This document shows positions 1 to 64,000 of a stretch of DNA of 64,000 bases, piece by piece. Each line of letters opens with the position of its first letter. The stretch's first letter is position 1. A model generated the notes under the pieces. That model was given only the letters and a program-made list of their open reading frames with translations, did not search any database and was not told where the DNA came from. The stretch is from contig CANLZY010000007.1 in the NCBI GenBank assembly GCA_947495685.1, positions 1 through 64,000 on the forward strand. Direction: 5' to 3'. The stretch comes from an uncultured Tropicimonas sp. GTDB lineage: Bacteria; Pseudomonadota; Alphaproteobacteria; Rhodobacterales; Rhodobacteraceae. The position numbers and the translations under genes were made by a program.

Positions 1-326
1 TCAGAAAGACAGGCACGGACATCGGCTCGGTTCCAGACATCCGGGCACCGCACCGGAATCTCCAGCCGAAACACTCGACGCCAGTCTTCGCCGAATCCGG
101 CATCGGTGGCGCCCCCCCTGCTCATGGCGCAATCGGCGGCATAGGCTGTTGCGGCGACGTCCAGCAAGTCATGAACCACGTCAGGCAGGTTTGCCACCAG
201 GTCCTGTTGCAGCATTCCAACCCGGAAGGTCATCCGGATTGGTTTGCCGTCGATAGTCAGGGACAGTTGTTCTGTGCCGCCGACCAACGGGCCTTCCAAC
301 CGAACAAGGACGGGCTCACGCAGCAT
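1..326 (-). CDS. Partial gene, N-terminus of a QueC-like (QatC-like) protein (tentative)
   Basis: Only the first 108 codons are visible; the rest lies beyond the left edge. The ATG at 326 overlaps the end of the upstream gene by 11 bases, so the two are translationally coupled. The visible part has a beta-rich start followed by DLLDVAATAYAADCAMSRGG (about residues 52-71) and WRRVFRLEIPVRCPDVW (about 82-98). I recall this pattern from the N-terminal extension of 7-cyano-7-deazaguanine-synthase-like proteins found in anti-phage loci (Qat type). The PP-loop that would prove this lies outside the window, so the assignment is an inference from memory. It could equally be an unrelated accessory protein. 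Confidence 0.4.
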   Translation of the reverse strand, partial: MLREPVLVRLEGPLVGGTEQLSLTIDGKPIRMTFRVGMLQQDLVANLPDVVHDLLDVAATAYAADCAMSRGGATDAGFGEDWRRVFRLEIPVRCPDVWNRADVRACLS

Positions 327-1089
327 TGCCCTGGCGTTCCAGTTCGCCGCGAAGCTTCTGCATCGAATAGTCTGTGAACCGGCGAATGCTCTCGGGCGTC
401 AACCCGTCACCCTGCCAGACAGTCTTGCCGTACCATCCGCCGGCATAGGTTTCCACGATACGTGCCGACTCGTAGGTGTGCCGGTCCAATGCCCGATCAA
501 AGGCTACCCGATCCGCATCCGACGCAAACCGCTGACCGGGGCCGACGTGGTTCGAAAGCTCACGGCTGAGATAATATTGCAGGGTCTGGTTGACGACATG
601 GGCAAAGAACCCGCGGGCAAACCGCGCAAAACCATCGCCGGACGACAATTGGCCCAGGGACCGGCGGATCTCGGCCGCTGTCGGTTCAAACAGACTTGGC
701 AATGAGTGATCGAAGTATTCGGACAGCGACGTCAGCAGAGCCGTCTGCCCAATCTCGCCAAGGTCGGACCGAAACCCCAGCCGCAGACTTTTTTCATCAA
801 TCGCCTGCGTGATCCCGGACAGGACTCCGGGAACACTGTCGAGATCGGTGATCCCGCGCGCCGCCATGGCGTCCTGAAAGCCCGGTCCCCTGGCGTCCTG
901 CGGAAGACGTGCAAGCAGGTCCACAATGGCAAGAAAGAGGGGGTCCTTCGGCGCCGTCTTCAACGACTCCCTAGAGGCATCGACAGCCTTCGACGCAACA
1001 ACCTCAACAGACGCATCCGTCTGCAGAAGATCCACAACCTCCCGCCACTTCCGCGTCCGCGGCAACACACCTAGCCGGATATGACCCAA
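316..1089 (-). CDS. Hypothetical protein, partner of the QueC-like gene
   Basis: A 257-residue, mostly helical soluble protein with no signal peptide, membrane segment or domain I can name. It opens with MGHIRLGVLPRTRKWREVV and carries a run rich in aromatic and charged residues near positions 155-190 (FARFARGFFAHVVNQTLQYY, then RELSNHVGPGQRF). The start is a TTG at 1089 preceded by a strong GGAGGGGAG ribosome site; no ATG or GTG lies in frame nearby. Its end overlaps the next gene by 11 bases. Position beside a tRNA 3' end and coupling to a QueC-like gene suggest an accessory, possibly defence-related, module. Function unknown. Confidence 0.65.
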   Translation of the reverse strand: MGHIRLGVLPRTRKWREVVDLLQTDASVEVVASKAVDASRESLKTAPKDPLFLAIVDLLARLPQDARGPGFQDAMAARGITDLDSVPGVLSGITQAIDEKSLRLGFRSDLGEIGQTALLTSLSEYFDHSLPSLFEPTAAEIRRSLGQLSSGDGFARFARGFFAHVVNQTLQYYLSRELSNHVGPGQRFASDADRVAFDRALDRHTYESARIVETYAGGWYGKTVWQGDGLTPESIRRFTDYSMQKLRGELERQGNAA

Positions 1090-1155
1090 ATCATCACTCC
1101 CCTCCCACGAGAGGACTCCGAACCGGGCATCAATGCCACTGGGAAAAATGTCTCA

Positions 1156-1228
1156 GGTGCGATCAAAGTTGAGAAATGATCGCCCGCACCGAACAGCGTT
1201 CGCAAAACGGTGCGATCCCGGTGCGATC
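1156..1228. repeat. Three direct copies of GGTGCGATC near the tRNA 3' end
   Basis: Exact copies lie at 1156-1164, 1209-1217 and 1220-1228; a near-inverted form (GATCGCCCGCACC) lies at 1179-1191. They fill the gap between the accessory gene pair and the 3' end of tRNA-Thr. Short repeats at such a place can be integrase or excisionase arm sites, but no integrase is in the window, so this role is only a guess. Confidence 0.45.
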
Positions 1229-1277
1229 TGGCACAAACTCCGCCAAACTGAAAACACATCTAACTGTCTGATTTTAT

Positions 1278-1353
1278 TGGTGCCGCTGAAGGGACTCGAA
1301 CCCCCGACCCCATCATTACGAATGACGTGCTCTACCATCTGAGCTACAGCGGC
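1278..1353 (-). tRNA. tRNA-Thr (anticodon CGT)
   Basis: A 76-base cloverleaf. The acceptor stem pairs GCCGCTG with CAGCGGC, followed by discriminator A and an encoded CCA. The D arm contains TAGCTCAGATGGTAGAGCA. The anticodon stem CGTCA/TGATG encloses the loop TTCGTAA, giving anticodon CGT (threonine, ACG codons). The T arm contains GGTTCGAGTCC. Its 3' end faces the accessory gene pair at 1-1089, the usual geometry for an element integrated at a tRNA gene. Confidence 0.97.
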
Positions 1354-1404
1354 CACCTTGTTCTTCAGAGGCCGATGGAAGGCCCCGCCTGTTACAGCGT
1401 TGCG

Positions 1405-1432
1405 CTTTTACCAGATTGTCCTGCAACGTCAA
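1405..1432 (-). promoter_or_regulatory. Likely promoter of tRNA-Thr
   Basis: Read on the minus strand, a -35 box TTGACG (1432-1427) and a -10 box TAAAAG (1410-1405) are separated by 16 bases. The -10 box ends about 50 bases upstream of the mature tRNA 5' end. Confidence 0.5.
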
Positions 1433-1560
1433 TCGACGAAATTCGGCCTTGGTCCCATCGGATCCGGCCGCGTGATCCTTGCGGATTCGAGCCTTCCTCG
1501 GCACTCGGTTGGACGTCGAAGGAAAGATGCCAGTCGTTGCCGTTGGAGGATTCGACAATG

Positions 1561-1591
1561 AAAAAAAGGCCCGCCCCTTTCGGGACGAGCC
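1561..1591 (-). terminator. Intrinsic terminator of the secreted repeat-protein gene
   Basis: On the minus strand a 10-base-pair stem (GGCTCGTCCC with GGGGCGGGCC, two G-T pairs) closes a GAAA tetraloop and is followed by seven T residues. It lies 30 bases after the stop codon of the gene at 1622-2068. Confidence 0.85.
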
Positions 1592-1621
1592 TTAAGAGTG
1601 GCGGGTGTCTTTGGCGGAGGG

Positions 1622-2068
1622 TCAGCTGTCGCGACCGTTCCCCGAGGACTGCACGGATTTCAGCTTGACCAGCTCGGCCAGCGAGTAATCGGCCGCATCA
1701 ACACCGAGCGACGCGGCGAGCTGGGCTTGTCCGGCAGAAACGCCGCTCTTGGTGGACACGGTGAAGGTGTCGGATCCACCGGTCTTGCGGAGGAAATTGG
1801 CGGTGGCGTGCTCGTCGTCCTGCTCGGCGGAGCGCAGCGCGTTGGCCTGCACGGTGGCGTCATCGACGTTGTCGAACCCGCCCGGATTGCTGCGGATGGC
1901 ATTCGCGGCGGCATGGTTGTCGGTCTCGATGGCGCTGCGCAGGGCGACCAGTTCGGCGGTGGTGTAGGTGCCGGGCTCGACGTTCAGCTGCTGTGCAAGC
2001 TGGTCGGAGGCGAAGGCCGGAGCGGCCAGCGAGAGGACGAGGGCGGTGGTGAGGACGATGCGGTTCAT
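1622..2068 (-). CDS. Small secreted protein with two internal repeats, function unknown
   Basis: A 148-residue protein starting at ATG 2068 after an AGAAGGAT ribosome site. It begins with a clear Sec signal peptide (MNRIVLTTALVLSLAAPAFA). The mature part has two related blocks, QLAQQLNVEPGTYTTAELVA near the start and QLAASLGVDAADYSLAELVK near the end, linked by an acidic, alanine-rich helical stretch. It has no cysteines or catalytic motif. It is monocistronic, with its own terminator. I do not recognise the family; a periplasmic stress or structural role is possible but unsupported. Confidence 0.8.
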   Translation of the reverse strand: MNRIVLTTALVLSLAAPAFASDQLAQQLNVEPGTYTTAELVALRSAIETDNHAAANAIRSNPGGFDNVDDATVQANALRSAEQDDEHATANFLRKTGGSDTFTVSTKSGVSAGQAQLAASLGVDAADYSLAELVKLKSVQSSGNGRDS

Positions 2069-2553
2069 GGGGATAATCCTTCTTGATGCGTTGTGTCGTT
2101 GATGCGGTTGTTTACGGTGACGGCGCTTGCTGCGCCTTCGATGAGAGGGAGATAGGGTCCCGCTCACCGAACAGAAACCGTTGTAAATACCCAGTTCATG
2201 TGCGCAGGTGCACATCACAGAATGCGGAGCAGGGGTTGGCAAGAACCGCGACCTTGCAGGCGAAAGCAGAAACCCAAACGAGGTTCCCTTGGCCGCCTGC
2301 TCAACAACCAAAGCGTGCTGAGCCCAGTTCATTACGGGGGCGTCACGTTGCCGATCTTTTTCGGGCTGGTTCCGTCGCGGATCGAACGGGTTTTTGCGGA
2401 AATCGAACCTCCGCCAGATCTTTGGATCACGAATTGACACCGCTGACGCGGAGAGCGCCTCGGCCTCCTTGTGTGCCGGCTGGCTGAAAGCATTGAATTT
2501 GGTGCCTCAACGCCGTATCTGAGCGAAAACCCCTGTAGAAAAGTCCCCAAAAA
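2069..2553. other. Divergent intergenic region with an 18-base palindrome at 2198-2215
   Basis: This 485-base gap separates the secreted repeat protein (leftward) from rnd (rightward). The reading frames in it have no credible start or family resemblance. The one notable site is ATGTGCGCAGGTGCACAT at 2198-2215, a perfect 6-base inverted repeat with a 6-base centre. Its TGTGC-N6-GCACA core resembles the spacing of CRP/FNR-family operators. It sits about 130 bases upstream of the leftward gene. Confidence 0.4.
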
Positions 2554-3165
2554 ATGGCCATCCATCTATACCAGAACGACCTTCCCGACGGCCTGGACCT
2601 CGGGGCCATTGTTGCGATCGACTGCGAAACGATGGGGCTTGAACCCCACCGGGACCGCCTGTGTCTGATTCAGCTGTCCGGTGGCGATGGCAATGCCCAC
2701 CTGGTCCAGGTTGCTCTGGGCCAGACAGAGGCCCCGAACCTTTCGGCACTGCTGACCAATCCGAAGGTGCTCAAGCTGTTCCACTTTGGCCGGTTCGACA
2801 TTGCCGCGATGTATCACGCCTTTGGCGCACTGGCCGCGCCGGTCTATTGCACCAAGATCGCGTCCAAGATGGTGCGCACCTATACTGACCGCCACGGGTT
2901 GCGAAATCTGTGTCAGGAACTGATCGGCGTCGACATTTCCAAGATGCAGCAGTCCAGCGACTGGGGCGCGGCGGAGCTGACCCAGGCCCAGCTGGAATAC
3001 GCGGCCTCGGACGTGCTGTACTTGCACCGGCTGCGCGAAGAACTGAACCGCCGCCTCGCCCGTGAAGGCCGCACCGATCTGGCCCAGTCCTGTTTCGATT
3101 TCCTGCCCACCCGCGCCCGTCTCGATCTGGCCGGTTGGCCCGAGATCGACATCTTTTCGCATTGA
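2554..3165 (+). CDS. rnd: Ribonuclease D, short form
   Basis: A 203-residue 3'-5' exonuclease of the DEDDy class, which trims tRNA and other RNA 3' ends. Motif Exo I is IDCETMGLEP (about residues 23-32), Exo II is the LFHFGRFDIAAM stretch (about 74-85), and Exo III is YAASDVLYLHRL (about 149-160) with the tyrosine that defines DEDDy enzymes. It lacks the C-terminal HRDC domains of the E. coli enzyme, as is normal for the short alphaproteobacterial form. It lies 7 bases upstream of kdsD and probably shares its transcript. The ribosome site at the ATG is weak. Confidence 0.93.
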   Translation: MAIHLYQNDLPDGLDLGAIVAIDCETMGLEPHRDRLCLIQLSGGDGNAHLVQVALGQTEAPNLSALLTNPKVLKLFHFGRFDIAAMYHAFGALAAPVYCTKIASKMVRTYTDRHGLRNLCQELIGVDISKMQQSSDWGAAELTQAQLEYAASDVLYLHRLREELNRRLAREGRTDLAQSCFDFLPTRARLDLAGWPEIDIFSH

Positions 3166-3172
3166 GGACCAC

Positions 3173-4150
3173 ATGACCGACGCGCCCGACCCGGACACCC
3201 TGCTGACCACCGGCCGTCGCGTGGTCCGCCGGGAGGCCGAAGCGCTGGCCCTGCTGGCGGATGCGCTTGGCCCGACCTTTGCCGAGGCCGTGTCGCTGAT
3301 CCTGCAGGCACACGGTCGGGTGATCGTCTCCGGCATGGGCAAATCCGGACATATCGCTCGCAAGCTGGCGGCGACGCTGGCATCGACCGGGACACCGGCC
3401 CATTTCGTGCATCCCGCCGAGGCCAGCCACGGCGACCTTGGCATGATGGCCACCGGCGACGTGGCGTTGTTGTTGTCCAACTCCGGCGAGACACCGGAAT
3501 TGGCCGACATGATCGCTTATACCCGCCGGTTTCATATCCCACTGATCGGGATCGCCGGGCGGGCAAGCAGCACACTGCTGACCCGCTCCGACGTGGCCAT
3601 CCTGCTGCCCAATGCTCCAGAGGCCTGCGAGACCGGCATCGTGCCGACGACGTCAACGACGATGACGCTCGCGCTTGGAGATGCGCTGGCCGTCGCCCTG
3701 ATGGAGCATCGCCGCTTTACCCCCGACAAGTTCCGCGAATTCCACCCGGGCGGCAGCTTGGGCGCACAACTCGCGCGGGTGGGCGACCTGATGCACGCTG
3801 AGGGTTCGGTTCCGCTGGTCAGCCGTGACACCGTGATGGGGGACGCGCTGCTGGTAATGACGCAGAAGGGCTTTGGAGTGGTTGGCGTCACCGACGACTC
3901 TGGCAGCTTGCTGGGGATCGTGACCGACGGCGACCTGCGACGGCATATGCAGGGGTTGCTGGAGATGACAGCCGAGGCTGTGATGACTGTTGCCCCACGC
4001 ACCATTGAGCCCGACGCCTTGGCCGAAGAAGCCCTCGCCGAAATGAACGATCGCAAGATCACTTGCCTCTTCGTCGTCGCCCCCGACGGATTGGGGCAGC
4101 CCGTCGGCATCTTGCACATTCACGATTGCCTTCGCGCCGGTATCGTCTGA
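3173..4150 (+). CDS. kdsD: Arabinose-5-phosphate isomerase (KpsF/GutQ family)
   Basis: A 325-residue cytoplasmic enzyme that converts ribulose-5-phosphate to arabinose-5-phosphate, the first step toward Kdo of LPS. The N-terminal SIS sugar-isomerase domain is marked by VIVSGMGKSGHIARKL and HPAEASHGDLGM. Two CBS domains occupy the C-terminal third (from about residue 205). The start ATG at 3173 follows GAGGACC. It heads the run kdsD-lptC-lptA-lptB, so Kdo supply and LPS transport are encoded together; kdsB lies at 15052-15852. Confidence 0.95.
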   Translation: MTDAPDPDTLLTTGRRVVRREAEALALLADALGPTFAEAVSLILQAHGRVIVSGMGKSGHIARKLAATLASTGTPAHFVHPAEASHGDLGMMATGDVALLLSNSGETPELADMIAYTRRFHIPLIGIAGRASSTLLTRSDVAILLPNAPEACETGIVPTTSTTMTLALGDALAVALMEHRRFTPDKFREFHPGGSLGAQLARVGDLMHAEGSVPLVSRDTVMGDALLVMTQKGFGVVGVTDDSGSLLGIVTDGDLRRHMQGLLEMTAEAVMTVAPRTIEPDALAEEALAEMNDRKITCLFVVAPDGLGQPVGILHIHDCLRAGIV

Positions 4151-4154
4151 CGCG

Positions 4155-4778
4155 ATGGCTGCGCCCGACAACCTCCATTCCCACGTCGTCTCCTGGCTGA
4201 AGATCATTCTGCCACTTACGGCTCTGGCGCTGTTGTCGACGTTGTTCCTGATTGCCCGCACCGGCGATCCGGACGCCACGCTGCCCTTTTCGGAATCCGA
4301 TCTGAAGGAGATGGCCAGCGAACAGCGGGTTGACGCGCCCGAGTTCGCCGGCGTCACCGAAGAAGGCCGCTCTATCCGGGTGTCCGCCCTGTCGGCCACG
4401 CCGCGTGACGGCAGCAACGACGTCATCGACGCCAGCCAATTGACCGGGACGGTCGACACAGGGGATGGTGGCCATATCGACATCACCTCGGACATGGGCA
4501 CGGTTCTGATGGATCAATCCATCACAGTGTTGAAAGGCAACGTCCGGATCGTGACCTCGACCGGTTACACCATCGACACCGAAGAGCTCACGACCTCGAT
4601 GGATCAGACCCACATGGAAACCACGGGGGCCGTGGTCGCCGTGGGGCCTCCCGGGACCATTCACGCCAGGAAAATGATCGTGACACCATCGGGCGGCGAC
4701 GGAGAAGAAACCGCCGAAGACGTAAGTGTGGTTTTCAAGGGCGGGGTGAAACTGATATACGTTCCGCAAATTCAATAA
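4155..4778 (+). CDS. lptC: LPS export periplasmic protein LptC
   Basis: A 207-residue bitopic inner-membrane protein. One transmembrane helix near residues 15-35 (LKIILPLTALALLSTLFLIA) anchors a periplasmic beta-jellyroll domain that passes LPS from LptBFG to LptA. The sequence is poorly conserved, as is usual for LptC; the call rests on topology, size and position between kdsD and lptA. It starts 4 bases after kdsD and ends 11 bases before lptA. Confidence 0.88.
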   Translation: MAAPDNLHSHVVSWLKIILPLTALALLSTLFLIARTGDPDATLPFSESDLKEMASEQRVDAPEFAGVTEEGRSIRVSALSATPRDGSNDVIDASQLTGTVDTGDGGHIDITSDMGTVLMDQSITVLKGNVRIVTSTGYTIDTEELTTSMDQTHMETTGAVVAVGPPGTIHARKMIVTPSGGDGEETAEDVSVVFKGGVKLIYVPQIQ

Positions 4779-4789
4779 GGTGCTGCCCC

Positions 4790-5305
4790 GTGAATTTCCG
4801 AATGTCCCTGATCGCCGCCGCTCTGGCATGTCTTCCGATGAGCGCTCTTGCGCAGGGGGCGCAGTTCGGGTTTGGCGGCGCCGATTATGACCGGACCCAA
4901 CCGGTCGAGGTGACAGCCGACCAACTGGACGTGAACCAGACCGACGGCAAGGCGCGATTCACCGGAAATGTCGTGATCGGCCAGGGCGAAATGCGCATGA
5001 CCGGCGCGGTGGTCGATGTTGAATACGGCGAGAACGCCATTACCGCCGAAACCGAAGTCCGGCGCCTGCATGCCACCGGCGGCGTCACGCTGTTCAACGG
5101 CTCCGAGGCGGCCGAGGCCCAAGAGGCCGTCTATACAATCGAATCCGGTGTGGTGGTGATGACCGGGGATGTCGTGATGACCCAGGGCGACAACGCCATG
5201 GCCGGAGAAAAGCTGACGGTGAACCTTGAGACCGGAACCGGTGTGATGGAAGGCCGCGTCCGTGTCGTGTTCAAATCCGGGACCCCGCCGGTGAAGCCCC
5301 AATGA
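4790..5305 (+). CDS. lptA: LPS transport periplasmic bridge protein LptA
   Basis: A 171-residue periplasmic OstA-like protein that polymerises into the bridge carrying LPS to the outer membrane. A signal peptide ends near ALAQG, followed by repeated beta strands such as [20 protein letters not shown] and [16 protein letters not shown] typical of the fold. The chosen start is GTG at 4790, 9 bases after AAGG; an ATG at 4802 is possible but has a poorer ribosome site. The stop overlaps the lptB start by 4 bases. Confidence 0.92.
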
Positions 5306-6066
5306 AGCGCTCCGAACGGGGGTTGACGATTGCTGCGGGCTCGACCGGCCTTCAGGTCGTACAGCTGCGCAAGAGCTACCGCCGCCGCCCTGTGATTCAC
5401 GATGTCACCTTGGAGCTTCAACGTGGCGAGGTTGTTGCGCTGCTTGGCCCAAACGGATCGGGCAAGACGACCTGTTTCTACTCCATCGCGGGCCTCGTGA
5501 CCCCCGAATCCGGCCTGGTGCAGATCGACGGGCGCGACGTGACCACCCTGCCGATGTATCGCCGGGCACGGTACGGCATCGGCTACCTGCCGCAGGAAGT
5601 GTCGATCTTTCGCGGGATGTCCGTCGAAGACAATATCACGGCCATTCTCGAAATCGTCATCCGCGACCGGCACAAGCGCCGCGAACGCCTGGAAGCGCTG
5701 CTGTCGGAGTTCGGTATCGAACATCTTCGGCGCGCGTCGGCCCTGTCGTTGTCGGGCGGAGAACGCCGCCGGGTCGAGATCGCGCGCTGCCTTGCCGCCG
5801 AACCGAAGTACCTTCTGCTGGACGAACCCTTTGCCGGGGTTGATCCGATCTCGGTCGGGGACATCAGGCATCTGGTGACAGACCTGAAAAACCGCGGCAT
5901 CGGCGTGCTGATCACCGACCACAACGTTCGGGAAACACTGGAGATCGTCGACCGGGCCTATATCCTGCACGACGGTCAGGTCCTGATGAGCGGCACCGCC
6001 GAGGATGTGGTGCGCGACGAAAACGTGCGCCGGGTCTATCTTGGCCAGAATTTTCGGATCAGTTGA
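5302..6066 (+). CDS. lptB: LPS export ABC transporter ATPase LptB
   Basis: A 254-residue cytoplasmic ATPase that powers LPS extraction with LptF and LptG (not in this window). Walker A is GPNGSGKTT, the Q-loop lies in YLPQEVSIF, the signature is [15 protein letters not shown], Walker B is [13 protein letters not shown] and the switch histidine is in [10 protein letters not shown]. It overlaps lptA by 4 bases and is the last gene of the LPS run. In many proteobacteria rpoN follows; here a 331-base gap follows instead. Confidence 0.97.
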
Positions 6067-6397
6067 TCGCTGCCACCGTCATTCATCAGCACAGACGGAG
6101 ACAAGTCTGGCCGAATTGATGCGGATCATGGACGGCCAAACACAATTCGGCATCCAATCAAGACATGATTTCGTCCCGAATCTGCGGCAGGATGCGTTGA
6201 CATCGAACGTCGAACCGTCGCCAAATACAGAAAATGCCCGAGCATGCAGTCATCAGATCCCCCAGGACGCCCAGCCGCTCTCTCCGGAGCCGGCGCGCCC
6301 GGGACAGCAGAGCGCAATCCCTGAAACTTTTCTCTTTCCATCCGGGTTCGCCCAAAGGAAGTTGGACGAACCCTTAACTTCAACCTCAGGAGGCGAC
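6067..6397. other. Gap between lptB and hpf, at the usual position of rpoN
   Basis: These 331 bases hold no convincing gene. The only continuous frame runs out of the end of lptB's region into hpf and shows no similarity to sigma-54. A TTGACA at 6197-6202 could be a -35 box for hpf, but no good -10 box sits at 16-18 bases. A strong AGGAGG ribosome site for hpf lies at 6388-6393. Confidence 0.5.
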
Positions 6398-6976
6398 ATG
6401 CGCTATCAGATCAGCGGTCACCAGATCGACATCGGGGAATCCCTAACCACCCATGTCAAAAAGGAACTTGCCGAAGCGGTCGGAAAGTATTCCGATCGAC
6501 CCACGGATTGTCAGGTGATCTTTTCGAAGCGCGGCCACGAGTACATGTGCGAGACGACCGTACACCTCTCGACGGGCTTGAACGCAAAAGCAAGCGGGCG
6601 GGCATCCGAGATCTATGCAGCATTCGACGATTGCCGCGAGAAACTCGAAAAACAGCTGCGCAGATACAAACGCCGGCTGAAGGACCACTACAAGGATCGC
6701 AAGGAGCCGGTTGAAGTCTTTGGCGCAGCCTCGTATATCCTCGCCGCATCTGACGATGGGGCAGACGGGCAGGAACCCGAGACGCTCCAACCGATGATCA
6801 TCGCGGAGATGCAAACCCAGATTCCCACGTTGTCGGTGGGCGAGGCTGTGATGCACATGGAACTCGCCGGTGCGCCGGTTCTGGTTTTTCGTCCCGAAGG
6901 TGAAGCCGCCGTCAACGTGGTCTACCGCCGCGAAGATGGCAACATAGGCTGGATCGATCCGAAAACCGGACGCTGA
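6398..6976 (+). CDS. hpf: Ribosome hibernation promoting factor, long form
   Basis: A 192-residue protein that dimerises and silences 70S ribosomes in stationary phase or starvation. The N-terminal S30AE domain (about 1-110) begins MRYQISGHQIDIGESL and ends in the basic helix KLEKQLRRYKRRLKDHYKDR. The C-terminal domain (about 133-190, TLSVGEAVMHMELAGAPVLV) is the dimerisation module of long HPF. The ATG at 6398 follows AGGAGG by 4 bases. It is followed 38 bases later by ptsN, a gene order common in proteobacteria. Confidence 0.95.
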   Translation: MRYQISGHQIDIGESLTTHVKKELAEAVGKYSDRPTDCQVIFSKRGHEYMCETTVHLSTGLNAKASGRASEIYAAFDDCREKLEKQLRRYKRRLKDHYKDRKEPVEVFGAASYILAASDDGADGQEPETLQPMIIAEMQTQIPTLSVGEAVMHMELAGAPVLVFRPEGEAAVNVVYRREDGNIGWIDPKTGR

Positions 6977-7014
6977 TCCAGGCACCGGCGTCAGCTCGGA
7001 CACATGGATGGAAC

Positions 7015-7479
7015 ATGGATCTTTCGAAAATTCTGAGACCCGAGGCCGTCAAGGTCATATCCGAGGCGAGCAGCAAGAAACGGCTGTTTCAACGCTTGGG
7101 AGAGATCGCGGAATCCGCCTATTCTCTGGACGGATCGCAGGCGGCCGAAGCGTTGATGGAACGCGAGAGCCTTGGGCCAACAGGCGTGGGACATGGCATT
7201 GCCCTGCCCCACGCACGTCTGGATAACGCCGGCTCGGTTTCAGCTGTTTTCTTCAAGTTGGAGCGCCCGCTCGAATTCGATTCGGTCGACCGCCAGCCTG
7301 TCGATCTGGTCTTTGCACTGTTCGCGCCCGAGGATTCGGGCGTGGAACACCTCAAGGCCCTGGCTTTGATCTCGCGCACAATGCGCAACCCGTCCCTGTG
7401 TTCCAAGCTGCGGGCAAACGACAATCCCATGACCTTGCATACCGTGCTGACGGAAGACGGGTCGCCTCAGGCGGCCTGA
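7015..7479 (+). CDS. ptsN: Nitrogen-PTS regulatory protein EIIA-Ntr
   Basis: A 154-residue EIIA protein of the regulatory, non-transporting phosphotransferase chain (PtsP-NPr-EIIA). The phosphorylated histidine is H66 in GHGIALPHARL. It usually controls potassium transport, nitrogen and envelope responses by protein-protein contact. It follows hpf, as in many proteobacteria. It ends 4 bases before the convergent sulfotransferase gene. Confidence 0.95.
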   Translation: MDLSKILRPEAVKVISEASSKKRLFQRLGEIAESAYSLDGSQAAEALMERESLGPTGVGHGIALPHARLDNAGSVSAVFFKLERPLEFDSVDRQPVDLVFALFAPEDSGVEHLKALALISRTMRNPSLCSKLRANDNPMTLHTVLTEDGSPQAA

Positions 7480-7483
7480 TCTC

Positions 7484-8905
7484 TCAGCCGCGCCAACGGC
7501 GAAAGCCGAACGCCATGAAATCTCGATTGTAGACGGCACGGACCGCTGCCTCGATTTCTTCGTCATAGATGGATGCCAAACCGGTCGGTGCGCAGATGGC
7601 CGCGTCCGGAACTGCTGGCATCTGCCGCCGCGCAATCTGCTGGCTCAGCTGTGCAAGGCCGAGGCCCAGTTGATCCGTACGAATAACCATGTCGGGGGTC
7701 AGGACATCGGACAGACCGGCCAACAACCCCATCTGTGACGCCCAGGCCGGATCTGTGCGCAATTGGGTCTGCCCGGCCAGATTCTCTTTGACGAACCGCA
7801 GGAAGGCCAGGAAGGCCACCTTGCGACCATCGGCTTCAAGCGCGGCCCCATCGTCAGGAAAGGGTGCGCCAAAATCATCCCGCAGGGCGCGCCGAATTCG
7901 CGCAAAGCTTCCCGGCCCGGTATCAAGGATGTAGCGTTCGAACACCGCATAGCTGCGCGCCACCGGATGACTGACAACCGTGAAGCTGCGCGCATCCTTG
8001 TTCTGGTTCTTCCATTGGCGCAGCGTCTTTCGGGTGAAATCGCGCCGCAGGGCATCGGGCTTTGCTCCATCCAGCCCGGCCAACCAGACCGAAAGGGCTT
8101 CGGTGGGCCCGCCCTTGATCGGCATGAACAGAAGCGGTGCTTCCAGCGCTGCAACGAAGGTTGGAACAGCAACCTCGTGCCGTGCTTCGGCGGGGACACC
8201 CTGGGTCATGCCTTGCAAGTTCATCCTGGCCAACGCGGCCTGCATGTCCGCATGGTTTTCGACCTTGTCGCTCAACGGTGCGGGGTTTTGGCGTTTCAAT
8301 CGGGTCGATACCGCCTGCAACTGATGGTCGTGCCCAAGGAACCGCGCAAGACCGTTCAGGATCTCGACGTCGCCGACCTGATCATAGGATATCTGGAAGG
8401 CGGCTTGCCCGGTGACCTGAAGCTCTCTTTGAAGGTAGGCCTGAAACGCCTGCAACTTTTGTAGGTGGGCCTCGAACTCTGTTGCATCGAACCGGACGCG
8501 GGCGGACTTCCGATGCTTTTCGTCGGTCAGCCGCCATTGCCCGGTCACAGCGGCGATCTTGCGCGAGACGTAGGCCTCCAGCGGATTTCGCGTCAGGATG
8601 ATCTTTGCGAACCGGGGATCGGGCACCACAGCGTCCAGTATCCGCCGATCATGGTCATGAAAAAATCGAAATCCGCCCAGACCCTGTGTGCCTGTCCGAA
8701 TCTGATCCAGCAACGCCAATGGGTCTGAATCGCGCGCGGCACGGTCCATGCCGAACAGGTCGGGCCAGTTGTGTTGCCCGACAAAACCCGGATTGAATGC
8801 TTCACCATGGCACTGCAAACCCGGAAACAGGTTGATGTTTTCCTCTAGGTAATTCGAGCCGGTCCGCATTTCTGCAAACAGGATAAAGCCATCGAACCGC
8901 GTCAT
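7484..8905 (-). CDS. Two-domain sulfotransferase
   Basis: A 473-residue cytoplasmic protein. The N-terminal half is a NodH/Stf0-like sulfotransferase: FAEMRTGSNYLEENI (about 11-25) is the 5'-phosphosulfate loop and KIILTRNPLEAYVSRKI (about 101-117) the 3'-phosphate site for PAPS. The second half repeats the plan in weaker form (LLFMPIKGGPTEALSVWL, then FTVVSHPVARSYAVFERYIL), like carbohydrate sulfotransferases. It probably transfers sulfate to a surface glycan made by the neighbouring glycosyltransferases. It follows the GT14 gene by 3 bases. Which domain is active cannot be told from sequence alone. Confidence 0.75.
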   Translation of the reverse strand: MTRFDGFILFAEMRTGSNYLEENINLFPGLQCHGEAFNPGFVGQHNWPDLFGMDRAARDSDPLALLDQIRTGTQGLGGFRFFHDHDRRILDAVVPDPRFAKIILTRNPLEAYVSRKIAAVTGQWRLTDEKHRKSARVRFDATEFEAHLQKLQAFQAYLQRELQVTGQAAFQISYDQVGDVEILNGLARFLGHDHQLQAVSTRLKRQNPAPLSDKVENHADMQAALARMNLQGMTQGVPAEARHEVAVPTFVAALEAPLLFMPIKGGPTEALSVWLAGLDGAKPDALRRDFTRKTLRQWKNQNKDARSFTVVSHPVARSYAVFERYILDTGPGSFARIRRALRDDFGAPFPDDGAALEADGRKVAFLAFLRFVKENLAGQTQLRTDPAWASQMGLLAGLSDVLTPDMVIRTDQLGLGLAQLSQQIARRQMPAVPDAAICAPTGLASIYDEEIEAAVRAVYNRDFMAFGFRRWRG

Positions 8906-8908
8906 ATG

Positions 8909-10609
8909 TCACTTCACCAGGTAGGGCCGTTTCTGGACCATGTTCATGGGCGTCGCCCCCGTTCCGGTCGGAAAGTCACCGGCCATGTGGAGGTTCATAC
9001 CCTCGTTCTTGAGCTGTTGCAGGAATTGTCCGAAGCCCGACAGGTCCGTCAGGCGCGGGGCCTCGGTCAGCCGCCGGGTGGGGCCGAGGCTGATTTCGTT
9101 CAGGATCTCTTGCGTGTTGTCCATCGGCGACTCGATGAATTCGGCCAAGGTCCAGATCCGAATGCGTGCCTTTGCCCAGTGTGCCCTGAGGATGGCGACG
9201 TGGGCTTGCTCGATGCGTTGCAGCCGCGCGGCCTCTTTTCGGATCACTTCCGAGGTGATGTTTGTGCGGTACAAGCCGATTGCCCAGGCACCGGTGATCA
9301 CCGAAATCTGTGCATTGGGATCGCCGACCATGAAATCGGTCGGATATTGATTGTCCTGGGGTCCGAACATGAAACACTGTCTTTCGCCACGCGTGGACCA
9401 GACGAGGTTGGTCAGGAAACCGCAGGGATTGTAATCCCGCAGCTTGGCGCTGTCGGAGAGGCATCCGTTGTATACGGGTTCCCGACCCGCGAATTCGGCG
9501 CGATCGGGCCCATAGAGGTGCCCATGGACTCGGCAGCCGGTGGCCTTGTTCAACCAGGTCTCGAACCCTTCGAACAGGTCGGAGAATCCCTCGAACACCG
9601 AATAGGGGCCAGTGGAACGCCCGTTGTCACGGTCGTTCAGAGGAAACCGGCTCTGCATGTAGAGGCCTGAACGGCCACGCACCCGAATGTCCGCCGCGCT
9701 GGCAAACAGGCGGTCGATCTTGCCCGGGTTCGGCTCTGCATTCTTGGTGACCTTGGGATCATTCGACAGAAAACTGGAATAGAGCTTGTCCGCCCGTGGC
9801 CAGATCTTGCGGGCCACAAAGCAATCGGATCGTCGTAGCAACTGTAGATGATCGTCGTAAAAGGTGTGCGGCTTGCCCTGGTGGTCGAACTTGGAAAGCG
9901 TCAGGGACCGGCTTTCGATGCGCTTGGCGTGCAACCGAACAAGGCTCTGGAAATAGCTCTCGTCGGGGATCCAGACACGTTTGAAAAACCGGTCATATTC
10001 CGCGCGCCGGTCGTCCTTGAGGATCGCCGTCAGCGTGCGGCGGGTCAGGCACCACCACTGCGATCCCAGATGCGGCACCATCCCGTCGGGAAGGCGGCGG
10101 GTCAGGCCGAGACGCCGCTGGAGGTCGACGAACCGGTCGAACAGCAGGCGATGCCGCTTGAACGAAAACGGGAACCGGAGGGAAAACCGTTCGTGATCGA
10201 AGCCGCCCTTGGACCAGGCGACATCCTCGATCGTCACCGACTCGATGAAATCCGTGCGGGGACGTTCTGCCAAATAGGCCGCCAGTTCCGGGACAGGTCG
10301 CAACGGCAGGCAGGAACCCGACGCAAGGTAGACGTGACCGACCTTGGGGAATGCGTCCAGCATCAACTCTGCTGCGTCAATCGTCGCACCGACGATGCCC
10401 CAAGTGCCCCATTCGCAACGTCGACGTGCCTGGCTGAACCGGACATTGTCCAGATCGGCCAGCGAGGCGCAGAAATCGCTGAACGCGTCATCCTCGACCG
10501 TTCGGTCGGCGTGGATCACAACCGGACACCCGCTCGTCGCCCAATGGCGGGCCACCTGCGCGGCCCTGTCGAGCGCGGTATGGACCAACATGATAAACCC
10601 GACGCTCAT
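8909..10609 (-). CDS. GT14 (core-2/I-branching type) glycosyltransferase with extra C-terminal domain
   Basis: A 566-residue protein. The N-terminal 270 residues resemble beta-1,6-N-acetylglucosaminyltransferases: a start MSVGFIMLVHTALDRAAQVA, then YLASGSCLPLRP and the GSQWWCLTRRTL stretch of the GT14 fold. The remaining roughly 290 residues form a domain I cannot name. It is rich in aromatic residues and carries motifs such as GPQDNQYPTDFMVGDPNAQ. The start at 10609 overlaps the upstream glycosyltransferase by 4 bases. An upstream in-frame extension overlaps that gene further and was not chosen. Substrate unknown; probably a surface polysaccharide. Confidence 0.75.
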   Translation of the reverse strand: MSVGFIMLVHTALDRAAQVARHWATSGCPVVIHADRTVEDDAFSDFCASLADLDNVRFSQARRRCEWGTWGIVGATIDAAELMLDAFPKVGHVYLASGSCLPLRPVPELAAYLAERPRTDFIESVTIEDVAWSKGGFDHERFSLRFPFSFKRHRLLFDRFVDLQRRLGLTRRLPDGMVPHLGSQWWCLTRRTLTAILKDDRRAEYDRFFKRVWIPDESYFQSLVRLHAKRIESRSLTLSKFDHQGKPHTFYDDHLQLLRRSDCFVARKIWPRADKLYSSFLSNDPKVTKNAEPNPGKIDRLFASAADIRVRGRSGLYMQSRFPLNDRDNGRSTGPYSVFEGFSDLFEGFETWLNKATGCRVHGHLYGPDRAEFAGREPVYNGCLSDSAKLRDYNPCGFLTNLVWSTRGERQCFMFGPQDNQYPTDFMVGDPNAQISVITGAWAIGLYRTNITSEVIRKEAARLQRIEQAHVAILRAHWAKARIRIWTLAEFIESPMDNTQEILNEISLGPTRRLTEAPRLTDLSGFGQFLQQLKNEGMNLHMAGDFPTGTGATPMNMVQKRPYLVK

Positions 10610-11628
10610 GCCCAGTTTCCCTTGGACATCAGTCCGAGAATCTCCAGTTGGCGCCAGTTGATGTATTTTTCGGACCACTTGGTCCACAGGACCGTCCGGT
10701 CTTTCAGGTGGTCGTGATAGGCCCGATACTCACGGCTTCCGGCATAGTGCTGCTTGCGCTCCAGTTCTTCCTCTGCCTTGTCGGCCAGCGTGCTCAGGAA
10801 CTTGGCGTGGAGCAACGCGCCAGACGTCATCTCGCCGCCGACAGTGTCGTAAACCTCGTTCAGTCCCCGCGGCAACAGCATGTGGGTCGACTGAAGATAG
10901 ACGTACTCTCGCCGCCACTTCACCAGCGGGATCTTGTTCAGCGACGGCGCCGCGTTGGGCCGTTCGGCAAAGAACGTCCGCGCACGTGGGCCGCCCTGGA
11001 TCCAGAGATTGTGGTACAAGGGGTTGCGGGAAATCATGTAATTCCCGCCATCGAACCAGCTGGCAATTTCCAGCGGATCCTGCCCTTCGGCATAGGTTTC
11101 GACATCCAGAGGCCCCTTGGGATACATGTCTATCAGCATGGCGCTGAAACTGCGCTGACCCGAGGCATCCAGCCAGTCGGTCAGGGCCTGGATCGGGCGG
11201 GTGTCACAGAACGGATAGACAAAGAACTCGTCCGGATCCACGACCAAGGTCCAATGGCCGTGACCAAAGCGCATTTGAAGCCGGTTCAGCCAATCAACCC
11301 CGTAATGTGCCGCCTTGTAGCTGTGATCCGTGCGCCAGAGCGAAACATCCGGCTGCTCCGCCAGATACTCAGCGCTGCCGTCATCGGAGCCGTTGTCGAC
11401 AATCAGAAAATGCCCAACCCCTTTTTCCCGGTAGTAATCGAGGAAGAACGGCAGCCGAATACGCTCGTTCCGAAGGGTCGTGAAGACAAGCAGATCGTCG
11501 GGTGCAATGCGCCCCGTCCTGTCGGCAATCGACGTCAGTTGCCGCCCCTTGCGCATGGCACGCAACCGGTACCGTTTGCGTCGCAGGCGCAAGCGATAAG
11601 TCTCCCGAAGGCTCATGACACGGCCCAT
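10606..11628 (-). CDS. Family 2-type glycosyltransferase (first of two paralogues)
   Basis: A 340-residue protein with a basic N-terminus and a GT-A fold. Visible motifs are VFTTLRNERIRLPFFLDYY, HFLIVDNGSDDGSAEYL and VVDPDEFFVYP, the last supplying the metal-binding acidic cluster. It is clearly paralogous to the gene at 11869-12870: same length, same motif order, and a matching C-terminus (ILGLMSKGNWA against SLGLMSAGEWH). It overlaps the GT14 gene by 4 bases. The start is ATG 11628; an ATG at 11616 is an alternative. Confidence 0.82.
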   Translation of the reverse strand: MGRVMSLRETYRLRLRRKRYRLRAMRKGRQLTSIADRTGRIAPDDLLVFTTLRNERIRLPFFLDYYREKGVGHFLIVDNGSDDGSAEYLAEQPDVSLWRTDHSYKAAHYGVDWLNRLQMRFGHGHWTLVVDPDEFFVYPFCDTRPIQALTDWLDASGQRSFSAMLIDMYPKGPLDVETYAEGQDPLEIASWFDGGNYMISRNPLYHNLWIQGGPRARTFFAERPNAAPSLNKIPLVKWRREYVYLQSTHMLLPRGLNEVYDTVGGEMTSGALLHAKFLSTLADKAEEELERKQHYAGSREYRAYHDHLKDRTVLWTKWSEKYINWRQLEILGLMSKGNWA

Positions 11629-11868
11629 GTTTCAATCTGCCCGATATTCGAGAGGCACTGTTGCGCAACGGCGTTAACAACGCCTTTCTGCCAGCGGCCA
11701 ATCGGCCCGGTCGGAGGAGTTTCGGATAAGCGACGCACGTTTTGCCCAGACCGCCACTGTCAGTGATTTTTTTCAACCATAGGGAAGGCACACGACGCCG
11801 CCAACAAGTCCATTCGACCCGGTCACAATCGCCGAGCCACCGTCGCCGATTGGCATCGAACGACCGGC

Positions 11869-12870
11869 CTAGTGCCACTCTCCGGCAGACATCAACCCGA
11901 GAGACACCAATTGCTCCCACCCCCGGAACAGGCGGCTGTGTTCGTTCCATAGATCAGGGCGCTCAATGATCCTGTCGTAATAGGCATCGAACCGTTCAGG
12001 AGCGCCAAAATGCTGACGGCGGTGTTTCTCCTCGGCGGATTTCTCCACGACAGTCGGCAGAAACTTGGTGTGCAGAAGCGCCCCGCAACAGCGCTTATCG
12101 CCGGGGCCGTCGTAGGCAAGGTTCAACCTCCGCGGAAGAACGGAGTGCGTCGAGTTCATATAGGCGTACCGCCGGTTCCAGCGGACCAGGGGCAGCTTGT
12201 TCAAAGTCGGCGCTTGCCGGGGTGTGTCAGCAAAGAACACCCGATCGCGCACCCCGCCCTGCACCCACAGGTTCCATGCCGGCATCTGACGAACCGCACG
12301 ATACCCGTTGGCGTCAAACCAGGGCAACATCGACAGCGGATCGGCCTCGGGTGGCCACGGGCCGGAACCCAACGGACCCTGCGGATACAACTCGATCATC
12401 AGCGCGCCAAAGGCCTCGACACCACGGGCCTGCAACCATCCGGTCAAGGCCCGCAGGTCACGTGATTTCCAGTGTGGATAGATCAGCAGTTCATCGGCAT
12501 CGACCGTCAGGCACCAACGAGCGTGGCCGTATCGCATCTGCAACCACGTCAACCAATCCAGCCCGAAGCGCGCTCCCTTGTAGCTGGCATCGGTGGACCA
12601 CAGCGATACATCCGGTTGGGCTGCCAACAGCCCGGCCGTGCCGTCGGTGCTGGCATTGTCGACGATCAGGAAGTGAGACACGCCGAGCGCGCGGTAGTGC
12701 GTCAGGAAATGCGGCAACCGCTGGCCTTCGTTGCGCATTGTCGCAAAGCACAGAACCTGGTCGCGTGCGATGGTGGCTGTACGGTCGTTGATCGGAGTCA
12801 GGTCATGCCGGCTCCGGAGCGACCGCCACAGCAAACGACGACGCTTCCAGCGAAATCTCGTGGCAGACAC
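11869..12870 (-). CDS. Family 2-type glycosyltransferase (second paralogue)
   Basis: A 333-residue GT-A protein paralogous to its downstream neighbour. Motifs are CFATMRNEGQRLPHFLTHY, HFLIVDNASTDGTAGLL and TVDADELLIYP. I chose GTG at 12870 because it gives the same length and basic N-terminus as the paralogue; the frame stays open upstream into galE. A 240-base gap separates the two copies. The galE stop lies 56 bases upstream, so it is probably cotranscribed with galU and galE, which supply UDP-sugars. Confidence 0.8.
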   Translation of the reverse strand: MSATRFRWKRRRLLWRSLRSRHDLTPINDRTATIARDQVLCFATMRNEGQRLPHFLTHYRALGVSHFLIVDNASTDGTAGLLAAQPDVSLWSTDASYKGARFGLDWLTWLQMRYGHARWCLTVDADELLIYPHWKSRDLRALTGWLQARGVEAFGALMIELYPQGPLGSGPWPPEADPLSMLPWFDANGYRAVRQMPAWNLWVQGGVRDRVFFADTPRQAPTLNKLPLVRWNRRYAYMNSTHSVLPRRLNLAYDGPGDKRCCGALLHTKFLPTVVEKSAEEKHRRQHFGAPERFDAYYDRIIERPDLWNEHSRLFRGWEQLVSLGLMSAGEWH

Positions 12871-12926
12871 CGCTCGCCCGGAAAGCCCGACAGAACCAAG
12901 GTCCGGCCGTGCCCCGGACGGGCCGG

Positions 12927-13910
12927 TCACTTTTCGTAATGTCCCGACTGATGCCAGCGCCACGCATCCGCGATCATCTGCGGCATGGTCGAGCGATGCG
13001 GCTTCCACCCCAGTTCGTCGATGGCACGGCTGCTGCCGGACACCAGACGCGTGGCGTCGCCCGCGCGACGGGGGCCTTCGTTGTAGGGCACGGCACGGTT
13101 CGTCACCACACCCGCGGAATCCATGACCTCGCGCACCGAGAATCCACTGCCGGTGCCCAGGTTGAAGTCGCGATTGTCCTTGCCGGATTCCAGCCACTTC
13201 AGGCCCAGCACATGCGCCTCGACCAGGTCCATCACGTGAACATAGTCGCGAATGCAGGTGCCGTCGGGCGTGTCATAATCGGTGCCAAAGATCGTCAATG
13301 CGGGGCGACGCCCGTCGATGGCATCCAGAACCAGAGGGATCAGGTGGGTCTCGGGGCGATGAAACTCGCCAACCTCGGCCTCTTCGTCACCACCGGCCAC
13401 ATTGAAGTAACGGAAAATGACGTGCTTCAGGCCGAAGGACTCGCCAAAGTTCGCGAGGATATCCTCGATCGCCCGTTTGGAGGCGCCATAGGCATTGATC
13501 GGCATCTGAAGGCTCTGTTCGTCCAGAACCACGCCGTCCTGATCGCCGTAGGTGGCGCAGGTCGAGGAAAAGATGAACTTCTTGCAGCCCGCCGCAACCG
13601 CGGCCTCGCACAGATTGGCGGCCCCGAGCACATTGGAGCGCCAATACCAGCCCGGCACCTGCATCGACTCGCCCACCTGGCTGAGCGCCGCGAAATGCAT
13701 GATTGCTTCAGGCTTGTGCTTGGCAAAAACCTCGTCGAGCCGGGCGCGGTCCAACAGGTCGCCCTTTTCCAGCGGGCCGAACTTTACCGCGTCTTCCCAG
13801 CCAGTTGAGATGTTGTCGAAGGTGACAGGGGTGTAGCCCTCACGGGCGAGCACCTTACAGGCGTGCGAACCGATATAGCCGGCGCCGCCCGTCACGAGGA
13901 TCTTGGTCAT
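12927..13910 (-). CDS. galE: UDP-glucose 4-epimerase
   Basis: A 327-residue extended short-chain dehydrogenase that interconverts UDP-glucose and UDP-galactose. NAD binds at GGAGYIGSHA near the N-terminus. The catalytic Ser/Thr lies in FSSTCATYGDQD and the YxxxK pair in NAYGASKRAIE. The C-terminal substrate part contains FNLGTGSGFSVREVM and RRAGDATRLV. It follows galU by 15 bases, so the pair provides nucleotide sugars for the glycosyltransferases downstream. Confidence 0.95.
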   Translation of the reverse strand: MTKILVTGGAGYIGSHACKVLAREGYTPVTFDNISTGWEDAVKFGPLEKGDLLDRARLDEVFAKHKPEAIMHFAALSQVGESMQVPGWYWRSNVLGAANLCEAAVAAGCKKFIFSSTCATYGDQDGVVLDEQSLQMPINAYGASKRAIEDILANFGESFGLKHVIFRYFNVAGGDEEAEVGEFHRPETHLIPLVLDAIDGRRPALTIFGTDYDTPDGTCIRDYVHVMDLVEAHVLGLKWLESGKDNRDFNLGTGSGFSVREVMDSAGVVTNRAVPYNEGPRRAGDATRLVSGSSRAIDELGWKPHRSTMPQMIADAWRWHQSGHYEK

Positions 13911-13925
13911 GTCCGAGTCCCGATA

Positions 13926-14819
13926 TTATTGTGCAGCGTTCCTTACCGCCATCAACTCATCGAGGTAATGGGAGAATTCGTCACGCAGATCATTCCGGCC
14001 CAGACCGAAGGCAACGGTGGCCTGAAGAAAGCCTGCCTTGGAACCGCAATCGAACCGTTGGCCGCGGAAGCGGTAGCCATAGACGTCCCGTCCGGCCTGG
14101 ATCTCTTCGGCGATGGCATCGGTCAATTGGATCTCTCCACCGGTTCCCGAGCGCATCTTGTTGAGGTTGCGCATGACCTGCGGCGTCAGGATATACCGCC
14201 CGATGACCGCCAGGTTGGAGGGGGCTTCGTCGGCATTCGGCTTCTCGATCATGCCCTTGACCTTGACCTGATGGCCCAGGTCCTGCTCGACATCCAGAAT
14301 GCCGTAGGCCGAAGCCTTGCTCGGCGGAACTTCCATGGCCGCCACCATACAGCCGCCGGTTTCCTCGTAGGCTTCAACCATCTGCTGAAGACAGCCCTTC
14401 TCGCCCGCGATTACGTCATCAGGCAGGATCACCGCAAAGGGTTCATCGGCAATCAGACGGCGCGCGCACCATACGGCATGGCCAAGGCCCAGCGCACGGT
14501 GCTGGCGGATATAGGCGATTGCGCCGCTTTCCATGTTGGTCTGCTTGAGGGTCTGCAGAAGGTCGTCCTTGCCCTTGCGGCGCAGCGATGCCTCAAGCTC
14601 GGGGGCGGTGTCGAAGTAATCTTCCAGCGCGCTCTTTCCGCGCGACGTTACAAAGATGAATTCCTTGATACCCGCGGCGCGCGCTTCGTCGATCGCGTAC
14701 TGGATCAACGGGCGGTCGACCAGGGTCATCATCTCCTTCGGAACGGCCTTGGTTGCCGGGAGAAATCGAGTTCCCAAGCCTGCTACCGGAAAAACCGCTT
14801 TAATGACCTTACGTCGCAT
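13926..14819 (-). CDS. galU: UTP-glucose-1-phosphate uridylyltransferase
   Basis: A 297-residue enzyme that makes UDP-glucose. The nucleotide-binding signature is AVFPVAGLGTRFLPATKAVP near the start, followed by KEMMTLVDRPLIQY, LPDDVIAG and the C-terminal FDCGSKAGFLQA. The ATG at 14819 follows AAGGACG. It heads the galU-galE-glycosyltransferase run. The 232 bases upstream, before kdsB ends, presumably hold its promoter, but I see no strong -35/-10 pair there. Confidence 0.95.
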   Translation of the reverse strand: MRRKVIKAVFPVAGLGTRFLPATKAVPKEMMTLVDRPLIQYAIDEARAAGIKEFIFVTSRGKSALEDYFDTAPELEASLRRKGKDDLLQTLKQTNMESGAIAYIRQHRALGLGHAVWCARRLIADEPFAVILPDDVIAGEKGCLQQMVEAYEETGGCMVAAMEVPPSKASAYGILDVEQDLGHQVKVKGMIEKPNADEAPSNLAVIGRYILTPQVMRNLNKMRSGTGGEIQLTDAIAEEIQAGRDVYGYRFRGQRFDCGSKAGFLQATVAFGLGRNDLRDEFSHYLDELMAVRNAAQ

Positions 14820-15051
14820 ATACCTACGTCCTTCTTGTAACCGAGGCCCTTTGGAGTGGTACCGTGCGCCTCGCACCGTCCTATTCAACTTTCTAGAAGC
14901 TTACGTGAATCCTAGTGATGTTGAAACAGGAAGTCCCATGCAAAACCGCTGCGGCGCAGCGACACTTGCACTCATTTTTGGTCGATTGGCGAAATATTGC
15001 CACTCGCGGAACGGCACGGAAACAGGATTGTTTCAATGACGGGCACAATCG

Positions 15052-15852
15052 TTAGTCCACGCCCATTTCGGCCATCATGCTTTCCAGACGCGGTACATCT
15101 TGCGGGTTGTTCAATTCCCAGAATTGTCTGCCGCGCGCCTCGACCTCGACGCACATGACGTGCCTACCATTTTCGAGGAAACGCAATTGTTCGAGCCCCT
15201 CAAGCATCTCCAACGGCCCGTGCGACCAGGACGGATAGGCGGCAAGCGCCTCGGCCCGATAGGCATACACGCCGACATGATGGAACACCGGCGTCTCGAC
15301 TTCGGCCGCATAGACCGAGGCGGTATAGGGAACCACCTCCTTGGAGAAATACAGAGCCCGGTGCGCGGAATCAAAGACGGCGGTCGTGCCACCAACCCGT
15401 CCCTCAGCCCTGTCGCCCTTCAGCGTTGCCAATGCCCGGCCGTCGCAACGCAATACCGGCGTTGCGATCTGCGCGTCCGGAGCGGCACGCAGCGCCATCA
15501 CCAGATCCGAGACAAACCACGCCGGTGTCAGCGGCGCGTCACCCTGCAGGTTCACCACGATCTCGTAGCCGCCGCCGATATTGGCGTGCGCCTCGGCACA
15601 GCGTTCGGTTCCGTTGGCGCAGGCCTTGGATGTCATGACCACCTCGGCACCAAAGCTTTCCGCTTCCGCCTCGATCCGCGCATCGTCAGTCGCCACCACC
15701 ACCCGATCCACGCCCTCGACAGCCATCGCGGCATCCCAACTGCGCCGGATCAATGTACGCGCTACCCCGCTGGCGCCGGTCAACGGCACCAGCGGTTTGC
15801 CGGGATAACGATGCGAGGCATAGCGGGCGGGAATGGCGATCAGAACGCTCAT
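15052..15852 (-). CDS. kdsB: CMP-Kdo synthetase (3-deoxy-manno-octulosonate cytidylyltransferase)
   Basis: A 266-residue cytoplasmic enzyme that activates Kdo with CTP for LPS or capsule synthesis. The N-terminal nucleotide loop is AIPARYASHRYPGKPL. VVVATDDARIEAEAESFG and VVNLQGDAPLTP are also typical, though the usual Q-G-D-E-P reads QGDAP here. Its start overlaps cysQ by 4 bases. Functionally it links to kdsD at 3173-4150 and to the surface-glycan block that follows. Confidence 0.93.
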   Translation of the reverse strand: MSVLIAIPARYASHRYPGKPLVPLTGASGVARTLIRRSWDAAMAVEGVDRVVVATDDARIEAEAESFGAEVVMTSKACANGTERCAEAHANIGGGYEIVVNLQGDAPLTPAWFVSDLVMALRAAPDAQIATPVLRCDGRALATLKGDRAEGRVGGTTAVFDSAHRALYFSKEVVPYTASVYAAEVETPVFHHVGVYAYRAEALAAYPSWSHGPLEMLEGLEQLRFLENGRHVMCVEVEARGRQFWELNNPQDVPRLESMMAEMGVD

Positions 15853-16649
15853 GCGGGCGACTTCAGCTCGACACCGGGGGCATAGGCGATGAAGAACGGG
15901 TTCTCGTAGCCGGGCTTTCCGTAAGTGAAGTCCGTGTGGTCGTCGAAACGCACCATCTTGCCGCCGGCCCCCCGCAGAACCGCATCGGCGGCGGCGGTGT
16001 CCCATTCCATCGTGCGGCCAAGGCGCGGATAGAGATCGGCCTCGCCTGCTGCAACAAGACAGAACTTCAACGAAGATCCTGCACTGGTCATGTCCTTGAC
16101 GGCGTATTTCGCGATGTAGTCGTCGGTCGCCTGATCACGGTGCGACTTGGAGGCGACAACCATCAGCGCCGCATTGTCAGGCGTCGTCACCTTGAGAGGC
16201 GCAATCGGTCCGGCCGCGTCCTTGGCAAAATCGCCGGTTTCCTCGACCGTCTGACCTGCGGCATCGGTATAGAACAACCGGTTCTTGGCAGGGGCATAGA
16301 CCACACCGCGAAGCGGAACGCCGCTCTCCACATAGGCAATGTTCACGGTGAACTCGCCGCGCCTCTTCACGAATTCCTTGGTGCCATCCAGCGGATCGAC
16401 GATCAGGAAGTTGGTCGCGCTCTCGGCGTGTGAATCCGCCTGTTCCTCGGTCACGACCAGCACATCCGGGAATGCGGCGGCCAGTCCGGCAGAAATCAGG
16501 GCGTCGGCGGCTTCGTCGGCGGCGGTCACCGGGCTGTCGTCCGATTTGGCACGGACATCGAAGTCGTCGGAGTTGTAGATCTCCATGATCTTGTCACCAG
16601 CCTCCAGAGCCAAACGCCGGATAACTGTTGTCAGACGGTCATAGTCCAT
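15849..16649 (-). CDS. cysQ: 3'(2'),5'-bisphosphate nucleotidase (PAP phosphatase)
   Basis: A 266-residue magnesium- and lithium-sensitive phosphatase of the inositol monophosphatase family that hydrolyses PAP to AMP. Metal ligands lie in VVTEEQ, IVDPLDGTKEFV (the D-P-L-D-G-T core) and MEWDTAAADAVL. ATG 16649 is preferred over GTG 16655, which would sit only one base after AAGGAGA. PAP is the by-product of PAPS-dependent sulfotransferases, one of which lies at 7484-8905, so the enzyme may relieve product inhibition there (inference). Confidence 0.93.
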   Translation of the reverse strand: MDYDRLTTVIRRLALEAGDKIMEIYNSDDFDVRAKSDDSPVTAADEAADALISAGLAAAFPDVLVVTEEQADSHAESATNFLIVDPLDGTKEFVKRRGEFTVNIAYVESGVPLRGVVYAPAKNRLFYTDAAGQTVEETGDFAKDAAGPIAPLKVTTPDNAALMVVASKSHRDQATDDYIAKYAVKDMTSAGSSLKFCLVAAGEADLYPRLGRTMEWDTAAADAVLRGAGGKMVRFDDHTDFTYGKPGYENPFFIAYAPGVELKSPA

Positions 16650-16783
16650 GCTCACTCTCCTTGCAGAACGCGAATTAATTGAAAATAGAGGTCCGGCCCC
16701 TTATCGTTGGGCGTCAAGGGAACAGCAAGATTTCCCTGCAAAAAAGACACGAGACCCGGCGCAACAGCGGCAATTCACCCCAC

Positions 16784-17605
16784 ATGTTCCAGGCGACCAA
16801 AACGAAGTCCAACACGCATTCGGCCTTTAGATTGGCCGAACTGATCTATCACGCCACGGTGCGACAGCTGCGCAAGGATCACGGTAACGCCATGGTCGGC
16901 CTGCTGATGAACATGATGCAGACCGTGGTCTTTGTAATGGCGTTCTTCGTGATGTTTTCTGTCCTGGGCCTGCGGGGGGCGGCGATCCGGGGTGATTTCC
17001 TGTTGTACATCATGTCCGGGATCTTCCTGTTCATGACTCACACCAAGGCCCTCAGTGCCGTGGTCGGCTCCGAAGGGCCGTCCTCCCAAATGATGAAACA
17101 TGCGCCGATGAACACCATCATCGCGATTTCGGCTGCAGCACTTGGTTCGCTCTATATCCAGGTGCTGTCGATGCTGGTCGTGTTGGGCGTCTATCACCTG
17201 GCCATCACGCCGATCTATATCGATCAGCCCGCAGGGGCAGCCGGCATGGTTCTGCTGTCGTGGTTCTCGGGTGTTTCCATCGGCATGATCTTCCTCTCGA
17301 TCAAACCGTGGTTTCCTGGTTTTGTCACCGTGACGTCGAATGTCTATTCCCGGGCCAACATGATCGCCTCGGGCAAGATGTTCGTGGCCAACCAGATGCC
17401 GGGGTATATTCTGGCATTCTTTGCATGGAACCCCCTGTTTCACACGATCGACCAGGCGCGCGGCTTCATTTTCATCAACTACAATCCGCATTTCTCGAAC
17501 ATCTGGTACCCGTTCTGGCTGAGCGTGGGGATGTTGTTCATCGGCCTGTTGGGCGAAAACTACACGCGCAAAAACGCCTCGCTCAGTTGGCAGGCCAAAC
17601 GATGA
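16784..17605 (+). CDS. KpsM-like polysaccharide export ABC permease
   Basis: A 273-residue integral membrane protein with about six transmembrane segments, for example QTVVFVMAFFVMFSVLGL, FLLYIMSGIFLFM and FWLSVGMLFIGLLG. Size and topology match ABC-2 permeases that export capsule or other polysaccharide. No KpsT-like ATPase is adjacent and none is in the window, so its partner must be elsewhere. The stop overlaps the next gene by 4 bases. It is divergent from cysQ, with about 134 bases between the starts. Confidence 0.8.
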   Translation: MFQATKTKSNTHSAFRLAELIYHATVRQLRKDHGNAMVGLLMNMMQTVVFVMAFFVMFSVLGLRGAAIRGDFLLYIMSGIFLFMTHTKALSAVVGSEGPSSQMMKHAPMNTIIAISAAALGSLYIQVLSMLVVLGVYHLAITPIYIDQPAGAAGMVLLSWFSGVSIGMIFLSIKPWFPGFVTVTSNVYSRANMIASGKMFVANQMPGYILAFFAWNPLFHTIDQARGFIFINYNPHFSNIWYPFWLSVGMLFIGLLGENYTRKNASLSWQAKR

Positions 17606-18234
17606 GCCCGCGCCTTTGTACGAAGTGGATCGCGATGTGTGTCCTGCTGGCCGGGCCCTCTACCGCACTGTCGCAGGACGGCTTTGTTCCACACCTGTTT
17701 GAGGTCACCGGGGTGGCCAGCGACGACGTTTTGAATGTGCGGAGCGCACCAGACGCCGGCAGCCCAATCGTGGACAAGATCGCCCCCGGAAGTCGCGGGG
17801 TCGAGGTCATCGCACTGAACGACGCCGGCACCTGGGGCAAGGTCTCCGCCGGGGAAGGCAACGGCTGGGCTTCCCTGACCTATTTGACCGAGCTGCCCCT
17901 GCCGGACGAGGGGATTCCGCCCGGCATGTCCTGTGTCGGAACCGAACCCTTCTGGAGCATCACATTTCACGTCGACACCGCCGACTTTTCGGATCCGACG
18001 GGGGCGTGGTCGAACCTGCCCATGGTGGCCGCTCGCAGCGGCTTGCCTTGGGGTTCTGCCGCATTCGGGTTTGATATTGAAACCCCCACCGGGCAAACGA
18101 ACGGCATCATCGACGCGGCGCAATGCTCCGACGGCATGTCGGATCGGGAGTTTGGTTGGAAGGTCACTGTGTTGCGTCAGCAATCCCATGGGGCCGCACT
18201 CGAACACGGCTGTTGCACGTTGGACCAACGTTAG
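17602..18234 (+). CDS. Secreted bacterial SH3-domain protein
   Basis: A 210-residue protein with a Sec signal peptide (MCVLLAGPSTALSQD region, cleavage about residue 25). A bacterial SH3 domain follows (VLNVRSAPDAGSPIVDKIAP to WGKVSAGEGNGWASLTYL, about 40-95). The C-terminal half (from about 108, CVGTEPFWSITF) resembles the COG3650-type domain of periplasmic lipoproteins and has three or four cysteines. It is coupled by a 4-base overlap to the export permease, so a role at the cell surface is likely. Confidence 0.72.
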   Translation: MSPRLCTKWIAMCVLLAGPSTALSQDGFVPHLFEVTGVASDDVLNVRSAPDAGSPIVDKIAPGSRGVEVIALNDAGTWGKVSAGEGNGWASLTYLTELPLPDEGIPPGMSCVGTEPFWSITFHVDTADFSDPTGAWSNLPMVAARSGLPWGSAAFGFDIETPTGQTNGIIDAAQCSDGMSDREFGWKVTVLRQQSHGAALEHGCCTLDQR

Positions 18235-18315
18235 ACGCCCCAAACTGACATGCCTTCCCATCCTTCAGCCTTCCGCAGCGTCACCTGGTGGTTGGCTCGC
18301 ACAGCGGCAAACAGA

Positions 18316-18948
18316 TCACCGCGCCACCCGCAATGTCAGATTGAGCCGACCGCCCTGGGCCAGCAAAGATGACGAACCGGGGCGCAACCTGTCGATCCCG
18401 TGATAGACCAATCGCGCCGGCCCACCCAAGACGACCACATCGCCAGAGCTCAACCAGACGGACTCTGTCTTTCCACCGCGTGACAGGTTGCCGATACGAA
18501 ACAAGGCATCGTCGCCCAGCGAAACCGAAACGACCGGCTGATCGAGAGCCGCCTCGTCGTTGTCCTGATGCAGGCCCATCCGGGCGCTGGCATCATAGAA
18601 GTTGATCAGGCAGGAATCCGGCACCCGCGCGCCCGGCGCAACGGCCGACCAGATCTCCAGAACCGAAGCCGGGATCGGTGGCCACGGCAGCCCGTCCGGA
18701 TGGCACGGTTCATAACGATAGCCGCGCCGATCACTGATCCATCCAACCTGTCCCGCCGATGTCATCCGCACTGACATCGCCTGCCCGCGCGATGTCTCTG
18801 GCCGAAACAGCGGTGCAGCCAAAACGACGGAACGGATGTCTTCGACGATGGCGCGCTGACGTTCCACATCCAGAAACTCCTGGTACAAGGCCACATCCCG
18901 GATTTTCAGACTTGGCGCAATTTCTGCCCCCAGAGTCGCTTTCTTCAT
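18316..18948 (-). CDS. alkB: Alkylated-DNA repair dioxygenase AlkB
   Basis: A 210-residue Fe(II)/2-oxoglutarate dioxygenase that reverses 1-methyladenine and 3-methylcytosine damage. The iron ligands are H and D of GLHQDNDEA and H of LVYHGIDRL. 2-Oxoglutarate binds the arginines of RLNLTLRVAR at the C-terminus. It lies alone, divergent from dnaK with a 172-base shared upstream region. Confidence 0.94.
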   Translation of the reverse strand: MKKATLGAEIAPSLKIRDVALYQEFLDVERQRAIVEDIRSVVLAAPLFRPETSRGQAMSVRMTSAGQVGWISDRRGYRYEPCHPDGLPWPPIPASVLEIWSAVAPGARVPDSCLINFYDASARMGLHQDNDEAALDQPVVSVSLGDDALFRIGNLSRGGKTESVWLSSGDVVVLGGPARLVYHGIDRLRPGSSSLLAQGGRLNLTLRVAR

Positions 18949-18980
18949 GTTTTTAACCCCAATTCAGCGGTGCTTCCCCG

Positions 18981-19010
18981 CTTGCAGGGTCACCGGTCCG
19001 CTCCTATATA
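18981..19010 (+). promoter_or_regulatory. Heat-shock (RpoH-type) promoter of dnaK
   Basis: CTTGCA at 18981-18986 and CCTATATA at 19003-19010 match the alphaproteobacterial sigma-32 pattern (CTTG, then a C-rich -10 box of CYTAT type) with suitable spacing. It lies about 110 bases upstream of the dnaK start. No CIRCE element is visible in the leader. Confidence 0.65.
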
Positions 19011-19120
19011 CGCCGGGATGCTCGGCCGGGCAGCCATCCGGCCACACAAACTGGGATTGGGGAAAGGGAGCCTGACAGGGCCCGACCCCCGCAACATCGC
19101 CAAGAGAGGTACTAGGAAAT

Positions 19121-21034
19121 ATGGCCAAAGTCATCGGTATCGACCTCGGTACGACGAACAGCTGCGTCGCCATCATGGACGGGTCGCAGCCCCGCGTTAT
19201 CGAGAACTCCGAAGGTGCACGGACGACCCCGTCGGTTGTCGCCTTTACTGAAAGTGAACGTCTCGTCGGTCAGCCCGCCAAGCGGCAGGCCGTGACGAAC
19301 CCCGAGAACACCATCTTTGCCGTCAAGCGCCTGATCGGGCGCCGCGAAGACGATGCCGCGGTCGCGAAGGACCGCAAGATCGTCCCGTACGAAATCGTCG
19401 ATGGCGGCAATGGCGACGCGTGGGTGCTTGCCCGCGGCCAGAAATACTCCCCTAGCCAGATCTCGGCCGTCATCCTGCAAAAGATGAAAGAGACCGCAGA
19501 ATCCTATCTGGGTGAAGAGGTCACGCAGGCCGTCATCACGGTGCCCGCCTATTTCAACGACGCCCAGCGTCAGGCGACCAAGGATGCAGGCAAGATTGCC
19601 GGCCTTGAAGTGCTGCGGATCATCAACGAGCCGACGGCAGCCGCTCTGGCCTATGGCCTCGACAAGGAAGAGACCAAGACGATCGCGGTCTATGACCTTG
19701 GCGGCGGTACCTTCGACGTGACGATCCTCGAGATCGACGAAGGCCTGTTCGAAGTGAAATCCACCAACGGGGACACGTTCCTGGGCGGTGAAGATTTCGA
19801 CATGCGCATCGTTCAGTACCTTGCCGACGAGTTCAAGAAAGAGCACGGCATTGATCTGACCAAGGACAAGATGGCGCTTCAGCGCCTGAAGGAAGCCGCC
19901 GAGAAGGCCAAGATCGAGCTCAGCTCCAGCCAGCAGACCGAGATCAACCAGCCGTTTATCTCGATGGATCCGAATGGCGGCACTCCGTTGCACCTGGTCA
20001 CCAAACTGACCCGCTCCAAGCTGGAGCAACTGGTCAACGACCTGATCAAGGCCTCGATCAAGCCCTGCCAGGCCGCTCTCAAGGATGCCGGTCTTTCGAT
20101 CACCGACATTGACGAGATCGTTCTGGTCGGCGGCATGACCCGCATGCCCAAGGTCATGGAAGAGGTCACCAAGTTCTTCGGCAAGGAGCCGCACAAGGGT
20201 GTGAACCCGGACGAGGTTGTCGCCTCGGGTGCTGCGATTCAGGCCGGCGTGCTGCAAGGCGACGTCAAGGACGTTGTCCTGCTCGATGTGACCCCTCTGT
20301 CGCTCGGCATCGAGACTCTGGGTGGCGTGTTCACCCGCCTGATCGACCGCAACACCACGATCCCGACCAAGAAGAGCCAGATCTTCTCGACCGCCGAAGA
20401 CAACCAGAACGCCGTGACGATCCGGGTGTTCCAGGGCGAGCGCGAGATGGCGTCCGACAACAAGATGCTCGGCCAGTTCAACCTGGAAGACATCCCGCCG
20501 GCGCCGCGCGGCCTGCCGCAGATCGAGGTGACCTTCGACATCGATGCCAACGGCATCGTGTCGGTCAGTGCCAAGGACAAGGGCACGGGCAAGGAGCAGA
20601 ACATCACGATCCAGGCCTCCGGTGGTCTGTCGGATGACGAGATCGACAAGATGGTCAAGGACGCCGAGGCCAATGCCGAGGCCGACAAGGATCGCAAGGA
20701 ACTGGTCGAAGCCCGGAACCAGGGCGAAAGCCTGCTCCACTCGACCAAGAAGTCGCTTTCGGATCACGGCGACAAGGTTGACGCATCGACCGTCGAAGCG
20801 ATCGAACTGGCGATGGGTCCGCTCGAAGAGGCGCTCGAGAAGGACGAGCTGGGCAAGATCAAGTCCGGCATCCAGAACCTGACCGAAGCCGCCATGAAGC
20901 TGGGCGAGGCTATCTACAAGGCTCAGCAGCAGACCGCGGGCGAAGCCGCACCCGAGGGTGAGGAAGAGCCGAGCGGTGTCGACGAAGACATCGTGGACGC
21001 TGACTTCGAGGACCTTGGCGACAACAAGCGCTGA
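19121..21034 (+). CDS. dnaK: Chaperone DnaK (Hsp70)
   Basis: A 637-residue cytoplasmic ATP-dependent chaperone. The ATPase domain (about 1-385) opens with [14 protein letters not shown] and contains [17 protein letters not shown] and [12 protein letters not shown]. The substrate-binding domain follows, with the linker [19 protein letters not shown]. The C-terminal tail ends in the acidic [12 protein letters not shown]. Length and motifs are canonical. It is followed by dnaJ 76 bases later and probably shares the heat-shock promoter upstream. Confidence 0.99.
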
Positions 21035-21055
21035 TACGCGCCGCAACACCTCCAG

Positions 21056-21085
21056 GGGGCCGGGCCGGGAAACCGGGCCGGTCCC
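21056..21085 (+). other. GC-rich hairpin between dnaK and dnaJ
   Basis: A GAAA tetraloop closes a 4-base CCGG/CCGG stem, extended after one G-G mismatch by about 8 more pairs. No T tract follows (the next bases are TTCGTTGG), so it is not a standard terminator. It could stabilise the dnaK message or reduce read-through into dnaJ. Confidence 0.5.
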
Positions 21086-21110
21086 TTCGTTGGAGGTTAG
21101 GGGATAGCCG

Positions 21111-22259
21111 ATGGCAAAACGTGATTACTACGAAGTGCTGGGCGTCGAGCGTGGTGCAACGGATGCCGACATCAAGAAGGCCTTCCGTCGGAAGGCACGC
21201 GAGTTGCACCCTGACAGCAACTCTGACAACCCGGATGCAGAATCCCAGTTCAAGGAAGCGAACGAGGCTTACGACGTCCTGAAGGATGCCGACAAGAAAG
21301 CTGCCTATGATCGCTTTGGCCATGCCGCCTTCGAAGGCGGCGGTGGTGGACCTCGTGGTGGTGGATTCCACCAGCAGGGCGACTTTGCATCGGCCTTCTC
21401 GGACGTGTTCGACGACCTGTTCGGCGACTTCATGGGCGGCCAACGCGGTGGCGGTGGCGGGCGACAACGCGCGTCGCGCGGCTCGGACTTGCGCTACAAC
21501 ATGCGGGTCAACCTCGAAGAGGCCTTTACCGGCGTCCAGAAGACGATCGACGTGCCGACCTCTGTTTCCTGCGCGTCCTGTTCGGGATCCGGCGCAGAAG
21601 GCGGGGCCGAACCGGTTACCTGCCCGACCTGCTCCGGGATGGGCAAGGTGCGCGCCCAGCAGGGTTTTTTCACGGTCGAGCGGACGTGCCCGACCTGTAG
21701 CGGCCTGGGCCAGATCATCAAGAACCCCTGCACGAGCTGCCACGGCAAGGGTCGGGTCGAAAAAGAACGCTCGTTGTCCGTCAACATCCCGGCCGGCGTC
21801 GAAACCGGAACCCGGATTCGATTGGCCGGAGAGGGCGACGCGGGCACGCGCGGCGGACCGTCGGGTGATCTCTACATCTTTATCGAGGTCACCGAACACG
21901 ATCTGTTCCAACGCGACGCACAACACCTGTTCTGTCAGGTTCCGGTCAGCGTCTCCTCTGCCGCACTCGGTGGTGATATCGAGGTACCGACCATAGATGG
22001 CGGTCGCAGTCGGGTCAAAGTGCCAGCAGGCAGCCAGACGGGTAAGCAGATGCGCTTGCGTGGCAAGGGTATGCCGGCGCTTCGGGGTGGCCCGGCCGGT
22101 GACATGTTCATTGAACTGGTGGTCGAGACCCCGGTAAACCTGACCTCCCGGCAAAAGGAGCTCCTGCGAGAATTCGACAAGTTGAGCGAAGAAAACAATC
22201 CGCGTTCGACAACCTTCTTCTCGAAGGTCAAATCGTTCTGGGACGAAATGAAGGGCTGA
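21111..22259 (+). CDS. dnaJ: Co-chaperone DnaJ (Hsp40)
   Basis: A 382-residue J-protein that stimulates DnaK ATPase. The J domain begins [16 protein letters not shown]; the HPD motif is in [15 protein letters not shown] Gly/Phe-rich linker follows (about 75-125). Four zinc-binding CxxCxGxG repeats are present: [24 protein letters not shown] and CTSCHGKG. The C-terminal substrate domain ends at residue 382. GGAGG precedes the ATG. Type I DnaJ, complete. Confidence 0.99.
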
Positions 22260-22270
22260 CGCCAGCGGCG

Positions 22271-22285
22271 TTAACCGTTCGTTCA
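22271..22285 (+). promoter_or_regulatory. Possible CtrA-type box upstream of radC
   Basis: TTAACCGTTCGTTCA matches TTAA-N7-TTAA with one mismatch, 24 bases upstream of the radC start. CtrA controls competence and recombination genes in Rhodobacterales, but single near matches arise by chance a few times per window of this size. Confidence 0.3.
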
Positions 22286-22308
22286 ACAAGACTTGCGAGG
22301 GTCGCGGC

Positions 22309-23073
22309 ATGAGCCGCGATTCCGCCTTTTCCGAAGCGCCCTTGCCGCTGTTTTCCCACGCTGATCCGGAGCCAACGATGTTGCGGACCGGCGGCAGACT
22401 GCCTTCCTACATCAAGGATCACAGATACCGCCTGCGGGACCGCTTCATGGAAGGCGGTGCGCAGGCCATGCCGGACTACGAACTGCTGGAGCTTGTCCTG
22501 TTTCGGGCCATTCCGCGCCGCGACGTGAAACCACTCGCGCGGCTGCTGATGGACACCTTCGGTGATTTCAATCGCGTCCTGTCTGCGCCAATCTCCCGCC
22601 TGACAGAGGTGAAGGGCGTCGGCGAGGCTGTTGTCCAGGAATTGAAGATCGTCGAGGCTGCGGCCCACAGGATGGCCCGCTCGCGAGTCATGGACCGACA
22701 TGTGCTGTCAGGCTGGGATGCCCTGCTGGACTATTGCCACACCACGATGGCACATCGGGAGACGGAGCAGTTCCGCGTGCTCTACCTCGACCGCAAGAAT
22801 GTTCTGATCGCTGACGAAGAACAGGCGAGGGGCACCGTAGATCACGTGCCAGTCTATCCCCGGGAGGTCGTCAAGCGGGCATTGGAGCTGAATGCCTCTG
22901 CCCTGATCCTTGTTCACAACCATCCTTCCGGCGACCCCACACCATCAAATTCCGATATCACGATGACCCAGTCGGTCCAGAACGCTGCCGAAGCGCTGAA
23001 CCTGACGCTGCACGACCATCTGATTATCGGTAAGCAGACCGAATTGAGCTTTCGTGCAAGCGGATACCTCTGA
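22309..23073 (+). CDS. radC: RadC family (JAB/MPN) protein
   Basis: A 254-residue protein. A helix-hairpin-helix region is at about 90-115 ([17 protein letters not shown]). The C-terminal JAB/MPN domain carries the metal signature [18 protein letters not shown] (H-x-H-x7-D) plus an upstream glutamate ([10 protein letters not shown]). Despite its name it is not proven to act in recombination; the fold suggests a metalloprotease or nuclease. It lies 49 bases after dnaJ and converges on the next gene with 16 bases between. Confidence 0.93.
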
Positions 23074-23089
23074 CGTCCGCCCAGGGAAA

Positions 23090-24640
23090 TCAACGAATCC
23101 AGACCTCGACCCGACGATTGGCCTGGCGGCCCCATACACTGTCATCGCACGCCAATGGCAACGCTTCTCCAAAGGCGATGGCCCGCAGCACCAGCTTGTT
23201 CCAATCGGCGGTTGGCGCCGCGTCCCGCACGGCGGCCTCCACTGATTGCGCACGCTGCAGCGCCAGTTTCCGATTGGTGGCAGCGTCCCCGCGCCCGTCG
23301 GAAAACCCGGCGAGCGTGATTTGACGATCATCGTACACCCCGGCTTCGATGTCCCGGGCCAGACGCGCCACATTGCCCTCCGATTGCGGATCCAGCGCCG
23401 CAGCCCCCCCACGAAACCGGAATGTCGTCGTCAAACGTTCGGCCCCCCGCATGGCCTCGATCATTTCACGCAGATCCTCCAACGACACCTCTTCGCCCGC
23501 GGCCTGGATGGCATTTGCGAGGCGATCCCCCTGTGCACCAAGCGGGATCAGCATCGGCACCTGGTCGACGTATCCTGCGCGACGCACCACAAGTTCTGCG
23601 GCAGGCGTACTCAACCAACCGAGAAACTCGCGGGCCAGAAGCGGCAGGCGACGGGCCGGGACATACAGGTAGAGCGGCATCGCCAACGGATAGTCCTCGG
23701 CCTTCAGGCTGGCGCTGGAAACCGACAGGCTGCGCCCGCACGGCCCGGTCAACCGCAGTGCCCGCGCCGTACCCATCTGTGAAAACGGCGTTAGACCGAG
23801 TGCTTCCGGGCTTCGGGCGACCGAGGCCACTAGGCCCGAAGCAGATTCGTGTTGAACCCGCCAGCCACCAGGCTGGGGGTCTTCCGGCTCGACACCACCA
23901 ACGGCAAGGCCCGCATCGCCCACTTTTTCGTGCAGATCGATCGGGGCGGATAGCCCGATCAGGTCATGCCAATCGCGCAAGTTACCCGACCGGATTGCCG
24001 TCAAGGCCTCAAGCGAGATGTCCCGCAGGGGATTGACCGGAGACACAATCGGCACGAGGCCGTCCAATGCGACGATCCTCGCCCTTTGCGGGCCGGAGAG
24101 GTCACCCAGGCCAGCGTCGAGCGCATGCGCAATTTCGGCCTCGTTGACCTCGCGCACGGCCATCACCACGTCGGCTTCGTCCGCGACGAGATCCGCAAAA
24201 CCTTCGTCGGTCGTGGCGAGATTGAAGTGAAATCGAGCGATCAGGCGATCCTGCGTGGGATCGGTCAAATCATACCGAAAGGCGACATCGTCCTGCACCA
24301 CACGTCGCGGCAAGTATCCATTGCGTAGCGCGAAGGTTTCGACCAGCGCGGGCATGAGCACGTCACCCATGGTCCGTGCACCTGAAATCCGGATCTCCGC
24401 AACGTAGTCTGCCAGATCGGGACAGCCGGGACCATCACAGGTTACACCCTGAGCATCGACGCTGATCGCGCCGTATTCGGTGGACAGGCGATAGAATTCG
24501 CCGTCGAATCCCAGCATCGTTCCTTCGAGGCTGATTGTGCCGTCCCGGGACGTCAGCCACGCATCCTGCGCGAACGCGGGTGTTACCCCAGAAAGGAGCA
24601 GCGCGGCGACTACTGGCGCGCGAAGTCGTTCAATTGCCAT
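23090..24640 (-). CDS. Secreted substrate-binding-like protein fused to OmpA domain
   Basis: A 516-residue exported protein. A signal peptide (VVAALLLSGVTPAFA) is followed by a PstS-like type 2 periplasmic-binding domain (about 80-345; for example VEPEDPQPGGWRVQHESASG). The C-terminal OmpA peptidoglycan-binding domain (about 395-516) includes LAGFSDGRGDAATNRKLALQ. It probably sits in the periplasm attached to peptidoglycan and binds a small anion or other ligand. It follows the gene at 24660 by 19 bases and is likely cotranscribed with it. Confidence 0.8.
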   Translation of the reverse strand: MAIERLRAPVVAALLLSGVTPAFAQDAWLTSRDGTISLEGTMLGFDGEFYRLSTEYGAISVDAQGVTCDGPGCPDLADYVAEIRISGARTMGDVLMPALVETFALRNGYLPRRVVQDDVAFRYDLTDPTQDRLIARFHFNLATTDEGFADLVADEADVVMAVREVNEAEIAHALDAGLGDLSGPQRARIVALDGLVPIVSPVNPLRDISLEALTAIRSGNLRDWHDLIGLSAPIDLHEKVGDAGLAVGGVEPEDPQPGGWRVQHESASGLVASVARSPEALGLTPFSQMGTARALRLTGPCGRSLSVSSASLKAEDYPLAMPLYLYVPARRLPLLAREFLGWLSTPAAELVVRRAGYVDQVPMLIPLGAQGDRLANAIQAAGEEVSLEDLREMIEAMRGAERLTTTFRFRGGAAALDPQSEGNVARLARDIEAGVYDDRQITLAGFSDGRGDAATNRKLALQRAQSVEAAVRDAAPTADWNKLVLRAIAFGEALPLACDDSVWGRQANRRVEVWIR

Positions 24641-24659
24641 GATGTCAGATCAGCTCGCC

Positions 24660-25676
24660 TCAGTTGGCGGCGATCTTCATGTCTCTGAGGACGTTGTTCA
24701 ACACAAGAAATTCACCAAGTGCATCGCACCCGGGCACCGAAAGGGTCAGATCCACCGCATCCAGCCCGTCACCGAGCACCGGTTGAAGTGTTTCAGCAGA
24801 GACCTGGCGCCCACAATTGTCCCGTGTGACTTCCGCTTCAACGGTGATCCTGATCACACCCCGGGCGTGCGCATCGGCAGAGGGAAAGCTGTAAACCTCT
24901 GCCATCATCCCACCTTCGAGCGTGGGATCCCCCAGAAGAGTCATATAACCGGCACCCATCAATTTCGCCCGATCCGGTGAATGGGCGGCCCCGGCATGTA
25001 CATGACCGGGTTGTCCATAGGTCGCACCAAATTCAAAGGCGTGAAGCTGAAGATCCGTGCGCCCGGTCCATTGAAGACCGACATGTTCATAGCTGGACGC
25101 GGCAGGGACATCGGCCTGTGTTGTGGCGGCTGTCCCGTCCGACAACTCGACCTCAAGGGAAGCATCGGCCGACAACGCCGGCAGGGACAGGCGCAGCTGA
25201 CCATCATGGTCGGTCGCTTGGGTGAATTTCAACGTGCCCTGGCGAATGATCACCGTCTCGTTCGGATGACACGGCGCCACCACGGACAGGTCGACCATCG
25301 CCGCGTCGCCGGGGATTGCCGACAGCGTAACGTCACAGGTTGGCGTATCGGGAGCAATGACGGGAGTTTGCGTGGTGCCCGACAGCCTGTCAGCGAACAG
25401 CCGGGTGGCCGGCGCTGTCAATGCCATCACGGCGGGTTCGACCGGGATCGAGACGCTGGAAAGTGACGTTGTCGGAGCAGTTTCCGACGTGTTGACGGCG
25501 CTCTCGTGCTGAGGAGCCTCGGGCGCGGGATCGGACGCTATCTGTGCGACACCACCCGGAGTCGCACCTGGCGAAAAGCGCGACGCAATAGCGCCACCAT
25601 TCTGAGTCACGTATCCGGTCGCCAATGCGAGCATGAAAACGGACCCGGCCATTCCAACACGTCTGAACACCTGCAT
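24660..25676 (-). CDS. Uncharacterised exported protein downstream of secA
   Basis: A 338-residue protein with an N-terminal hydrophobic segment (MAGSVFMLALATGYV) that anchors it or acts as signal. A Pro/Ser/Thr-rich linker follows, then a beta-rich periplasmic part with three cysteines (TCDVTLSAIPGDAAMVDLSV; later DNCGRQVSAE and SVPGCDALGE). From memory such genes are labelled 'translocase' in Rhodobacterales because of the secA neighbour, not because of homology. A terminator separates it from secA, so it has its own promoter. Function unknown. Confidence 0.75.
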   Translation of the reverse strand: MQVFRRVGMAGSVFMLALATGYVTQNGGAIASRFSPGATPGGVAQIASDPAPEAPQHESAVNTSETAPTTSLSSVSIPVEPAVMALTAPATRLFADRLSGTTQTPVIAPDTPTCDVTLSAIPGDAAMVDLSVVAPCHPNETVIIRQGTLKFTQATDHDGQLRLSLPALSADASLEVELSDGTAATTQADVPAASSYEHVGLQWTGRTDLQLHAFEFGATYGQPGHVHAGAAHSPDRAKLMGAGYMTLLGDPTLEGGMMAEVYSFPSADAHARGVIRITVEAEVTRDNCGRQVSAETLQPVLGDGLDAVDLTLSVPGCDALGEFLVLNNVLRDMKIAAN

Positions 25677-25719
25677 GACTGCCTCCTGTCCCACAGCGGT
25701 CAATCTTGACGCTACCCAC

Positions 25720-25744
25720 GAAAATGGGCGCCCAGAAGGCGCCC
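25720..25744 (-). terminator. Intrinsic terminator of secA
   Basis: On the minus strand GGGCGCC and GGCGCCC form a perfect 7-base stem around a 5-base loop, followed by ATTTTCG. It begins about 70 bases after the secA stop codon. Confidence 0.75.
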
Positions 25745-25811
25745 ACACGGCCAATTGTGGCCGAAAGTCGGAAGGGACGTGTCCCGATCAGGTGTCGGCG
25801 TCAGCCAATTT

Positions 25812-28523
25812 TCAGACCTGACCGTGGCAGTGCTTGAACTTTTTGCCAGAGCCACAGGGGCAAGGCTCGTTGCGGCCCGGATCTCCCCAGGTGCTCGGAT
25901 CCGTTTCATCAAAGCCATCAACCAGCGGCGTGAACTCCGACACGACCTGCCCCGAGGACGAGGCGGCCGAATCTGTCGCGGTCTGTTGCAACGCGGCTTG
26001 CTGGGCGAGCATTTGCTGCATCATCGCCTGCTGTTCATCCTGGGACAGCGGCCGGATCTGCGACAGCTTTTTGCTGACGTCCTCCCGCAACCCGTCGAGC
26101 AGCCCTTCGAACAACTGGAACGCTTCGTTCTTGTACTCGTTCAGCGGATCCCGCTGGGCATAGCCACGGAAGCCGACGACCGAGCGCAGGTGCTCCAGTG
26201 TCAGCAGATGATCGCGCCATTTTCCGTCGATGGTCTGCAACAGGATCTGCTTTTCGATCATGCGCATCGTTTCGGGGCCAAAATCCGCCGCCTTCTCTGC
26301 CATGAATTCGTCCGACGCCTTGCAGAGCCGTTCGCGGATTTCTTCGTCGTCGACCCCTTCTTCGGCAGCCCATTCGATCACCGGAACGTCGATGCCGAGC
26401 TGTTCGATCAGGTCCGCATAGAGCTTTTCCGTTTCCCATTGGTCGGCATAGCTCTTCTTGGGCATGTGGGCGTCGACCAGATCGTCGATCACCTGATAGC
26501 GCATATCCTGCACGATCTCGCTCAGATCCTCGGCTTCCATGATCTCGCGCCGCTGGCCAAAGATCACCTTCCGCTGGTCGTTCATCACGTCGTCAAACTT
26601 CAGCAGCTGCTTGCGGATGTCGAAGTTGCGTCCCTCGACTTTTGCCTGCGCCCGCTCCAGCGACTTGTTCACCCAAGGGTGCACGATCGACTCGCCTTCT
26701 TTCATGCCGAGCTTGCCCAGCATGTTGTCCAGACGCTCCGAGCCAAAGATCCGCATCAGGTCGTCTTCCAGGCTCAGATAGAAACTGGATTTTCCGGGGT
26801 CGCCCTGACGGCCCGAGCGGCCGCGCAACTGGTTGTCGATCCGACGGCTTTCGTGCCGTTCGGTTGCCAGAACGTACAGGCCACCGGCGGCCTTCACAGC
26901 CTCCTCGTCCGCCTTGTGATCGGCCTCGATGCGGGCGCGTACTTCATCCGGGTTGGCGTCGGGATCGGCGGCAATTGCCTCCATCACCTTGAATTCGACG
27001 TTGCCACCCAGCTTGATGTCGGTCCCACGGCCGGCCATGTTGGTCGCGATAGTCACGGCGCCCAGCTTGCCGGCATCGGCAACGATCTGCGCCTCCTGCT
27101 CGTGCTGCCGCGCGTTCAGAACGTTGTGCTTGACCCCAGCAGTCGTCAACAGCTGGCTCAGCATCTCGGACTTTTCGATCGACGTCGTCCCGACCAGAAC
27201 CGGTTGGCCCTTTTCGTTGGATTTCTTGATCGTTTCGATCACGGCGGCATATTTTTCGCGCGCGGTCCGGTAGACCTGATCGTGATCGTCCTCACGGGCA
27301 ACCGGCATGTTGGTCGGCACTTCGACAACACCCAGGTTGTAGATTTCCATGAATTCATCAGCTTCCGTCAGGGCGGTACCGGTCATGCCGGACAGCTTGT
27401 CGTAAAGCCGGAAATAGTTCTGGAACGTCACGCTGGCCAAGGTCACGTTCTCGGGCTGGATGGTGCAGCCTTCCTTTGCCTCGATCGCCTGGTGCAAGCC
27501 ATCCGAGAGGCGCCGGCCGGCCATCATCCGCCCGGTGAACTCGTCAATCAGCACGACTTCGCTGTTGCGAACGATATAGTCCTTGTCCTTCTGGAACAGC
27601 TTGTGTGCCTTCAGACCCTGATTGATGTGGTGCACGATGGTCGTGCTTTCCGGGTCGTACAGATTCTGACCCTCAGGCAGGATCTCGTACTGGCCCAGCC
27701 GCTGTTCGAGAAAATCGTTGCCCTCTTCGGTGTAGGTGACGTTCTTTGTCTTTTCATCCAGGGTGTAGTGATCGGGCAACAGTTCGGGGATGATCTTGTC
27801 GATAATCCTGTAAAGTTCCGAGCGGTCCTGTGACGGGCCGGAGATGATCAACGGCGTGCGCGCCTCGTCGACCAGGATCGAGTCGACCTCGTCGACGATC
27901 GCGAAATTGTGGTATTTCTGCGCTACGTCCTTTAGCTCCGACTTCATGTTGTCACGCAGGTAGTCAAAGCCAAGTTCGTTGTTGGTGGCATAGGTCACGT
28001 CGCAGGCGTATGCGGCCAACTTCTCGGCATCGGGTTGCTGCGGATAGACCACACCGGTCGTCATGCCCAATTGCTCAAAGACCTTGCCCATCCACTCGGC
28101 GTCGCGCCGGGCCAGGTAGTCGTTGACGGTTACGACGTGAACGCCCTTGCCCGACAGCGCATTCAGATAGGCCGGAAACGTGGCCACGAGGGTCTTGCCC
28201 TCGCCGGTCTTCATTTCCGAGATGTTGCCTTCGTGCAAGAAGATGCCGCCCATGAGCTGTACATCAAACGCCCGTAGCCCAAGTGCTCGTCTTGCACCTT
28301 CGCGGCAGTTCGCAAAGGCCTCCGGAAGCATCTTGTCCAGATCCTCGCCGGCCCTGGCGCGCTCCTGCAGGTCGCGGGTCTTTTCGATCAGTTGCGCATC
28401 TGTAAGCTTTTCGAACTCCGGCTCCAGAGCATTGATCTTGTCAATGACGGGTCGGGTTGCCTTGATCTTGCGGTCGTTCGGTGTTCCGAAGACCTTCTTC
28501 GCGATCGTTCCAATACCCAGCAT
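25812..28523 (-). CDS. secA: Preprotein translocase ATPase SecA
   Basis: A 903-residue motor that drives proteins through SecYEG. Walker A is [13 protein letters not shown], and the DEAD-like Walker B lies in [16 protein letters not shown]. The second nucleotide-binding fold contains [15 protein letters not shown] and [20 protein letters not shown]. The C-terminal zinc finger that binds SecB is [14 protein letters not shown], preceded by a flexible linker. Length is normal. It is divergent from the parvulin gene at 28699. Confidence 0.99.
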
Positions 28524-28698
28524 GTGTGCTCCGCCATTACGAATTCGTGTGAGAGGACGCCTTGCCGGCCCCTCCGCGCAGCGTTACCAAGCATTCAACG
28601 AAGAGCCGTCCGGAACTCTCGGACCATGCGGGATGTAAGGGCGAGCCATTGCAGTGTCAACGCCGCGCAGGGGCGCGGCCGAACAGGAGCCAATCTCG

Positions 28699-29550
28699 AT
28701 GCTGATGACCAACAAAACCTGGCTTGCCGGGGTCCTTTCTCTCGCGCTGTCCACCGCTGCCCCGGTTTGGGCCGAAGATGTGACCGCAGAAACGGTGGTT
28801 GCGACCGTCGGTGGCCAGGATATTACAGTCGGCCACATGATCGTGGCACGCAACACGTTGCCGCCGCAGTACCAACAGCTGGAGTCCGGCGTGCTGTTCG
28901 AGGGCATTCTGGACCAACTCATCCAGCAGACCGCGTTGGCGCAGTCGCTTGGTGATGATGTGACCACAGCCACGAAACTGTCGATCGACAACCAGACCTC
29001 GGGACTGCTGGCCGGAGAAGCCATTGGCAAGGCCATTCAGGTCGCGATCACCGACGATGCCCTGCAAGCTGCCTACGAGGCACGTTTCGCCGATGCCGAA
29101 CCACAAAAGGAATTCAACGCCGCGCATATCCTGGTCGAGACCGAAGAAGAGGCGACGGCGCTGAAGGTCGATCTCGATGGCGGCGCAGATTTTGTTGAAT
29201 TGGCGCGAGAAAAGTCGACTGGCCCGTCCGGCCCGAATGGCGGCGACCTTGGCTGGTTCGGAGTGGGCATGATGGTTCCGGAATTTGAAGCTGCGGTTGT
29301 CTCGCTGGAACCTGGCCAGATTTCGGATCCGGTGAAGACCCAGTTTGGCTGGCACGTCATCACGTTGAATGACACCCGGCTCGCCGATGCCCCGACCCTG
29401 GACGATGTCCGCGAGGAGTTGATGGCCGAGCTGGAAGGTGCCGCCGTTGACGCCGCCGTCCAGGAAGTCATGGGAAGAACCGAGGTCACCAAACCTGACG
29501 CCGATATCGACCCGGCGATTCTGGGTAACCTGGACCTGATCGCCAACTGA
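28699..29550 (+). CDS. Periplasmic parvulin-type peptidyl-prolyl isomerase
   Basis: A 283-residue exported foldase. A signal peptide ends near APVWAED. A SurA-like N-terminal region (about 30-125) precedes the rotamase domain (about 135-235), which shows FNAAHILVETEEEA, NGGDLGWFGVGMMVPEFE and TQFGWHVITLND. ATG 28699 follows CAGGAGC by 9 bases and gives the best signal peptide; the frame is open further upstream. Divergence from secA fits a shared role in protein export. Confidence 0.92.
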   Translation: MLMTNKTWLAGVLSLALSTAAPVWAEDVTAETVVATVGGQDITVGHMIVARNTLPPQYQQLESGVLFEGILDQLIQQTALAQSLGDDVTTATKLSIDNQTSGLLAGEAIGKAIQVAITDDALQAAYEARFADAEPQKEFNAAHILVETEEEATALKVDLDGGADFVELAREKSTGPSGPNGGDLGWFGVGMMVPEFEAAVVSLEPGQISDPVKTQFGWHVITLNDTRLADAPTLDDVREELMAELEGAAVDAAVQEVMGRTEVTKPDADIDPAILGNLDLIAN

Positions 29551-29565
29551 TTCCCGGAGACATCC

Positions 29566-30813
29566 ATGGCCGCCTCGCTTCCCGTATCGCCGCTCGCACC
29601 CGCCACCTTTCCGGATCTGCCACAGGTGGCCGGCGTAGAGTTCGCCACTGTTGCCGCAGGCGTCCGGTACACCGGGCGCACCGATGTCATGCTGGCCCGC
29701 CTTGTGCCGGGCAGCACGGTTGCCGGGGTGTTTACGCGGTCAGCAACACGTTCCGCGCCGGTTCTCGATTGCGAAGCCAAGATCGCGGGCGGGGCGGATG
29801 GTGCCGAAGGGGCGGCCATTCTGGTGAATTCTGGCAACTCCAATGCCTTTACCGGCGCTGCCGGTGAAGGCGCAGTGGAAGCGATCTGTTCGGCTGTCGC
29901 AAAAGCAGCGGGCGTTCCGGCCAGCCGTGTCTTTACCTCCTCGACCGGGGTAATCGGCGAACGCCTTCCCCACGAACGGATCACGGCCCAGATTACGCAA
30001 CTTGTGTCGAGCCTGGCGCCGGACGGCATCAAGGCCGCTGCCGCCGCAATCATGACCACAGACACCTTTCCCAAGGGGGCCGGTGCAGTGATCGAGACGG
30101 AGGCCGGACCGATCCGGATCGCGGGCATTGCCAAGGGCTCCGGCATGATTGCCCCGGACATGGCGACGATGCTGGTCTACATCTTTACCGACGCCGAGGT
30201 CGCGCAACCAATCCTGCAACAGGCCCTGTCATCGCTGACGGACCTTACCTTCAACGCGATCACCGTCGATGGCGACACGTCGACATCGGACAGCCTGCTT
30301 TTGGCCGCCACAGGCCAGGCCGACGTCGCCGTTAAGGAACTGTCCGACCCGGTTGGAAGGGCCTTCCTGGACGGGCTTTATGCGCTCATGTTGGACTTGG
30401 CAAAGCAGGTGGTGCGGGATGGCGAGGGCGCGACAAAGCTGCTGGAAGTCCGCGTCAGCGGGGCTTCCAGCGACGCGGACGCACGGAAAGTTGCAATGTC
30501 GATTGCCAATTCGCCGCTCGTCAAGACCGCCATCGCAGGTGAAGATCCCAACTGGGGTCGGGTGGTAATGGCGGTTGGAAAGTCAGGCGCACATGCAGAC
30601 CGTGACAGCCTGTCCATTCGGTTCGGCGACATCCTGGTGGCCGAACATGGTTGGGTTGCCGAGAGCTACACAGAAGATGCAGGCGCCGCCTACATGAAGA
30701 ACGCAGAGCTGGTGCTGGATGTCGATCTGGGCATTGCAGAGGGGGCGTTTACAGCTTGGACCTGCGATCTGACGCACGGATACATCTCCATCAACGCGGA
30801 CTACCGGTCGTGA
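29566..30813 (+). CDS. argJ: Bifunctional ornithine acetyltransferase / N-acetylglutamate synthase
   Basis: A 415-residue arginine-biosynthesis enzyme that recycles the acetyl group from acetylornithine to glutamate. It cleaves itself at MAPDMATMLVY-type sequence: here GMIAPDMATMLVY, with T201 as the expected nucleophile at the start of the beta chain. NSGNSNAFTGAAGE near residue 86 is also typical. The stop overlaps mutT by 4 bases. argG lies at 60638-61861, so the pathway is dispersed. Confidence 0.97.
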   Translation: MAASLPVSPLAPATFPDLPQVAGVEFATVAAGVRYTGRTDVMLARLVPGSTVAGVFTRSATRSAPVLDCEAKIAGGADGAEGAAILVNSGNSNAFTGAAGEGAVEAICSAVAKAAGVPASRVFTSSTGVIGERLPHERITAQITQLVSSLAPDGIKAAAAAIMTTDTFPKGAGAVIETEAGPIRIAGIAKGSGMIAPDMATMLVYIFTDAEVAQPILQQALSSLTDLTFNAITVDGDTSTSDSLLLAATGQADVAVKELSDPVGRAFLDGLYALMLDLAKQVVRDGEGATKLLEVRVSGASSDADARKVAMSIANSPLVKTAIAGEDPNWGRVVMAVGKSGAHADRDSLSIRFGDILVAEHGWVAESYTEDAGAAYMKNAELVLDVDLGIAEGAFTAWTCDLTHGYISINADYRS

Positions 30814-31208
30814 AAACGGTCCTCGTGTCCGCGGTGGCGCTGGTCGACTTTGACGGTCGGGTGCTGTTGGCACAACGGCCCGAAGGGAAATCCATGGCCG
30901 GGCTCTGGGAGTTTCCGGGGGGCAAGGTCGAACCGGGCGAGACCCCAGAAACAGCGCTGATTCGCGAACTCCAGGAAGAGCTGGGCATCGACACCTGGGA
31001 ATCCTGCCTCGCTCCGTTGACTTTCGCCAGCCACAGCTATGATGAGTTCCATCTTCTGATGCCGTTGTTTGTCTGCCGGAAATGGGGTGGAAGCCCAAGC
31101 TCCCGCGAAGGCCAACAGCTGAAGTGGGTTCGCCCGAGTCAGCTGAAAGACCATCCCATGCCAGCTGCGGACATCCCCTTAATCCCCCATTTACGGGATT
31201 GGTTGTAG
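30810..31208 (+). CDS. mutT: 8-oxo-dGTP diphosphatase MutT
   Basis: A 132-residue Nudix hydrolase that removes oxidised dGTP. The Nudix box (G-x5-E-x7-RE-x2-EE-x-G) starts at GGKVEPGETPETAL, about residues 38-60. The WEFPGGK motif just before it is typical of MutT. The start is GTG at 30810, which overlaps the argJ stop by 4 bases; this gives the standard MutT length and N-terminus (VKTVLVSAVALVD). Confidence 0.93.
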   Translation: MKTVLVSAVALVDFDGRVLLAQRPEGKSMAGLWEFPGGKVEPGETPETALIRELQEELGIDTWESCLAPLTFASHSYDEFHLLMPLFVCRKWGGSPSSREGQQLKWVRPSQLKDHPMPAADIPLIPHLRDWL

Positions 31209-31241
31209 ATTTGGAGCATCAATTTTTCGGCATGCCAAATA

Positions 31242-31295
31242 TTTCAGCGATTATTTCGACATTGTGACGAAATTGTTGGTGTTTTTGGAACAATT
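31242..31295. promoter_or_regulatory. AT-rich region with two dyads upstream of the 45-residue gene
   Basis: The stretch between mutT and the small gene is far more AT-rich than its surroundings. Two inverted repeats are visible: ATTTCG/CGAAAT with a 9-base centre (about 31253-31273) and AATTGTT/AACAATT at 31271-31277 and 31289-31295 with an 11-base centre. They could be operator sites or RNA hairpins in the leader. Confidence 0.4.
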
Positions 31296-31340
31296 CTTTC
31301 CTACATTCTTTAGACGCAAACAGGAAGGAGAACGCACTCA

Positions 31341-31478
31341 ATGCTCCGTACCATTACTGTTGGAAGCCACGTCTCGATCCAGGGCACCTTTGTTCGTGCC
31401 TTGACCGATGGCAGAATTCTGGTCCGTGTCGGTGAGCGGTTGTTCAAGGGCACCCCGATCGAACCCAAGGCTGTCTGA
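31341..31478 (+). CDS. Conserved-looking 45-residue protein
   Basis: A very short gene with strong translation signals: AGGAAGGAG at 31322-31330, then ATG at 31341. It begins MLRTITVGSHVSIQG and continues with alternating hydrophobic and charged residues (TDGRILVRVGERLFKGTPIE), which suggests a small beta-sheet fold. It is flanked by an AT-rich upstream region and its own terminator, so it is an independent transcript. I recall near-identical short proteins in other Rhodobacterales. Function unknown; a nucleic-acid-binding beta barrel is one guess. Confidence 0.75.
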   Translation: MLRTITVGSHVSIQGTFVRALTDGRILVRVGERLFKGTPIEPKAV

Positions 31479-31496
31479 CTATTTCGCCGGACAAAA

Positions 31497-31531
31497 AGAA
31501 AAGGGCGGCCTTCACTCGGGCCGCCCTTTTT
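31497..31531. terminator. Bidirectional intrinsic terminator
   Basis: AAGGGCGGCC (31501-31510) and GGCCGCCCTT (31519-31528) form a perfect 10-base stem with an 8-base loop. T residues follow on the plus strand, and an A-rich stretch precedes it, so it can end both the 45-residue gene and the convergent infB operon. Confidence 0.9.
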
Positions 31532-31553
31532 CGTTTCTGATGTCTGTCGAGGA

Positions 31554-34085
31554 TCAGGTGAGCGTCCGCTCGACCTCTTCACGCTCGAATATCTCGATGA
31601 CATCGCCAGGGCGGATGTCCTCGTAGTTCTCGAAGGCCATGCCGCATTCCTGACCGGAGTGAACATCGGCAACTTCGTCCTTGAAGCGCTTCAGCGTCTT
31701 GAGCGTACCTTCGTGGATCACCACGTTGTCCCGCAGCAGGCGCACGCCTGCCGACCGTCGGGCAACCCCTTCGGTAATCAGACAACCTGCCACCTTGCCG
31801 ACGTGAGAAACCTTGAAGACCTCTTTGATCTCGGCATAGCCGATGAAAGTCTCGCGGACCTCGGCCGACAACAGACCGGAGGCGGCGGCTTTCACGTCGT
31901 CCACAAGATCGTAGATCACCGAGTAGTAACGGATCTCAACGCCCTTCTGGTTCGCTGCGGCACGAGCCGGGGCATTGGCACGGACGTTGAAGCCGATCAC
32001 AGGCGCGCCGCTTGCCTCGGCCAGACCGATGTCGGATTCGGTGATCGCGCCGACGCCGGAATGCAACAGACGCACCCGTACCTCGTCGTTCCCGATTTTC
32101 TCCATCGCCTGGGCAATTGCCTCTGCAGAACCCTGCACGTCGGCCTTGACCAGGATCGGAAGCTCCGAAACCGTCTCGTCTGCCTTGGCTTGCGCCATCA
32201 GCTGATCGAGCGTCGTTGCCGCACCAGCAGCCGCACGTTTGTCCTTGGCGGCCTGCTCGCGGTATTCCGCGATCTCTCGGGCCTGCGCCTCGGTCTCGAC
32301 GACGTTCAGAACGTCACCGGCTTCTGGCGTGCCATTCAGGCCAAGAACCTCGACCGGAACCGAGGGGCCGGCTTCTTCGATACGCTCGCCCTTGTCGTTG
32401 ATCAGCGCGCGGACTTTGCCCCACTGCTCGCCCACGACAAATATATCGCCGCGCTTCAGTGTGCCGTTCTGCACCAGAACAGTGGCAACCGGACCGCGAC
32501 CCACATCAAGCTTGGCTTCGATCACGGCACCAGACGCGGCACGGTCCGGGTTGGCCTTGAGCTCGAGCAACTCGGATTGCAGCGCGATCGCTTCAAGAAG
32601 CTCCTCGAGACCTTGGCCAGTGGCAGCCGAAACCTCGACGTCCTGCACTTCACCGGACATCTGTTCCACAAGAACTTCATACTGAAGCAGGTCAGTCCGG
32701 ACCTTTTGCGGATTGGCTTCCGGCTTGTCGACCTTGTTGATCGCAACGATCATCGGAACCCCAGCCGCCTTGGCGTGATTGATCGCCTCCACGGTCTGCG
32801 GCATCACAGCGTCGTCAGCCGCCACAACCAGAATGACGATATCCGTCACCTGCGCGCCACGAGCCCGCATGGAAGTGAAGGCCGCGTGACCAGGCGTGTC
32901 GAGGAAGGTCAGCAACTGCCCGCCGTCGGTCTCAACCTGATAGGCACCGATATGCTGGGTAATGCCACCGGCCTCACCAGAAACGACCTTGGCGTGCCGG
33001 ATTGCATCCAGCAGCGACGTCTTGCCGTGGTCGACGTGCCCCATGACCGTGACGACCGGGGGACGGGACACGAGGTCTTCGTCCTTGTCCTGAACGGCGT
33101 GAATGACATCCTCGACGTCGGCATCGGACACACGAACGATCTTGTGTCCAAATTCTTCGATGATCAATTCCGCAGTCTCGGCATCGATCGCCTGGTTCTG
33201 CGTCAACATCATGCCCATGTTCATCAGGGCCTTGACCACGTCTGCCACGCGTTCGGCCATGCGGTTGGCCAGTTCCGACACGACGATCGTTTCCGGAACC
33301 TGAACGTCCCGTACGATCTTCTCGCGAATTTCAGCGCCACCCATGGCCTTCTGCCGGGCGCGTTCCTGTTTCCGCTTCATCTGTGCCATGGACCGTTGAC
33401 GGCCACCACCGCCAGCCATCGCCTGGTTCAGCGTCAGCTTGCCAGAACGGCGACCATCATCGCGCGCCTTCGCACGGGCGTCGCCGCGCGGGCGGTCGTC
33501 CCGCTCGGCCTTGCGAGGGGCGGCTGCCGGTTTGGTAAAGGTCCGCTGCGGAGCAGACTCCTTCTCGCCGCCGGCCTGCGAATCGCCTGCCCGCTCAGCC
33601 GCTTTCGGAGGGGACTTGCGCGCATCGCGCTCGTCCTTCTCGCGTTGAGCAGCCACTTCGGCTTCGCGCTTCTTGCGCTCTTCCTCTTCAGCCTTGGCTT
33701 TCAGCGCTTCGACGCGCTCGCGCTCTTCGCGCTCCTTGGCTTCGATCTCGTCGCGGCGACGTTGACGCTCTTCATCGCGGCGCTTCTCGTCGGCGGCACG
33801 AATCGCAGCATCCTCGACCTCGCGGGCCTTGGCAGCCTGCAGGGCCTTGAGACGGCGATCCATCTCAGCGTCAGAAATACCGGCGGGTCTACGCGACGGA
33901 TCTCCGCCAGCGGCGCCACCTGCACCGCCCTTAGAGGCGCCTGGCTTCGGCACCACGACCCGCTTGCGCTTTGTCTCCACCACGACGCTCTTTGTCCGCC
34001 CGTGGCTGAAACTCTGCTTCACGGAGCCAGAGCGCGGTCCACCGCCCTTCAGGCCCAGGGTCTTTTTGCCGTCATTGTCGCTCAT
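31554..34085 (-). CDS. infB: Translation initiation factor IF-2
   Basis: An 843-residue GTPase that brings initiator tRNA to the ribosome. The N-terminal third is a long charged, Ala/Glu/Arg-rich linker (about 20-260). The G domain carries [29 protein letters not shown] and [12 protein letters not shown]. Domains II-IV follow. The start overlaps ylxR by 4 bases, and it is the last gene of the rimP-nusA operon. Confidence 0.98.
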
Positions 34086-34714
34086 GCGATTCCATCGTCC
34101 TTTCCGAGGCCGGTTGCCCCGATACTGCCGCGCAGGCCGGAAAGCCGTGACGCGTCCTCAACAACACGCGTCGTGAGTCCTCCAGAACACAGCGCCGCGT
34201 GTATTGCATGGTCTCGACCGAAGGACAAACCCAATTCGTTGGCTGTCATGCAGTCGAAATAGTCACCGTCCTCTTCGGACAGGCGTAATTTTGTCTTTCC
34301 GCGCTCCGAACCGTCGGCCGCCTGCAAGAGAACGACAGCCTCGCCGGTTTGAAGCCATCCGCGGACCTTCTCGTATCCCGCGACGGCCAGTCCCGCCTTT
34401 CGGGCAAGCGACAACAGGTCAACGACCCGCCGTGCCAAACCCGCCTCCACAGCATCGACCAACCCTTCCGGGACGGTCACCTGCTGTTTCGCGCCACGGG
34501 CAAAAGCCCGCTTTTTGACCGCAAGGTCCAGTGCCGCCCGGTTGGCCGACACCCAGATACCGCGTCCCGGCAGTTTGCCGGCCAGATCAGGAACGACCTG
34601 GGAATCAGGCCCGACAACGAACCGGATCATCCCGGTTGTCGATCCGACCTCGCCCGTGGCGATGCACCGACGCTCGACCACCTCACGGTCTTTTTGCTTT
34701 CCTCCGCGGCCCAA
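34082..34714 (-). CDS. YlxR (DUF448) RNA-binding protein fused to L7Ae-like domain
   Basis: A 210-residue cytoplasmic protein. The N-terminal YlxR domain (about 1-85) shows [11 protein letters not shown] and [16 protein letters not shown]. An L7Ae/L30e-like domain follows (about 90-185, [20 protein letters not shown]). The start is TTG at 34714, with GGAGG 8 bases upstream; no ATG is in frame nearby. It sits between nusA (24 bases upstream) and infB (4-base overlap), the usual place for this fused form in Alphaproteobacteria. Confidence 0.9.
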
Positions 34715-34738
34715 CGCCCGATCCTCCGGCGCCTGCGA

Positions 34739-36352
34739 TCAGGCGCCAGCCTCCTCGGTTTCTTCCTCCGCCTCGGGTTCTTCTGTCTCCAGATCGGCCG
34801 GGTCTACCCAACCAAGCTGAATTCGTGCGGTCATGACCATGGTCTGCGCTTCGGCCAGAGAAATGTCGAATTTCTCCAACACGCCGTCATCCTTGATTCG
34901 CTGACCGTCAACGGTCGTCCAGCCGCCCGCCAGTTCCCAGTCCGCACAGGTGGCAAAGTCCTCAACGGTCTTCACTCCGTCCTCTGCGAGTGCTTCGATC
35001 ATCTGGGGTGTCAGGCCCTCGAAATCAATGAGGCTCTGCTCGACCCCAAGTTCCACGGCATGTTCCAGCGCCTTGCGGTTGGCCGCCTCGATGTTGTCGC
35101 GGGCACGCGCCTGAAGCTCCTTGGCCGTGGAATCATCCACACCGTCGATCACGAGAAGCTCGTCGATTTCGACGTAGGCAACCTCTTCGAGATTGGTGAA
35201 GCCTTCCGACACCAGAAGCTGCGCAAAGAATTCGTCCAGATCCAGCGCGTCCATGAACAGCTTCGTCCGCTCTTCGAATTCCTTTTGACGGCGGGCCGAT
35301 TCTTCCTCTTCGGTCATGATGTCGATGTCCAGTCCGGTCAGCTGACTGGCCAGACGCACGTTCTGGCCACGACGGCCGATCGCAAGCGACAACTGCTCGG
35401 TCGGGACAACAACCTCGATCCGCTCCGCTTCCTCGTCCAGGACCACTTTCGTGACCTCGGCCGGTTGCAGCGCATTCACGAGGAAGGTCGGCTGGTCGTC
35501 ATTCCACGGAATGATGTCGATCTTTTCGCCCTGAAGCTCGTTCACGACGGCCTGAACCCGGCTGCCGCGCATACCGACGCAGGCACCGACAGGGTCGATG
35601 GAGTTGTCGTAGGAAATGACCGCGATCTTGGCGCGGCTGCCCGGGTCGCGGGCAACTGCCTTGATCTCGATGATGCCGTCATAGATCTCGGGCACTTCCA
35701 TCTTGAACAGTTCGGACATGAATTCCGGCGCCGTGCGGCTCAGGAAGATCTGCGGGCCGCGGGCTTCGCGACGCACGTCCTTGATGAAGCAACGGATGCG
35801 GTCGCCGTTGCGATAGCTCTCGCGACCGATCTTTTCGTTGCGGCGCAGGATACCTTCGCCACGGCCGATATCGACGATGACGTTGCCATATTCCTCGCGC
35901 TTGACAACACCATTGATGATCGTCCCGGCGCGGTCCTTGAACTCTTCGAACTGGCGATCCCGTTCGGCTTCGCGCACCTTTTGCAGAATGACCTGCTTGG
36001 CCGACTGGGCGGCGATCCGACCCATTTCCACCGGCGGGACCTCGTCCCGGATCTCGTCGCCGACCTTCGGGTCTTCGAGATAGAGCTTGGCCTGATCGAC
36101 GGTCAGCTCTGATTGATAGTTCTCGACTTCTTCGTCTTCGACCACGGTCCGGACGCGGGTAAACGACGCGCGGCCCGTCTTGCGGTCGATCGCAACGCGA
36201 ATGTCCATTTCGCTGCCGTACCGGCTCTTTGCGGCACGGGCGAGGGATTCCTCCATCGCCTCGATCACCAGCTCGGGTTCGATCATCTTTTCTCGTGCCA
36301 CTGCCTCGGCGGTCTGCAGCAGTTCAAGCTGGTTGGCGGATGTGATGGCCAT
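34739..36352 (-). CDS. nusA: Transcription termination/antitermination factor NusA
   Basis: A 537-residue RNA polymerase-binding protein. Its N-terminal domain (about 1-130) starts MAITSANQLELLQTAEAVAR; then come S1 (about 135-200), two KH domains (about 200-345, including GACVGMRGSRVQAVVNEL and IGRRGQNVRLASQL), and two C-terminal acidic repeats (LVSEGFTNLEEVAYVE and ALAEDGVKTVEDFATC). It is the second gene of the rimP operon. Autoregulation through a leader terminator is plausible; see the entries at 36986 and 37063. Confidence 0.98.
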   Translation of the reverse strand: MAITSANQLELLQTAEAVAREKMIEPELVIEAMEESLARAAKSRYGSEMDIRVAIDRKTGRASFTRVRTVVEDEEVENYQSELTVDQAKLYLEDPKVGDEIRDEVPPVEMGRIAAQSAKQVILQKVREAERDRQFEEFKDRAGTIINGVVKREEYGNVIVDIGRGEGILRRNEKIGRESYRNGDRIRCFIKDVRREARGPQIFLSRTAPEFMSELFKMEVPEIYDGIIEIKAVARDPGSRAKIAVISYDNSIDPVGACVGMRGSRVQAVVNELQGEKIDIIPWNDDQPTFLVNALQPAEVTKVVLDEEAERIEVVVPTEQLSLAIGRRGQNVRLASQLTGLDIDIMTEEEESARRQKEFEERTKLFMDALDLDEFFAQLLVSEGFTNLEEVAYVEIDELLVIDGVDDSTAKELQARARDNIEAANRKALEHAVELGVEQSLIDFEGLTPQMIEALAEDGVKTVEDFATCADWELAGGWTTVDGQRIKDDGVLEKFDISLAEAQTMVMTARIQLGWVDPADLETEEPEAEEETEEAGA

Positions 36353-36370
36353 CTCTTGCGATTTCCTCTG

Positions 36371-36970
36371 TTAAGAGTCTTGTTCCGGGGCATCCTCGGA
36401 CGCCATGAATGTCTGCACTTCGTCGAACTGGGCTTCGTCGATCTCGCCCGCATGTTTGCGCTGATTGAGGACTTCACGAATCAGCTCGTCCGTCAGGACC
36501 AGCTTGGCATCGCTCAACCAGTCGAACTGGAGGCCAATGACCACCGGCCCGCCCTCCTGGTCGATCTCTATCAGGACTTCGCCGTCCTGCACGCCCTGAA
36601 GCGGTCCCCTGAACCGACGACGGCCGTCGATCAGGTCCAGCGTCTCCAGTTTGGCCTCGTAACCGGCCCAGGTCTCGAAATCTTTCAGGCGGGTCAGGGG
36701 CCGGTCGATACCGGGGCTGGAAACCTCCAGCGTATAATTGTCATCGATCGGGTCCTCGACATCCATCACAGCGCTGACAGCGGTCGAGATCTCGGCGCAG
36801 TCATCAACCTCGATCCGGCCTTCCGGCTTGTCGGCCATGATCTGCAGGATGGGCGCATTGCCCCCCATCAGTCGAATGCGCACCAGTTCAAATCCCATCC
36901 CCTCGATGACGGGGGTCAGGATTTCTGCCAGGCGTTGGTCGATAGTAGTCTTGGCGATCAGGTCGATCAT
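36371..36970 (-). CDS. rimP: Ribosome maturation factor RimP
   Basis: A 199-residue factor needed for 30S subunit maturation. It starts [17 protein letters not shown]. The central motif is [20 protein letters not shown] (about 100-119), followed by an SH3-like C-terminal domain. ATG 36970 is chosen because it gives the family N-terminus; the ribosome site (GGAC) is weak and lies only a few bases after a terminator T tract. Confidence 0.95.
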
Positions 36971-36985
36971 GCTTTGTCCGAACAC

Positions 36986-37008
36986 AAAAAAACGGGCGTG
37001 CGGCCCGT
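36986..37008 (-). terminator. Intrinsic terminator inside the rimP-nusA-infB leader (possible attenuator)
   Basis: On the minus strand ACGGGC and GCCCGT form a 6-base stem around the loop CGCAC, followed by seven consecutive T residues (the first also closes the stem). The T tract ends about 15 bases before the rimP ATG. The likely operon promoter lies upstream of it, so transcripts must read through. It may also end transcripts coming from the DedA gene. Confidence 0.8.
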
Positions 37009-37062
37009 CGATGTTTCCCGGTGGAGCTTCAGGAGAGACCCTGCCGCGCCGCTGTTGAGGGG

Positions 37063-37091
37063 GATATACGCATTTGATCCCGGCTTCGCAA
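37063..37091 (-). promoter_or_regulatory. Likely promoter of the rimP-nusA-ylxR-infB operon
   Basis: On the minus strand a -35 box TTGCGA (37091-37086) and a -10 box TATATC (37068-37063) are 17 bases apart. It lies in the gap just after the DedA stop codon. The predicted start near 37056 gives a leader of about 86 bases that contains the terminator hairpin. Confidence 0.6.
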
Positions 37092-37113
37092 GGGATTTTG
37101 GCAGATGGCCGCC

Positions 37114-37749
37114 TTACGCCGACTGGTCGTCCGTCTTCCCCGTGTTCGCAACCGTCGCCTTGTAGGCCCGCCAGCTGCGCCAGAGCCACCACCCCGACCC
37201 AAGCGCCACCATCCCCGCGAGGATGACCCCGGCGCCGTTGACGATCATCGACGCGATGATCGAGATCTGGTCGGCAAAGAGATATCCAAGCGACGCATAG
37301 GCCATCGACCAGATCGCCGCGCCCAGGATCGCCGCCGTCGTGAACCGCAGCCAACCCAGCCCCGCAGCACCGCCGATGTAGCTGGTCCAGGGTCCAACCG
37401 GGCTGACAATTGTCCGGGCCGCAATCACCGCAGACGCCCCCCACCGGGCGACCAGCGCTTCGGCGCGGGCGATCATGCCGGCCCGGGCGGGTGACGCCTT
37501 GAGACGGCTCAACAATTTGGGGCCGCCCCACCTCGCGACGTTAAAGGCGACCTGATCCCCCAGCACAAATCCCGCAAAGGCCACCGCGACGACCTGCCAG
37601 AACACCAGATCCCCTGCGGCCGCGAACCCGCCCGAGGCCATGACCAACATTGACGATGGCAGCGGAATCGCGAGGCAGGACACCGCAACGACCCCCGCGA
37701 TCAGGTAGAGGCCGTAGAGCGGCACCAGTGCCAGGAGGGACTCGATCAT
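37114..37749 (-). CDS. DedA family membrane protein
   Basis: A 211-residue inner-membrane protein with four or five hydrophobic segments. Family motifs are the N-terminal [36 protein letters not shown] and the R-x3-S-P-x-G-P stretch [17 protein letters not shown]. DedA proteins affect membrane lipid flipping and envelope homeostasis. The start overlaps the upstream small membrane protein by 4 bases. Confidence 0.9.
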
Positions 37750-38159
37750 TTCCGATCCCCGTGAAAGGCCGCGGCGGCCAGAGTGAGCCGAGCGGTCAAT
37801 TCTTCCAGCGTCACGCCCTGCTGCGCGGCGACATCTGCCATGGTCAGCCGTTCGCGCGCTTTTCTCTCGGGCGGCGGGGCGATTTCAAGGATGTTGGCCA
37901 GAACCCCGGGCGGCAGATGGTAGGACATCGCCACGTAGCGCGGCCGCATCCACCCCTCCAATGCCTGATTCCTGTGTTCCGGATCGTGGAAATAGACAAA
38001 GGTCAGGGCGAAATTCACCGCGAAAACCAGCATCGTCCCCAGCGCCAGAACACAGATGCCAAACGCCAGTGGCTGTTTGGAGACAAAATATTTAAGGGCA
38101 GACAACACGATACAGCGTCCGGTTTTGTGTGGCTTCGGGTTTGAACGGATGTCCCGCAC
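37746..38159 (-). CDS. Small membrane protein upstream of DedA, function unknown
   Basis: Up to 137 residues with one clear transmembrane helix (LAFGICVLALGTMLVFAVNF), then a cytoplasmic or periplasmic tail. The tail ends in a helix-turn-helix-like stretch (LTMADVAAQQGVTLEELTAR). GTG 38159 gives the longest product; GTG 38108 would start just before the YFVSKQPLAFG segment and may be the true start. Neither has a strong ribosome site. It is coupled to the DedA gene by a 4-base overlap. Confidence 0.65.
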   Translation of the reverse strand: MRDIRSNPKPHKTGRCIVLSALKYFVSKQPLAFGICVLALGTMLVFAVNFALTFVYFHDPEHRNQALEGWMRPRYVAMSYHLPPGVLANILEIAPPPERKARERLTMADVAAQQGVTLEELTARLTLAAAAFHGDRK

Positions 38160-38276
38160 GTTTCCGTCGCCCCTGCCTAGGCCGTTTCGTCAGCGTGCGT
38201 CCAGCCCGCAACCAAATGCGATCCGTCCCAAGGGCGTTGATCGTCGGATTTGCCGCAGCGGCAGGCGGCGCTTGGG

Positions 38277-39266
38277 CTAAAGGCCCAACTTGCCGGCCTG
38301 GCGCACAATTGCCTTGGTCGTGCGCACAAGTTCTGCCGTGATCCCGGGTTCGCTCAGCGCATGACCTGCTTTGCCGACCATGCGCAGATCGCCTCGCGAC
38401 CACCGTTCCGTGAGGTTCCAGGCCGCGGCGGGGGGGCAGATCATGTCAAAGCGGCCCTGCACGACGACTCCGGGCACATGAGAGATCAGCGGCATGTCGG
38501 CCAGCAACTGCCCGTCCCGCTCCAACCATCCAAGGTGGCGGAAATAGTGATTCTCCAGCCGGGCAAAGGCACGGGCATAATCGCCGGGCCCCTGCCCGGA
38601 CGATCCATTGCTGTCGATGGTGGCCAGGGCGTTTTCCCAATGCGCCCAGACCCGTGCGAATCGTGTCTGCAGCGCCGGATCGGGGTCGAACAGCCGCTTT
38701 CCGTAGGCCGCGATCAGATCCCCGCGCTCCGCCTCCGGAATCATATCGACAAAGGACCGCCATTCCTCGGGGTAGAATCGTCCGGCCCCACCGCCATAAA
38801 ACCAGTCCAGTTCGGCCTTGGTCATCAGGAACACACCGCGCAACGCCAGATATGCCGCGCGGTCCGGGTGCGCTTGCGCATAGATCAGCGCCAGCGTCGC
38901 CCCCCAGCTGCCGCCAAAGACCACCCAACGGTCGATTCCGAGTGTTTCGCGAATCAATTCGATATCGCGCACCAGATGCCAGGTCGTGTTGTTCTCTATG
39001 CTGGCATGGGGCCGCGACCGGCCGCATCCACGCTGGTCGAACAGGATGATCCGGTATTCGTCAGGGTGGAAATAGCGCCGCATCGCCGGGCTGCATCCAC
39101 CCCCCGGCCCGCCATGCAGAACCACAACCGGAATTCCATCCGGGTGGCCACATTGCTCCACATAAACCTTGTGGCCGTCGCCAACATCCAGCAGACACCG
39201 GTCGAACGGTTCGATCGGTGAATACAGGTAGTGCAGTGCGCTATTGTGTCCTGCGACCCGGTCCAT
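38277..39266 (-). CDS. pip: Proline iminopeptidase
   Basis: A 329-residue alpha/beta hydrolase that removes N-terminal proline. The oxyanion motif is [12 protein letters not shown], the nucleophile lies in [11 protein letters not shown] (G-x-S-W-G), and the acid and histidine are in [11 protein letters not shown] and [23 protein letters not shown] is diagnostic of the family. It is divergent from ubiG with 70 bases between the starts. Confidence 0.95.
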
Positions 39267-39336
39267 GAGAGAGCTATATATCGGGCTGACAGGAGGCGCC
39301 ACGCCTTTAGCCCGCCCGGATGAAGGAGCCGTTGCA

Positions 39337-40083
39337 ATGAACACATCCCAGACCACCGTCGACCCGGCCGAAGTTGCCAAGTTCCAGGCCATGGCCGCTG
39401 ACTGGTGGGATCCGACAGGCAAGTTCAAGCCGTTGCACATGCTCAACCCAACCCGACTGGACTATATCACCAGCCAGATCGCTGCCGAGTTCGACCGCGA
39501 CCTGACGACGTTCAGGCCGTTCGAAGGATTGCGCCTGCTGGACATCGGCTGTGGTGGTGGGTTGATCAGCGAACCCATGGCGCGGTTGGGGGCCACGGTC
39601 GTCGGGGCAGATGCCGCCGAGCGGAACATCCCGGTGGCGCAGATCCATGCCGAGCAATCCGGGCTCGACATCGATTACCGTTGCATCACCGCAGAAGAAA
39701 TGGCCGCCGACGGCGAGCAGTTCGACGTGGTGCTGAACATGGAAGTCGTGGAACACGTCTCGGACCCGCTCGCCTACCTGACCGCCTGTCAGGAACTGCT
39801 GAAGCCCGGCGGGCTGATGATCTGCTCGACGATCAACCGCAATCCCAAGAGCTTTGCCGTGGCCATTGTCGGCGCGGAATGGGTGATGCGCTGGTTGCCC
39901 AAGGGCACCCACGAGTGGAACAAGTTCATCACGCCGGACGAGTTGAAGGCGCTCTTCGTCCAGGCCGGGCTGACCCCAGTGGACGCCAAGGGCTTTGTAT
40001 TCAACCCGATCACCTGGACCTGGTCGACCTCGGCGTCCGATCTGTCGGTCAACTACGTGACGGCAAGCATAAAGCCGGCCTGA
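39337..40083 (+). CDS. ubiG: Ubiquinone biosynthesis O-methyltransferase UbiG
   Basis: A 248-residue SAM-dependent enzyme that carries out both O-methylations of ubiquinone. The start region [20 protein letters not shown] is typical. Motif I is [19 protein letters not shown], followed by [12 protein letters not shown] and [23 protein letters not shown] lies 8 bases before the ATG. Its 3' end overlaps thpR by 31 bases on the opposite strand. Confidence 0.97.
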
Positions 40084-40628
40084 TCAGGCCCCAATGGATA
40101 ACGGGCAAGCTCTGTGTGGATCGCAGGGCCACGCCCCAGGTCGGACCGGAACAGGGCCACGCTGTCGGCCTCGAACCTGATCGGCGCAATCTGGTTGTGA
40201 TGGTGCAGAAAGTTCGCCAGCCGCTGCGCCGATTCTCCGCGCAGTGGCCCATTGAATCGGGCCAGCGTCACGTGGGGGCGAAACCGCTTGCGCGGCAGCT
40301 CCAGCCCAGCGGAGCGAACGACCTGAAGGACCTTTTTCTGGAGTGCCATCAGCGCCGGATCGGGCCGCACCACCGCATGCAGGATCTTGGGGGCCGCTCG
40401 ATCGAAACAATCGACTTCAGAGACCTCCACCGGCACCCTCGGTGCCTTCAACGCCGTCATCGACGTGTGAACCGCCTCGAGGTCCTGCTCCGATGGATCT
40501 CCGAGGAACGCAAGCGTGAGGTGCAGGTTCTCGGGCGGCATGATTCGCCCGGTGGGGATGGAGGATTGCAGTATCTCCAGCCGCTCCAACATCGGGTCAG
40601 GCAGGGAAATGGCCAGAAAGCTGCGCAT
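40053..40628 (-). CDS. thpR: RNA 2',3'-cyclic phosphodiesterase (LigT family)
   Basis: A 191-residue 2H phosphoesterase. The two catalytic H-x-T motifs are HLTL (H36) and HVTL (H119), and the N-terminus [11 protein letters not shown] is typical. It opens 2',3'-cyclic phosphates on RNA. It is the last gene of the comF-grxC-nitrilase-marR-thpR run and overlaps the ubiG 3' end tail to tail by 31 bases. Confidence 0.92.
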
Positions 40629-40637
40629 CCGCCTACT

Positions 40638-41078
40638 CTATCCCGCCCCGAGCCGCTCGCGTAGCTCGCGCAGGATCGGCAGCGCCTGGCGGACCCGCTC
40701 CGGCCCGATTTCCTCGACCACCTCACCGATGATCGGAGATACCGCCGCGATTGCTGCCTCGCGGGCGGCCCGGCCCGAGGGGCTGATCGACACGAACTTG
40801 CGTCGCGCGTCGTCCCAATCCGGGCGGATATGGACATGGCCGGCCCATTCCAGCTTGGTCAGGGTGTTGGTCATCGCACCCCGTGTCAGGTGAAATGCTT
40901 GCGCCAACTGGGCTGGTGTTCGTTCCTCGTTCAGCCGTGCGAGGTGGTTCAGAACCGAAAACTGGCTCATCTCCATTCCCTTGGGCAGGGCCTTGGTCAG
41001 TCGGTTGTGCGCCAGCTGATCGATCGTGAAGATCTCGCTGAACAGCGCCACCGCAAGGCTATCGGTCTGCTGACTCAT
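40638..41078 (-). CDS. MarR family transcriptional regulator
   Basis: A 146-residue winged-helix regulator. The DNA-binding core is RTPAQLAQAFHLTRGAMTNT (about 54-73) and the wing contains HIRPDWDDARRKFVSISPSG. It overlaps the nitrilase gene by 4 bases, so it is made with the genes it might control. Ligand and targets cannot be told. Confidence 0.93.
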   Translation of the reverse strand: MSQQTDSLAVALFSEIFTIDQLAHNRLTKALPKGMEMSQFSVLNHLARLNEERTPAQLAQAFHLTRGAMTNTLTKLEWAGHVHIRPDWDDARRKFVSISPSGRAAREAAIAAVSPIIGEVVEEIGPERVRQALPILRELRERLGAG

Positions 41079-41908
41079 GCCGGGCCTGTTATCGGACGAT
41101 CATGTTGCAGCGAGGGCACGCGTTTGCGCGCCTTGGCCACTTCACCGATGTCCAGATCTACGCAGGTGACGCCTTGCACCTCTCCGCCATCTGCCAAAAC
41201 CTCGCCCCAGGGCGCAACCGCGAGCGAGTGCCCGTAGGTGCTGCGCGACGGGCCGCGGCTGGCGGCATGGGTTCCGCATTGGGCCGGTGCAAGGACATAG
41301 GCACCGCATTCGATCGCACGAGCCTGCAACAGCGGATGCCAATGCGCCGCCCCGGTGACCGGAGAAAAGGCCGCTGGCGCGGTGACGATCTCGGCCCCTG
41401 CCTGTGCAAGCCGGCGATGCAGATGCGGAAAGCGAATGTCGTAACACACCGTGAGCCCGACCTTTCCAAACGGCGTGTCGGCGACGACGGCCCGGCTTCC
41501 CGGTCGGAACCCGGCAGATTCGCGATAGGTTTCCTGCGCATCCACATCGACGTCGAACATGTGTATCTTGTCGTAGAATGCCGCGATACTGCCATCCGGA
41601 TCGATCATGAACGACCGGTTGGCAAATCTGCCGTCCGGGTCATCCGTCTTGAGCGCGAGCGAGCCGATCAACAACCAGATCCCGTGTCTTGCAGCAGCGT
41701 CCCGCAGCCCGGTGAGCGTGCGGTCCTGACCCTGCGTCTGCAGAACGGAGTGCTGGTGGTTCCGGCTGGAGGACACGCAGTTGGTCACTTCGGGTGTCAG
41801 AATGAACCCCGCCCCCTCGCCCGCCGCCCGTTTCACCATCGACAAGGTGGTCAACAGGTTGGCGTCCGGATCGTCCGAGGCATTCAACTGCAGCAGGGCG
41901 GCGCGCAT
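41075..41908 (-). CDS. Carbon-nitrogen hydrolase (nitrilase superfamily, NIT-type)
   Basis: A 277-residue enzyme with the Glu-Lys-Cys triad at E40 (FILTPEVTN), K114 (FYDKIHMFD) and C155 (GLTVCYDIRFP). The K and C contexts match the NIT1/Nit2 branch, which repairs deaminated glutathione or acts as omega-amidase. Adjacency to a glutaredoxin (4 bases upstream) fits a glutathione-related role (inference). Start is ATG 41908. Confidence 0.92.
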   Translation of the reverse strand: MRAALLQLNASDDPDANLLTTLSMVKRAAGEGAGFILTPEVTNCVSSSRNHQHSVLQTQGQDRTLTGLRDAAARHGIWLLIGSLALKTDDPDGRFANRSFMIDPDGSIAAFYDKIHMFDVDVDAQETYRESAGFRPGSRAVVADTPFGKVGLTVCYDIRFPHLHRRLAQAGAEIVTAPAAFSPVTGAAHWHPLLQARAIECGAYVLAPAQCGTHAASRGPSRSTYGHSLAVAPWGEVLADGGEVQGVTCVDLDIGEVAKARKRVPSLQHDRPITGPA

Positions 41909-41912
41909 GGTG

Positions 41913-42170
41913 CTATGCCGCCAGCAGTGGATCGAGCTTGCCCGCGCGTTCCAGCGCATACAGTTCGTCGCAGCCACCGACGTGGGTCTGCCCGACAAAT
42001 ATCTGCGGAACCGTGTAGCCACCGTTCGACCGGCTCATCATTTCTTGCCGGCGCTCCGGATGGCGGGCCACGTCAACCTCCGAGAACGAGACACCCTTGG
42101 TCGTCAGTAACCGTTTGGCGGCGTGGCAGAAGCCGCAGTACGGCGTTGTGTAGATCTCGACAGGCTGCAT
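41913..42170 (-). CDS. grxC: Glutaredoxin 3
   Basis: An 85-residue thiol oxidoreductase with active site YCGFC (C12, C15), the cis-proline region YTVPQIF and the glutathione-binding GGCDEL. The active site reads CGFC in place of the usual CPYC. It sits between comF and the nitrilase. Confidence 0.94.
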   Translation of the reverse strand: MQPVEIYTTPYCGFCHAAKRLLTTKGVSFSEVDVARHPERRQEMMSRSNGGYTVPQIFVGQTHVGGCDELYALERAGKLDPLLAA

Positions 42171-42201
42171 GAAATTCTCCGAAACGCGTCCGCGCCAGAG
42201 T

Positions 42202-42948
42202 TTATCCATCCTTTGCCACGCGCGCCAGTGCCAGCACGCGCACCTCGCCGGCACCGGCGGCCAGACAGGCGTCGGCACAGGCGGCAAAGGTCGCCCCGGA
42301 CGTCATCACATCGTCCACCAGGAGGACCGGCCGGCCTTCCAGCATCGTCCGGCGTCGTGGGTGAACCGCGATCGCGCCCGACACGTTGTCAAACCGTGCG
42401 TCGCGGCCCTTGCCGTCCTGAGTGCCGGTGAACCTGTAGCGCCGCAACAGATCCGGGCAAAACAGGCTATCCGACAGATTCGCAATCTGACGGGCCAGAA
42501 GTGCCGACTGGTTGTAGCGGCGCCGGGCGAGGCGACGCCAATGCAGAGGCACCGGCACCACCAGTTGATCATCCCGCATGAAGCTTCGACCGGCCGTCGT
42601 CATCCACTGCCCCGCTGCCCGGGCGAGTTCGGTCCGGTCGCCATGTTTGAACGCCAGCACCAGCCGCCGCGCGTTGTTGCGATAGACCATCACCGCCCGC
42701 CCCTGAACCCAGGGTCGCTCAATCTGAAGGCAATCATCGCACAGCACAGGATGGTCCGCAGCGTCGCCCGGCAACGGTACACCGCATAAATCGCAGCAAA
42801 ATCCGGTAATGAAAGGCGTGTCCCGCCAGCAGGTTGCACAAAGACCGCTGTCTGAGCCTATGATCGCATTGCAGGTCAGGCACTGTGGCGGGTACACAAC
42901 CTGCACCATTGCCTGAATCCCAGACCGCAAACGGGCGCTTCCGATCAT
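42202..42948 (-). CDS. comF: ComF family phosphoribosyltransferase-like protein
   Basis: A 248-residue protein required for DNA uptake in competent bacteria. An N-terminal zinc ribbon (PPQCLTCNAIIG, LCATCWRD, FCCDLCGVP, CDDC) precedes a PRTase fold with VPVPLHWRRLARRRYNQS and VLLVDDVMTSGATFAAC. ATG 42948, with GAGGT 6 bases upstream, is preferred; a longer frame exists. Its start codon shares CATG with the divergent gene at 42947. Confidence 0.92.
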   Translation of the reverse strand: MIGSARLRSGIQAMVQVVYPPQCLTCNAIIGSDSGLCATCWRDTPFITGFCCDLCGVPLPGDAADHPVLCDDCLQIERPWVQGRAVMVYRNNARRLVLAFKHGDRTELARAAGQWMTTAGRSFMRDDQLVVPVPLHWRRLARRRYNQSALLARQIANLSDSLFCPDLLRRYRFTGTQDGKGRDARFDNVSGAIAVHPRRRTMLEGRPVLLVDDVMTSGATFAACADACLAAGAGEVRVLALARVAKDG

Positions 42949-43795
42949 GAACAGACCTCGATTAACAGATCGCACGGCCCTTGATCAGGCCCGCGCCCGG
43001 GCAATTCGCACGAAAGATGGCATCGCTGATTTCATTCACCGCGCCATGGCTTCCGAGGTTGAGGAAAGACTGGAACTGGTTAACAGATCCTTTACGGACA
43101 GGGCGATCGTTTCGGGATTCCCGGATCTGTGGGGCGAACTTCTGCCGGGATTTCGACAGATCCGCGATACCGAGATCCTGGACCTCGAAACCCGCAGCTA
43201 CGACCTGATTGTTCACGCAATGGCATTGCACTGGGCTGACGATCCGGTCGGACAAATGGCACAGGCGCTGCACGCCTTGCGGCCCGACGGGTTGTTTCTG
43301 GCCTGCATGTTCGGCGGCGAGACCCTGAACGAGTTGCGGTCCGTGCTTGCAACCGCCGAGGCGGCCGAGATGGGTGGGCTGTCGCCTCGCGTGGCCCCAA
43401 TGGGCGAAATCCGGGATGTCGGCGCCCTGATGCAGCGGGCCGGCTTTGCGCTGCCGGTCGCCGACCGCCTGCCACTGACCGTCAGCTACCAATCGGCCTT
43501 CCACCTGATGCACGACTTGCGAGCCATGGGCGAGACCAACGCCCTGCAGGACCGCCACCGCGCGCCCAGCCCCCGACGGCTGTTCCTGCGCGCGGCGGAA
43601 GAATACTCCAACGCCTTTTCGGACGACACCGGGCGGGTCACCGCCACCTTCGAGATCCTGTTTCTGACCGGCTGGGCGCCAGCAGCGTCCCAACCCAAAC
43701 CCCTCCGGCCGGGATCCGCGACCGCCCGGCTGGCCGATGCCTTGGGAACCGAGGAAAAGCCGCTGAACGATCCGCCCGACCCATCGAACGATTGA
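42947..43795 (+). CDS. Methyltransferase-like protein with lost SAM motif I (NDUFAF5-like)
   Basis: A 282-residue protein. SYDLIVHAMALHWADDPVGQ and ALRPDGLFLACMFGGETLNE fit the class I methyltransferase fold of the NDUFAF5/BioC-like type, and GLSPRVAPMGEIRDVGALMQ is characteristic of the subfamily. The glycine-rich SAM loop expected near residue 50 is absent (the segment reads RAIVSGFPDLWGELLPG). NDUFAF5 itself is a hydroxylase acting on complex I, so the protein may not methylate. The ATG overlaps the divergent comF start. Confidence 0.75.
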   Translation: MNRPRLTDRTALDQARARAIRTKDGIADFIHRAMASEVEERLELVNRSFTDRAIVSGFPDLWGELLPGFRQIRDTEILDLETRSYDLIVHAMALHWADDPVGQMAQALHALRPDGLFLACMFGGETLNELRSVLATAEAAEMGGLSPRVAPMGEIRDVGALMQRAGFALPVADRLPLTVSYQSAFHLMHDLRAMGETNALQDRHRAPSPRRLFLRAAEEYSNAFSDDTGRVTATFEILFLTGWAPAASQPKPLRPGSATARLADALGTEEKPLNDPPDPSND

Positions 43796-43851
43796 CCTTT
43801 TGCCGTCGACGCTTACGTCGCATCAATACACGACCAAATCAGGATGCAGCC

Positions 43852-44886
43852 ATGATTATGCAGAAGCCAGCTGACCACCCCGCGGTGAAACCCGAAAAGA
43901 TCGGTGTCCTTTTGGCCAACCTCGGAACGCCGGACGGCACCGACTATTGGTCGATGCGACGGTATCTTGGTGAATTTCTCAGCGACAAGCGCGTGATCGA
44001 CTATCCCAGCTGGAAATGGCAACCGCTGTTGCAGTTGATCATCCTGACCAAGCGCCCGTTCAGCTCGGGCGCAGCCTATCGGTCCATCTGGAACGAGGCG
44101 GCGAACGAGAGCCCGTTGATGACGATCACCAAGGATCAGACCGCCGCTATCGCCACCGAAATCGGTGCACGTCATGGCGACGACGTCATCGTGGATTTCT
44201 GCATGCGCTACGGAAACCCTTCGACCAAAAGCAAGGTTCAGGCATTGATTGACCAAGGATGCCGCAAGATCCTGTTTTTTCCGCTATACCCGCAATACGC
44301 CGGAGCGACCTCGGCCACGGCCAACGACCAGTTCTTTCGGGTCCTGATGGAACAAAAATGGCAACCAACGGCGCGGATCGTTCCGCCCTATTTCGAGGAA
44401 CCCGGCTACATCGACGCGCTGGCGCAGTCGGTCGAGCGGGCCTATGCGGCGATGGACCATCAACCAGACATTCTGGTCTGTTCCTATCATGGGCTGCCGA
44501 AACGCTATCTGATGGAGGGCGATCCTTACCATTGCCAGTGCCAGAAGACGACGCGACTGTTGCAGGAACGACTTGGCTGGCCCCAGGAGAAGATTGCGAC
44601 GACCTTCCAGAGCCAGTTTGGCCCCGAAGACTGGCTGCGCCCCTACACGGTCGAGGCCGTGGCCGACATGGCCCGCGAAGGAAAGAAGCGTATTGCGATC
44701 ATGGCGCCGGCCTTTTCAGCCGACTGCATCGAGACACTGGAAGAGATCAACGAAGAGATCCGCGAGAGCTTTGAACACGCCGGTGGCGAAAGCTTCACCT
44801 ACATCCCGTGCCTGAACGATGACGCCGCCCATGTGACGGCCCTGTGCGATGTCATCACGGCTAACCTCAAAGGCTGGATCGACTGA
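43852..44886 (+). CDS. hemH: Ferrochelatase
   Basis: A 344-residue enzyme that inserts iron into protoporphyrin IX, the last step of heme synthesis. The N-terminal motif is KIGVLLANLGTPDGTDYWSM. The catalytic histidine is in CSYHGLPKRYL, and the acidic C-terminal motif is ADCIETLEEINEEI. ATG 43852 follows AGGA by 8 bases; a second ATG is at 43858. A terminator follows the stop codon. Confidence 0.97.
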   Translation: MIMQKPADHPAVKPEKIGVLLANLGTPDGTDYWSMRRYLGEFLSDKRVIDYPSWKWQPLLQLIILTKRPFSSGAAYRSIWNEAANESPLMTITKDQTAAIATEIGARHGDDVIVDFCMRYGNPSTKSKVQALIDQGCRKILFFPLYPQYAGATSATANDQFFRVLMEQKWQPTARIVPPYFEEPGYIDALAQSVERAYAAMDHQPDILVCSYHGLPKRYLMEGDPYHCQCQKTTRLLQERLGWPQEKIATTFQSQFGPEDWLRPYTVEAVADMAREGKKRIAIMAPAFSADCIETLEEINEEIRESFEHAGGESFTYIPCLNDDAAHVTALCDVITANLKGWID

Positions 44887-44911
44887 CACTCGCCCTTGAG
44901 CAACCGGAATG

Positions 44912-44942
44912 AAAAAAGGCGGACCAGAAGATCCGCCTTTTT
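44912..44942. terminator. Bidirectional terminator after hemH
   Basis: GGCGGA (44918-44923) and TCCGCC (44932-44937) form the stem, flanked by six A residues before and five T residues after. It can serve hemH and the convergent 60-residue gene. Confidence 0.85.
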
Positions 44943-44962
44943 CCATAATCTTGTGCCGAACC

Positions 44963-45145
44963 TTAGTTGGTGGCGGCAGCAGCTGCGATCACAGCAAAGA
45001 TCAGCAGGGGCAGCCAGATGCCACCACCCGAGGAACCGGTATCTTCTTCGATGATTACGGGCTCGATGATCGGCTCTTCGTAACCGCCAGCAAAAGTGGC
45101 GGTGGCGGCGAGCGAAAGAGCAGCGGCGAGAGCGAACTTCTTCAT
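44963..45145 (-). CDS. Small exported membrane protein of 60 residues
   Basis: A signal peptide (MKKFALAAALSLAATATFAG) is followed by a short acidic stretch (EPIIEPVIIEEDTGSS) and a C-terminal hydrophobic helix (IWLPLLIFAVIAAAAA). GGAGG precedes the ATG. I recall similar short proteins beside hemH in Rhodobacterales, sometimes labelled ferrochelatase by mistake. It has strong expression signals and its own terminator. Function unknown. Confidence 0.85.
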   Translation of the reverse strand: MKKFALAAALSLAATATFAGGYEEPIIEPVIIEEDTGSSGGGIWLPLLIFAVIAAAAATN

Positions 45146-45287
45146 GTTAACCTCCAGTTATTGCGCGGACACGGTTAGTGAGGATGCCCGCGCACCCAAG
45201 TAGTACCTCGTGGTCAATTCCTTGCAGACCATTCGCCATTTGGCAATTCCTCAACACGTTCTCCTGGGCGTCATCGCGACAATGTCG

Positions 45288-45887
45288 TCAAATAAGCAAC
45301 ACCTGCGCCCCCGGTGACACCAGGGCAAAAAGTTCAGCAATATGCTCGTTGTAGAGCCCGATACAGCCATTCGACGACGGCCGACCGATCTTGCGCGTAT
45401 CGTGGGTCCCGTGGATTCGATAGTATTTCCATCCAAGATACAATGCGTGCGTTCCAAGAGGATTGTCCGGTCCCGGGGGGACAAAGTCGGGCCATTCGGG
45501 GTTCCGCCTTTTCATCGACGGTGTCGGCGCCCACGATGGCCCTTCAACCTTGTTGATAACGCTCGTCCGGCCACGCCGGGTCAGTTCCTCGGAAATCGGA
45601 ACACTTGTCGGGTACAATTTGTACACTGTCTGGTCGGCCGACCAGTAGTGGAGCGCCCGCGATGTCGTGTCTACCAGTATGGCGCCACCGGCTGTTGATG
45701 AAAAATAGGGCTGCCAATTGAGCGACCGGAAGCTCGATATGTTTCGGCGCGAAGCAGCGTCGTTGTCAGCCAGCGGCGCAAACACTTCCTGTTGCGCCAC
45801 GGCCGGAGCCGCCAGACTTCCCACAACCGCCGCAGCTGTTCCAAGGAACCGCCGACGGTTCAGTCTGTGAAATTTCGAATCAGTCAT
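45288..45887 (-). CDS. L,D-transpeptidase (YkuD domain), Tat-type signal
   Basis: A 199-residue periplasmic enzyme. The N-terminus NRRRFLGTAAAVVGSLAAPA is a twin-arginine signal. The YkuD catalytic motif is YRIHGTHDTRKIGRPSSNGC, where the final C is the nucleophile. It forms 3-3 crosslinks in peptidoglycan or links proteins to it. A second L,D-transpeptidase and a CAP protein follow within 1.3 kb. Confidence 0.93.
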   Translation of the reverse strand: MTDSKFHRLNRRRFLGTAAAVVGSLAAPAVAQQEVFAPLADNDAASRRNISSFRSLNWQPYFSSTAGGAILVDTTSRALHYWSADQTVYKLYPTSVPISEELTRRGRTSVINKVEGPSWAPTPSMKRRNPEWPDFVPPGPDNPLGTHALYLGWKYYRIHGTHDTRKIGRPSSNGCIGLYNEHIAELFALVSPGAQVLLI

Positions 45888-46056
45888 GGTGTCCTCGTCG
45901 ATTATCCGCGTTCAGGCGGGACAGTGAATAGTATGGCTCCAAAGCCGCGATCGCAATTCAAACAGTCCCGGCATGGCGCGGACGCCCTTCGAACTGTTTG
46001 AAAGACCCGCAGGTTCCCAGTAGACGGGAACGTAACTGAAGAATGGTGCCGTACAC

Positions 46057-46554
46057 ATGAAACTGATCATCGCCTTGCTTGCCGCCTCGGCACTGCTTCT
46101 ATCCGCCTGCGGCCCGTCGCCATCGACGAACTCTTCTGGCGTCAAGACGTACCGGATCTCCTCTGGCGATCGCTCCAAGATTCAATATCGAACCCTCGAC
46201 TCGATCAACAGCCTGCGAGTCGCTGCCGGGCTGTCGTCGCTGCAATTGAATGCGCAACTCAACGCCGCGGCTGCAACGCATTCGCGCGACATGTCCCAGC
46301 AGAACCGCCCGTGGCACTTCGGTTCGGACGGCTCTTCGCCGCTGGATCGGGTTGCCCGCACCGGGTACCCGGGCAAGATGCTGGGCGAGAACATCTCCGA
46401 GACCTACGAAAGTGAGATCGACACATTGGCCGCGTGGATGGAACAACCCGACACACGCAACGTCATCATGGACCCGGACGCACGGGATCTGGGCTTCTCC
46501 TGGTTTCAGGAAAGAAACGGAAAAATCTGGTGGACGCTGGTCACTGGCGGCTGA
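46057..46554 (+). CDS. CAP/SCP-like domain lipoprotein
   Basis: A 165-residue lipoprotein; the lipobox is LLSAC near residue 18. The CAP domain (about 45-165) has AAAATHSRDMSQQNRPWHFG and MLGENISETYESE, with the His and Glu pair of the family. Bacterial CAP proteins are often surface or envelope proteins of unclear catalytic role. It is divergent from the first L,D-transpeptidase. Confidence 0.9.
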   Translation: MKLIIALLAASALLLSACGPSPSTNSSGVKTYRISSGDRSKIQYRTLDSINSLRVAAGLSSLQLNAQLNAAAATHSRDMSQQNRPWHFGSDGSSPLDRVARTGYPGKMLGENISETYESEIDTLAAWMEQPDTRNVIMDPDARDLGFSWFQERNGKIWWTLVTGG

Positions 46555-46609
46555 TCACGGCCCCATTTTCGGCGTGGCCCCTTTGCGGAGCCACGCAATT
46601 TCCTGAGAT

Positions 46610-47107
46610 TCAGGCAAAAATATCAATCTGCGTTCCCGTGCGGACCATCGCGTAGATGTCTTCCATCTGCCGATCCTTGACCGCAATACACCCGGCCGTC
46701 CAATCCTTGCCGCGCGGGTCTGTGGGTCGACGGTCACCGTGGATAAAGATATCCCCGCCCGGATCCTTGCCGAGCGACCGCGCAAACGCCACCTGGCGCG
46801 CATTGGGGTAGGAGATCCCGAGCGACAGGTGGAACTTGCTGCCCGGATTACGTCGATTGATGCGATAGCTGCCCTCGGGGGTCTTGCCGTCGCCCCGGAA
46901 CTGCTTGGCACCCTCGGCACTGTATCCCAAGTGCACCTTGTACTGTTCCAGCACCGTGTCGTGGTGCAACAGGTAAAGCTTTCGACGCCCCTTTACCACC
47001 TGCACGCGGGTGACTTCGGGTCCATCATATTTCTTGAACTTTGTTGAACAGGCTGACAGCGCCAAAGCTGCGCCCCCAACCAAAACTGTCCGTCTCGGAA
47101 CGTACAT
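46610..47107 (-). CDS. L,D-transpeptidase lipoprotein
   Basis: A 165-residue protein with a lipobox (ALALSACS, Cys about 20). The YkuD domain includes KLYLLHHDTVLEQYKVHLG, FIHGDRRPTDPRG and the catalytic KDWTAGCIAVKD. It probably crosslinks peptidoglycan at the membrane. It is distinct in sequence from the Tat-exported enzyme at 45288-45887. Confidence 0.92.
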   Translation of the reverse strand: MYVPRRTVLVGGAALALSACSTKFKKYDGPEVTRVQVVKGRRKLYLLHHDTVLEQYKVHLGYSAEGAKQFRGDGKTPEGSYRINRRNPGSKFHLSLGISYPNARQVAFARSLGKDPGGDIFIHGDRRPTDPRGKDWTAGCIAVKDRQMEDIYAMVRTGTQIDIFA

Positions 47108-47198
47108 GCCTGTGTCTGCCCCATTCGTTCTTTTGTTTTGCGGTCACTATAGCGCAAAAGTCGCTCGATTTGAATAGACAGTGATGACCCGCAAGCGG

Positions 47199-48017
47199 TC
47201 ACGGTGCTGTGATATCGCGTCGCGTCTCGTCTGATTCGTCGGTATTTCGGATCTCACGGGTCTTCAGCAGGCTTTCGATCATTTCCAGCCGCGCAAGAAC
47301 ATCATCGCGGTATGCATCCGTCTGGGCATTGTCTTCTTCGTGATGCGCGTCCTGCATGGAATTCACGATCAGGCCGACCAGCAGGTTCACCACTGCAAAG
47401 GTCGTCATCAGGATGAAGGGAACAAAGAAAATCCAGGCCTGTGGATGCAGCTCCATCACCGGTCGGACGATTCCCATCGACCAGCTCTCCAACGTCATGA
47501 TCTGAAACAGGGAATAGGCCGATCGACCCAGCGATCCGAACCACTCCGGAAAATCCGGACCATAGAGCTTTGTCGTCATGACGGCGCCGATATAGAAACA
47601 GAGCGCCATCAACAGGAAGACCGAGCCCATGCCCGGCAAGGCCGAGATGAACCCCTCGACCACGCGACGCAATCGGGGCATCACCGAGATCACGCGCAGG
47701 ATTCTCAACACCCGCAACGCGCGCAGCACCGACAACGCGTGGGTCCCGGGCAGGACGGCGATTCCGACGATCAGGAAATCGAACACATTCCATGGGTTGC
47801 GAAAGAACGATGGGCCAAAGGCCACCAGCTTCAGTGCGATCTCGATCACGAAAATGCTCAGACAGGCATAGTCCAGAAAGACCAGCAGCCCTCCGGCACG
47901 ATCCATCAAGGCTGGATAAGTCTCCAATCCCAGAAGGATCGCGTTGAACACGATCACGCCGATCACGACGTTGCCGACAATTGGCCGTTCCAGCCAGGCT
48001 TTCAGAGCGTCCCGCAC
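47199..48017 (-). CDS. Bacterial voltage-gated sodium channel (NavBac)
   Basis: A 272-residue inner-membrane protein with six transmembrane helices, the length of NaChBac-type channels. S4 carries four gating arginines at three-residue spacing (R99, R102, R105, R108 in VLRALRVLRILRV). The selectivity filter is TLESWSM (175-181), with E177 as the sodium-selecting glutamate. A C-terminal coiled-coil tail starts about residue 225. GTG 48017 follows GGAGG. Four such subunits form a sodium channel. It is the last gene of an operon with two ABC exporters and an RNA methyltransferase. Confidence 0.95.
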   Translation of the reverse strand: MRDALKAWLERPIVGNVVIGVIVFNAILLGLETYPALMDRAGGLLVFLDYACLSIFVIEIALKLVAFGPSFFRNPWNVFDFLIVGIAVLPGTHALSVLRALRVLRILRVISVMPRLRRVVEGFISALPGMGSVFLLMALCFYIGAVMTTKLYGPDFPEWFGSLGRSAYSLFQIMTLESWSMGIVRPVMELHPQAWIFFVPFILMTTFAVVNLLVGLIVNSMQDAHHEEDNAQTDAYRDDVLARLEMIESLLKTREIRNTDESDETRRDITAP

Positions 48018-48041
48018 ATCAACCTCCAGAGGGGTCCATCA

Positions 48042-49271
48042 TCACGCGCTGATATGGCCTCGTGTCAGCTGCGCTGCAAGTTCCACATGGGTCGACCAGC
48101 GGAATTGATCCACAACCTGCACCCAATCCAGCCGGTAGCCCGCCCGAACCAACCGCGCGGCGTCACGGGCAAAAGTGGCCGGATTGCAGGAAACCGCCGC
48201 AACAACCGGTACCTGCGATTCAGCGATTCGTTCCATTTGGGCGTCTGCACCAGCGCGGGGAGGATCGATCACGACAGCGTCGAATCGGTTCAACTCGTCT
48301 TTCAACAACGGGCGGCGAAACAGGTCCCGCGCCTCGGTGGTAACCGATTTCAGCCCGTCGCCATGGCGCCAGCCGGCCTCCAGCGCCCGCAACATCTCCG
48401 GCACGCTTTCCACCGCGTGCACCGCTGCCCGGCGGGCCAGCGGCAAGGCGAACGTTCCGCAGCCCGCGAACAGGTCAACGACCCGGCGCGACGTTCCAAC
48501 GGCCTCGATCACTGCCGAGCGCAGCGCAGCCTCGCCGTCCTCCGTGGCCTGCAGGAACGCCCCTGCGGGTGGGATCACGGAAATTCCGTCAAACCTGACG
48601 CTCGGCTGAACCCGCAAGGCAACGACATCGTCACCCCAGCTGAGACGCGACAACCCGTGGGTCTCGACCAGGCCGGCCAGTTCCATCTGGAGGATCGCAT
48701 CAAGTGGTTTGCCACCGGTCACGGCCACATCCGCCCCTTCCGGCGCCAGCGTGACGGTGAGGCTGACCTCGCCCTTGCGCGAGGCACCTGCGCGGGTCAG
48801 CGTTTCCAGCGCAGGGCGCAACGCCAGCAGGTCGGGGTGAACCAGCTTGCAATCGGGCACATCGATCACGGTATCGGACCCACGGGCATGGAACCCGACC
48901 AGCACGTCCTTCTTTGTCCGGCGCCCGGAAAACACGGCCCGGCGTCGCGACGCGGCGGGCGAGGTATGGAGCGGGCGAAACTCGGTTTCCAACCCCTGGG
49001 CGGCCAGTGCGCTGCGAACGATCTGCTGCTTCCATTCCGCCACGAAGGTATCGGACGCATGCTGCACCGCGCAACCGCCGCACCCCTTGTAGTGGCGGCA
49101 CGGGGCCGACACCCGATCCGGTGACGGTGTCTGGATTCGTGGGTTGCGCAAATGGTCACCGTCGAGAACGCCGGTCACAACTTCGCCCGGCAGACAGCGC
49201 GCGGCATATACTGGCCCCGCCGCAATCCCGTCGCCGTGATGGCCCAGCCGTTCGATGGTCAGTTCTGTCAT
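48042..49271 (-). CDS. RNA (uracil-5-)-methyltransferase, TrmA/RlmD family
   Basis: A 409-residue SAM-dependent enzyme methylating uracil C5 in rRNA or tRNA. The N-terminal part holds a [4Fe-4S] site with CRHYKGCGGC and a later Cys near 142. SAM motif I is VVDLFAGCGTFALPLARR. The catalytic cysteine lies in AAVSCNPATFARDAARL. The TRAM domain is very short. The best match is the RlmD/RlmC branch, but the exact target cannot be fixed. The start overlaps the ABC exporter gene by 4 bases. Confidence 0.9.
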   Translation of the reverse strand: MTELTIERLGHHGDGIAAGPVYAARCLPGEVVTGVLDGDHLRNPRIQTPSPDRVSAPCRHYKGCGGCAVQHASDTFVAEWKQQIVRSALAAQGLETEFRPLHTSPAASRRRAVFSGRRTKKDVLVGFHARGSDTVIDVPDCKLVHPDLLALRPALETLTRAGASRKGEVSLTVTLAPEGADVAVTGGKPLDAILQMELAGLVETHGLSRLSWGDDVVALRVQPSVRFDGISVIPPAGAFLQATEDGEAALRSAVIEAVGTSRRVVDLFAGCGTFALPLARRAAVHAVESVPEMLRALEAGWRHGDGLKSVTTEARDLFRRPLLKDELNRFDAVVIDPPRAGADAQMERIAESQVPVVAAVSCNPATFARDAARLVRAGYRLDWVQVVDQFRWSTHVELAAQLTRGHISA

Positions 49272-51100
49272 TCCGCCGCTTCCGTGATGTTCAGGAACCC
49301 GCCCGATTGTCGTTGCCAGTACCGGGCGTACAACCCGCCCGAGGCGAGCAATTCCGTGTGGTTGCCTTCTTCGGCGATCCGTCCATGTTCCAGAACGACG
49401 ATGCGGTCCATCCGGGCGATGGTCGACAAGCGGTGAGCGATGGCCAGAACCGTCTTGCCCTGCATCACCCGGTCGAGTGCCGTCTGAATCTGGGCTTCGA
49501 CCTCGCTGTCGAGCGCACTTGTCGCCTCGTCCAACACCAGGATCGGGGCATCTTTCAGGATGGCACGTGCCAGTGCGATCCGTTGACGTTGCCCGCCCGA
49601 CAATCGCACACCCCGTTCGCCCAGGTGGGCGTCATAGCCCGTTCTGCCCTTGTAGTCGCGCAAGGCCAGAATGAACTCGTGCGCTTCGGCGCGCTGTGCG
49701 GCCTGGATCATTTCGGCGTCGGTCGCGTCCGGCCGCCCATACAGGAGGTTGTCGCGGGCCGAGCGGTTGAACATTTCGGTCTCCTGCGTCACCAGGCCGA
49801 TCTGGTGGCGCAGGCTGTCCTGGGTAATCGTCCGCAGATCGTGACCGTCGACCCGAACCGCGCCCCTTTCGGGATCATGCAGCCGCAGAAGCAAACTGAC
49901 GAGCGTTGACTTTCCAGCCCCAGACGCCCCGACCAGCCCGACCTTTTCACCCGGCTTCAACACCAGCGACACACCGTCGATCCCACCCGAGCCACGACCG
50001 TAGGTGAAGTCCACCGTGTCAAATTCCACTTCGCCCCGGGACTCCGGCAGCGGGGCCGCGCCAGGCGCATCGGTCAGATCCTGCGGCGGGGTCAGGGTGC
50101 GAATGCCGTCCTCGATTTCACCGACGTTGGCATAGATCGTCATCAGCGTGAAACTGACCCAACCAGTCATCTGCGCGATCCGAATGGCAATGGCACCAGC
50201 CGCGGCAATGTCGCCCGCGGTGGCCTCTCCCTTGGACCACAACAGCAGGCTGCCGCCGATCAACAGCACCGGCAACGTCCCCGCGAGCGTCATCAGGATC
50301 GTACGGAAGCCTGAAGCCAGCACCCCGAACTCGATGAACCGGTCGCGATAGGTTGCCATCGCGTCCAAGGCCGCGTCGTCCTCCCGTTCGGCATGGGCGA
50401 ACAACTTCACCGTCTTGATATTGGTGATGGTATCGACGATCTGCCCGGTGACCATCGCCCGCGCCCCGGCACGCGCCTTGGCACGCTCCCGGATGCGGGG
50501 CAGGAACCAGCGGATGATCGCAATGTAGCCGACCAGCCACAGAGTCAGCGCCAGCGCCACGCGCCAGTCGATCGTGGTCAGCAGCAGCGCCGAACCGATC
50601 AGGGAGGCCAGCGCGAAGAACACCACGTTGATGATCTCGGACACGACGTCGGTCACGGCACGGGCTGTCTGCATCTGCTTTTGTGCAATGCGTCCGGCAA
50701 AGTCGTTGTCGAAGAAGCTGATGGCATGCCCCAGGGTCCAGCGATGCAACCGCGACTGGACCAACGGCATCACGTTGGGCTGGACCACCACTGCATTGGC
50801 CGCTGACGACAGCCCGAAAAAGACGGGGCGCAGGACGACAAAGAACACCAGCGCCCCCAACAGCAACCACAGGTTACCGGTCCAGAATCCCTCGGTTCCG
50901 CTGTCCAGCGCGCTGTCGATGATCCGGCCCAGAAGCAGCGCCGACATGACTTCGAGCGTACCAACAATTGCCGAAAGGACTCCCGCCGCCCACAAGACCG
51001 GCAACGCTCCTTTCAAAGCCCACCGCACGAACGGCACAAGCTTGTTCGGCGGCGGCCCTTCGGCTGGCACAAAGGGCGAAATCAGATTGGAGATTTTCAT
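49268..51100 (-). CDS. ABC exporter, fused permease-ATPase (first of a pair)
   Basis: A 610-residue half-transporter with six transmembrane helices (about 25-320) and an ATPase domain. Walker A is VGASGAGKSTLVSLLLRL, the signature LSGGQRQRIALARAIL, Walker B ILVLDEATSALDSE. It overlaps the second exporter by 4 bases; the two probably form a heterodimer. The substrate (lipid, drug or peptide) is unknown. Confidence 0.93.
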   Translation of the reverse strand: MKISNLISPFVPAEGPPPNKLVPFVRWALKGALPVLWAAGVLSAIVGTLEVMSALLLGRIIDSALDSGTEGFWTGNLWLLLGALVFFVVLRPVFFGLSSAANAVVVQPNVMPLVQSRLHRWTLGHAISFFDNDFAGRIAQKQMQTARAVTDVVSEIINVVFFALASLIGSALLLTTIDWRVALALTLWLVGYIAIIRWFLPRIRERAKARAGARAMVTGQIVDTITNIKTVKLFAHAEREDDAALDAMATYRDRFIEFGVLASGFRTILMTLAGTLPVLLIGGSLLLWSKGEATAGDIAAAGAIAIRIAQMTGWVSFTLMTIYANVGEIEDGIRTLTPPQDLTDAPGAAPLPESRGEVEFDTVDFTYGRGSGGIDGVSLVLKPGEKVGLVGASGAGKSTLVSLLLRLHDPERGAVRVDGHDLRTITQDSLRHQIGLVTQETEMFNRSARDNLLYGRPDATDAEMIQAAQRAEAHEFILALRDYKGRTGYDAHLGERGVRLSGGQRQRIALARAILKDAPILVLDEATSALDSEVEAQIQTALDRVMQGKTVLAIAHRLSTIARMDRIVVLEHGRIAEEGNHTELLASGGLYARYWQRQSGGFLNITEAAE

Positions 51101-52950
51101 TCGACGGCCTCAGCCTCCGGGGTCAGCCCGATGAATCCACCGGACTGCCGCTCCCAGAACCGTGCATAGAGCCCGGCCTGCGCCAACAGATCTGTATGGC
51201 TGCCCTCCTCGACGACATGCCCGTCGTCCAGAACGAGAATCCGGTCCATCCGGGCAATCGTCGACAGACGGTGCGCGATGGCGATCACGGTCTTGCCTTG
51301 CATCACGCCATAGAGCGTGTCCTGGATGGCGGCCTCCACTTCGGAGTCGAGCGCCGATGTCGCTTCGTCCAGCAACAGGATCGGAGCGTCCTTCAGGATC
51401 ACCCGCGCCAACGCGATGCGCTGACGCTGCCCGCCCGAAAGCTTGACCCCGCGCTCGCCAACCTGCGCATCGTAGCCATTGTTGCCGTTGGGATCGGACA
51501 GCTCATTGACGAAATCATGTGCCGCGGCCTGCCTTGACGCTGCAATCATCTCCTCCCGGCTGGCGTCGGGACGCCCGTACAGGATATTTTCCGAAATCGA
51601 GCGATGCAGCAACGCGCTGTCCTGTTGAACCATGCCGATCTGCATCCGCAGCGACTCCTGTGTGACCTTCGTCACGTCCTGCCCGTCGATCAGGATCCGG
51701 CCGCTTTCCGGGTCATAGAACCGCAGGAGAAGCTTCACCAGGGTCGACTTTCCCGCGCCGGAGCGGCCGATCAAGCCAACCTTTTCGCCCGGCTGGATGG
51801 TCAGCGACAGTTGGTCCAAACCACCAGCGCCACGACCGTAATGGTGACTGACATCCTGGAATTCGATCCGGCCTTCGCTCAGGTGCATTTCCGGCGCATT
51901 GGGCACATCGGTCAGGGCAATCGGCTGTGCGATGGTCTCCATACCCTCGGCCACGATGCCGAGGTTACGAAAGAAGCTCGACACCGCCCACATGATCCAA
52001 CCGGTCATCGCGTTCAGTCGCAGCGTCAGCGCCGTAGCTGCCGCCACAACCCCAACCGAGGCAGCCCCCTGCGACCACAGCGCAATGCAGAACCCCACAA
52101 CCCCGACGATCAGCAGGCCGTTCAGAACGGTCAGCGCGATGTCCATAATCGTGTAGATCCGCATTTCCGCCTGAAAGGTGGTGCGGGCTTTCTCGATCGC
52201 TTCCTTGGCGTAGTCGAGCTCGCGGTCGTGATGGGCGAACATCTTGACTGAATGGATGTTGGAATAGGCGTCCACAACCCGCCCGGTGATCGCGCTGCGG
52301 GCGTCCGACGACCGTTTGGAGGCCGGTCCGACCCGATTGATCGTCCACCACAGCAACAAGCCATAGAGTCCGAACCACAGCACCAACGGCACCGCCAGCC
52401 GTGGATCGGCCTGGGTCAACAGAACCGCCGCGCCGACGAGATAGGCCAACGCAAAGGTGATCGCGTCGAAAACCTGGAACATGGATTCGCCAGCCGCCGG
52501 CGGGGTCTGCATGATCCGGTTGGCGATGCGCCCTGCGAAGTCGCTCTCGAACCATCCGACGGACTGGCGCAACACCTGCCGATGCGACCGCCAGCGGAAC
52601 AGCGTCGCATAGTTCGGCACCAGCGCATTGTTCAACAGCAGCACGTCGAGGCTCTGCAGCAGCGGGCGCAAGACGAGGATGAAAACGGCTATCCCGATCA
52701 GCTCCGCGCCATAGGTGTCCCAGACCTCGGAGGGGCTGCCGGCGGACAGGATATCGACCACGCGACCCAAGTAGTGGATCAGACCGATCTCGACCGCCGC
52801 GACGATGACCGACAACACGGCAGCCACCACGAACCATTTCTTGAACGGCTTCGAATACTCCCAGACAAACGGCCACAGCCGCTGCGGCGGCTGGTCCGTT
52901 TCCTCATACGGCGTATAAGGATCGATCAGGTTTTCAAAGTATCGGAACAC
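51097..52950 (-). CDS. ABC exporter, fused permease-ATPase (second of a pair)
   Basis: A 617-residue half-transporter with the same layout as its downstream partner. Walker A is IGRSGAGKSTLVKLLLRF, the signature LSGGQRQRIALARVIL, Walker B ILLLDEATSALDSE. The start is GTG 52950, with AAGG 9 bases upstream. It heads the operon that ends with the sodium channel. No catalytic residue appears lost in either half, so both sites may hydrolyse ATP. Confidence 0.92.
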   Translation of the reverse strand: MFRYFENLIDPYTPYEETDQPPQRLWPFVWEYSKPFKKWFVVAAVLSVIVAAVEIGLIHYLGRVVDILSAGSPSEVWDTYGAELIGIAVFILVLRPLLQSLDVLLLNNALVPNYATLFRWRSHRQVLRQSVGWFESDFAGRIANRIMQTPPAAGESMFQVFDAITFALAYLVGAAVLLTQADPRLAVPLVLWFGLYGLLLWWTINRVGPASKRSSDARSAITGRVVDAYSNIHSVKMFAHHDRELDYAKEAIEKARTTFQAEMRIYTIMDIALTVLNGLLIVGVVGFCIALWSQGAASVGVVAAATALTLRLNAMTGWIMWAVSSFFRNLGIVAEGMETIAQPIALTDVPNAPEMHLSEGRIEFQDVSHHYGRGAGGLDQLSLTIQPGEKVGLIGRSGAGKSTLVKLLLRFYDPESGRILIDGQDVTKVTQESLRMQIGMVQQDSALLHRSISENILYGRPDASREEMIAASRQAAAHDFVNELSDPNGNNGYDAQVGERGVKLSGGQRQRIALARVILKDAPILLLDEATSALDSEVEAAIQDTLYGVMQGKTVIAIAHRLSTIARMDRILVLDDGHVVEEGSHTDLLAQAGLYARFWERQSGGFIGLTPEAEAVE

Positions 52951-52999
52951 GGATGTCAGCCTTGAAATGCGGCGTTGGCCGTCGGGGTGCCCGCTCGTG

Positions 53000-53584
53000 T
53001 TACAGGAAAACCATCACCGCGGAAAGCGCCAGCGCCGCCGCCATGGCACCGTTGAACAACGTCCATGCGCGGGGTGTGGTCAGCAGATAGGTGAGCAGGA
53101 ACCCGGCAAAAGACCAGAACAGGCAGACCAGAAGGTTGATGCTGGAAAAGGCCGTCGCCATCCGGGCGGCTTCGCCCAACGGTGACAACCCGCCATGAAA
53201 TCCGGCAGACGCCGCCACGGCAATTGCCCAGACCTTGGGGTTGACCCATTGGAACAGAACCGCCTCTATCAGTGTAAAGGGACGGTCGGTGTCGGCCAGA
53301 ACCTGGTTTCCCGCGGCATGCAACAGTTTCCAGGCCATCCACAGGATCCAACCTGCCGCGACAAGTTGCAGACCCAGTTTCAAGCCGGGCAAGCTCAACA
53401 GCAACGCCCCCAGGCCAAGCGCCGTGATACCGCTGGTGATGGCGACCCCCAGAGCGACGCCCAAGACGTGCGGCAGCGTTCGCCAGAATCCGAACCGCGC
53501 CCCGGAACTGGTCAGCAGGATCACATTCGGGCCCGGCGAAAACAGCCCTGCAAAGACAAAGGCGTACAAAGGATCAAAGGCCAT
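53000..53584 (-). CDS. LysE family amino acid/metabolite exporter
   Basis: A 194-residue inner-membrane protein with about six hydrophobic segments. The family signature is FSPGPNVILLTSSGARFGFW near the N-terminus, with FQWVNPKVWAIAVAA in the middle. It is paralogous to the next gene, from which it is 11 bases away. The substrate cannot be told. Confidence 0.92.
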   Translation of the reverse strand: MAFDPLYAFVFAGLFSPGPNVILLTSSGARFGFWRTLPHVLGVALGVAITSGITALGLGALLLSLPGLKLGLQLVAAGWILWMAWKLLHAAGNQVLADTDRPFTLIEAVLFQWVNPKVWAIAVAASAGFHGGLSPLGEAARMATAFSSINLLVCLFWSFAGFLLTYLLTTPRAWTLFNGAMAAALALSAVMVFL

Positions 53585-53595
53585 CGGACCAGTCC

Positions 53596-54192
53596 TCAGT
53601 CAAGGAACAAAAACACGACGCAGGACGCGATGATGGCCGCCATTGCGATGTTGAACCAGCGCAATCGGCTGTCGGTGTTGACCCAGCGGGTGATTGCCTG
53701 TCCGATCACGGCCCAGGTGGTTGCGCTGGTCAACCCCACGGCAACAAACACACCCGCAACCATCAGCGCAGAGCTCATTGGAGCATCGGCTATCACGAAT
53801 TGCGTCGTGATCGCGATGGCCATCGCCCAGGCCTTGGGGTTGATCCACTGAAACCCTGCTGCCTCCAGGAAGCTGAACGGGCGGGGTTCGTTTCCGGCAC
53901 CTGAAAGACTGCCCGAGGTTGCCAGTTTCCAAGCCAACCACAGCAGGATCGCTGCGCCGAACCAGCGAAGCCCCTCGCGCAGAACCAGAGACGACTGGAA
54001 AACTCCACCCAGGAAAAATCCAATCAGGAAGATCATCAAGGGAAACCCGAGGCCAATCCCCAGAACGTGCGGCCAGGTTCGCCGCAACCCGAAGGTCGCG
54101 CCAGAGTTCGCAACCAGCACGTTGTTGGGCCCCGGTGTGAACGCGGTGACCACGGCCAAGGCCAGCAGTGTTACAAAGGAATCCGCCGTCAT
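53596..54192 (-). CDS. LysE family exporter, paralogue
   Basis: A 198-residue membrane protein with the motifs FTPGPNNVLVANSGATFGL and FQWINPKAWAMAIAI. It is paralogous to the gene at 53000-53584 in length, motifs and order. ATG 54192 follows AAAGGGAG; the frame is open further upstream without a better start. Tandem duplication is likely. Confidence 0.92.
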   Translation of the reverse strand: MTADSFVTLLALAVVTAFTPGPNNVLVANSGATFGLRRTWPHVLGIGLGFPLMIFLIGFFLGGVFQSSLVLREGLRWFGAAILLWLAWKLATSGSLSGAGNEPRPFSFLEAAGFQWINPKAWAMAIAITTQFVIADAPMSSALMVAGVFVAVGLTSATTWAVIGQAITRWVNTDSRLRWFNIAMAAIIASCVVFLFLD

Positions 54193-54241
54193 TGTCTCCC
54201 TTTCCCAAGTCGAGCGACCATTGTTGCCCGACTGTGGGACG

Positions 54242-55393
54242 TCAAGCCAACAATTGCGCCTTGGTAAGGACAAAACCGGAATCGATCCAGCGCCGTTCCA
54301 GCGCCTTGAGTGCCGCACCGAGCGCAGAGCCCACTGTATCGGGCATCAGATCGCTGGCCGACACCGGGAATTCAGCCGCAGCGCCGCGCGCGACATCGTC
54401 GAAGGCCGTTTCGGCCGGCGGCACGCCCATCAGGGCCGCATTCAGCAGAACCGCTGCTTGGCCGGCTTGAGCGCCGTGACGATACCCCAGCTCTGCCGCC
54501 GCCTGGCCGGATCGAGCGGCCGCCGACAGTGTTTCCAACCGTCGTGCATCCGACCGGCTGAGCCGAAGGCGCGTCGCAACCTGATCGCCACCCAGGGCCG
54601 CAAGGCGCAAGATCGGATCGGGTGCTCGGCCCAGAAGCTCCTCCAGATGCACCAGAACCGGCAGGGCCGTCACATCCGACCCGGGCAAAATTGCTGGCAG
54701 GACGCCACATGTCTGCATCACCGCAACCGACTGGCTCGGGTTTGGTGCGGCCAACAATTTGCGGACCTCCGAGCCGACCCGCTCTGCCGAAATCCGTGCC
54801 AGACCGTCGATATGGCTGGTACAGGCATCCAGCGCATCGGCGTCAAAGCCCTGGTCCGGATCGGCGTACCAGGCCGAAAAGCGGAAAAACCGCAGGATCC
54901 TCAGGTAGTCTTCGCGCACACGTTCCGACGCGATACCGACAAATCGCAACCGCCGCGCGCGCAGATCGGTCATGCCGTCCAGTGGATCGATGATCTGGCC
55001 GTGACGGTTGCAGTAGATCGCGTTCATGGTGAAATCACGCCGACGCGCATCCTCGATCACATCGGTGGCAAAGGTCACCACGGCCCGCCGTCCGTCCGTT
55101 TCGATATCATGCCGAAAGGTCGTGATCTCGAAAGGCTCGCCATCAGCCAGAACGGTGACGGTGCCGTGGTCGATCCCGGTCGGGATTACCTTCAGCCCGG
55201 CATCTTCCATGATCGTGATCACCGCTTGCGGCGGCGCATCCGTCGACAGGTCGTGGTCGGCAACCGGCTGATCCAGCAACGTGTTGCGCACGCATCCGCC
55301 AACATAGAGCGCCTGGTGACCCGCCGCCTCCAGCAGTTCACACACCAGTTGAACTGCGGGCATCGACAGCCAGGACGCCGAGATCACCGTCAT
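54242..55393 (-). CDS. cca: CCA-adding tRNA nucleotidyltransferase family protein
   Basis: A 383-residue class II nucleotidyltransferase. The N-terminal motif is YVGGCVRNTLLDQPVADHDL (about 30-49), with the catalytic aspartates. RRRDFTMNAIYCNRHGQIID and EDYLRILRFFRF follow. It completes tRNA 3' ends or repairs them; the tRNA gene at 1278 already encodes CCA. The start overlaps the Nudix gene by 4 bases. Confidence 0.92.
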   Translation of the reverse strand: MTVISASWLSMPAVQLVCELLEAAGHQALYVGGCVRNTLLDQPVADHDLSTDAPPQAVITIMEDAGLKVIPTGIDHGTVTVLADGEPFEITTFRHDIETDGRRAVVTFATDVIEDARRRDFTMNAIYCNRHGQIIDPLDGMTDLRARRLRFVGIASERVREDYLRILRFFRFSAWYADPDQGFDADALDACTSHIDGLARISAERVGSEVRKLLAAPNPSQSVAVMQTCGVLPAILPGSDVTALPVLVHLEELLGRAPDPILRLAALGGDQVATRLRLSRSDARRLETLSAAARSGQAAAELGYRHGAQAGQAAVLLNAALMGVPPAETAFDDVARGAAAEFPVSASDLMPDTVGSALGAALKALERRWIDSGFVLTKAQLLA

Positions 55394-55995
55394 TTCGGCA
55401 TCCTGTCCGCCAGTGACCGCAGAATACGCGCCGTGGCACCCCAGATGTAATACGGCCCGTGGGGAACGGTGTAGAACCGACGCCAGTCGCCGCGCCAACG
55501 CCGCCGCTCGATGGAAAACCGATCAGCGGTGACGACGAGTTCCAATGGAACAGTGAACACTTCCTGGACCTCTCCCGGTTCCGGGATTGGCTCGAAAGTG
55601 TCGGTCAGCAACCCGATCACCGGAGTGACGTCAAAGCCCGTCACCGTCTCGTGATTCGGCAAAGTCCCGAGGATCTCGACACTGGCGGGCGGCAGGCCAA
55701 TCTCTTCGCTGGCCTCGCGCAGCGCCGCAGCTGTCACGTCGGCGTCCTGCGGATCAAGCTTTCCGCCCGGAAACGCCACCTGGCCTGGGTGGTGTTTCAG
55801 CCGCGACGACCGCTTGGTCAGGTACAGCCGCGCCCCGCGCGGCTCAAGGGACACCGGCAGCAACACCGCCGCGGCCCGCAACTTGCGACCCTCCGGCAGA
55901 ATCGTGCAGGGGTTCAGATCGTAATCCGACGATGGCCGGCCGGGCTGGTCAATGGCCCGGCGCAACCGGTCGCGAAGGATCTCACGCGTCGTCAC
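55390..55995 (-). CDS. Nudix hydrolase (CoA pyrophosphatase-like)
   Basis: A 201-residue protein whose Nudix box begins FPGGKLDPQDADVTAAALRE and ends with EEIG. The upstream YLTKRSSRLKHHPGQVAFPG fits the CoA/acyl-CoA pyrophosphatase (NudL/YeaB) branch. Start is GTG 55995, overlapping the hslO stop by 14 bases. It lies in a conserved-looking run hslO-nudix-cca. Confidence 0.9.
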   Translation of the reverse strand: MTTREILRDRLRRAIDQPGRPSSDYDLNPCTILPEGRKLRAAAVLLPVSLEPRGARLYLTKRSSRLKHHPGQVAFPGGKLDPQDADVTAAALREASEEIGLPPASVEILGTLPNHETVTGFDVTPVIGLLTDTFEPIPEPGEVQEVFTVPLELVVTADRFSIERRRWRGDWRRFYTVPHGPYYIWGATARILRSLADRMPK

Positions 55996-56977
55996 CCGGA
56001 ACCTCCACGGCCTCAAAGCCGAGCGTCCTGGGATCAAACACGTAGTGAGCCCCGCAGAACTGGCAATCCGCCGTCACGGTACCCTCATCGGTGGTCATGT
56101 GGCGAATGTCCTTGGCCGAATAGATCGACATCGACTGCCGGACCTTGTCCGGCGAGCAGGTGCAGCCAAACTCCACCGGCTGCGCATCGAACACCCGTGG
56201 GGCTTCTTCGTTGAACAGCCTCACGAGCAACTCAGTCGGCTGAACGTGAGGGCCGACCAGTTCGAGATCTTCGACAGTGTCGAGCAAGATGTTCGCCCGC
56301 GACCAGTTTTCGCTTTCCTCACCTTCGAGAATGTCGTCGGCTGACAGAAGCCGTGGTTCGGCGTCGTCGTTCTTCGGGGCAACCGCAGGTGACGCCTTTG
56401 GCATGGCCTGCAACATGATCCCACCAGCCCGCCAACCCGACCGGTCGGCTTCAGTCGAATGACCAAAGCTCAAAGAGAACCGGGACGGAAGCTGCTCGGA
56501 CTGGGCGAAATACGTCTCGGCGCAATGGGCAAGGCTGCCACCGGAAATCGGCGTGATTCCCTGATACGGCGTCGTACCTTGTCCCTGGTCGATCAGGACG
56601 GCGAAATATCCCTTTCCAATCAGGTCGAACGGCTTGCCGTCGAGCGGACGATTTTCATCATAGCTGGCAAAGGCACGAATCCGCGCCGGCTTTCCATCTT
56701 CCGTGGGCCCGAAGTAATCTGTTGCAATCAGCCGTGCAGGGCCGTCGCCCCGCACCTGAAGGGACAGCTTCCAACGCAGATCGATCGTCTGTCCGATCAG
56801 TGCCGTCAACAACGTCATCTCGGCGACCAGCGCCTCGATCGCGGGTGGATAGTCGTGTTGCTCCAGCACGCAATCAAGAACACCGTCCAACCGGGCAACT
56901 CTGCCGCGGATGTCGGAGCGATCAAGCTGGAAGGGCAGGACGGTATCGTCCCACGCAATTCTGGATCCAAGGGTCAT
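55982..56977 (-). CDS. hslO: Redox-regulated chaperone Hsp33
   Basis: A 331-residue chaperone active under oxidative stress. The C-terminal zinc/redox switch has two cysteine pairs, FGCTCSPDKV and DCQFCGAHYVF. ATG 56977 gives the family N-terminus; the frame extends far upstream, overlapping the gene at 57056, which is rejected. It is divergent from the Nudix gene on the right with 78 bases between. Confidence 0.93.
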   Translation of the reverse strand: MTLGSRIAWDDTVLPFQLDRSDIRGRVARLDGVLDCVLEQHDYPPAIEALVAEMTLLTALIGQTIDLRWKLSLQVRGDGPARLIATDYFGPTEDGKPARIRAFASYDENRPLDGKPFDLIGKGYFAVLIDQGQGTTPYQGITPISGGSLAHCAETYFAQSEQLPSRFSLSFGHSTEADRSGWRAGGIMLQAMPKASPAVAPKNDDAEPRLLSADDILEGEESENWSRANILLDTVEDLELVGPHVQPTELLVRLFNEEAPRVFDAQPVEFGCTCSPDKVRQSMSIYSAKDIRHMTTDEGTVTADCQFCGAHYVFDPRTLGFEAVEVPGDDA

Positions 56978-57055
56978 GGGGTTTCCTTGCAGGCCTGTGG
57001 CTGGCATATCGCAGCCATGTAGGCGCGGCAATGCGTCCTGAAAAGGGGGAAACCC

Positions 57056-57490
57056 ATGATTCGACGCATGGGCGAGCAGATCAAAGCGGGCCAGCGATAT
57101 ACCTTGAGGTCCGGCGCCTACGCCATTCTTCGCCGAGGCGACCTTGTTTTGCTGACCCATCAAGCCGCCCCGATACCCGAATTCCAGTTGCCTGGTGGCG
57201 GGATCGATCCGGGCGAGCAGCCGATTCCTGCGCTGCATCGCGAGGTCTGCGAAGAGACCGGCTGGACAATGCGCGTACACCGACGTCTGGGTGCGTTTCG
57301 TCGGTTCACCTTCATGCCGGAATACGACCTTTGGGCAGAAAAGCTGTGTACGGTCTACCTGTGTCAGCCCGGGCGTCGTCTGGGCGCGCCAACCGAGCGC
57401 GGTCATACGGCGATATGGCTACCGATCGGGGAGGCCGTCGAAAGTCTGGGCAACGACGGCGATCAACATTTCCTCCGATCGCTTCTGTAG
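57056..57490 (+). CDS. Nudix hydrolase
   Basis: A 144-residue protein. The Nudix box starts LPGGGIDPGEQPIPALHREV and ends CEETGW (about 46-71). AAGGGGGA precedes the ATG. The fold suggests a nucleoside-diphosphate-linked substrate; no more precise branch is clear. It is distinct from the CoA-type Nudix at 55390. It is convergent with the response-regulator gene, 9 bases apart. Confidence 0.88.
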   Translation: MIRRMGEQIKAGQRYTLRSGAYAILRRGDLVLLTHQAAPIPEFQLPGGGIDPGEQPIPALHREVCEETGWTMRVHRRLGAFRRFTFMPEYDLWAEKLCTVYLCQPGRRLGAPTERGHTAIWLPIGEAVESLGNDGDQHFLRSLL

Positions 57491-57499
57491 GCAGCGGAA

Positions 57500-58768
57500 T
57501 CAGTCGGCGTTGGTCTTTGGCCCACCGAATTCGAACAGAACCGCTGAAACGTCATCCTTGAACTCACTGTCGCCAGCATAGCCCGCGAGATCAGAGGTCA
57601 AAGCCTCCAGGAAATCCGGCCCTTTAAAGTATTGGTTTCGCTTCATTTTTTGGCTCAATCCTTCATTGTCCAGCATAGTTCCGTCCGGAGATTCGCATTC
57701 GGTTACCCCGTCCGACACGATGAACAGCCGATCCCCCGGATACAACTGCGCCACTACCCGCTCATAGGAAGCGTGCGGTATCAACCCGACAGGCATCCCA
57801 CCGCCTCCGATAAATTCGACATCCCCGGAGGCGCGCTGGATGGCTGGATGTGGATGCCCGGCCTGCACCAGTTCCACCACGCCGCTCACAAGGTCGACCT
57901 CGGCAAACAGGAGCGTGAAATAGGTCTCGGTTTCCATTTCGGTCAGGGTCAGGCGGTTGAGCCGCTGCGCCACATTCTCGGGCGGATGCGAATCATAGAT
58001 CCCGAACTCGCCCTCGAACAAGGCGATGTTCTGGTCCGGCGAGGTGCCCGAAAGATACCCTGCGAGCCGCGCAGTCATCAGCGCCGACGCTACTCCATGG
58101 CCGGAGACGTCGATTGCATAGAAGGCAATGCGCCGGGCGTTGACCGGGAAGAAACCGACGAGATCGCCCCCAACATGACCGCTGGGGCGCAACAGAAGCG
58201 ATACCTGTGATTCTCCGAAGCTTCGAAATCGTTCCTTGACCAACGATTGCTGAAGCTTTCTGGCCTCGACCAGATCACTGTCGAGAGAGTTGTAGAGTGC
58301 CTGGATCTCCGCCAGCGTGCTCGAAACCAACCGGTTTTTTTCGACCAGTTCCTGTTCCATCCGCAGGATGCGCTCACCAGCGTTCAGCCTTGCGCGCAGT
58401 TCGTCCGCGCTCACCGGTTTGGTCAGAAAGTCGTCCGCGCCAGCATCAAGACCATGCGCCACTTCGCCCGCTTCTGACTTGGACGTGAGCAGGATGAAAT
58501 ACCCATACGTATCCCTGTCCATGGCCCGGAATGCCTGACAAAACTCGGGTCCGTTCATTCCCGGCATCATCCAGTCACTGATCACGATATCGGGCGGGTT
58601 GGCGCCACATTTTTCAAGCGCTTCTGGTCCGGACCCGGCCTCTTCGACTGAGAAACCCCAACGGCGCAAGGATGCGGACAATATCCGACGTTGGAGTCGG
58701 CTGTCATCGACAATCAGCACACGCCTGGGTGCTGTTGTCAAAATCTCCGCAGCTATCCCTGTCGTCAT
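57500..58768 (-). CDS. Response regulator with PP2C (SpoIIE-type) phosphatase domain
   Basis: A 422-residue cytoplasmic protein. The receiver domain (about 15-135) has VLIVDDS, the phosphoacceptor D65 in VISDWMMPGMNG and the lysine in LTKPVSAD. A coiled-coil linker (about 140-190) leads to the phosphatase domain with GGDLVGFF, AIDVSGHGVASALMTA and LFIVSDGVTE. It probably dephosphorylates an anti-sigma-factor antagonist in a partner-switch. The layout resembles RbaY of Rhodobacter capsulatus; the RbaV and RbaW partners are not here. It is divergent from the Hpt gene. Confidence 0.92.
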   Translation of the reverse strand: MTTGIAAEILTTAPRRVLIVDDSRLQRRILSASLRRWGFSVEEAGSGPEALEKCGANPPDIVISDWMMPGMNGPEFCQAFRAMDRDTYGYFILLTSKSEAGEVAHGLDAGADDFLTKPVSADELRARLNAGERILRMEQELVEKNRLVSSTLAEIQALYNSLDSDLVEARKLQQSLVKERFRSFGESQVSLLLRPSGHVGGDLVGFFPVNARRIAFYAIDVSGHGVASALMTARLAGYLSGTSPDQNIALFEGEFGIYDSHPPENVAQRLNRLTLTEMETETYFTLLFAEVDLVSGVVELVQAGHPHPAIQRASGDVEFIGGGGMPVGLIPHASYERVVAQLYPGDRLFIVSDGVTECESPDGTMLDNEGLSQKMKRNQYFKGPDFLEALTSDLAGYAGDSEFKDDVSAVLFEFGGPKTNAD

Positions 58769-58954
58769 CCGTGACCACTTCCAATTCCACCAAAGATTCC
58801 GTCGAAATATCACTGTCGATTGGTGCCACAAGCCGATTAATGCTCGGTGAAGCTGTGCATTTTAGCGATCCAAGCGGGGGAAAACCCTTTCTTAAGCCTC
58901 CAAGCCTACCGTCCCTTGCATCGGGAACAGACCCATCGACAAAAGGGCAAGGCA

Positions 58955-59287
58955 ATGATCGACTGGAAACGCGTCGTGGAGTTGAAAGCCGAAATCGGCT
59001 CGTCGGAATTTGACGAAGTTGTCGAACTCTTCCTGGAAGAGGTTGATGCCCAGATTGCCAAACTGCAAGCAAATCCAAACCCCGCCACCTACGAGGAGGA
59101 CCTGCACTTCATCAAGGGGTGTGCCATGAACCTTGGCTTCAAGTCCCTTGCGGGGCTGTGCCTCAAGGGAGAGACGACGTCTGCCGCTGGCCGAGCCGTC
59201 GAAGTGGCTCTCGAACCGATCTTTCAATGCTACAATGAGTCCAAGGCCGTCTTCTTTCTGGGCGTACAGGACGGGCTCGCGGCCTAG
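58955..59287 (+). CDS. Histidine phosphotransfer (Hpt) protein
   Basis: A 110-residue single-domain Hpt protein. The phosphorylated histidine is H51 in DLHFIKGCAMNLGFKSL, the H-x2-KG-x5-G motif. It lies divergent from the receiver/PP2C gene with 186 bases between, and is the most likely phosphodonor or sink for that receiver (inference). Its stop overlaps ilvA by 4 bases on the opposite strand. Confidence 0.9.
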   Translation: MIDWKRVVELKAEIGSSEFDEVVELFLEEVDAQIAKLQANPNPATYEEDLHFIKGCAMNLGFKSLAGLCLKGETTSAAGRAVEVALEPIFQCYNESKAVFFLGVQDGLAA

Positions 59288-60528
59288 ATCACGAATTCCG
59301 CCAGGGTTTCGTCGCTGGTGATGTCGTTGTAGATGAACCCCTGTGCCTCCAGCCGCGCAAACAGCGCGGTGAAATTGGCGGCGCGGGAAGTTTCGATTCC
59401 CAGAAGAACCGATCCGAAATTTCGCGCCGATTTCTTCATGTACTCAAACCGGGCGATATCGTCTTCGGGACCAAGAAGGTCCAGGAAATCCCTCAAGGCA
59501 CCGGGACGCTGCGGCAAGCGGAGGATTATGTACTTCTTGACACCCAGGTATCGCTGCGCCCGTTCCTTCACTTCCGGAAGCCGTTCGAAATCGAAATTGC
59601 CACCGGACGTGACGCAAACGACACGTCTGCCGCGGATCTGATTTGCCAGGTCAGGCAAGACGTCGATGGACAAGGCCCCCGCTGGCTCCAGAACGATGCC
59701 TTCGACGTTGAGCATCTCGAGGATCGTCGTGCATATCCGGTCTTCGGGCGCCCGCAACACATCGGCCGGCGCCACATGGGACAACGCCTCGAACGGCAGC
59801 CCTCCGATCCGGGCAACCGCTGCCCCATCGACAAAACTGTTCACGTGGTCGAGCTTGATCGGCGCGCCGGACGCAACCGCGGCGGTCAGGCTGGCCCCTC
59901 CCTCGGGTTCGACATACCGCAACCCGACAAGAGGGGCAGTCTGCGACAGGTACCGGGTGACCCCGGCGGCCAGCCCGCCGCCACCAACCGGGAGAATGAC
60001 CATATCCGGCGCTTCGATCTCGTCCAGCACCTCGACCATGACGGACGCCTGCCCCTCAATGACATCAGCATCGTCGAACGGCGCAAGAAAATGGCCACCC
60101 TCTGCGCGACACCAGTCTTGCGCAGTCGCCAGCGTGTCGTCGAAATAATCCCCCGTCAGACGGATCTCGATCGCATCGCCACCAAAGATCCGGGTTTTCT
60201 GGATCTTCTGCTGAGGCGTTGTCACCGGCATGAAGATCACGCCCTTCACCCCGAAATGCCTACAGACAAACGCCACGCCCTGCGCGTGATTTCCGGCACT
60301 CGCGCACACAAACAGCGCCTGGTTCGGGCTGGCCGCAAGCACCTTGCGCATCGCGTTGAACGCACCACGCAACTTGTAGGACCGGACCGGCGCCAGATCT
60401 TCGCGTTTCAGGAAAATGTCTGCACCAAAACGCTCCGACAGGTGATCGTTGCGTTGCAGGGGCGTTGGCGGAAACAAGCTGCGCATTTGCGCGGCTGCGG
60501 CGCGGGCGTTCTCGGCGAATGTGGTCAT
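59284..60528 (-). CDS. ilvA: Threonine ammonia-lyase
   Basis: A 414-residue PLP enzyme that deaminates threonine to 2-oxobutyrate for isoleucine synthesis. The PLP lysine is K52 in [13 protein letters not shown]. The glycine loop is [13 protein letters not shown]. The C-terminal ACT-like domain (from about 330) is short, so this is the single-ACT type. It is convergent with the Hpt gene by a 4-base overlap. Confidence 0.94.
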
Positions 60529-60637
60529 AAACCGGGCGTTAGCAAAGAAGTCGCTGCTTCGCTACGGGAATCCACCTTGCCGGGGCGCGGTATCCCGTCT
60601 AAACGGCACGGTCGAACGGTATATGACGGAGTTCCCG

Positions 60638-61861
<1,224 letters not shown>

Positions 61862-62032
61862 TTTGACGCGCGGCGGCAGGTCTCTTGCCGTCGCTTCCGA
61901 CGCGAAATCCCCAGGCACTGCGGGACACTTCGCCTGCCCCACGTCGAACATCATGGTCAGAACGCGGCGTTACACTTGTCAGGTTCCTTGAGAGCTCTTA
62001 GGCCAGCGCCAGAGCCCAAATGGAGTGCCCCG

Positions 62033-62320
62033 ATGCCTCTGACCGAGATCGCCGAGATCATTCAGACCGGCCTGACCCGCAGCAATTTCACCGATTCCCT
62101 GAAATTCGACTGTGGCGAAGCCGGTGTGATCACCCTCGCCAACAAACAGGTCTCGTTGCTGGATGCCAGAACAGCCTGCACCCTGACTCTCAGCCGAGAC
62201 AATCTTGAGAAGTTGATCAAGGGAAAACTGAACCCGATGACCGCCGTCATGATGGGAAAGATCAAGGTCGCGGGCGATCCGTCGGTTGCCATGAAGCTCG
62301 GCCAACTCCTGAAATCCTGA
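62033..62320 (+). CDS. SCP2 sterol-binding domain protein
   Basis: A 95-residue protein consisting only of an SCP2 domain: SLKFDCGEAGVITLANKQVS and KGKLNPMTAVMMGKIKVAGD are typical. It probably binds a fatty acyl group or other lipid in the cytoplasm. GGAG lies 7 bases before the ATG. It is monocistronic and convergent with the next gene. Confidence 0.9.
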   Translation: MPLTEIAEIIQTGLTRSNFTDSLKFDCGEAGVITLANKQVSLLDARTACTLTLSRDNLEKLIKGKLNPMTAVMMGKIKVAGDPSVAMKLGQLLKS

Positions 62321-62380
62321 CCTGTCTTCTTCTGTTTCCGAATACCTCGCTGATGGCCCGCCGTCAGGAGGCGTTCTCAA

Positions 62381-63103
62381 CTATTCCGGTCGAAGGGCAA
62401 ACCCTGCAAGCCTCTGGTAGTGAGGCATGGCGGCGGCGAGCACATCGCGTTGATCCTCCGACACCTCTGGCAACGGACCCTCACGCCCTGCGAATCCGGT
62501 ACTGGCCCGGACGGCACCGTACCAATGCGGGGCCCAGACACCGTCGCAGTCATGCCCCCCGGCCGGCCAGTTAAGCATCGCGGGATCGAACGACAGCCCG
62601 ACTTCCCGACACAACCGGCCCATCATGGCCTCCGGTGCATCCCGGATGTCATGGCTGTCGATGACCACCGCCGTGCCGTGGCATTCCTTGACGTGATCGA
62701 ACAACTCGGCCTGCTGCCAGAACCCAATGTCATCCAGTGTCGGATTCTCACGCTTTGCGCCGTAGCTTGCAATCACCCGCGCAGGATGTCGGATCAGAAA
62801 GACATTGACCATGTCGTCCATCCAATTCCACGGGACGTCGATAAAAGCGTGATGGGTCATGTGTTTCTGATAGAAATGAGGCTTGTTGCCGGGGATCGGT
62901 CCAGTCAACCCGGCGACAACCTTGGCTGGATCCGTTGGTTGTGCGGCGAGGATCTCCTCCAGCATCGGGTGATGCAACCCGGTTGCGACAAGGTAGGCCG
63001 CATAGAGCGGTTCATCCACCGCAGCAAAATCCGCACGGTTAGCAAAGGCATACATCATGGCTGTCGACAGGTTGCGTGGTCCCGACCACATGGCGATCCT
63101 CAT
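62381..63103 (-). CDS. Sulfotransferase-like P-loop protein paired with aminotransferase
   Basis: A 240-residue cytoplasmic protein. The N-terminal loop MRIAMWSGPRNLSTAMMYAF is a sulfotransferase-type P-loop, and VFLIRHPARVIASYGAKREN resembles the 3'-phosphate site. GVWAPHWYGAVRASTGFAG is near the C-terminus. I recall matching features (WSAPRS-ST loop, DEPLYA, DGVWAP-WWY) in the N-terminal domain of the plant 'branched-chain aminotransferase-like' proteins. It overlaps the aminotransferase by 4 bases. The reaction is unknown. Confidence 0.75.
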   Translation of the reverse strand: MRIAMWSGPRNLSTAMMYAFANRADFAAVDEPLYAAYLVATGLHHPMLEEILAAQPTDPAKVVAGLTGPIPGNKPHFYQKHMTHHAFIDVPWNWMDDMVNVFLIRHPARVIASYGAKRENPTLDDIGFWQQAELFDHVKECHGTAVVIDSHDIRDAPEAMMGRLCREVGLSFDPAMLNWPAGGHDCDGVWAPHWYGAVRASTGFAGREGPLPEVSEDQRDVLAAAMPHYQRLAGFALRPE

Positions 63104-64000
63104 TGTTGGCCGTCTCTGGCCACCAGCTTCTTGTAGAGCTCCCTGATCTTCAGCATCGTGGGTCCGGCCTCTCCGGATCCGATCACCCGTCCGTCGATAG
63201 AGCCGACCGGGGTCTGTGCGCCGAAGGTTCCGGTCAGAAACGCCTCGTCCGCGCCGTAGGTATCAACTAGGGAAAAGTTGCGTTCGAACACCGGGATGCC
63301 GTTGGCACGACACAGGTCGATGACCTTTTGCCGGGTAATGCCGTTCATGCAGTAATCTCCGCTCGAGGTCCAAACCTCGCCCTTTCGGACGATGAAGAAG
63401 TTGCAGGCATTTGTGGTATTCACGAAACCATGCACATCCAGCATCAATGCCTCGTCCGCCCCTGCCTTTTCGGCCGCAATGCAGGCCAGGATGCAATTCA
63501 GCTTGGAATGGGAGTTCAGCTTCGGGTCTTGCGTCATCGGCAGACCACGCAGATGCGGCACCGTGGCAAGCGCGATTGGCCGCGGCAGGCTGGGCGTCGA
63601 ATGCTCCATGATGATCGTCATGGTCGGCCCCTGCTGCGACAAGGCAGGGTGCTGGAATGGCCGGGTTTTCACGCCGCGTGTCACCATCAGCCGGGCATGC
63701 GCATTGCCGGTCATCCCGTTGGCCTCGCGCGTGGCCTCCAACGCGGCAACCACGCCCGCTCGATCCATCCCAATATCCAGATCAATCGCCTTGGAGGCTT
63801 CGAACAGGCGATCCAGATGATCGTCCAGAAACGCCCACCCGGTGGCATACAGGCGTAGGCCTTCCCAGATTCCGTCGCCCAGCATGAAACCGCTGTCATA
63901 GACAGACACGAGCGCTTCGGCCTTGGGCACGATCTTGCCATTCAGGTAGATCAGGATGGTTTCGTTCCGGGCGTCTTCGGCCGCCTGATGGGTGGTAATC
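63100..64000 (-). CDS. Class IV aminotransferase (BCAT/D-amino acid type), 5' end outside window
   Basis: About 300 codons are visible and the N-terminus lies just beyond the right edge; the frame stays open to 64000. PLP lysine candidate is K of NSHSKLNCILACIAA, and SVYDSGFMLGDGIWEGLRL is typical of class IV. The pyridine-contact region, usually E-G-x-x-x-N-x-F, reads VNTTNACNFF, so the conserved glutamate appears replaced. Coupled by a 4-base overlap to the P-loop gene. Substrate unknown; a branched-chain, D-amino acid or amine substrate is possible. Confidence 0.82.
   Translation of the reverse strand, partial: ITTHQAAEDARNETILIYLNGKIVPKAEALVSVYDSGFMLGDGIWEGLRLYATGWAFLDDHLDRLFEASKAIDLDIGMDRAGVVAALEATREANGMTGNAHARLMVTRGVKTRPFQHPALSQQGPTMTIIMEHSTPSLPRPIALATVPHLRGLPMTQDPKLNSHSKLNCILACIAAEKAGADEALMLDVHGFVNTTNACNFFIVRKGEVWTSSGDYCMNGITRQKVIDLCRANGIPVFERNFSLVDTYGADEAFLTGTFGAQTPVGSIDGRVIGSGEAGPTMLKIRELYKKLVARDGQQ

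Follow-up and report, generated by a model that had tools for sequence, protein, structure and literature searches.

A probable QatBC-type gene pair beside tRNA-Thr(CGT) in a Tropicimonas genome, and its relatives in tRNA islands

What are the two overlapping genes that lie next to tRNA-Thr(CGT) at the left end of contig C7, and do they form an anti-phage module carried by an integrated element, as the initial annotation proposed? The contig belongs to the 5.6-Mb genome (189 contigs) of an uncultured Tropicimonas sp., and its left end is also that of the window, that is, the whole stretch of 64,000 nt analysed here. Because C7 ends at position 1 of the window, no sequence can be read further left in this contig. 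We therefore examined the pair itself, its homologs in other genomes and the remaining contigs of the same assembly.

Results

The gene pair beside tRNA-Thr(CGT)

ORF calling and ARAGORN agree on an overlapping gene pair located just past the 3′-end of tRNA-Thr(CGT) (Table 1). The start codon of orf257 lies 188 bp beyond the 3′-end of the tRNA, and the gene shares 11 nt with the partial qatC-like gene that follows it. Three 10-mers in the spacer are possible candidates for integrase arm-type sites, and two GGTAAGC-type repeats stand at the corresponding place in most relatives inspected.

Table 1. Features at the left end of the window
Feature	Position in the window	Strand	Basis and remarks
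tRNA-Thr(CGT)	1278-1353	minus	ARAGORN; sole tRNA of the window
orf257, QatB-like protein, 257 aa	316-1089	minus	ORF calling; TTG start; N-terminus MGHIRLGVLPRTRKW
qatC-like gene, 5′ part, 108 codons	1-326	minus	ATG at 326; truncated by the contig end
Putative ribosome-binding site GGAGGGGAG	1097-1105	minus	Read from sequence; 7 nt ahead of the orf257 TTG
Three near-identical 10-mers (plus-strand CGGTGCGATC)	1155-1164, 1208-1217, 1219-1228		Repeat search

Neither Pfam (best E 0.22, below cut-off) nor PADLOC or NCBIfam returned a convincing match for orf257, in agreement with its earlier description as a protein of no known family. The partial gene matched QatC in PADLOC (E 2e-6) and the NCBIfam QatC model NF041925 (E 6e-6, 25 bits, model positions 8-58), and its product aligned with the N-terminal extension of full-length homologous partners.

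orf257 founds an unannotated protein family

Of 295 genomes sampled in the family, 20 have a homolog of orf257; the window genome is among them, and two of the 20 give weak partial matches. A wider genome-contig search added at least 70 loci, whose hosts were mostly Alphaproteobacteria with a few MAGs assigned elsewhere. Such recurrence exceeds what a chance ORF would show. Phage sequences gave no match, and plasmids a single one, in Leptospira noguchii. In seven of eight congeners we inspected the 8 kb around tRNA-Thr(CGT) and found no copy of the pair and no integrase there. The pair is thus accessory, as had been proposed; neither a match to a housekeeping family nor synteny in most Rhodobacterales was found.

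For a closer comparison we gathered 88 loci, leaving out the broken copy L047, and removal of eight duplicates gave 80 distinct ones. The QatB-like protein starts with MGH in 78 of these 80, the residues being counted after the family-aligned start codon, for which ATG, GTG and TTG are all given as M, and the two remaining rows (L108 and L118) show an apparent frameshift near the N-terminus. Among the 78 MGH N-termini, G2, H3 and L6 are invariant, P10 is present in 73, and position 15 is occupied by W (47 proteins) or L (31). In a 66-row alignment comprising the window and 65 loci (without L071, L106, L108, L118, L122 and L038-L055), positions 2-6 hold three of the 11 columns that, besides Met1, are invariant (P = 6e-4 for evenly spread columns). 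The AlphaFold2 model of orf257 is helical, with a pLDDT of 90.6 overall and below 50 at residues 1-6. Existing models miss the family: 15 of 15 members had no match in PADLOC and four of four had none in NCBIfam. orf257 is therefore the founder of an unannotated protein family.

A remote relationship to QatB is probable

According to the initial annotation, the 257-residue protein would be a partner not matching QatB, and this is right only in part. QatB was absent among the best 50 of 536 Foldseek matches of the orf257 model, and E ≤ 0.001 was reached by no match in the PDB or viral libraries, though the PDB library includes the QatB-QatC complex 9y01. A PDB sequence search with the QatB-like profile returned one match at E 0.1, which was not QatB. 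Profile comparison, however, suggests a remote QatB relative. When the family was compared by hhalign with seven or 16 canonical QatB, scores of 32-36 were obtained over the helical core (HH-suite probability 22-47%), and 40 further ORF families taken from these loci as controls, clustered mechanically and some of them possibly shadow ORFs, scored 22.8 at most. Based on these profiles, we regard the orf257 family as probable remote kin of QatB.

The N-termini can also be set side by side. Canonical QatB starts with MGTS (or VGTS) in 14 of 16 proteins, two of these by way of an upstream in-frame start. Many QatB carry a disordered tail of 30-90 residues, according to PMC13279940. The first helix of the orf257 model begins at residue 13, so that such a tail is nearly absent.

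The partner is a QatC relative

A full-length partner frame (at least 560 codons) lies downstream of the QatB-like gene at 58 of the 80 loci. The other 22 have shorter frames (17 loci) or no frame above 150 codons (five, the window included), owing to breaks or contig ends. All 58 full-length partners contain the QatC-type motif [TS]R[TS]THP, and 57 contain the PP-loop pattern [SG]GGxDS and the Zn motif; a PxxxxTK-like pattern was seen in 47. The single partner without PP-loop and Zn motif is that of L071, where the QatB-like frame is broken.

NF041925 matched all four partners scanned with 188-204 bits over 313-343 residues, below its equivalog cut-off of 280. A partner profile run against PDB retrieved solved QatC structures at E 6.5e-58 (9vlk) and 2.3e-53, and the AlphaFold2 model of the L058 partner (pLDDT 88.9) matched QatC of 9y01 in Foldseek with E 5e-17 and a TM-score of 0.69 on the target. 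The kinship of the partner to QatC is confirmed by these matches, and with it the QueC-like, Qat-type character attributed to the partial gene from its first residues. Of the 58 full-length partners, 53 were aligned, L071 and four from L039-L055 being left out, and a tree was built of 49 proteins, of which 31 were pair-type, 16 canonical and two of a third type. Pair-type QatC form one side of a branch with support 99/92, canonical QatC are grouped with 100/96 and the third architecture with 100/100; the Leptospira pair-type protein sits on a long branch.

The QueC model PF06508 scored above its cut-off in four of six partner sequences scanned, as would be expected if the two genes were a non-defence enzyme pair whose QueC-like member makes a small molecule or modifies tRNA. 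This reading is highly improbable, given the QatC-type motifs, the N- and C-terminal extensions, the QatB-like partner and the mobile-island context described below, and given that E. coli QatC does not replace QueC (PMC13329287).

QatC-like coding stretches occur elsewhere too. Two Listeria phage records (OR848142.1 and OR846725.1) hold unannotated ones with 29% identity over 51% of the query. On a plasmid of Rhodobacteraceae bacterium SC52 (L135, 6022-7278) we observed the C-terminal part of a pair-type QatC (43% identity); an IS3 transposase gene lies ahead of it, and the 5′ part is missing.

An extra C-terminal domain that appears exchangeable

Pair-type partners (without L071) measure 605-650 aa, compared with 425-475 aa in 16 canonical QatC, and the additional tail carries a GYRL-type motif in 57 of the 58 full-length proteins. 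Within a set of 20 hand-picked tails, weak matches were obtained to Sigma70_r4_2 (seven tails), Trans_reg_C (six) and HTH_11 (five). The tail profile gave weak matches in PDB to TcpP and to response-regulator DNA-binding domains, the top match being an IFT20 chain (E 0.009). In the predicted L058 structure, the order strand-helix-hairpin fits a winged helix. In most partners the tail is thus apparently a DNA-binding domain of helix-turn-helix type, as far as these weak similarities allow. The Leptospira noguchii plasmid is an exception: there, a QatC-like protein (L055, 8780-10645), preceded by an MGH partner gene, ends in a DpnII/MboI-type restriction nuclease (Pfam E 1.2e-9). This one exception makes the C-terminal domain appear exchangeable.

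Further pieces of the pair in the same genome

A search of the window genome with NF041925 found C7, the start of contig C61 and one weak match (E 0.39), and a full-length homologous partner used as query found C7 and C61 only. Taken together, the own-genome searches with the partial protein, the QatC model and a full-length partner pointed to C7, C61 and two weak matches elsewhere. The QatC-like residues from about 110 to 240 of the window copy were not found in the assembly; the PP-loop (SGGxDS), looked for in the partial gene, was not seen there and falls in this unassembled gap.

The start of C61 (13.8 kb) covers model positions 206-347 within an open frame of 376 codons and carries ENG, TRTTHP, PFAWRTK, the Zn motif and GYRL. 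After this C-terminal half of qatC comes, in convergent orientation, a tyrosine-integrase-like gene, for which Pfam gives E 0.003 and the XerC/D-type models of NCBIfam E ~1e-7; none of these matches reaches its curated cut-off. Further on lies an HTH_17/excisionase-like gene (Pfam and NCBIfam). A broken relative of the integrase-like gene, with 39% identity and three TGA codons, is present elsewhere in the genome (G000:C29:61020-61772). C61 also holds seven repeats of a CRISPR-like array together with genes for Cas2, Cas1 and a Cas9 of 1083 aa (L013, 3659-8750), and these Cas genes adjoin the integrase-like gene and the qatC half.

The end of contig C23 (L002, 94902-95229) shows a comparable arrangement, with tRNA-Ala(CGC), a spacer like that of the window and the 21 initial codons of an orf257-type gene. 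The final 77 bp of this contig match window positions 1025-1101 exactly, as if the assembler had left a k-mer overlap at a repeat; the C23 copy may accordingly be near-identical to the window copy or alike in those 77 bp alone. The genome probably carries two such island ends, one at tRNA-Thr and one at tRNA-Ala. Since C61 may continue either of them, we kept the pieces unjoined, and for the same reason the PP-loop of the window gene itself remains unseen.

This unseen PP-loop, together with the 17 short and five missing partner frames among the 80 loci (partly contig ends), would fit a relic, in which the islands decay, the pair is often inactive and the window copy is a non-functional remnant. 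We consider decay improbable in view of the 58 loci that keep full-length partners with conserved motifs and of the frames that are open in orf257 and in both QatC fragments of the window genome.

The pair lies in tRNA islands and beside other recombination genes

A tRNA ends 124-188 bp ahead of the QatB-like start codon at 20 of the 80 distinct loci (Lys TTT, Arg TCT, Thr TGT and, in the window, Thr CGT). A convergent integrase gene stands at a fixed distance past the pair at 18 loci, and 15 have both. Five loci have a tRNA and lack the integrase: in three, among them the window, the sequence ends too early, and L043 and L061 have long flanks with none there; of the three with an integrase and no tRNA, L059 offers only 63 bp upstream, and no tRNA was detected in the long flanks of L064 and L068.

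In the four islands that we traced, the far end is marked by attR, a direct copy of 47-56 bp of the tRNA (96-100% identical) beginning at tRNA position 29, at distances of 13.7, 17.1, 34.8 and 32.0 kb counted from the start of the QatB-like gene. A seed-based search of shorter flank stretches returned no attR, and longer stretches showed it. Just before attR lies a further ORF with similar N-terminal sequence, which in G229 is an integrase (Pfam E 2e-26). In all four relatives, a directly repeated tRNA 3′ segment at the distal end goes together with an integrase. The cargo varies: the G229 island contains an N6/N4 methylase and a ResIII helicase, repeat-rich ORFs in G035 look like a CRISPR array, and C61 has Cas9. 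The 14-kb island of L039 (80-6058) holds an N6/N4 DNA methylase and a ResIII-type helicase, which suggests a further restriction-type system.

By analogy, tRNA-Thr(CGT) is the presumed landing site of an island in the window, and the duplicated segment would be tRNA positions 29-76 (window 1278-1325). A pattern search of the assembly allowing up to three mismatches found only tRNA-Thr(CGT) itself, and the C61 integrase-like gene may belong to this island or to the one at tRNA-Ala(CGC). The claim of an integrated element is confirmed in relatives by their attR repeats and integrase genes; the window's own attR was not found.

Neighbouring genes were typed from cluster exemplars only. One cluster of 18 loci is HTH_17/excisionase-like (typed on the C61 member); at other loci the exemplars are a large serine recombinase (32 loci), DUF2924 (also 32) and a D5-type primase (20 loci). 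Such varied recombination neighbours indicate that the pair is carried by several kinds of mobile element. Phmmer searches with three queries for each protein, run on the ORFs of flanks of varying length, found no QatD at the 80 loci and QatA at one of them, L083. In this locus, a KAP-family ATPase is encoded on the opposite strand just upstream of the pair (6500-7855); it is the sole QatA-like neighbour seen.

The convergent integrase, the tRNA in front of the pair at 15 of 18 loci, the HTH_17/excisionase-like cluster and the HTH-type end of the partner could all belong to a system that serves the island itself, the QatC-like protein with its DNA-binding domain controlling excision or excluding related islands at the tRNA. 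However, the pair also occurs beside unrelated recombination genes (the serine recombinase, DUF2924 and D5-type primase clusters), the Leptospira plasmid copy has a nuclease domain in place of the HTH, and QatBC relatives are defence proteins (PMC13279940). We consider island maintenance or regulation unlikely, if slightly less so than decay.

Host-made 7-carboxy-7-deazaguanine is an unlikely tag

PMC13279940 gives 7-carboxy-7-deazaguanine (CDG) as the tag of type IV CBASS and describes the group that QatC attaches to QatB as an open question. With one model per enzyme, we searched for the CDG pathway in 18 of the 20 homolog-bearing family genomes (95-100% complete), leaving out G015 and G144, which have weak partial matches. 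Three of these 18 carriers contain QueD (PF01242) and one, G208, a full-length canonical QueC; QueE (TIGR04508) was detected in none. The same models found QueD in nine, QueC in 12 and QueE in eight of 14 reference genomes, Caulobacter each time among them. Some PF06508 match was present in 14 of the 18 carriers, and from their position and partial coverage these matches are read as the QatC-like gene of the pair or as other PP-loop enzymes. In six carriers the partner is broken, cut or missing (G035, G064, G093, G191, G246 and G293); the other 12, including the window genome with its incomplete qatC, gave QueD in three, canonical QueC in one and QueE in none.

Across the family sample QueE was rare (7 of 120, weak matches of 31-42 bits), so that its absence is largely a property of the lineage and not specific to carriers. 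Because the pathway was not found in carriers, host-made CDG is an unlikely tag, which agrees with the published replacement of Tyr/Asp by Thr in QatC. The canonical QueC of G208 (G208:C22:475385-475987), with QueD and QueE undetected, hints at salvage or at another 7-deazaguanine system.

Some roseophages carry folE, queD, queE, queC and queF; the five genes are tabulated for a roseophage, possibly one of these, in PMC11981692. Such phage genes, together with carriers that lack most or all of the pathway, make phage-made CDG possible as an infection signal. We know of no carrier that meets such a phage. A speculative proposal, to which we give about as little credit as to the relic, is that no host-made CDG is used: the ligase would add another small acid or, in the boldest version, CDG of the infecting phage, in which case the modification would act as an infection sensor and the C-terminal domain as the effector arm.

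Discussion

A QatBC-type module without QatA and QatD

The reading that we prefer, with a probability of roughly two in three, sees in the pair a QatBC-type module that lacks QatA and QatD and is placed just inside attL of a tRNA island: the QatC-like enzyme would modify the QatB-like protein at its N-terminal glycine, and the module would restrict phage or other incoming DNA. The pair family has retained Gly2, the PP-loop and the Thr motif, and from these we infer the N-terminal modification. According to PMC13279940, QatBC alone defends against some phages, and both G2 of QatB and active-site residues of QatC are essential; by homology we infer an anti-phage function for the pair.

In the mechanism that we propose for this module, removal of fMet would expose the N-terminal glycine of the QatB-like protein, which would then enter the active site of its QueC-like QatC partner. 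With ATP, and by means of its PP-loop and Zn site, the partner would activate a carboxylic acid, probably not host-made CDG, and join it to the glycine. The C-terminal domain fused to QatC would guide or arm the modified complex, through DNA recognition or cleavage, and the complex would finally restrict phage or other invading DNA. In this scheme the part played by the C-terminal domain is the least certain step.

If so, the pair is a natural two-gene QatBC-like system in hosts with no detected CDG pathway, and would offer a minimal system for finding the real substrate. It points to QatBC as a unit that is self-sufficient in nature, joins the enzyme to apparently exchangeable DNA-binding or nuclease domains, and adds a QatB-like family that existing annotation has missed.

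Comparison with known systems

Like the Cap9/CD-NTase pair of type IV CBASS, as presented in PMC13279940, the pair combines a QueC-family ligase with a partner bearing an N-terminal glycine. In contrast to CBASS, the QatB-like partner has no CD-NTase model match (three members in Pfam, 15 in PADLOC and four in NCBIfam), and the pair-type ligase has the QatC-type Thr motif where Cap9 has Tyr/Asp.

On Ensifer and Roseomonas plasmids (L134, 4330-8065; L137, 4348-8081) we noticed a further QatC architecture, in which the small protein does not begin with Met-Gly at its annotated start. This variant of rhizobia and Roseomonas resembles the pair in having a small unannotated gene ahead of the QatC-like enzyme and in lacking annotated qatA and qatD within the stretch covered. 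It differs in its partner of 182-192 aa starting MSDG or (V)RDG, in its separate branch of the tree (100/100) and in the next gene, annotated as an XRE regulator or an ImmA/IrrE metallo-endopeptidase.

We found no paper in the open-licence literature on a pair devoid of QatA and QatD with MGH partners or C-terminal fusions. As qatA and qatD adjoin only about one third of the QatC cluster (PMC13329287), such pairs may already sit, undescribed, in published networks.

In contrast to qatABCD, no QatD was found in the flanks examined at the 80 pair loci, and a QatA-like KAP ATPase was seen there at L083 only. The N-terminus of the pair family reads MGHxRLGxLP, unlike the MGTS of QatB, and has almost no disordered tail; pair-type QatC is longer, has the extra C-terminal domain and occupies a branch of its own. 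What the pair shares with qatABCD is the QatC fold with its PP-loop, Thr pair and Zn site, a Met-Gly partner gene just upstream whose end overlaps that of the enzyme gene, and a mobile or defence context.
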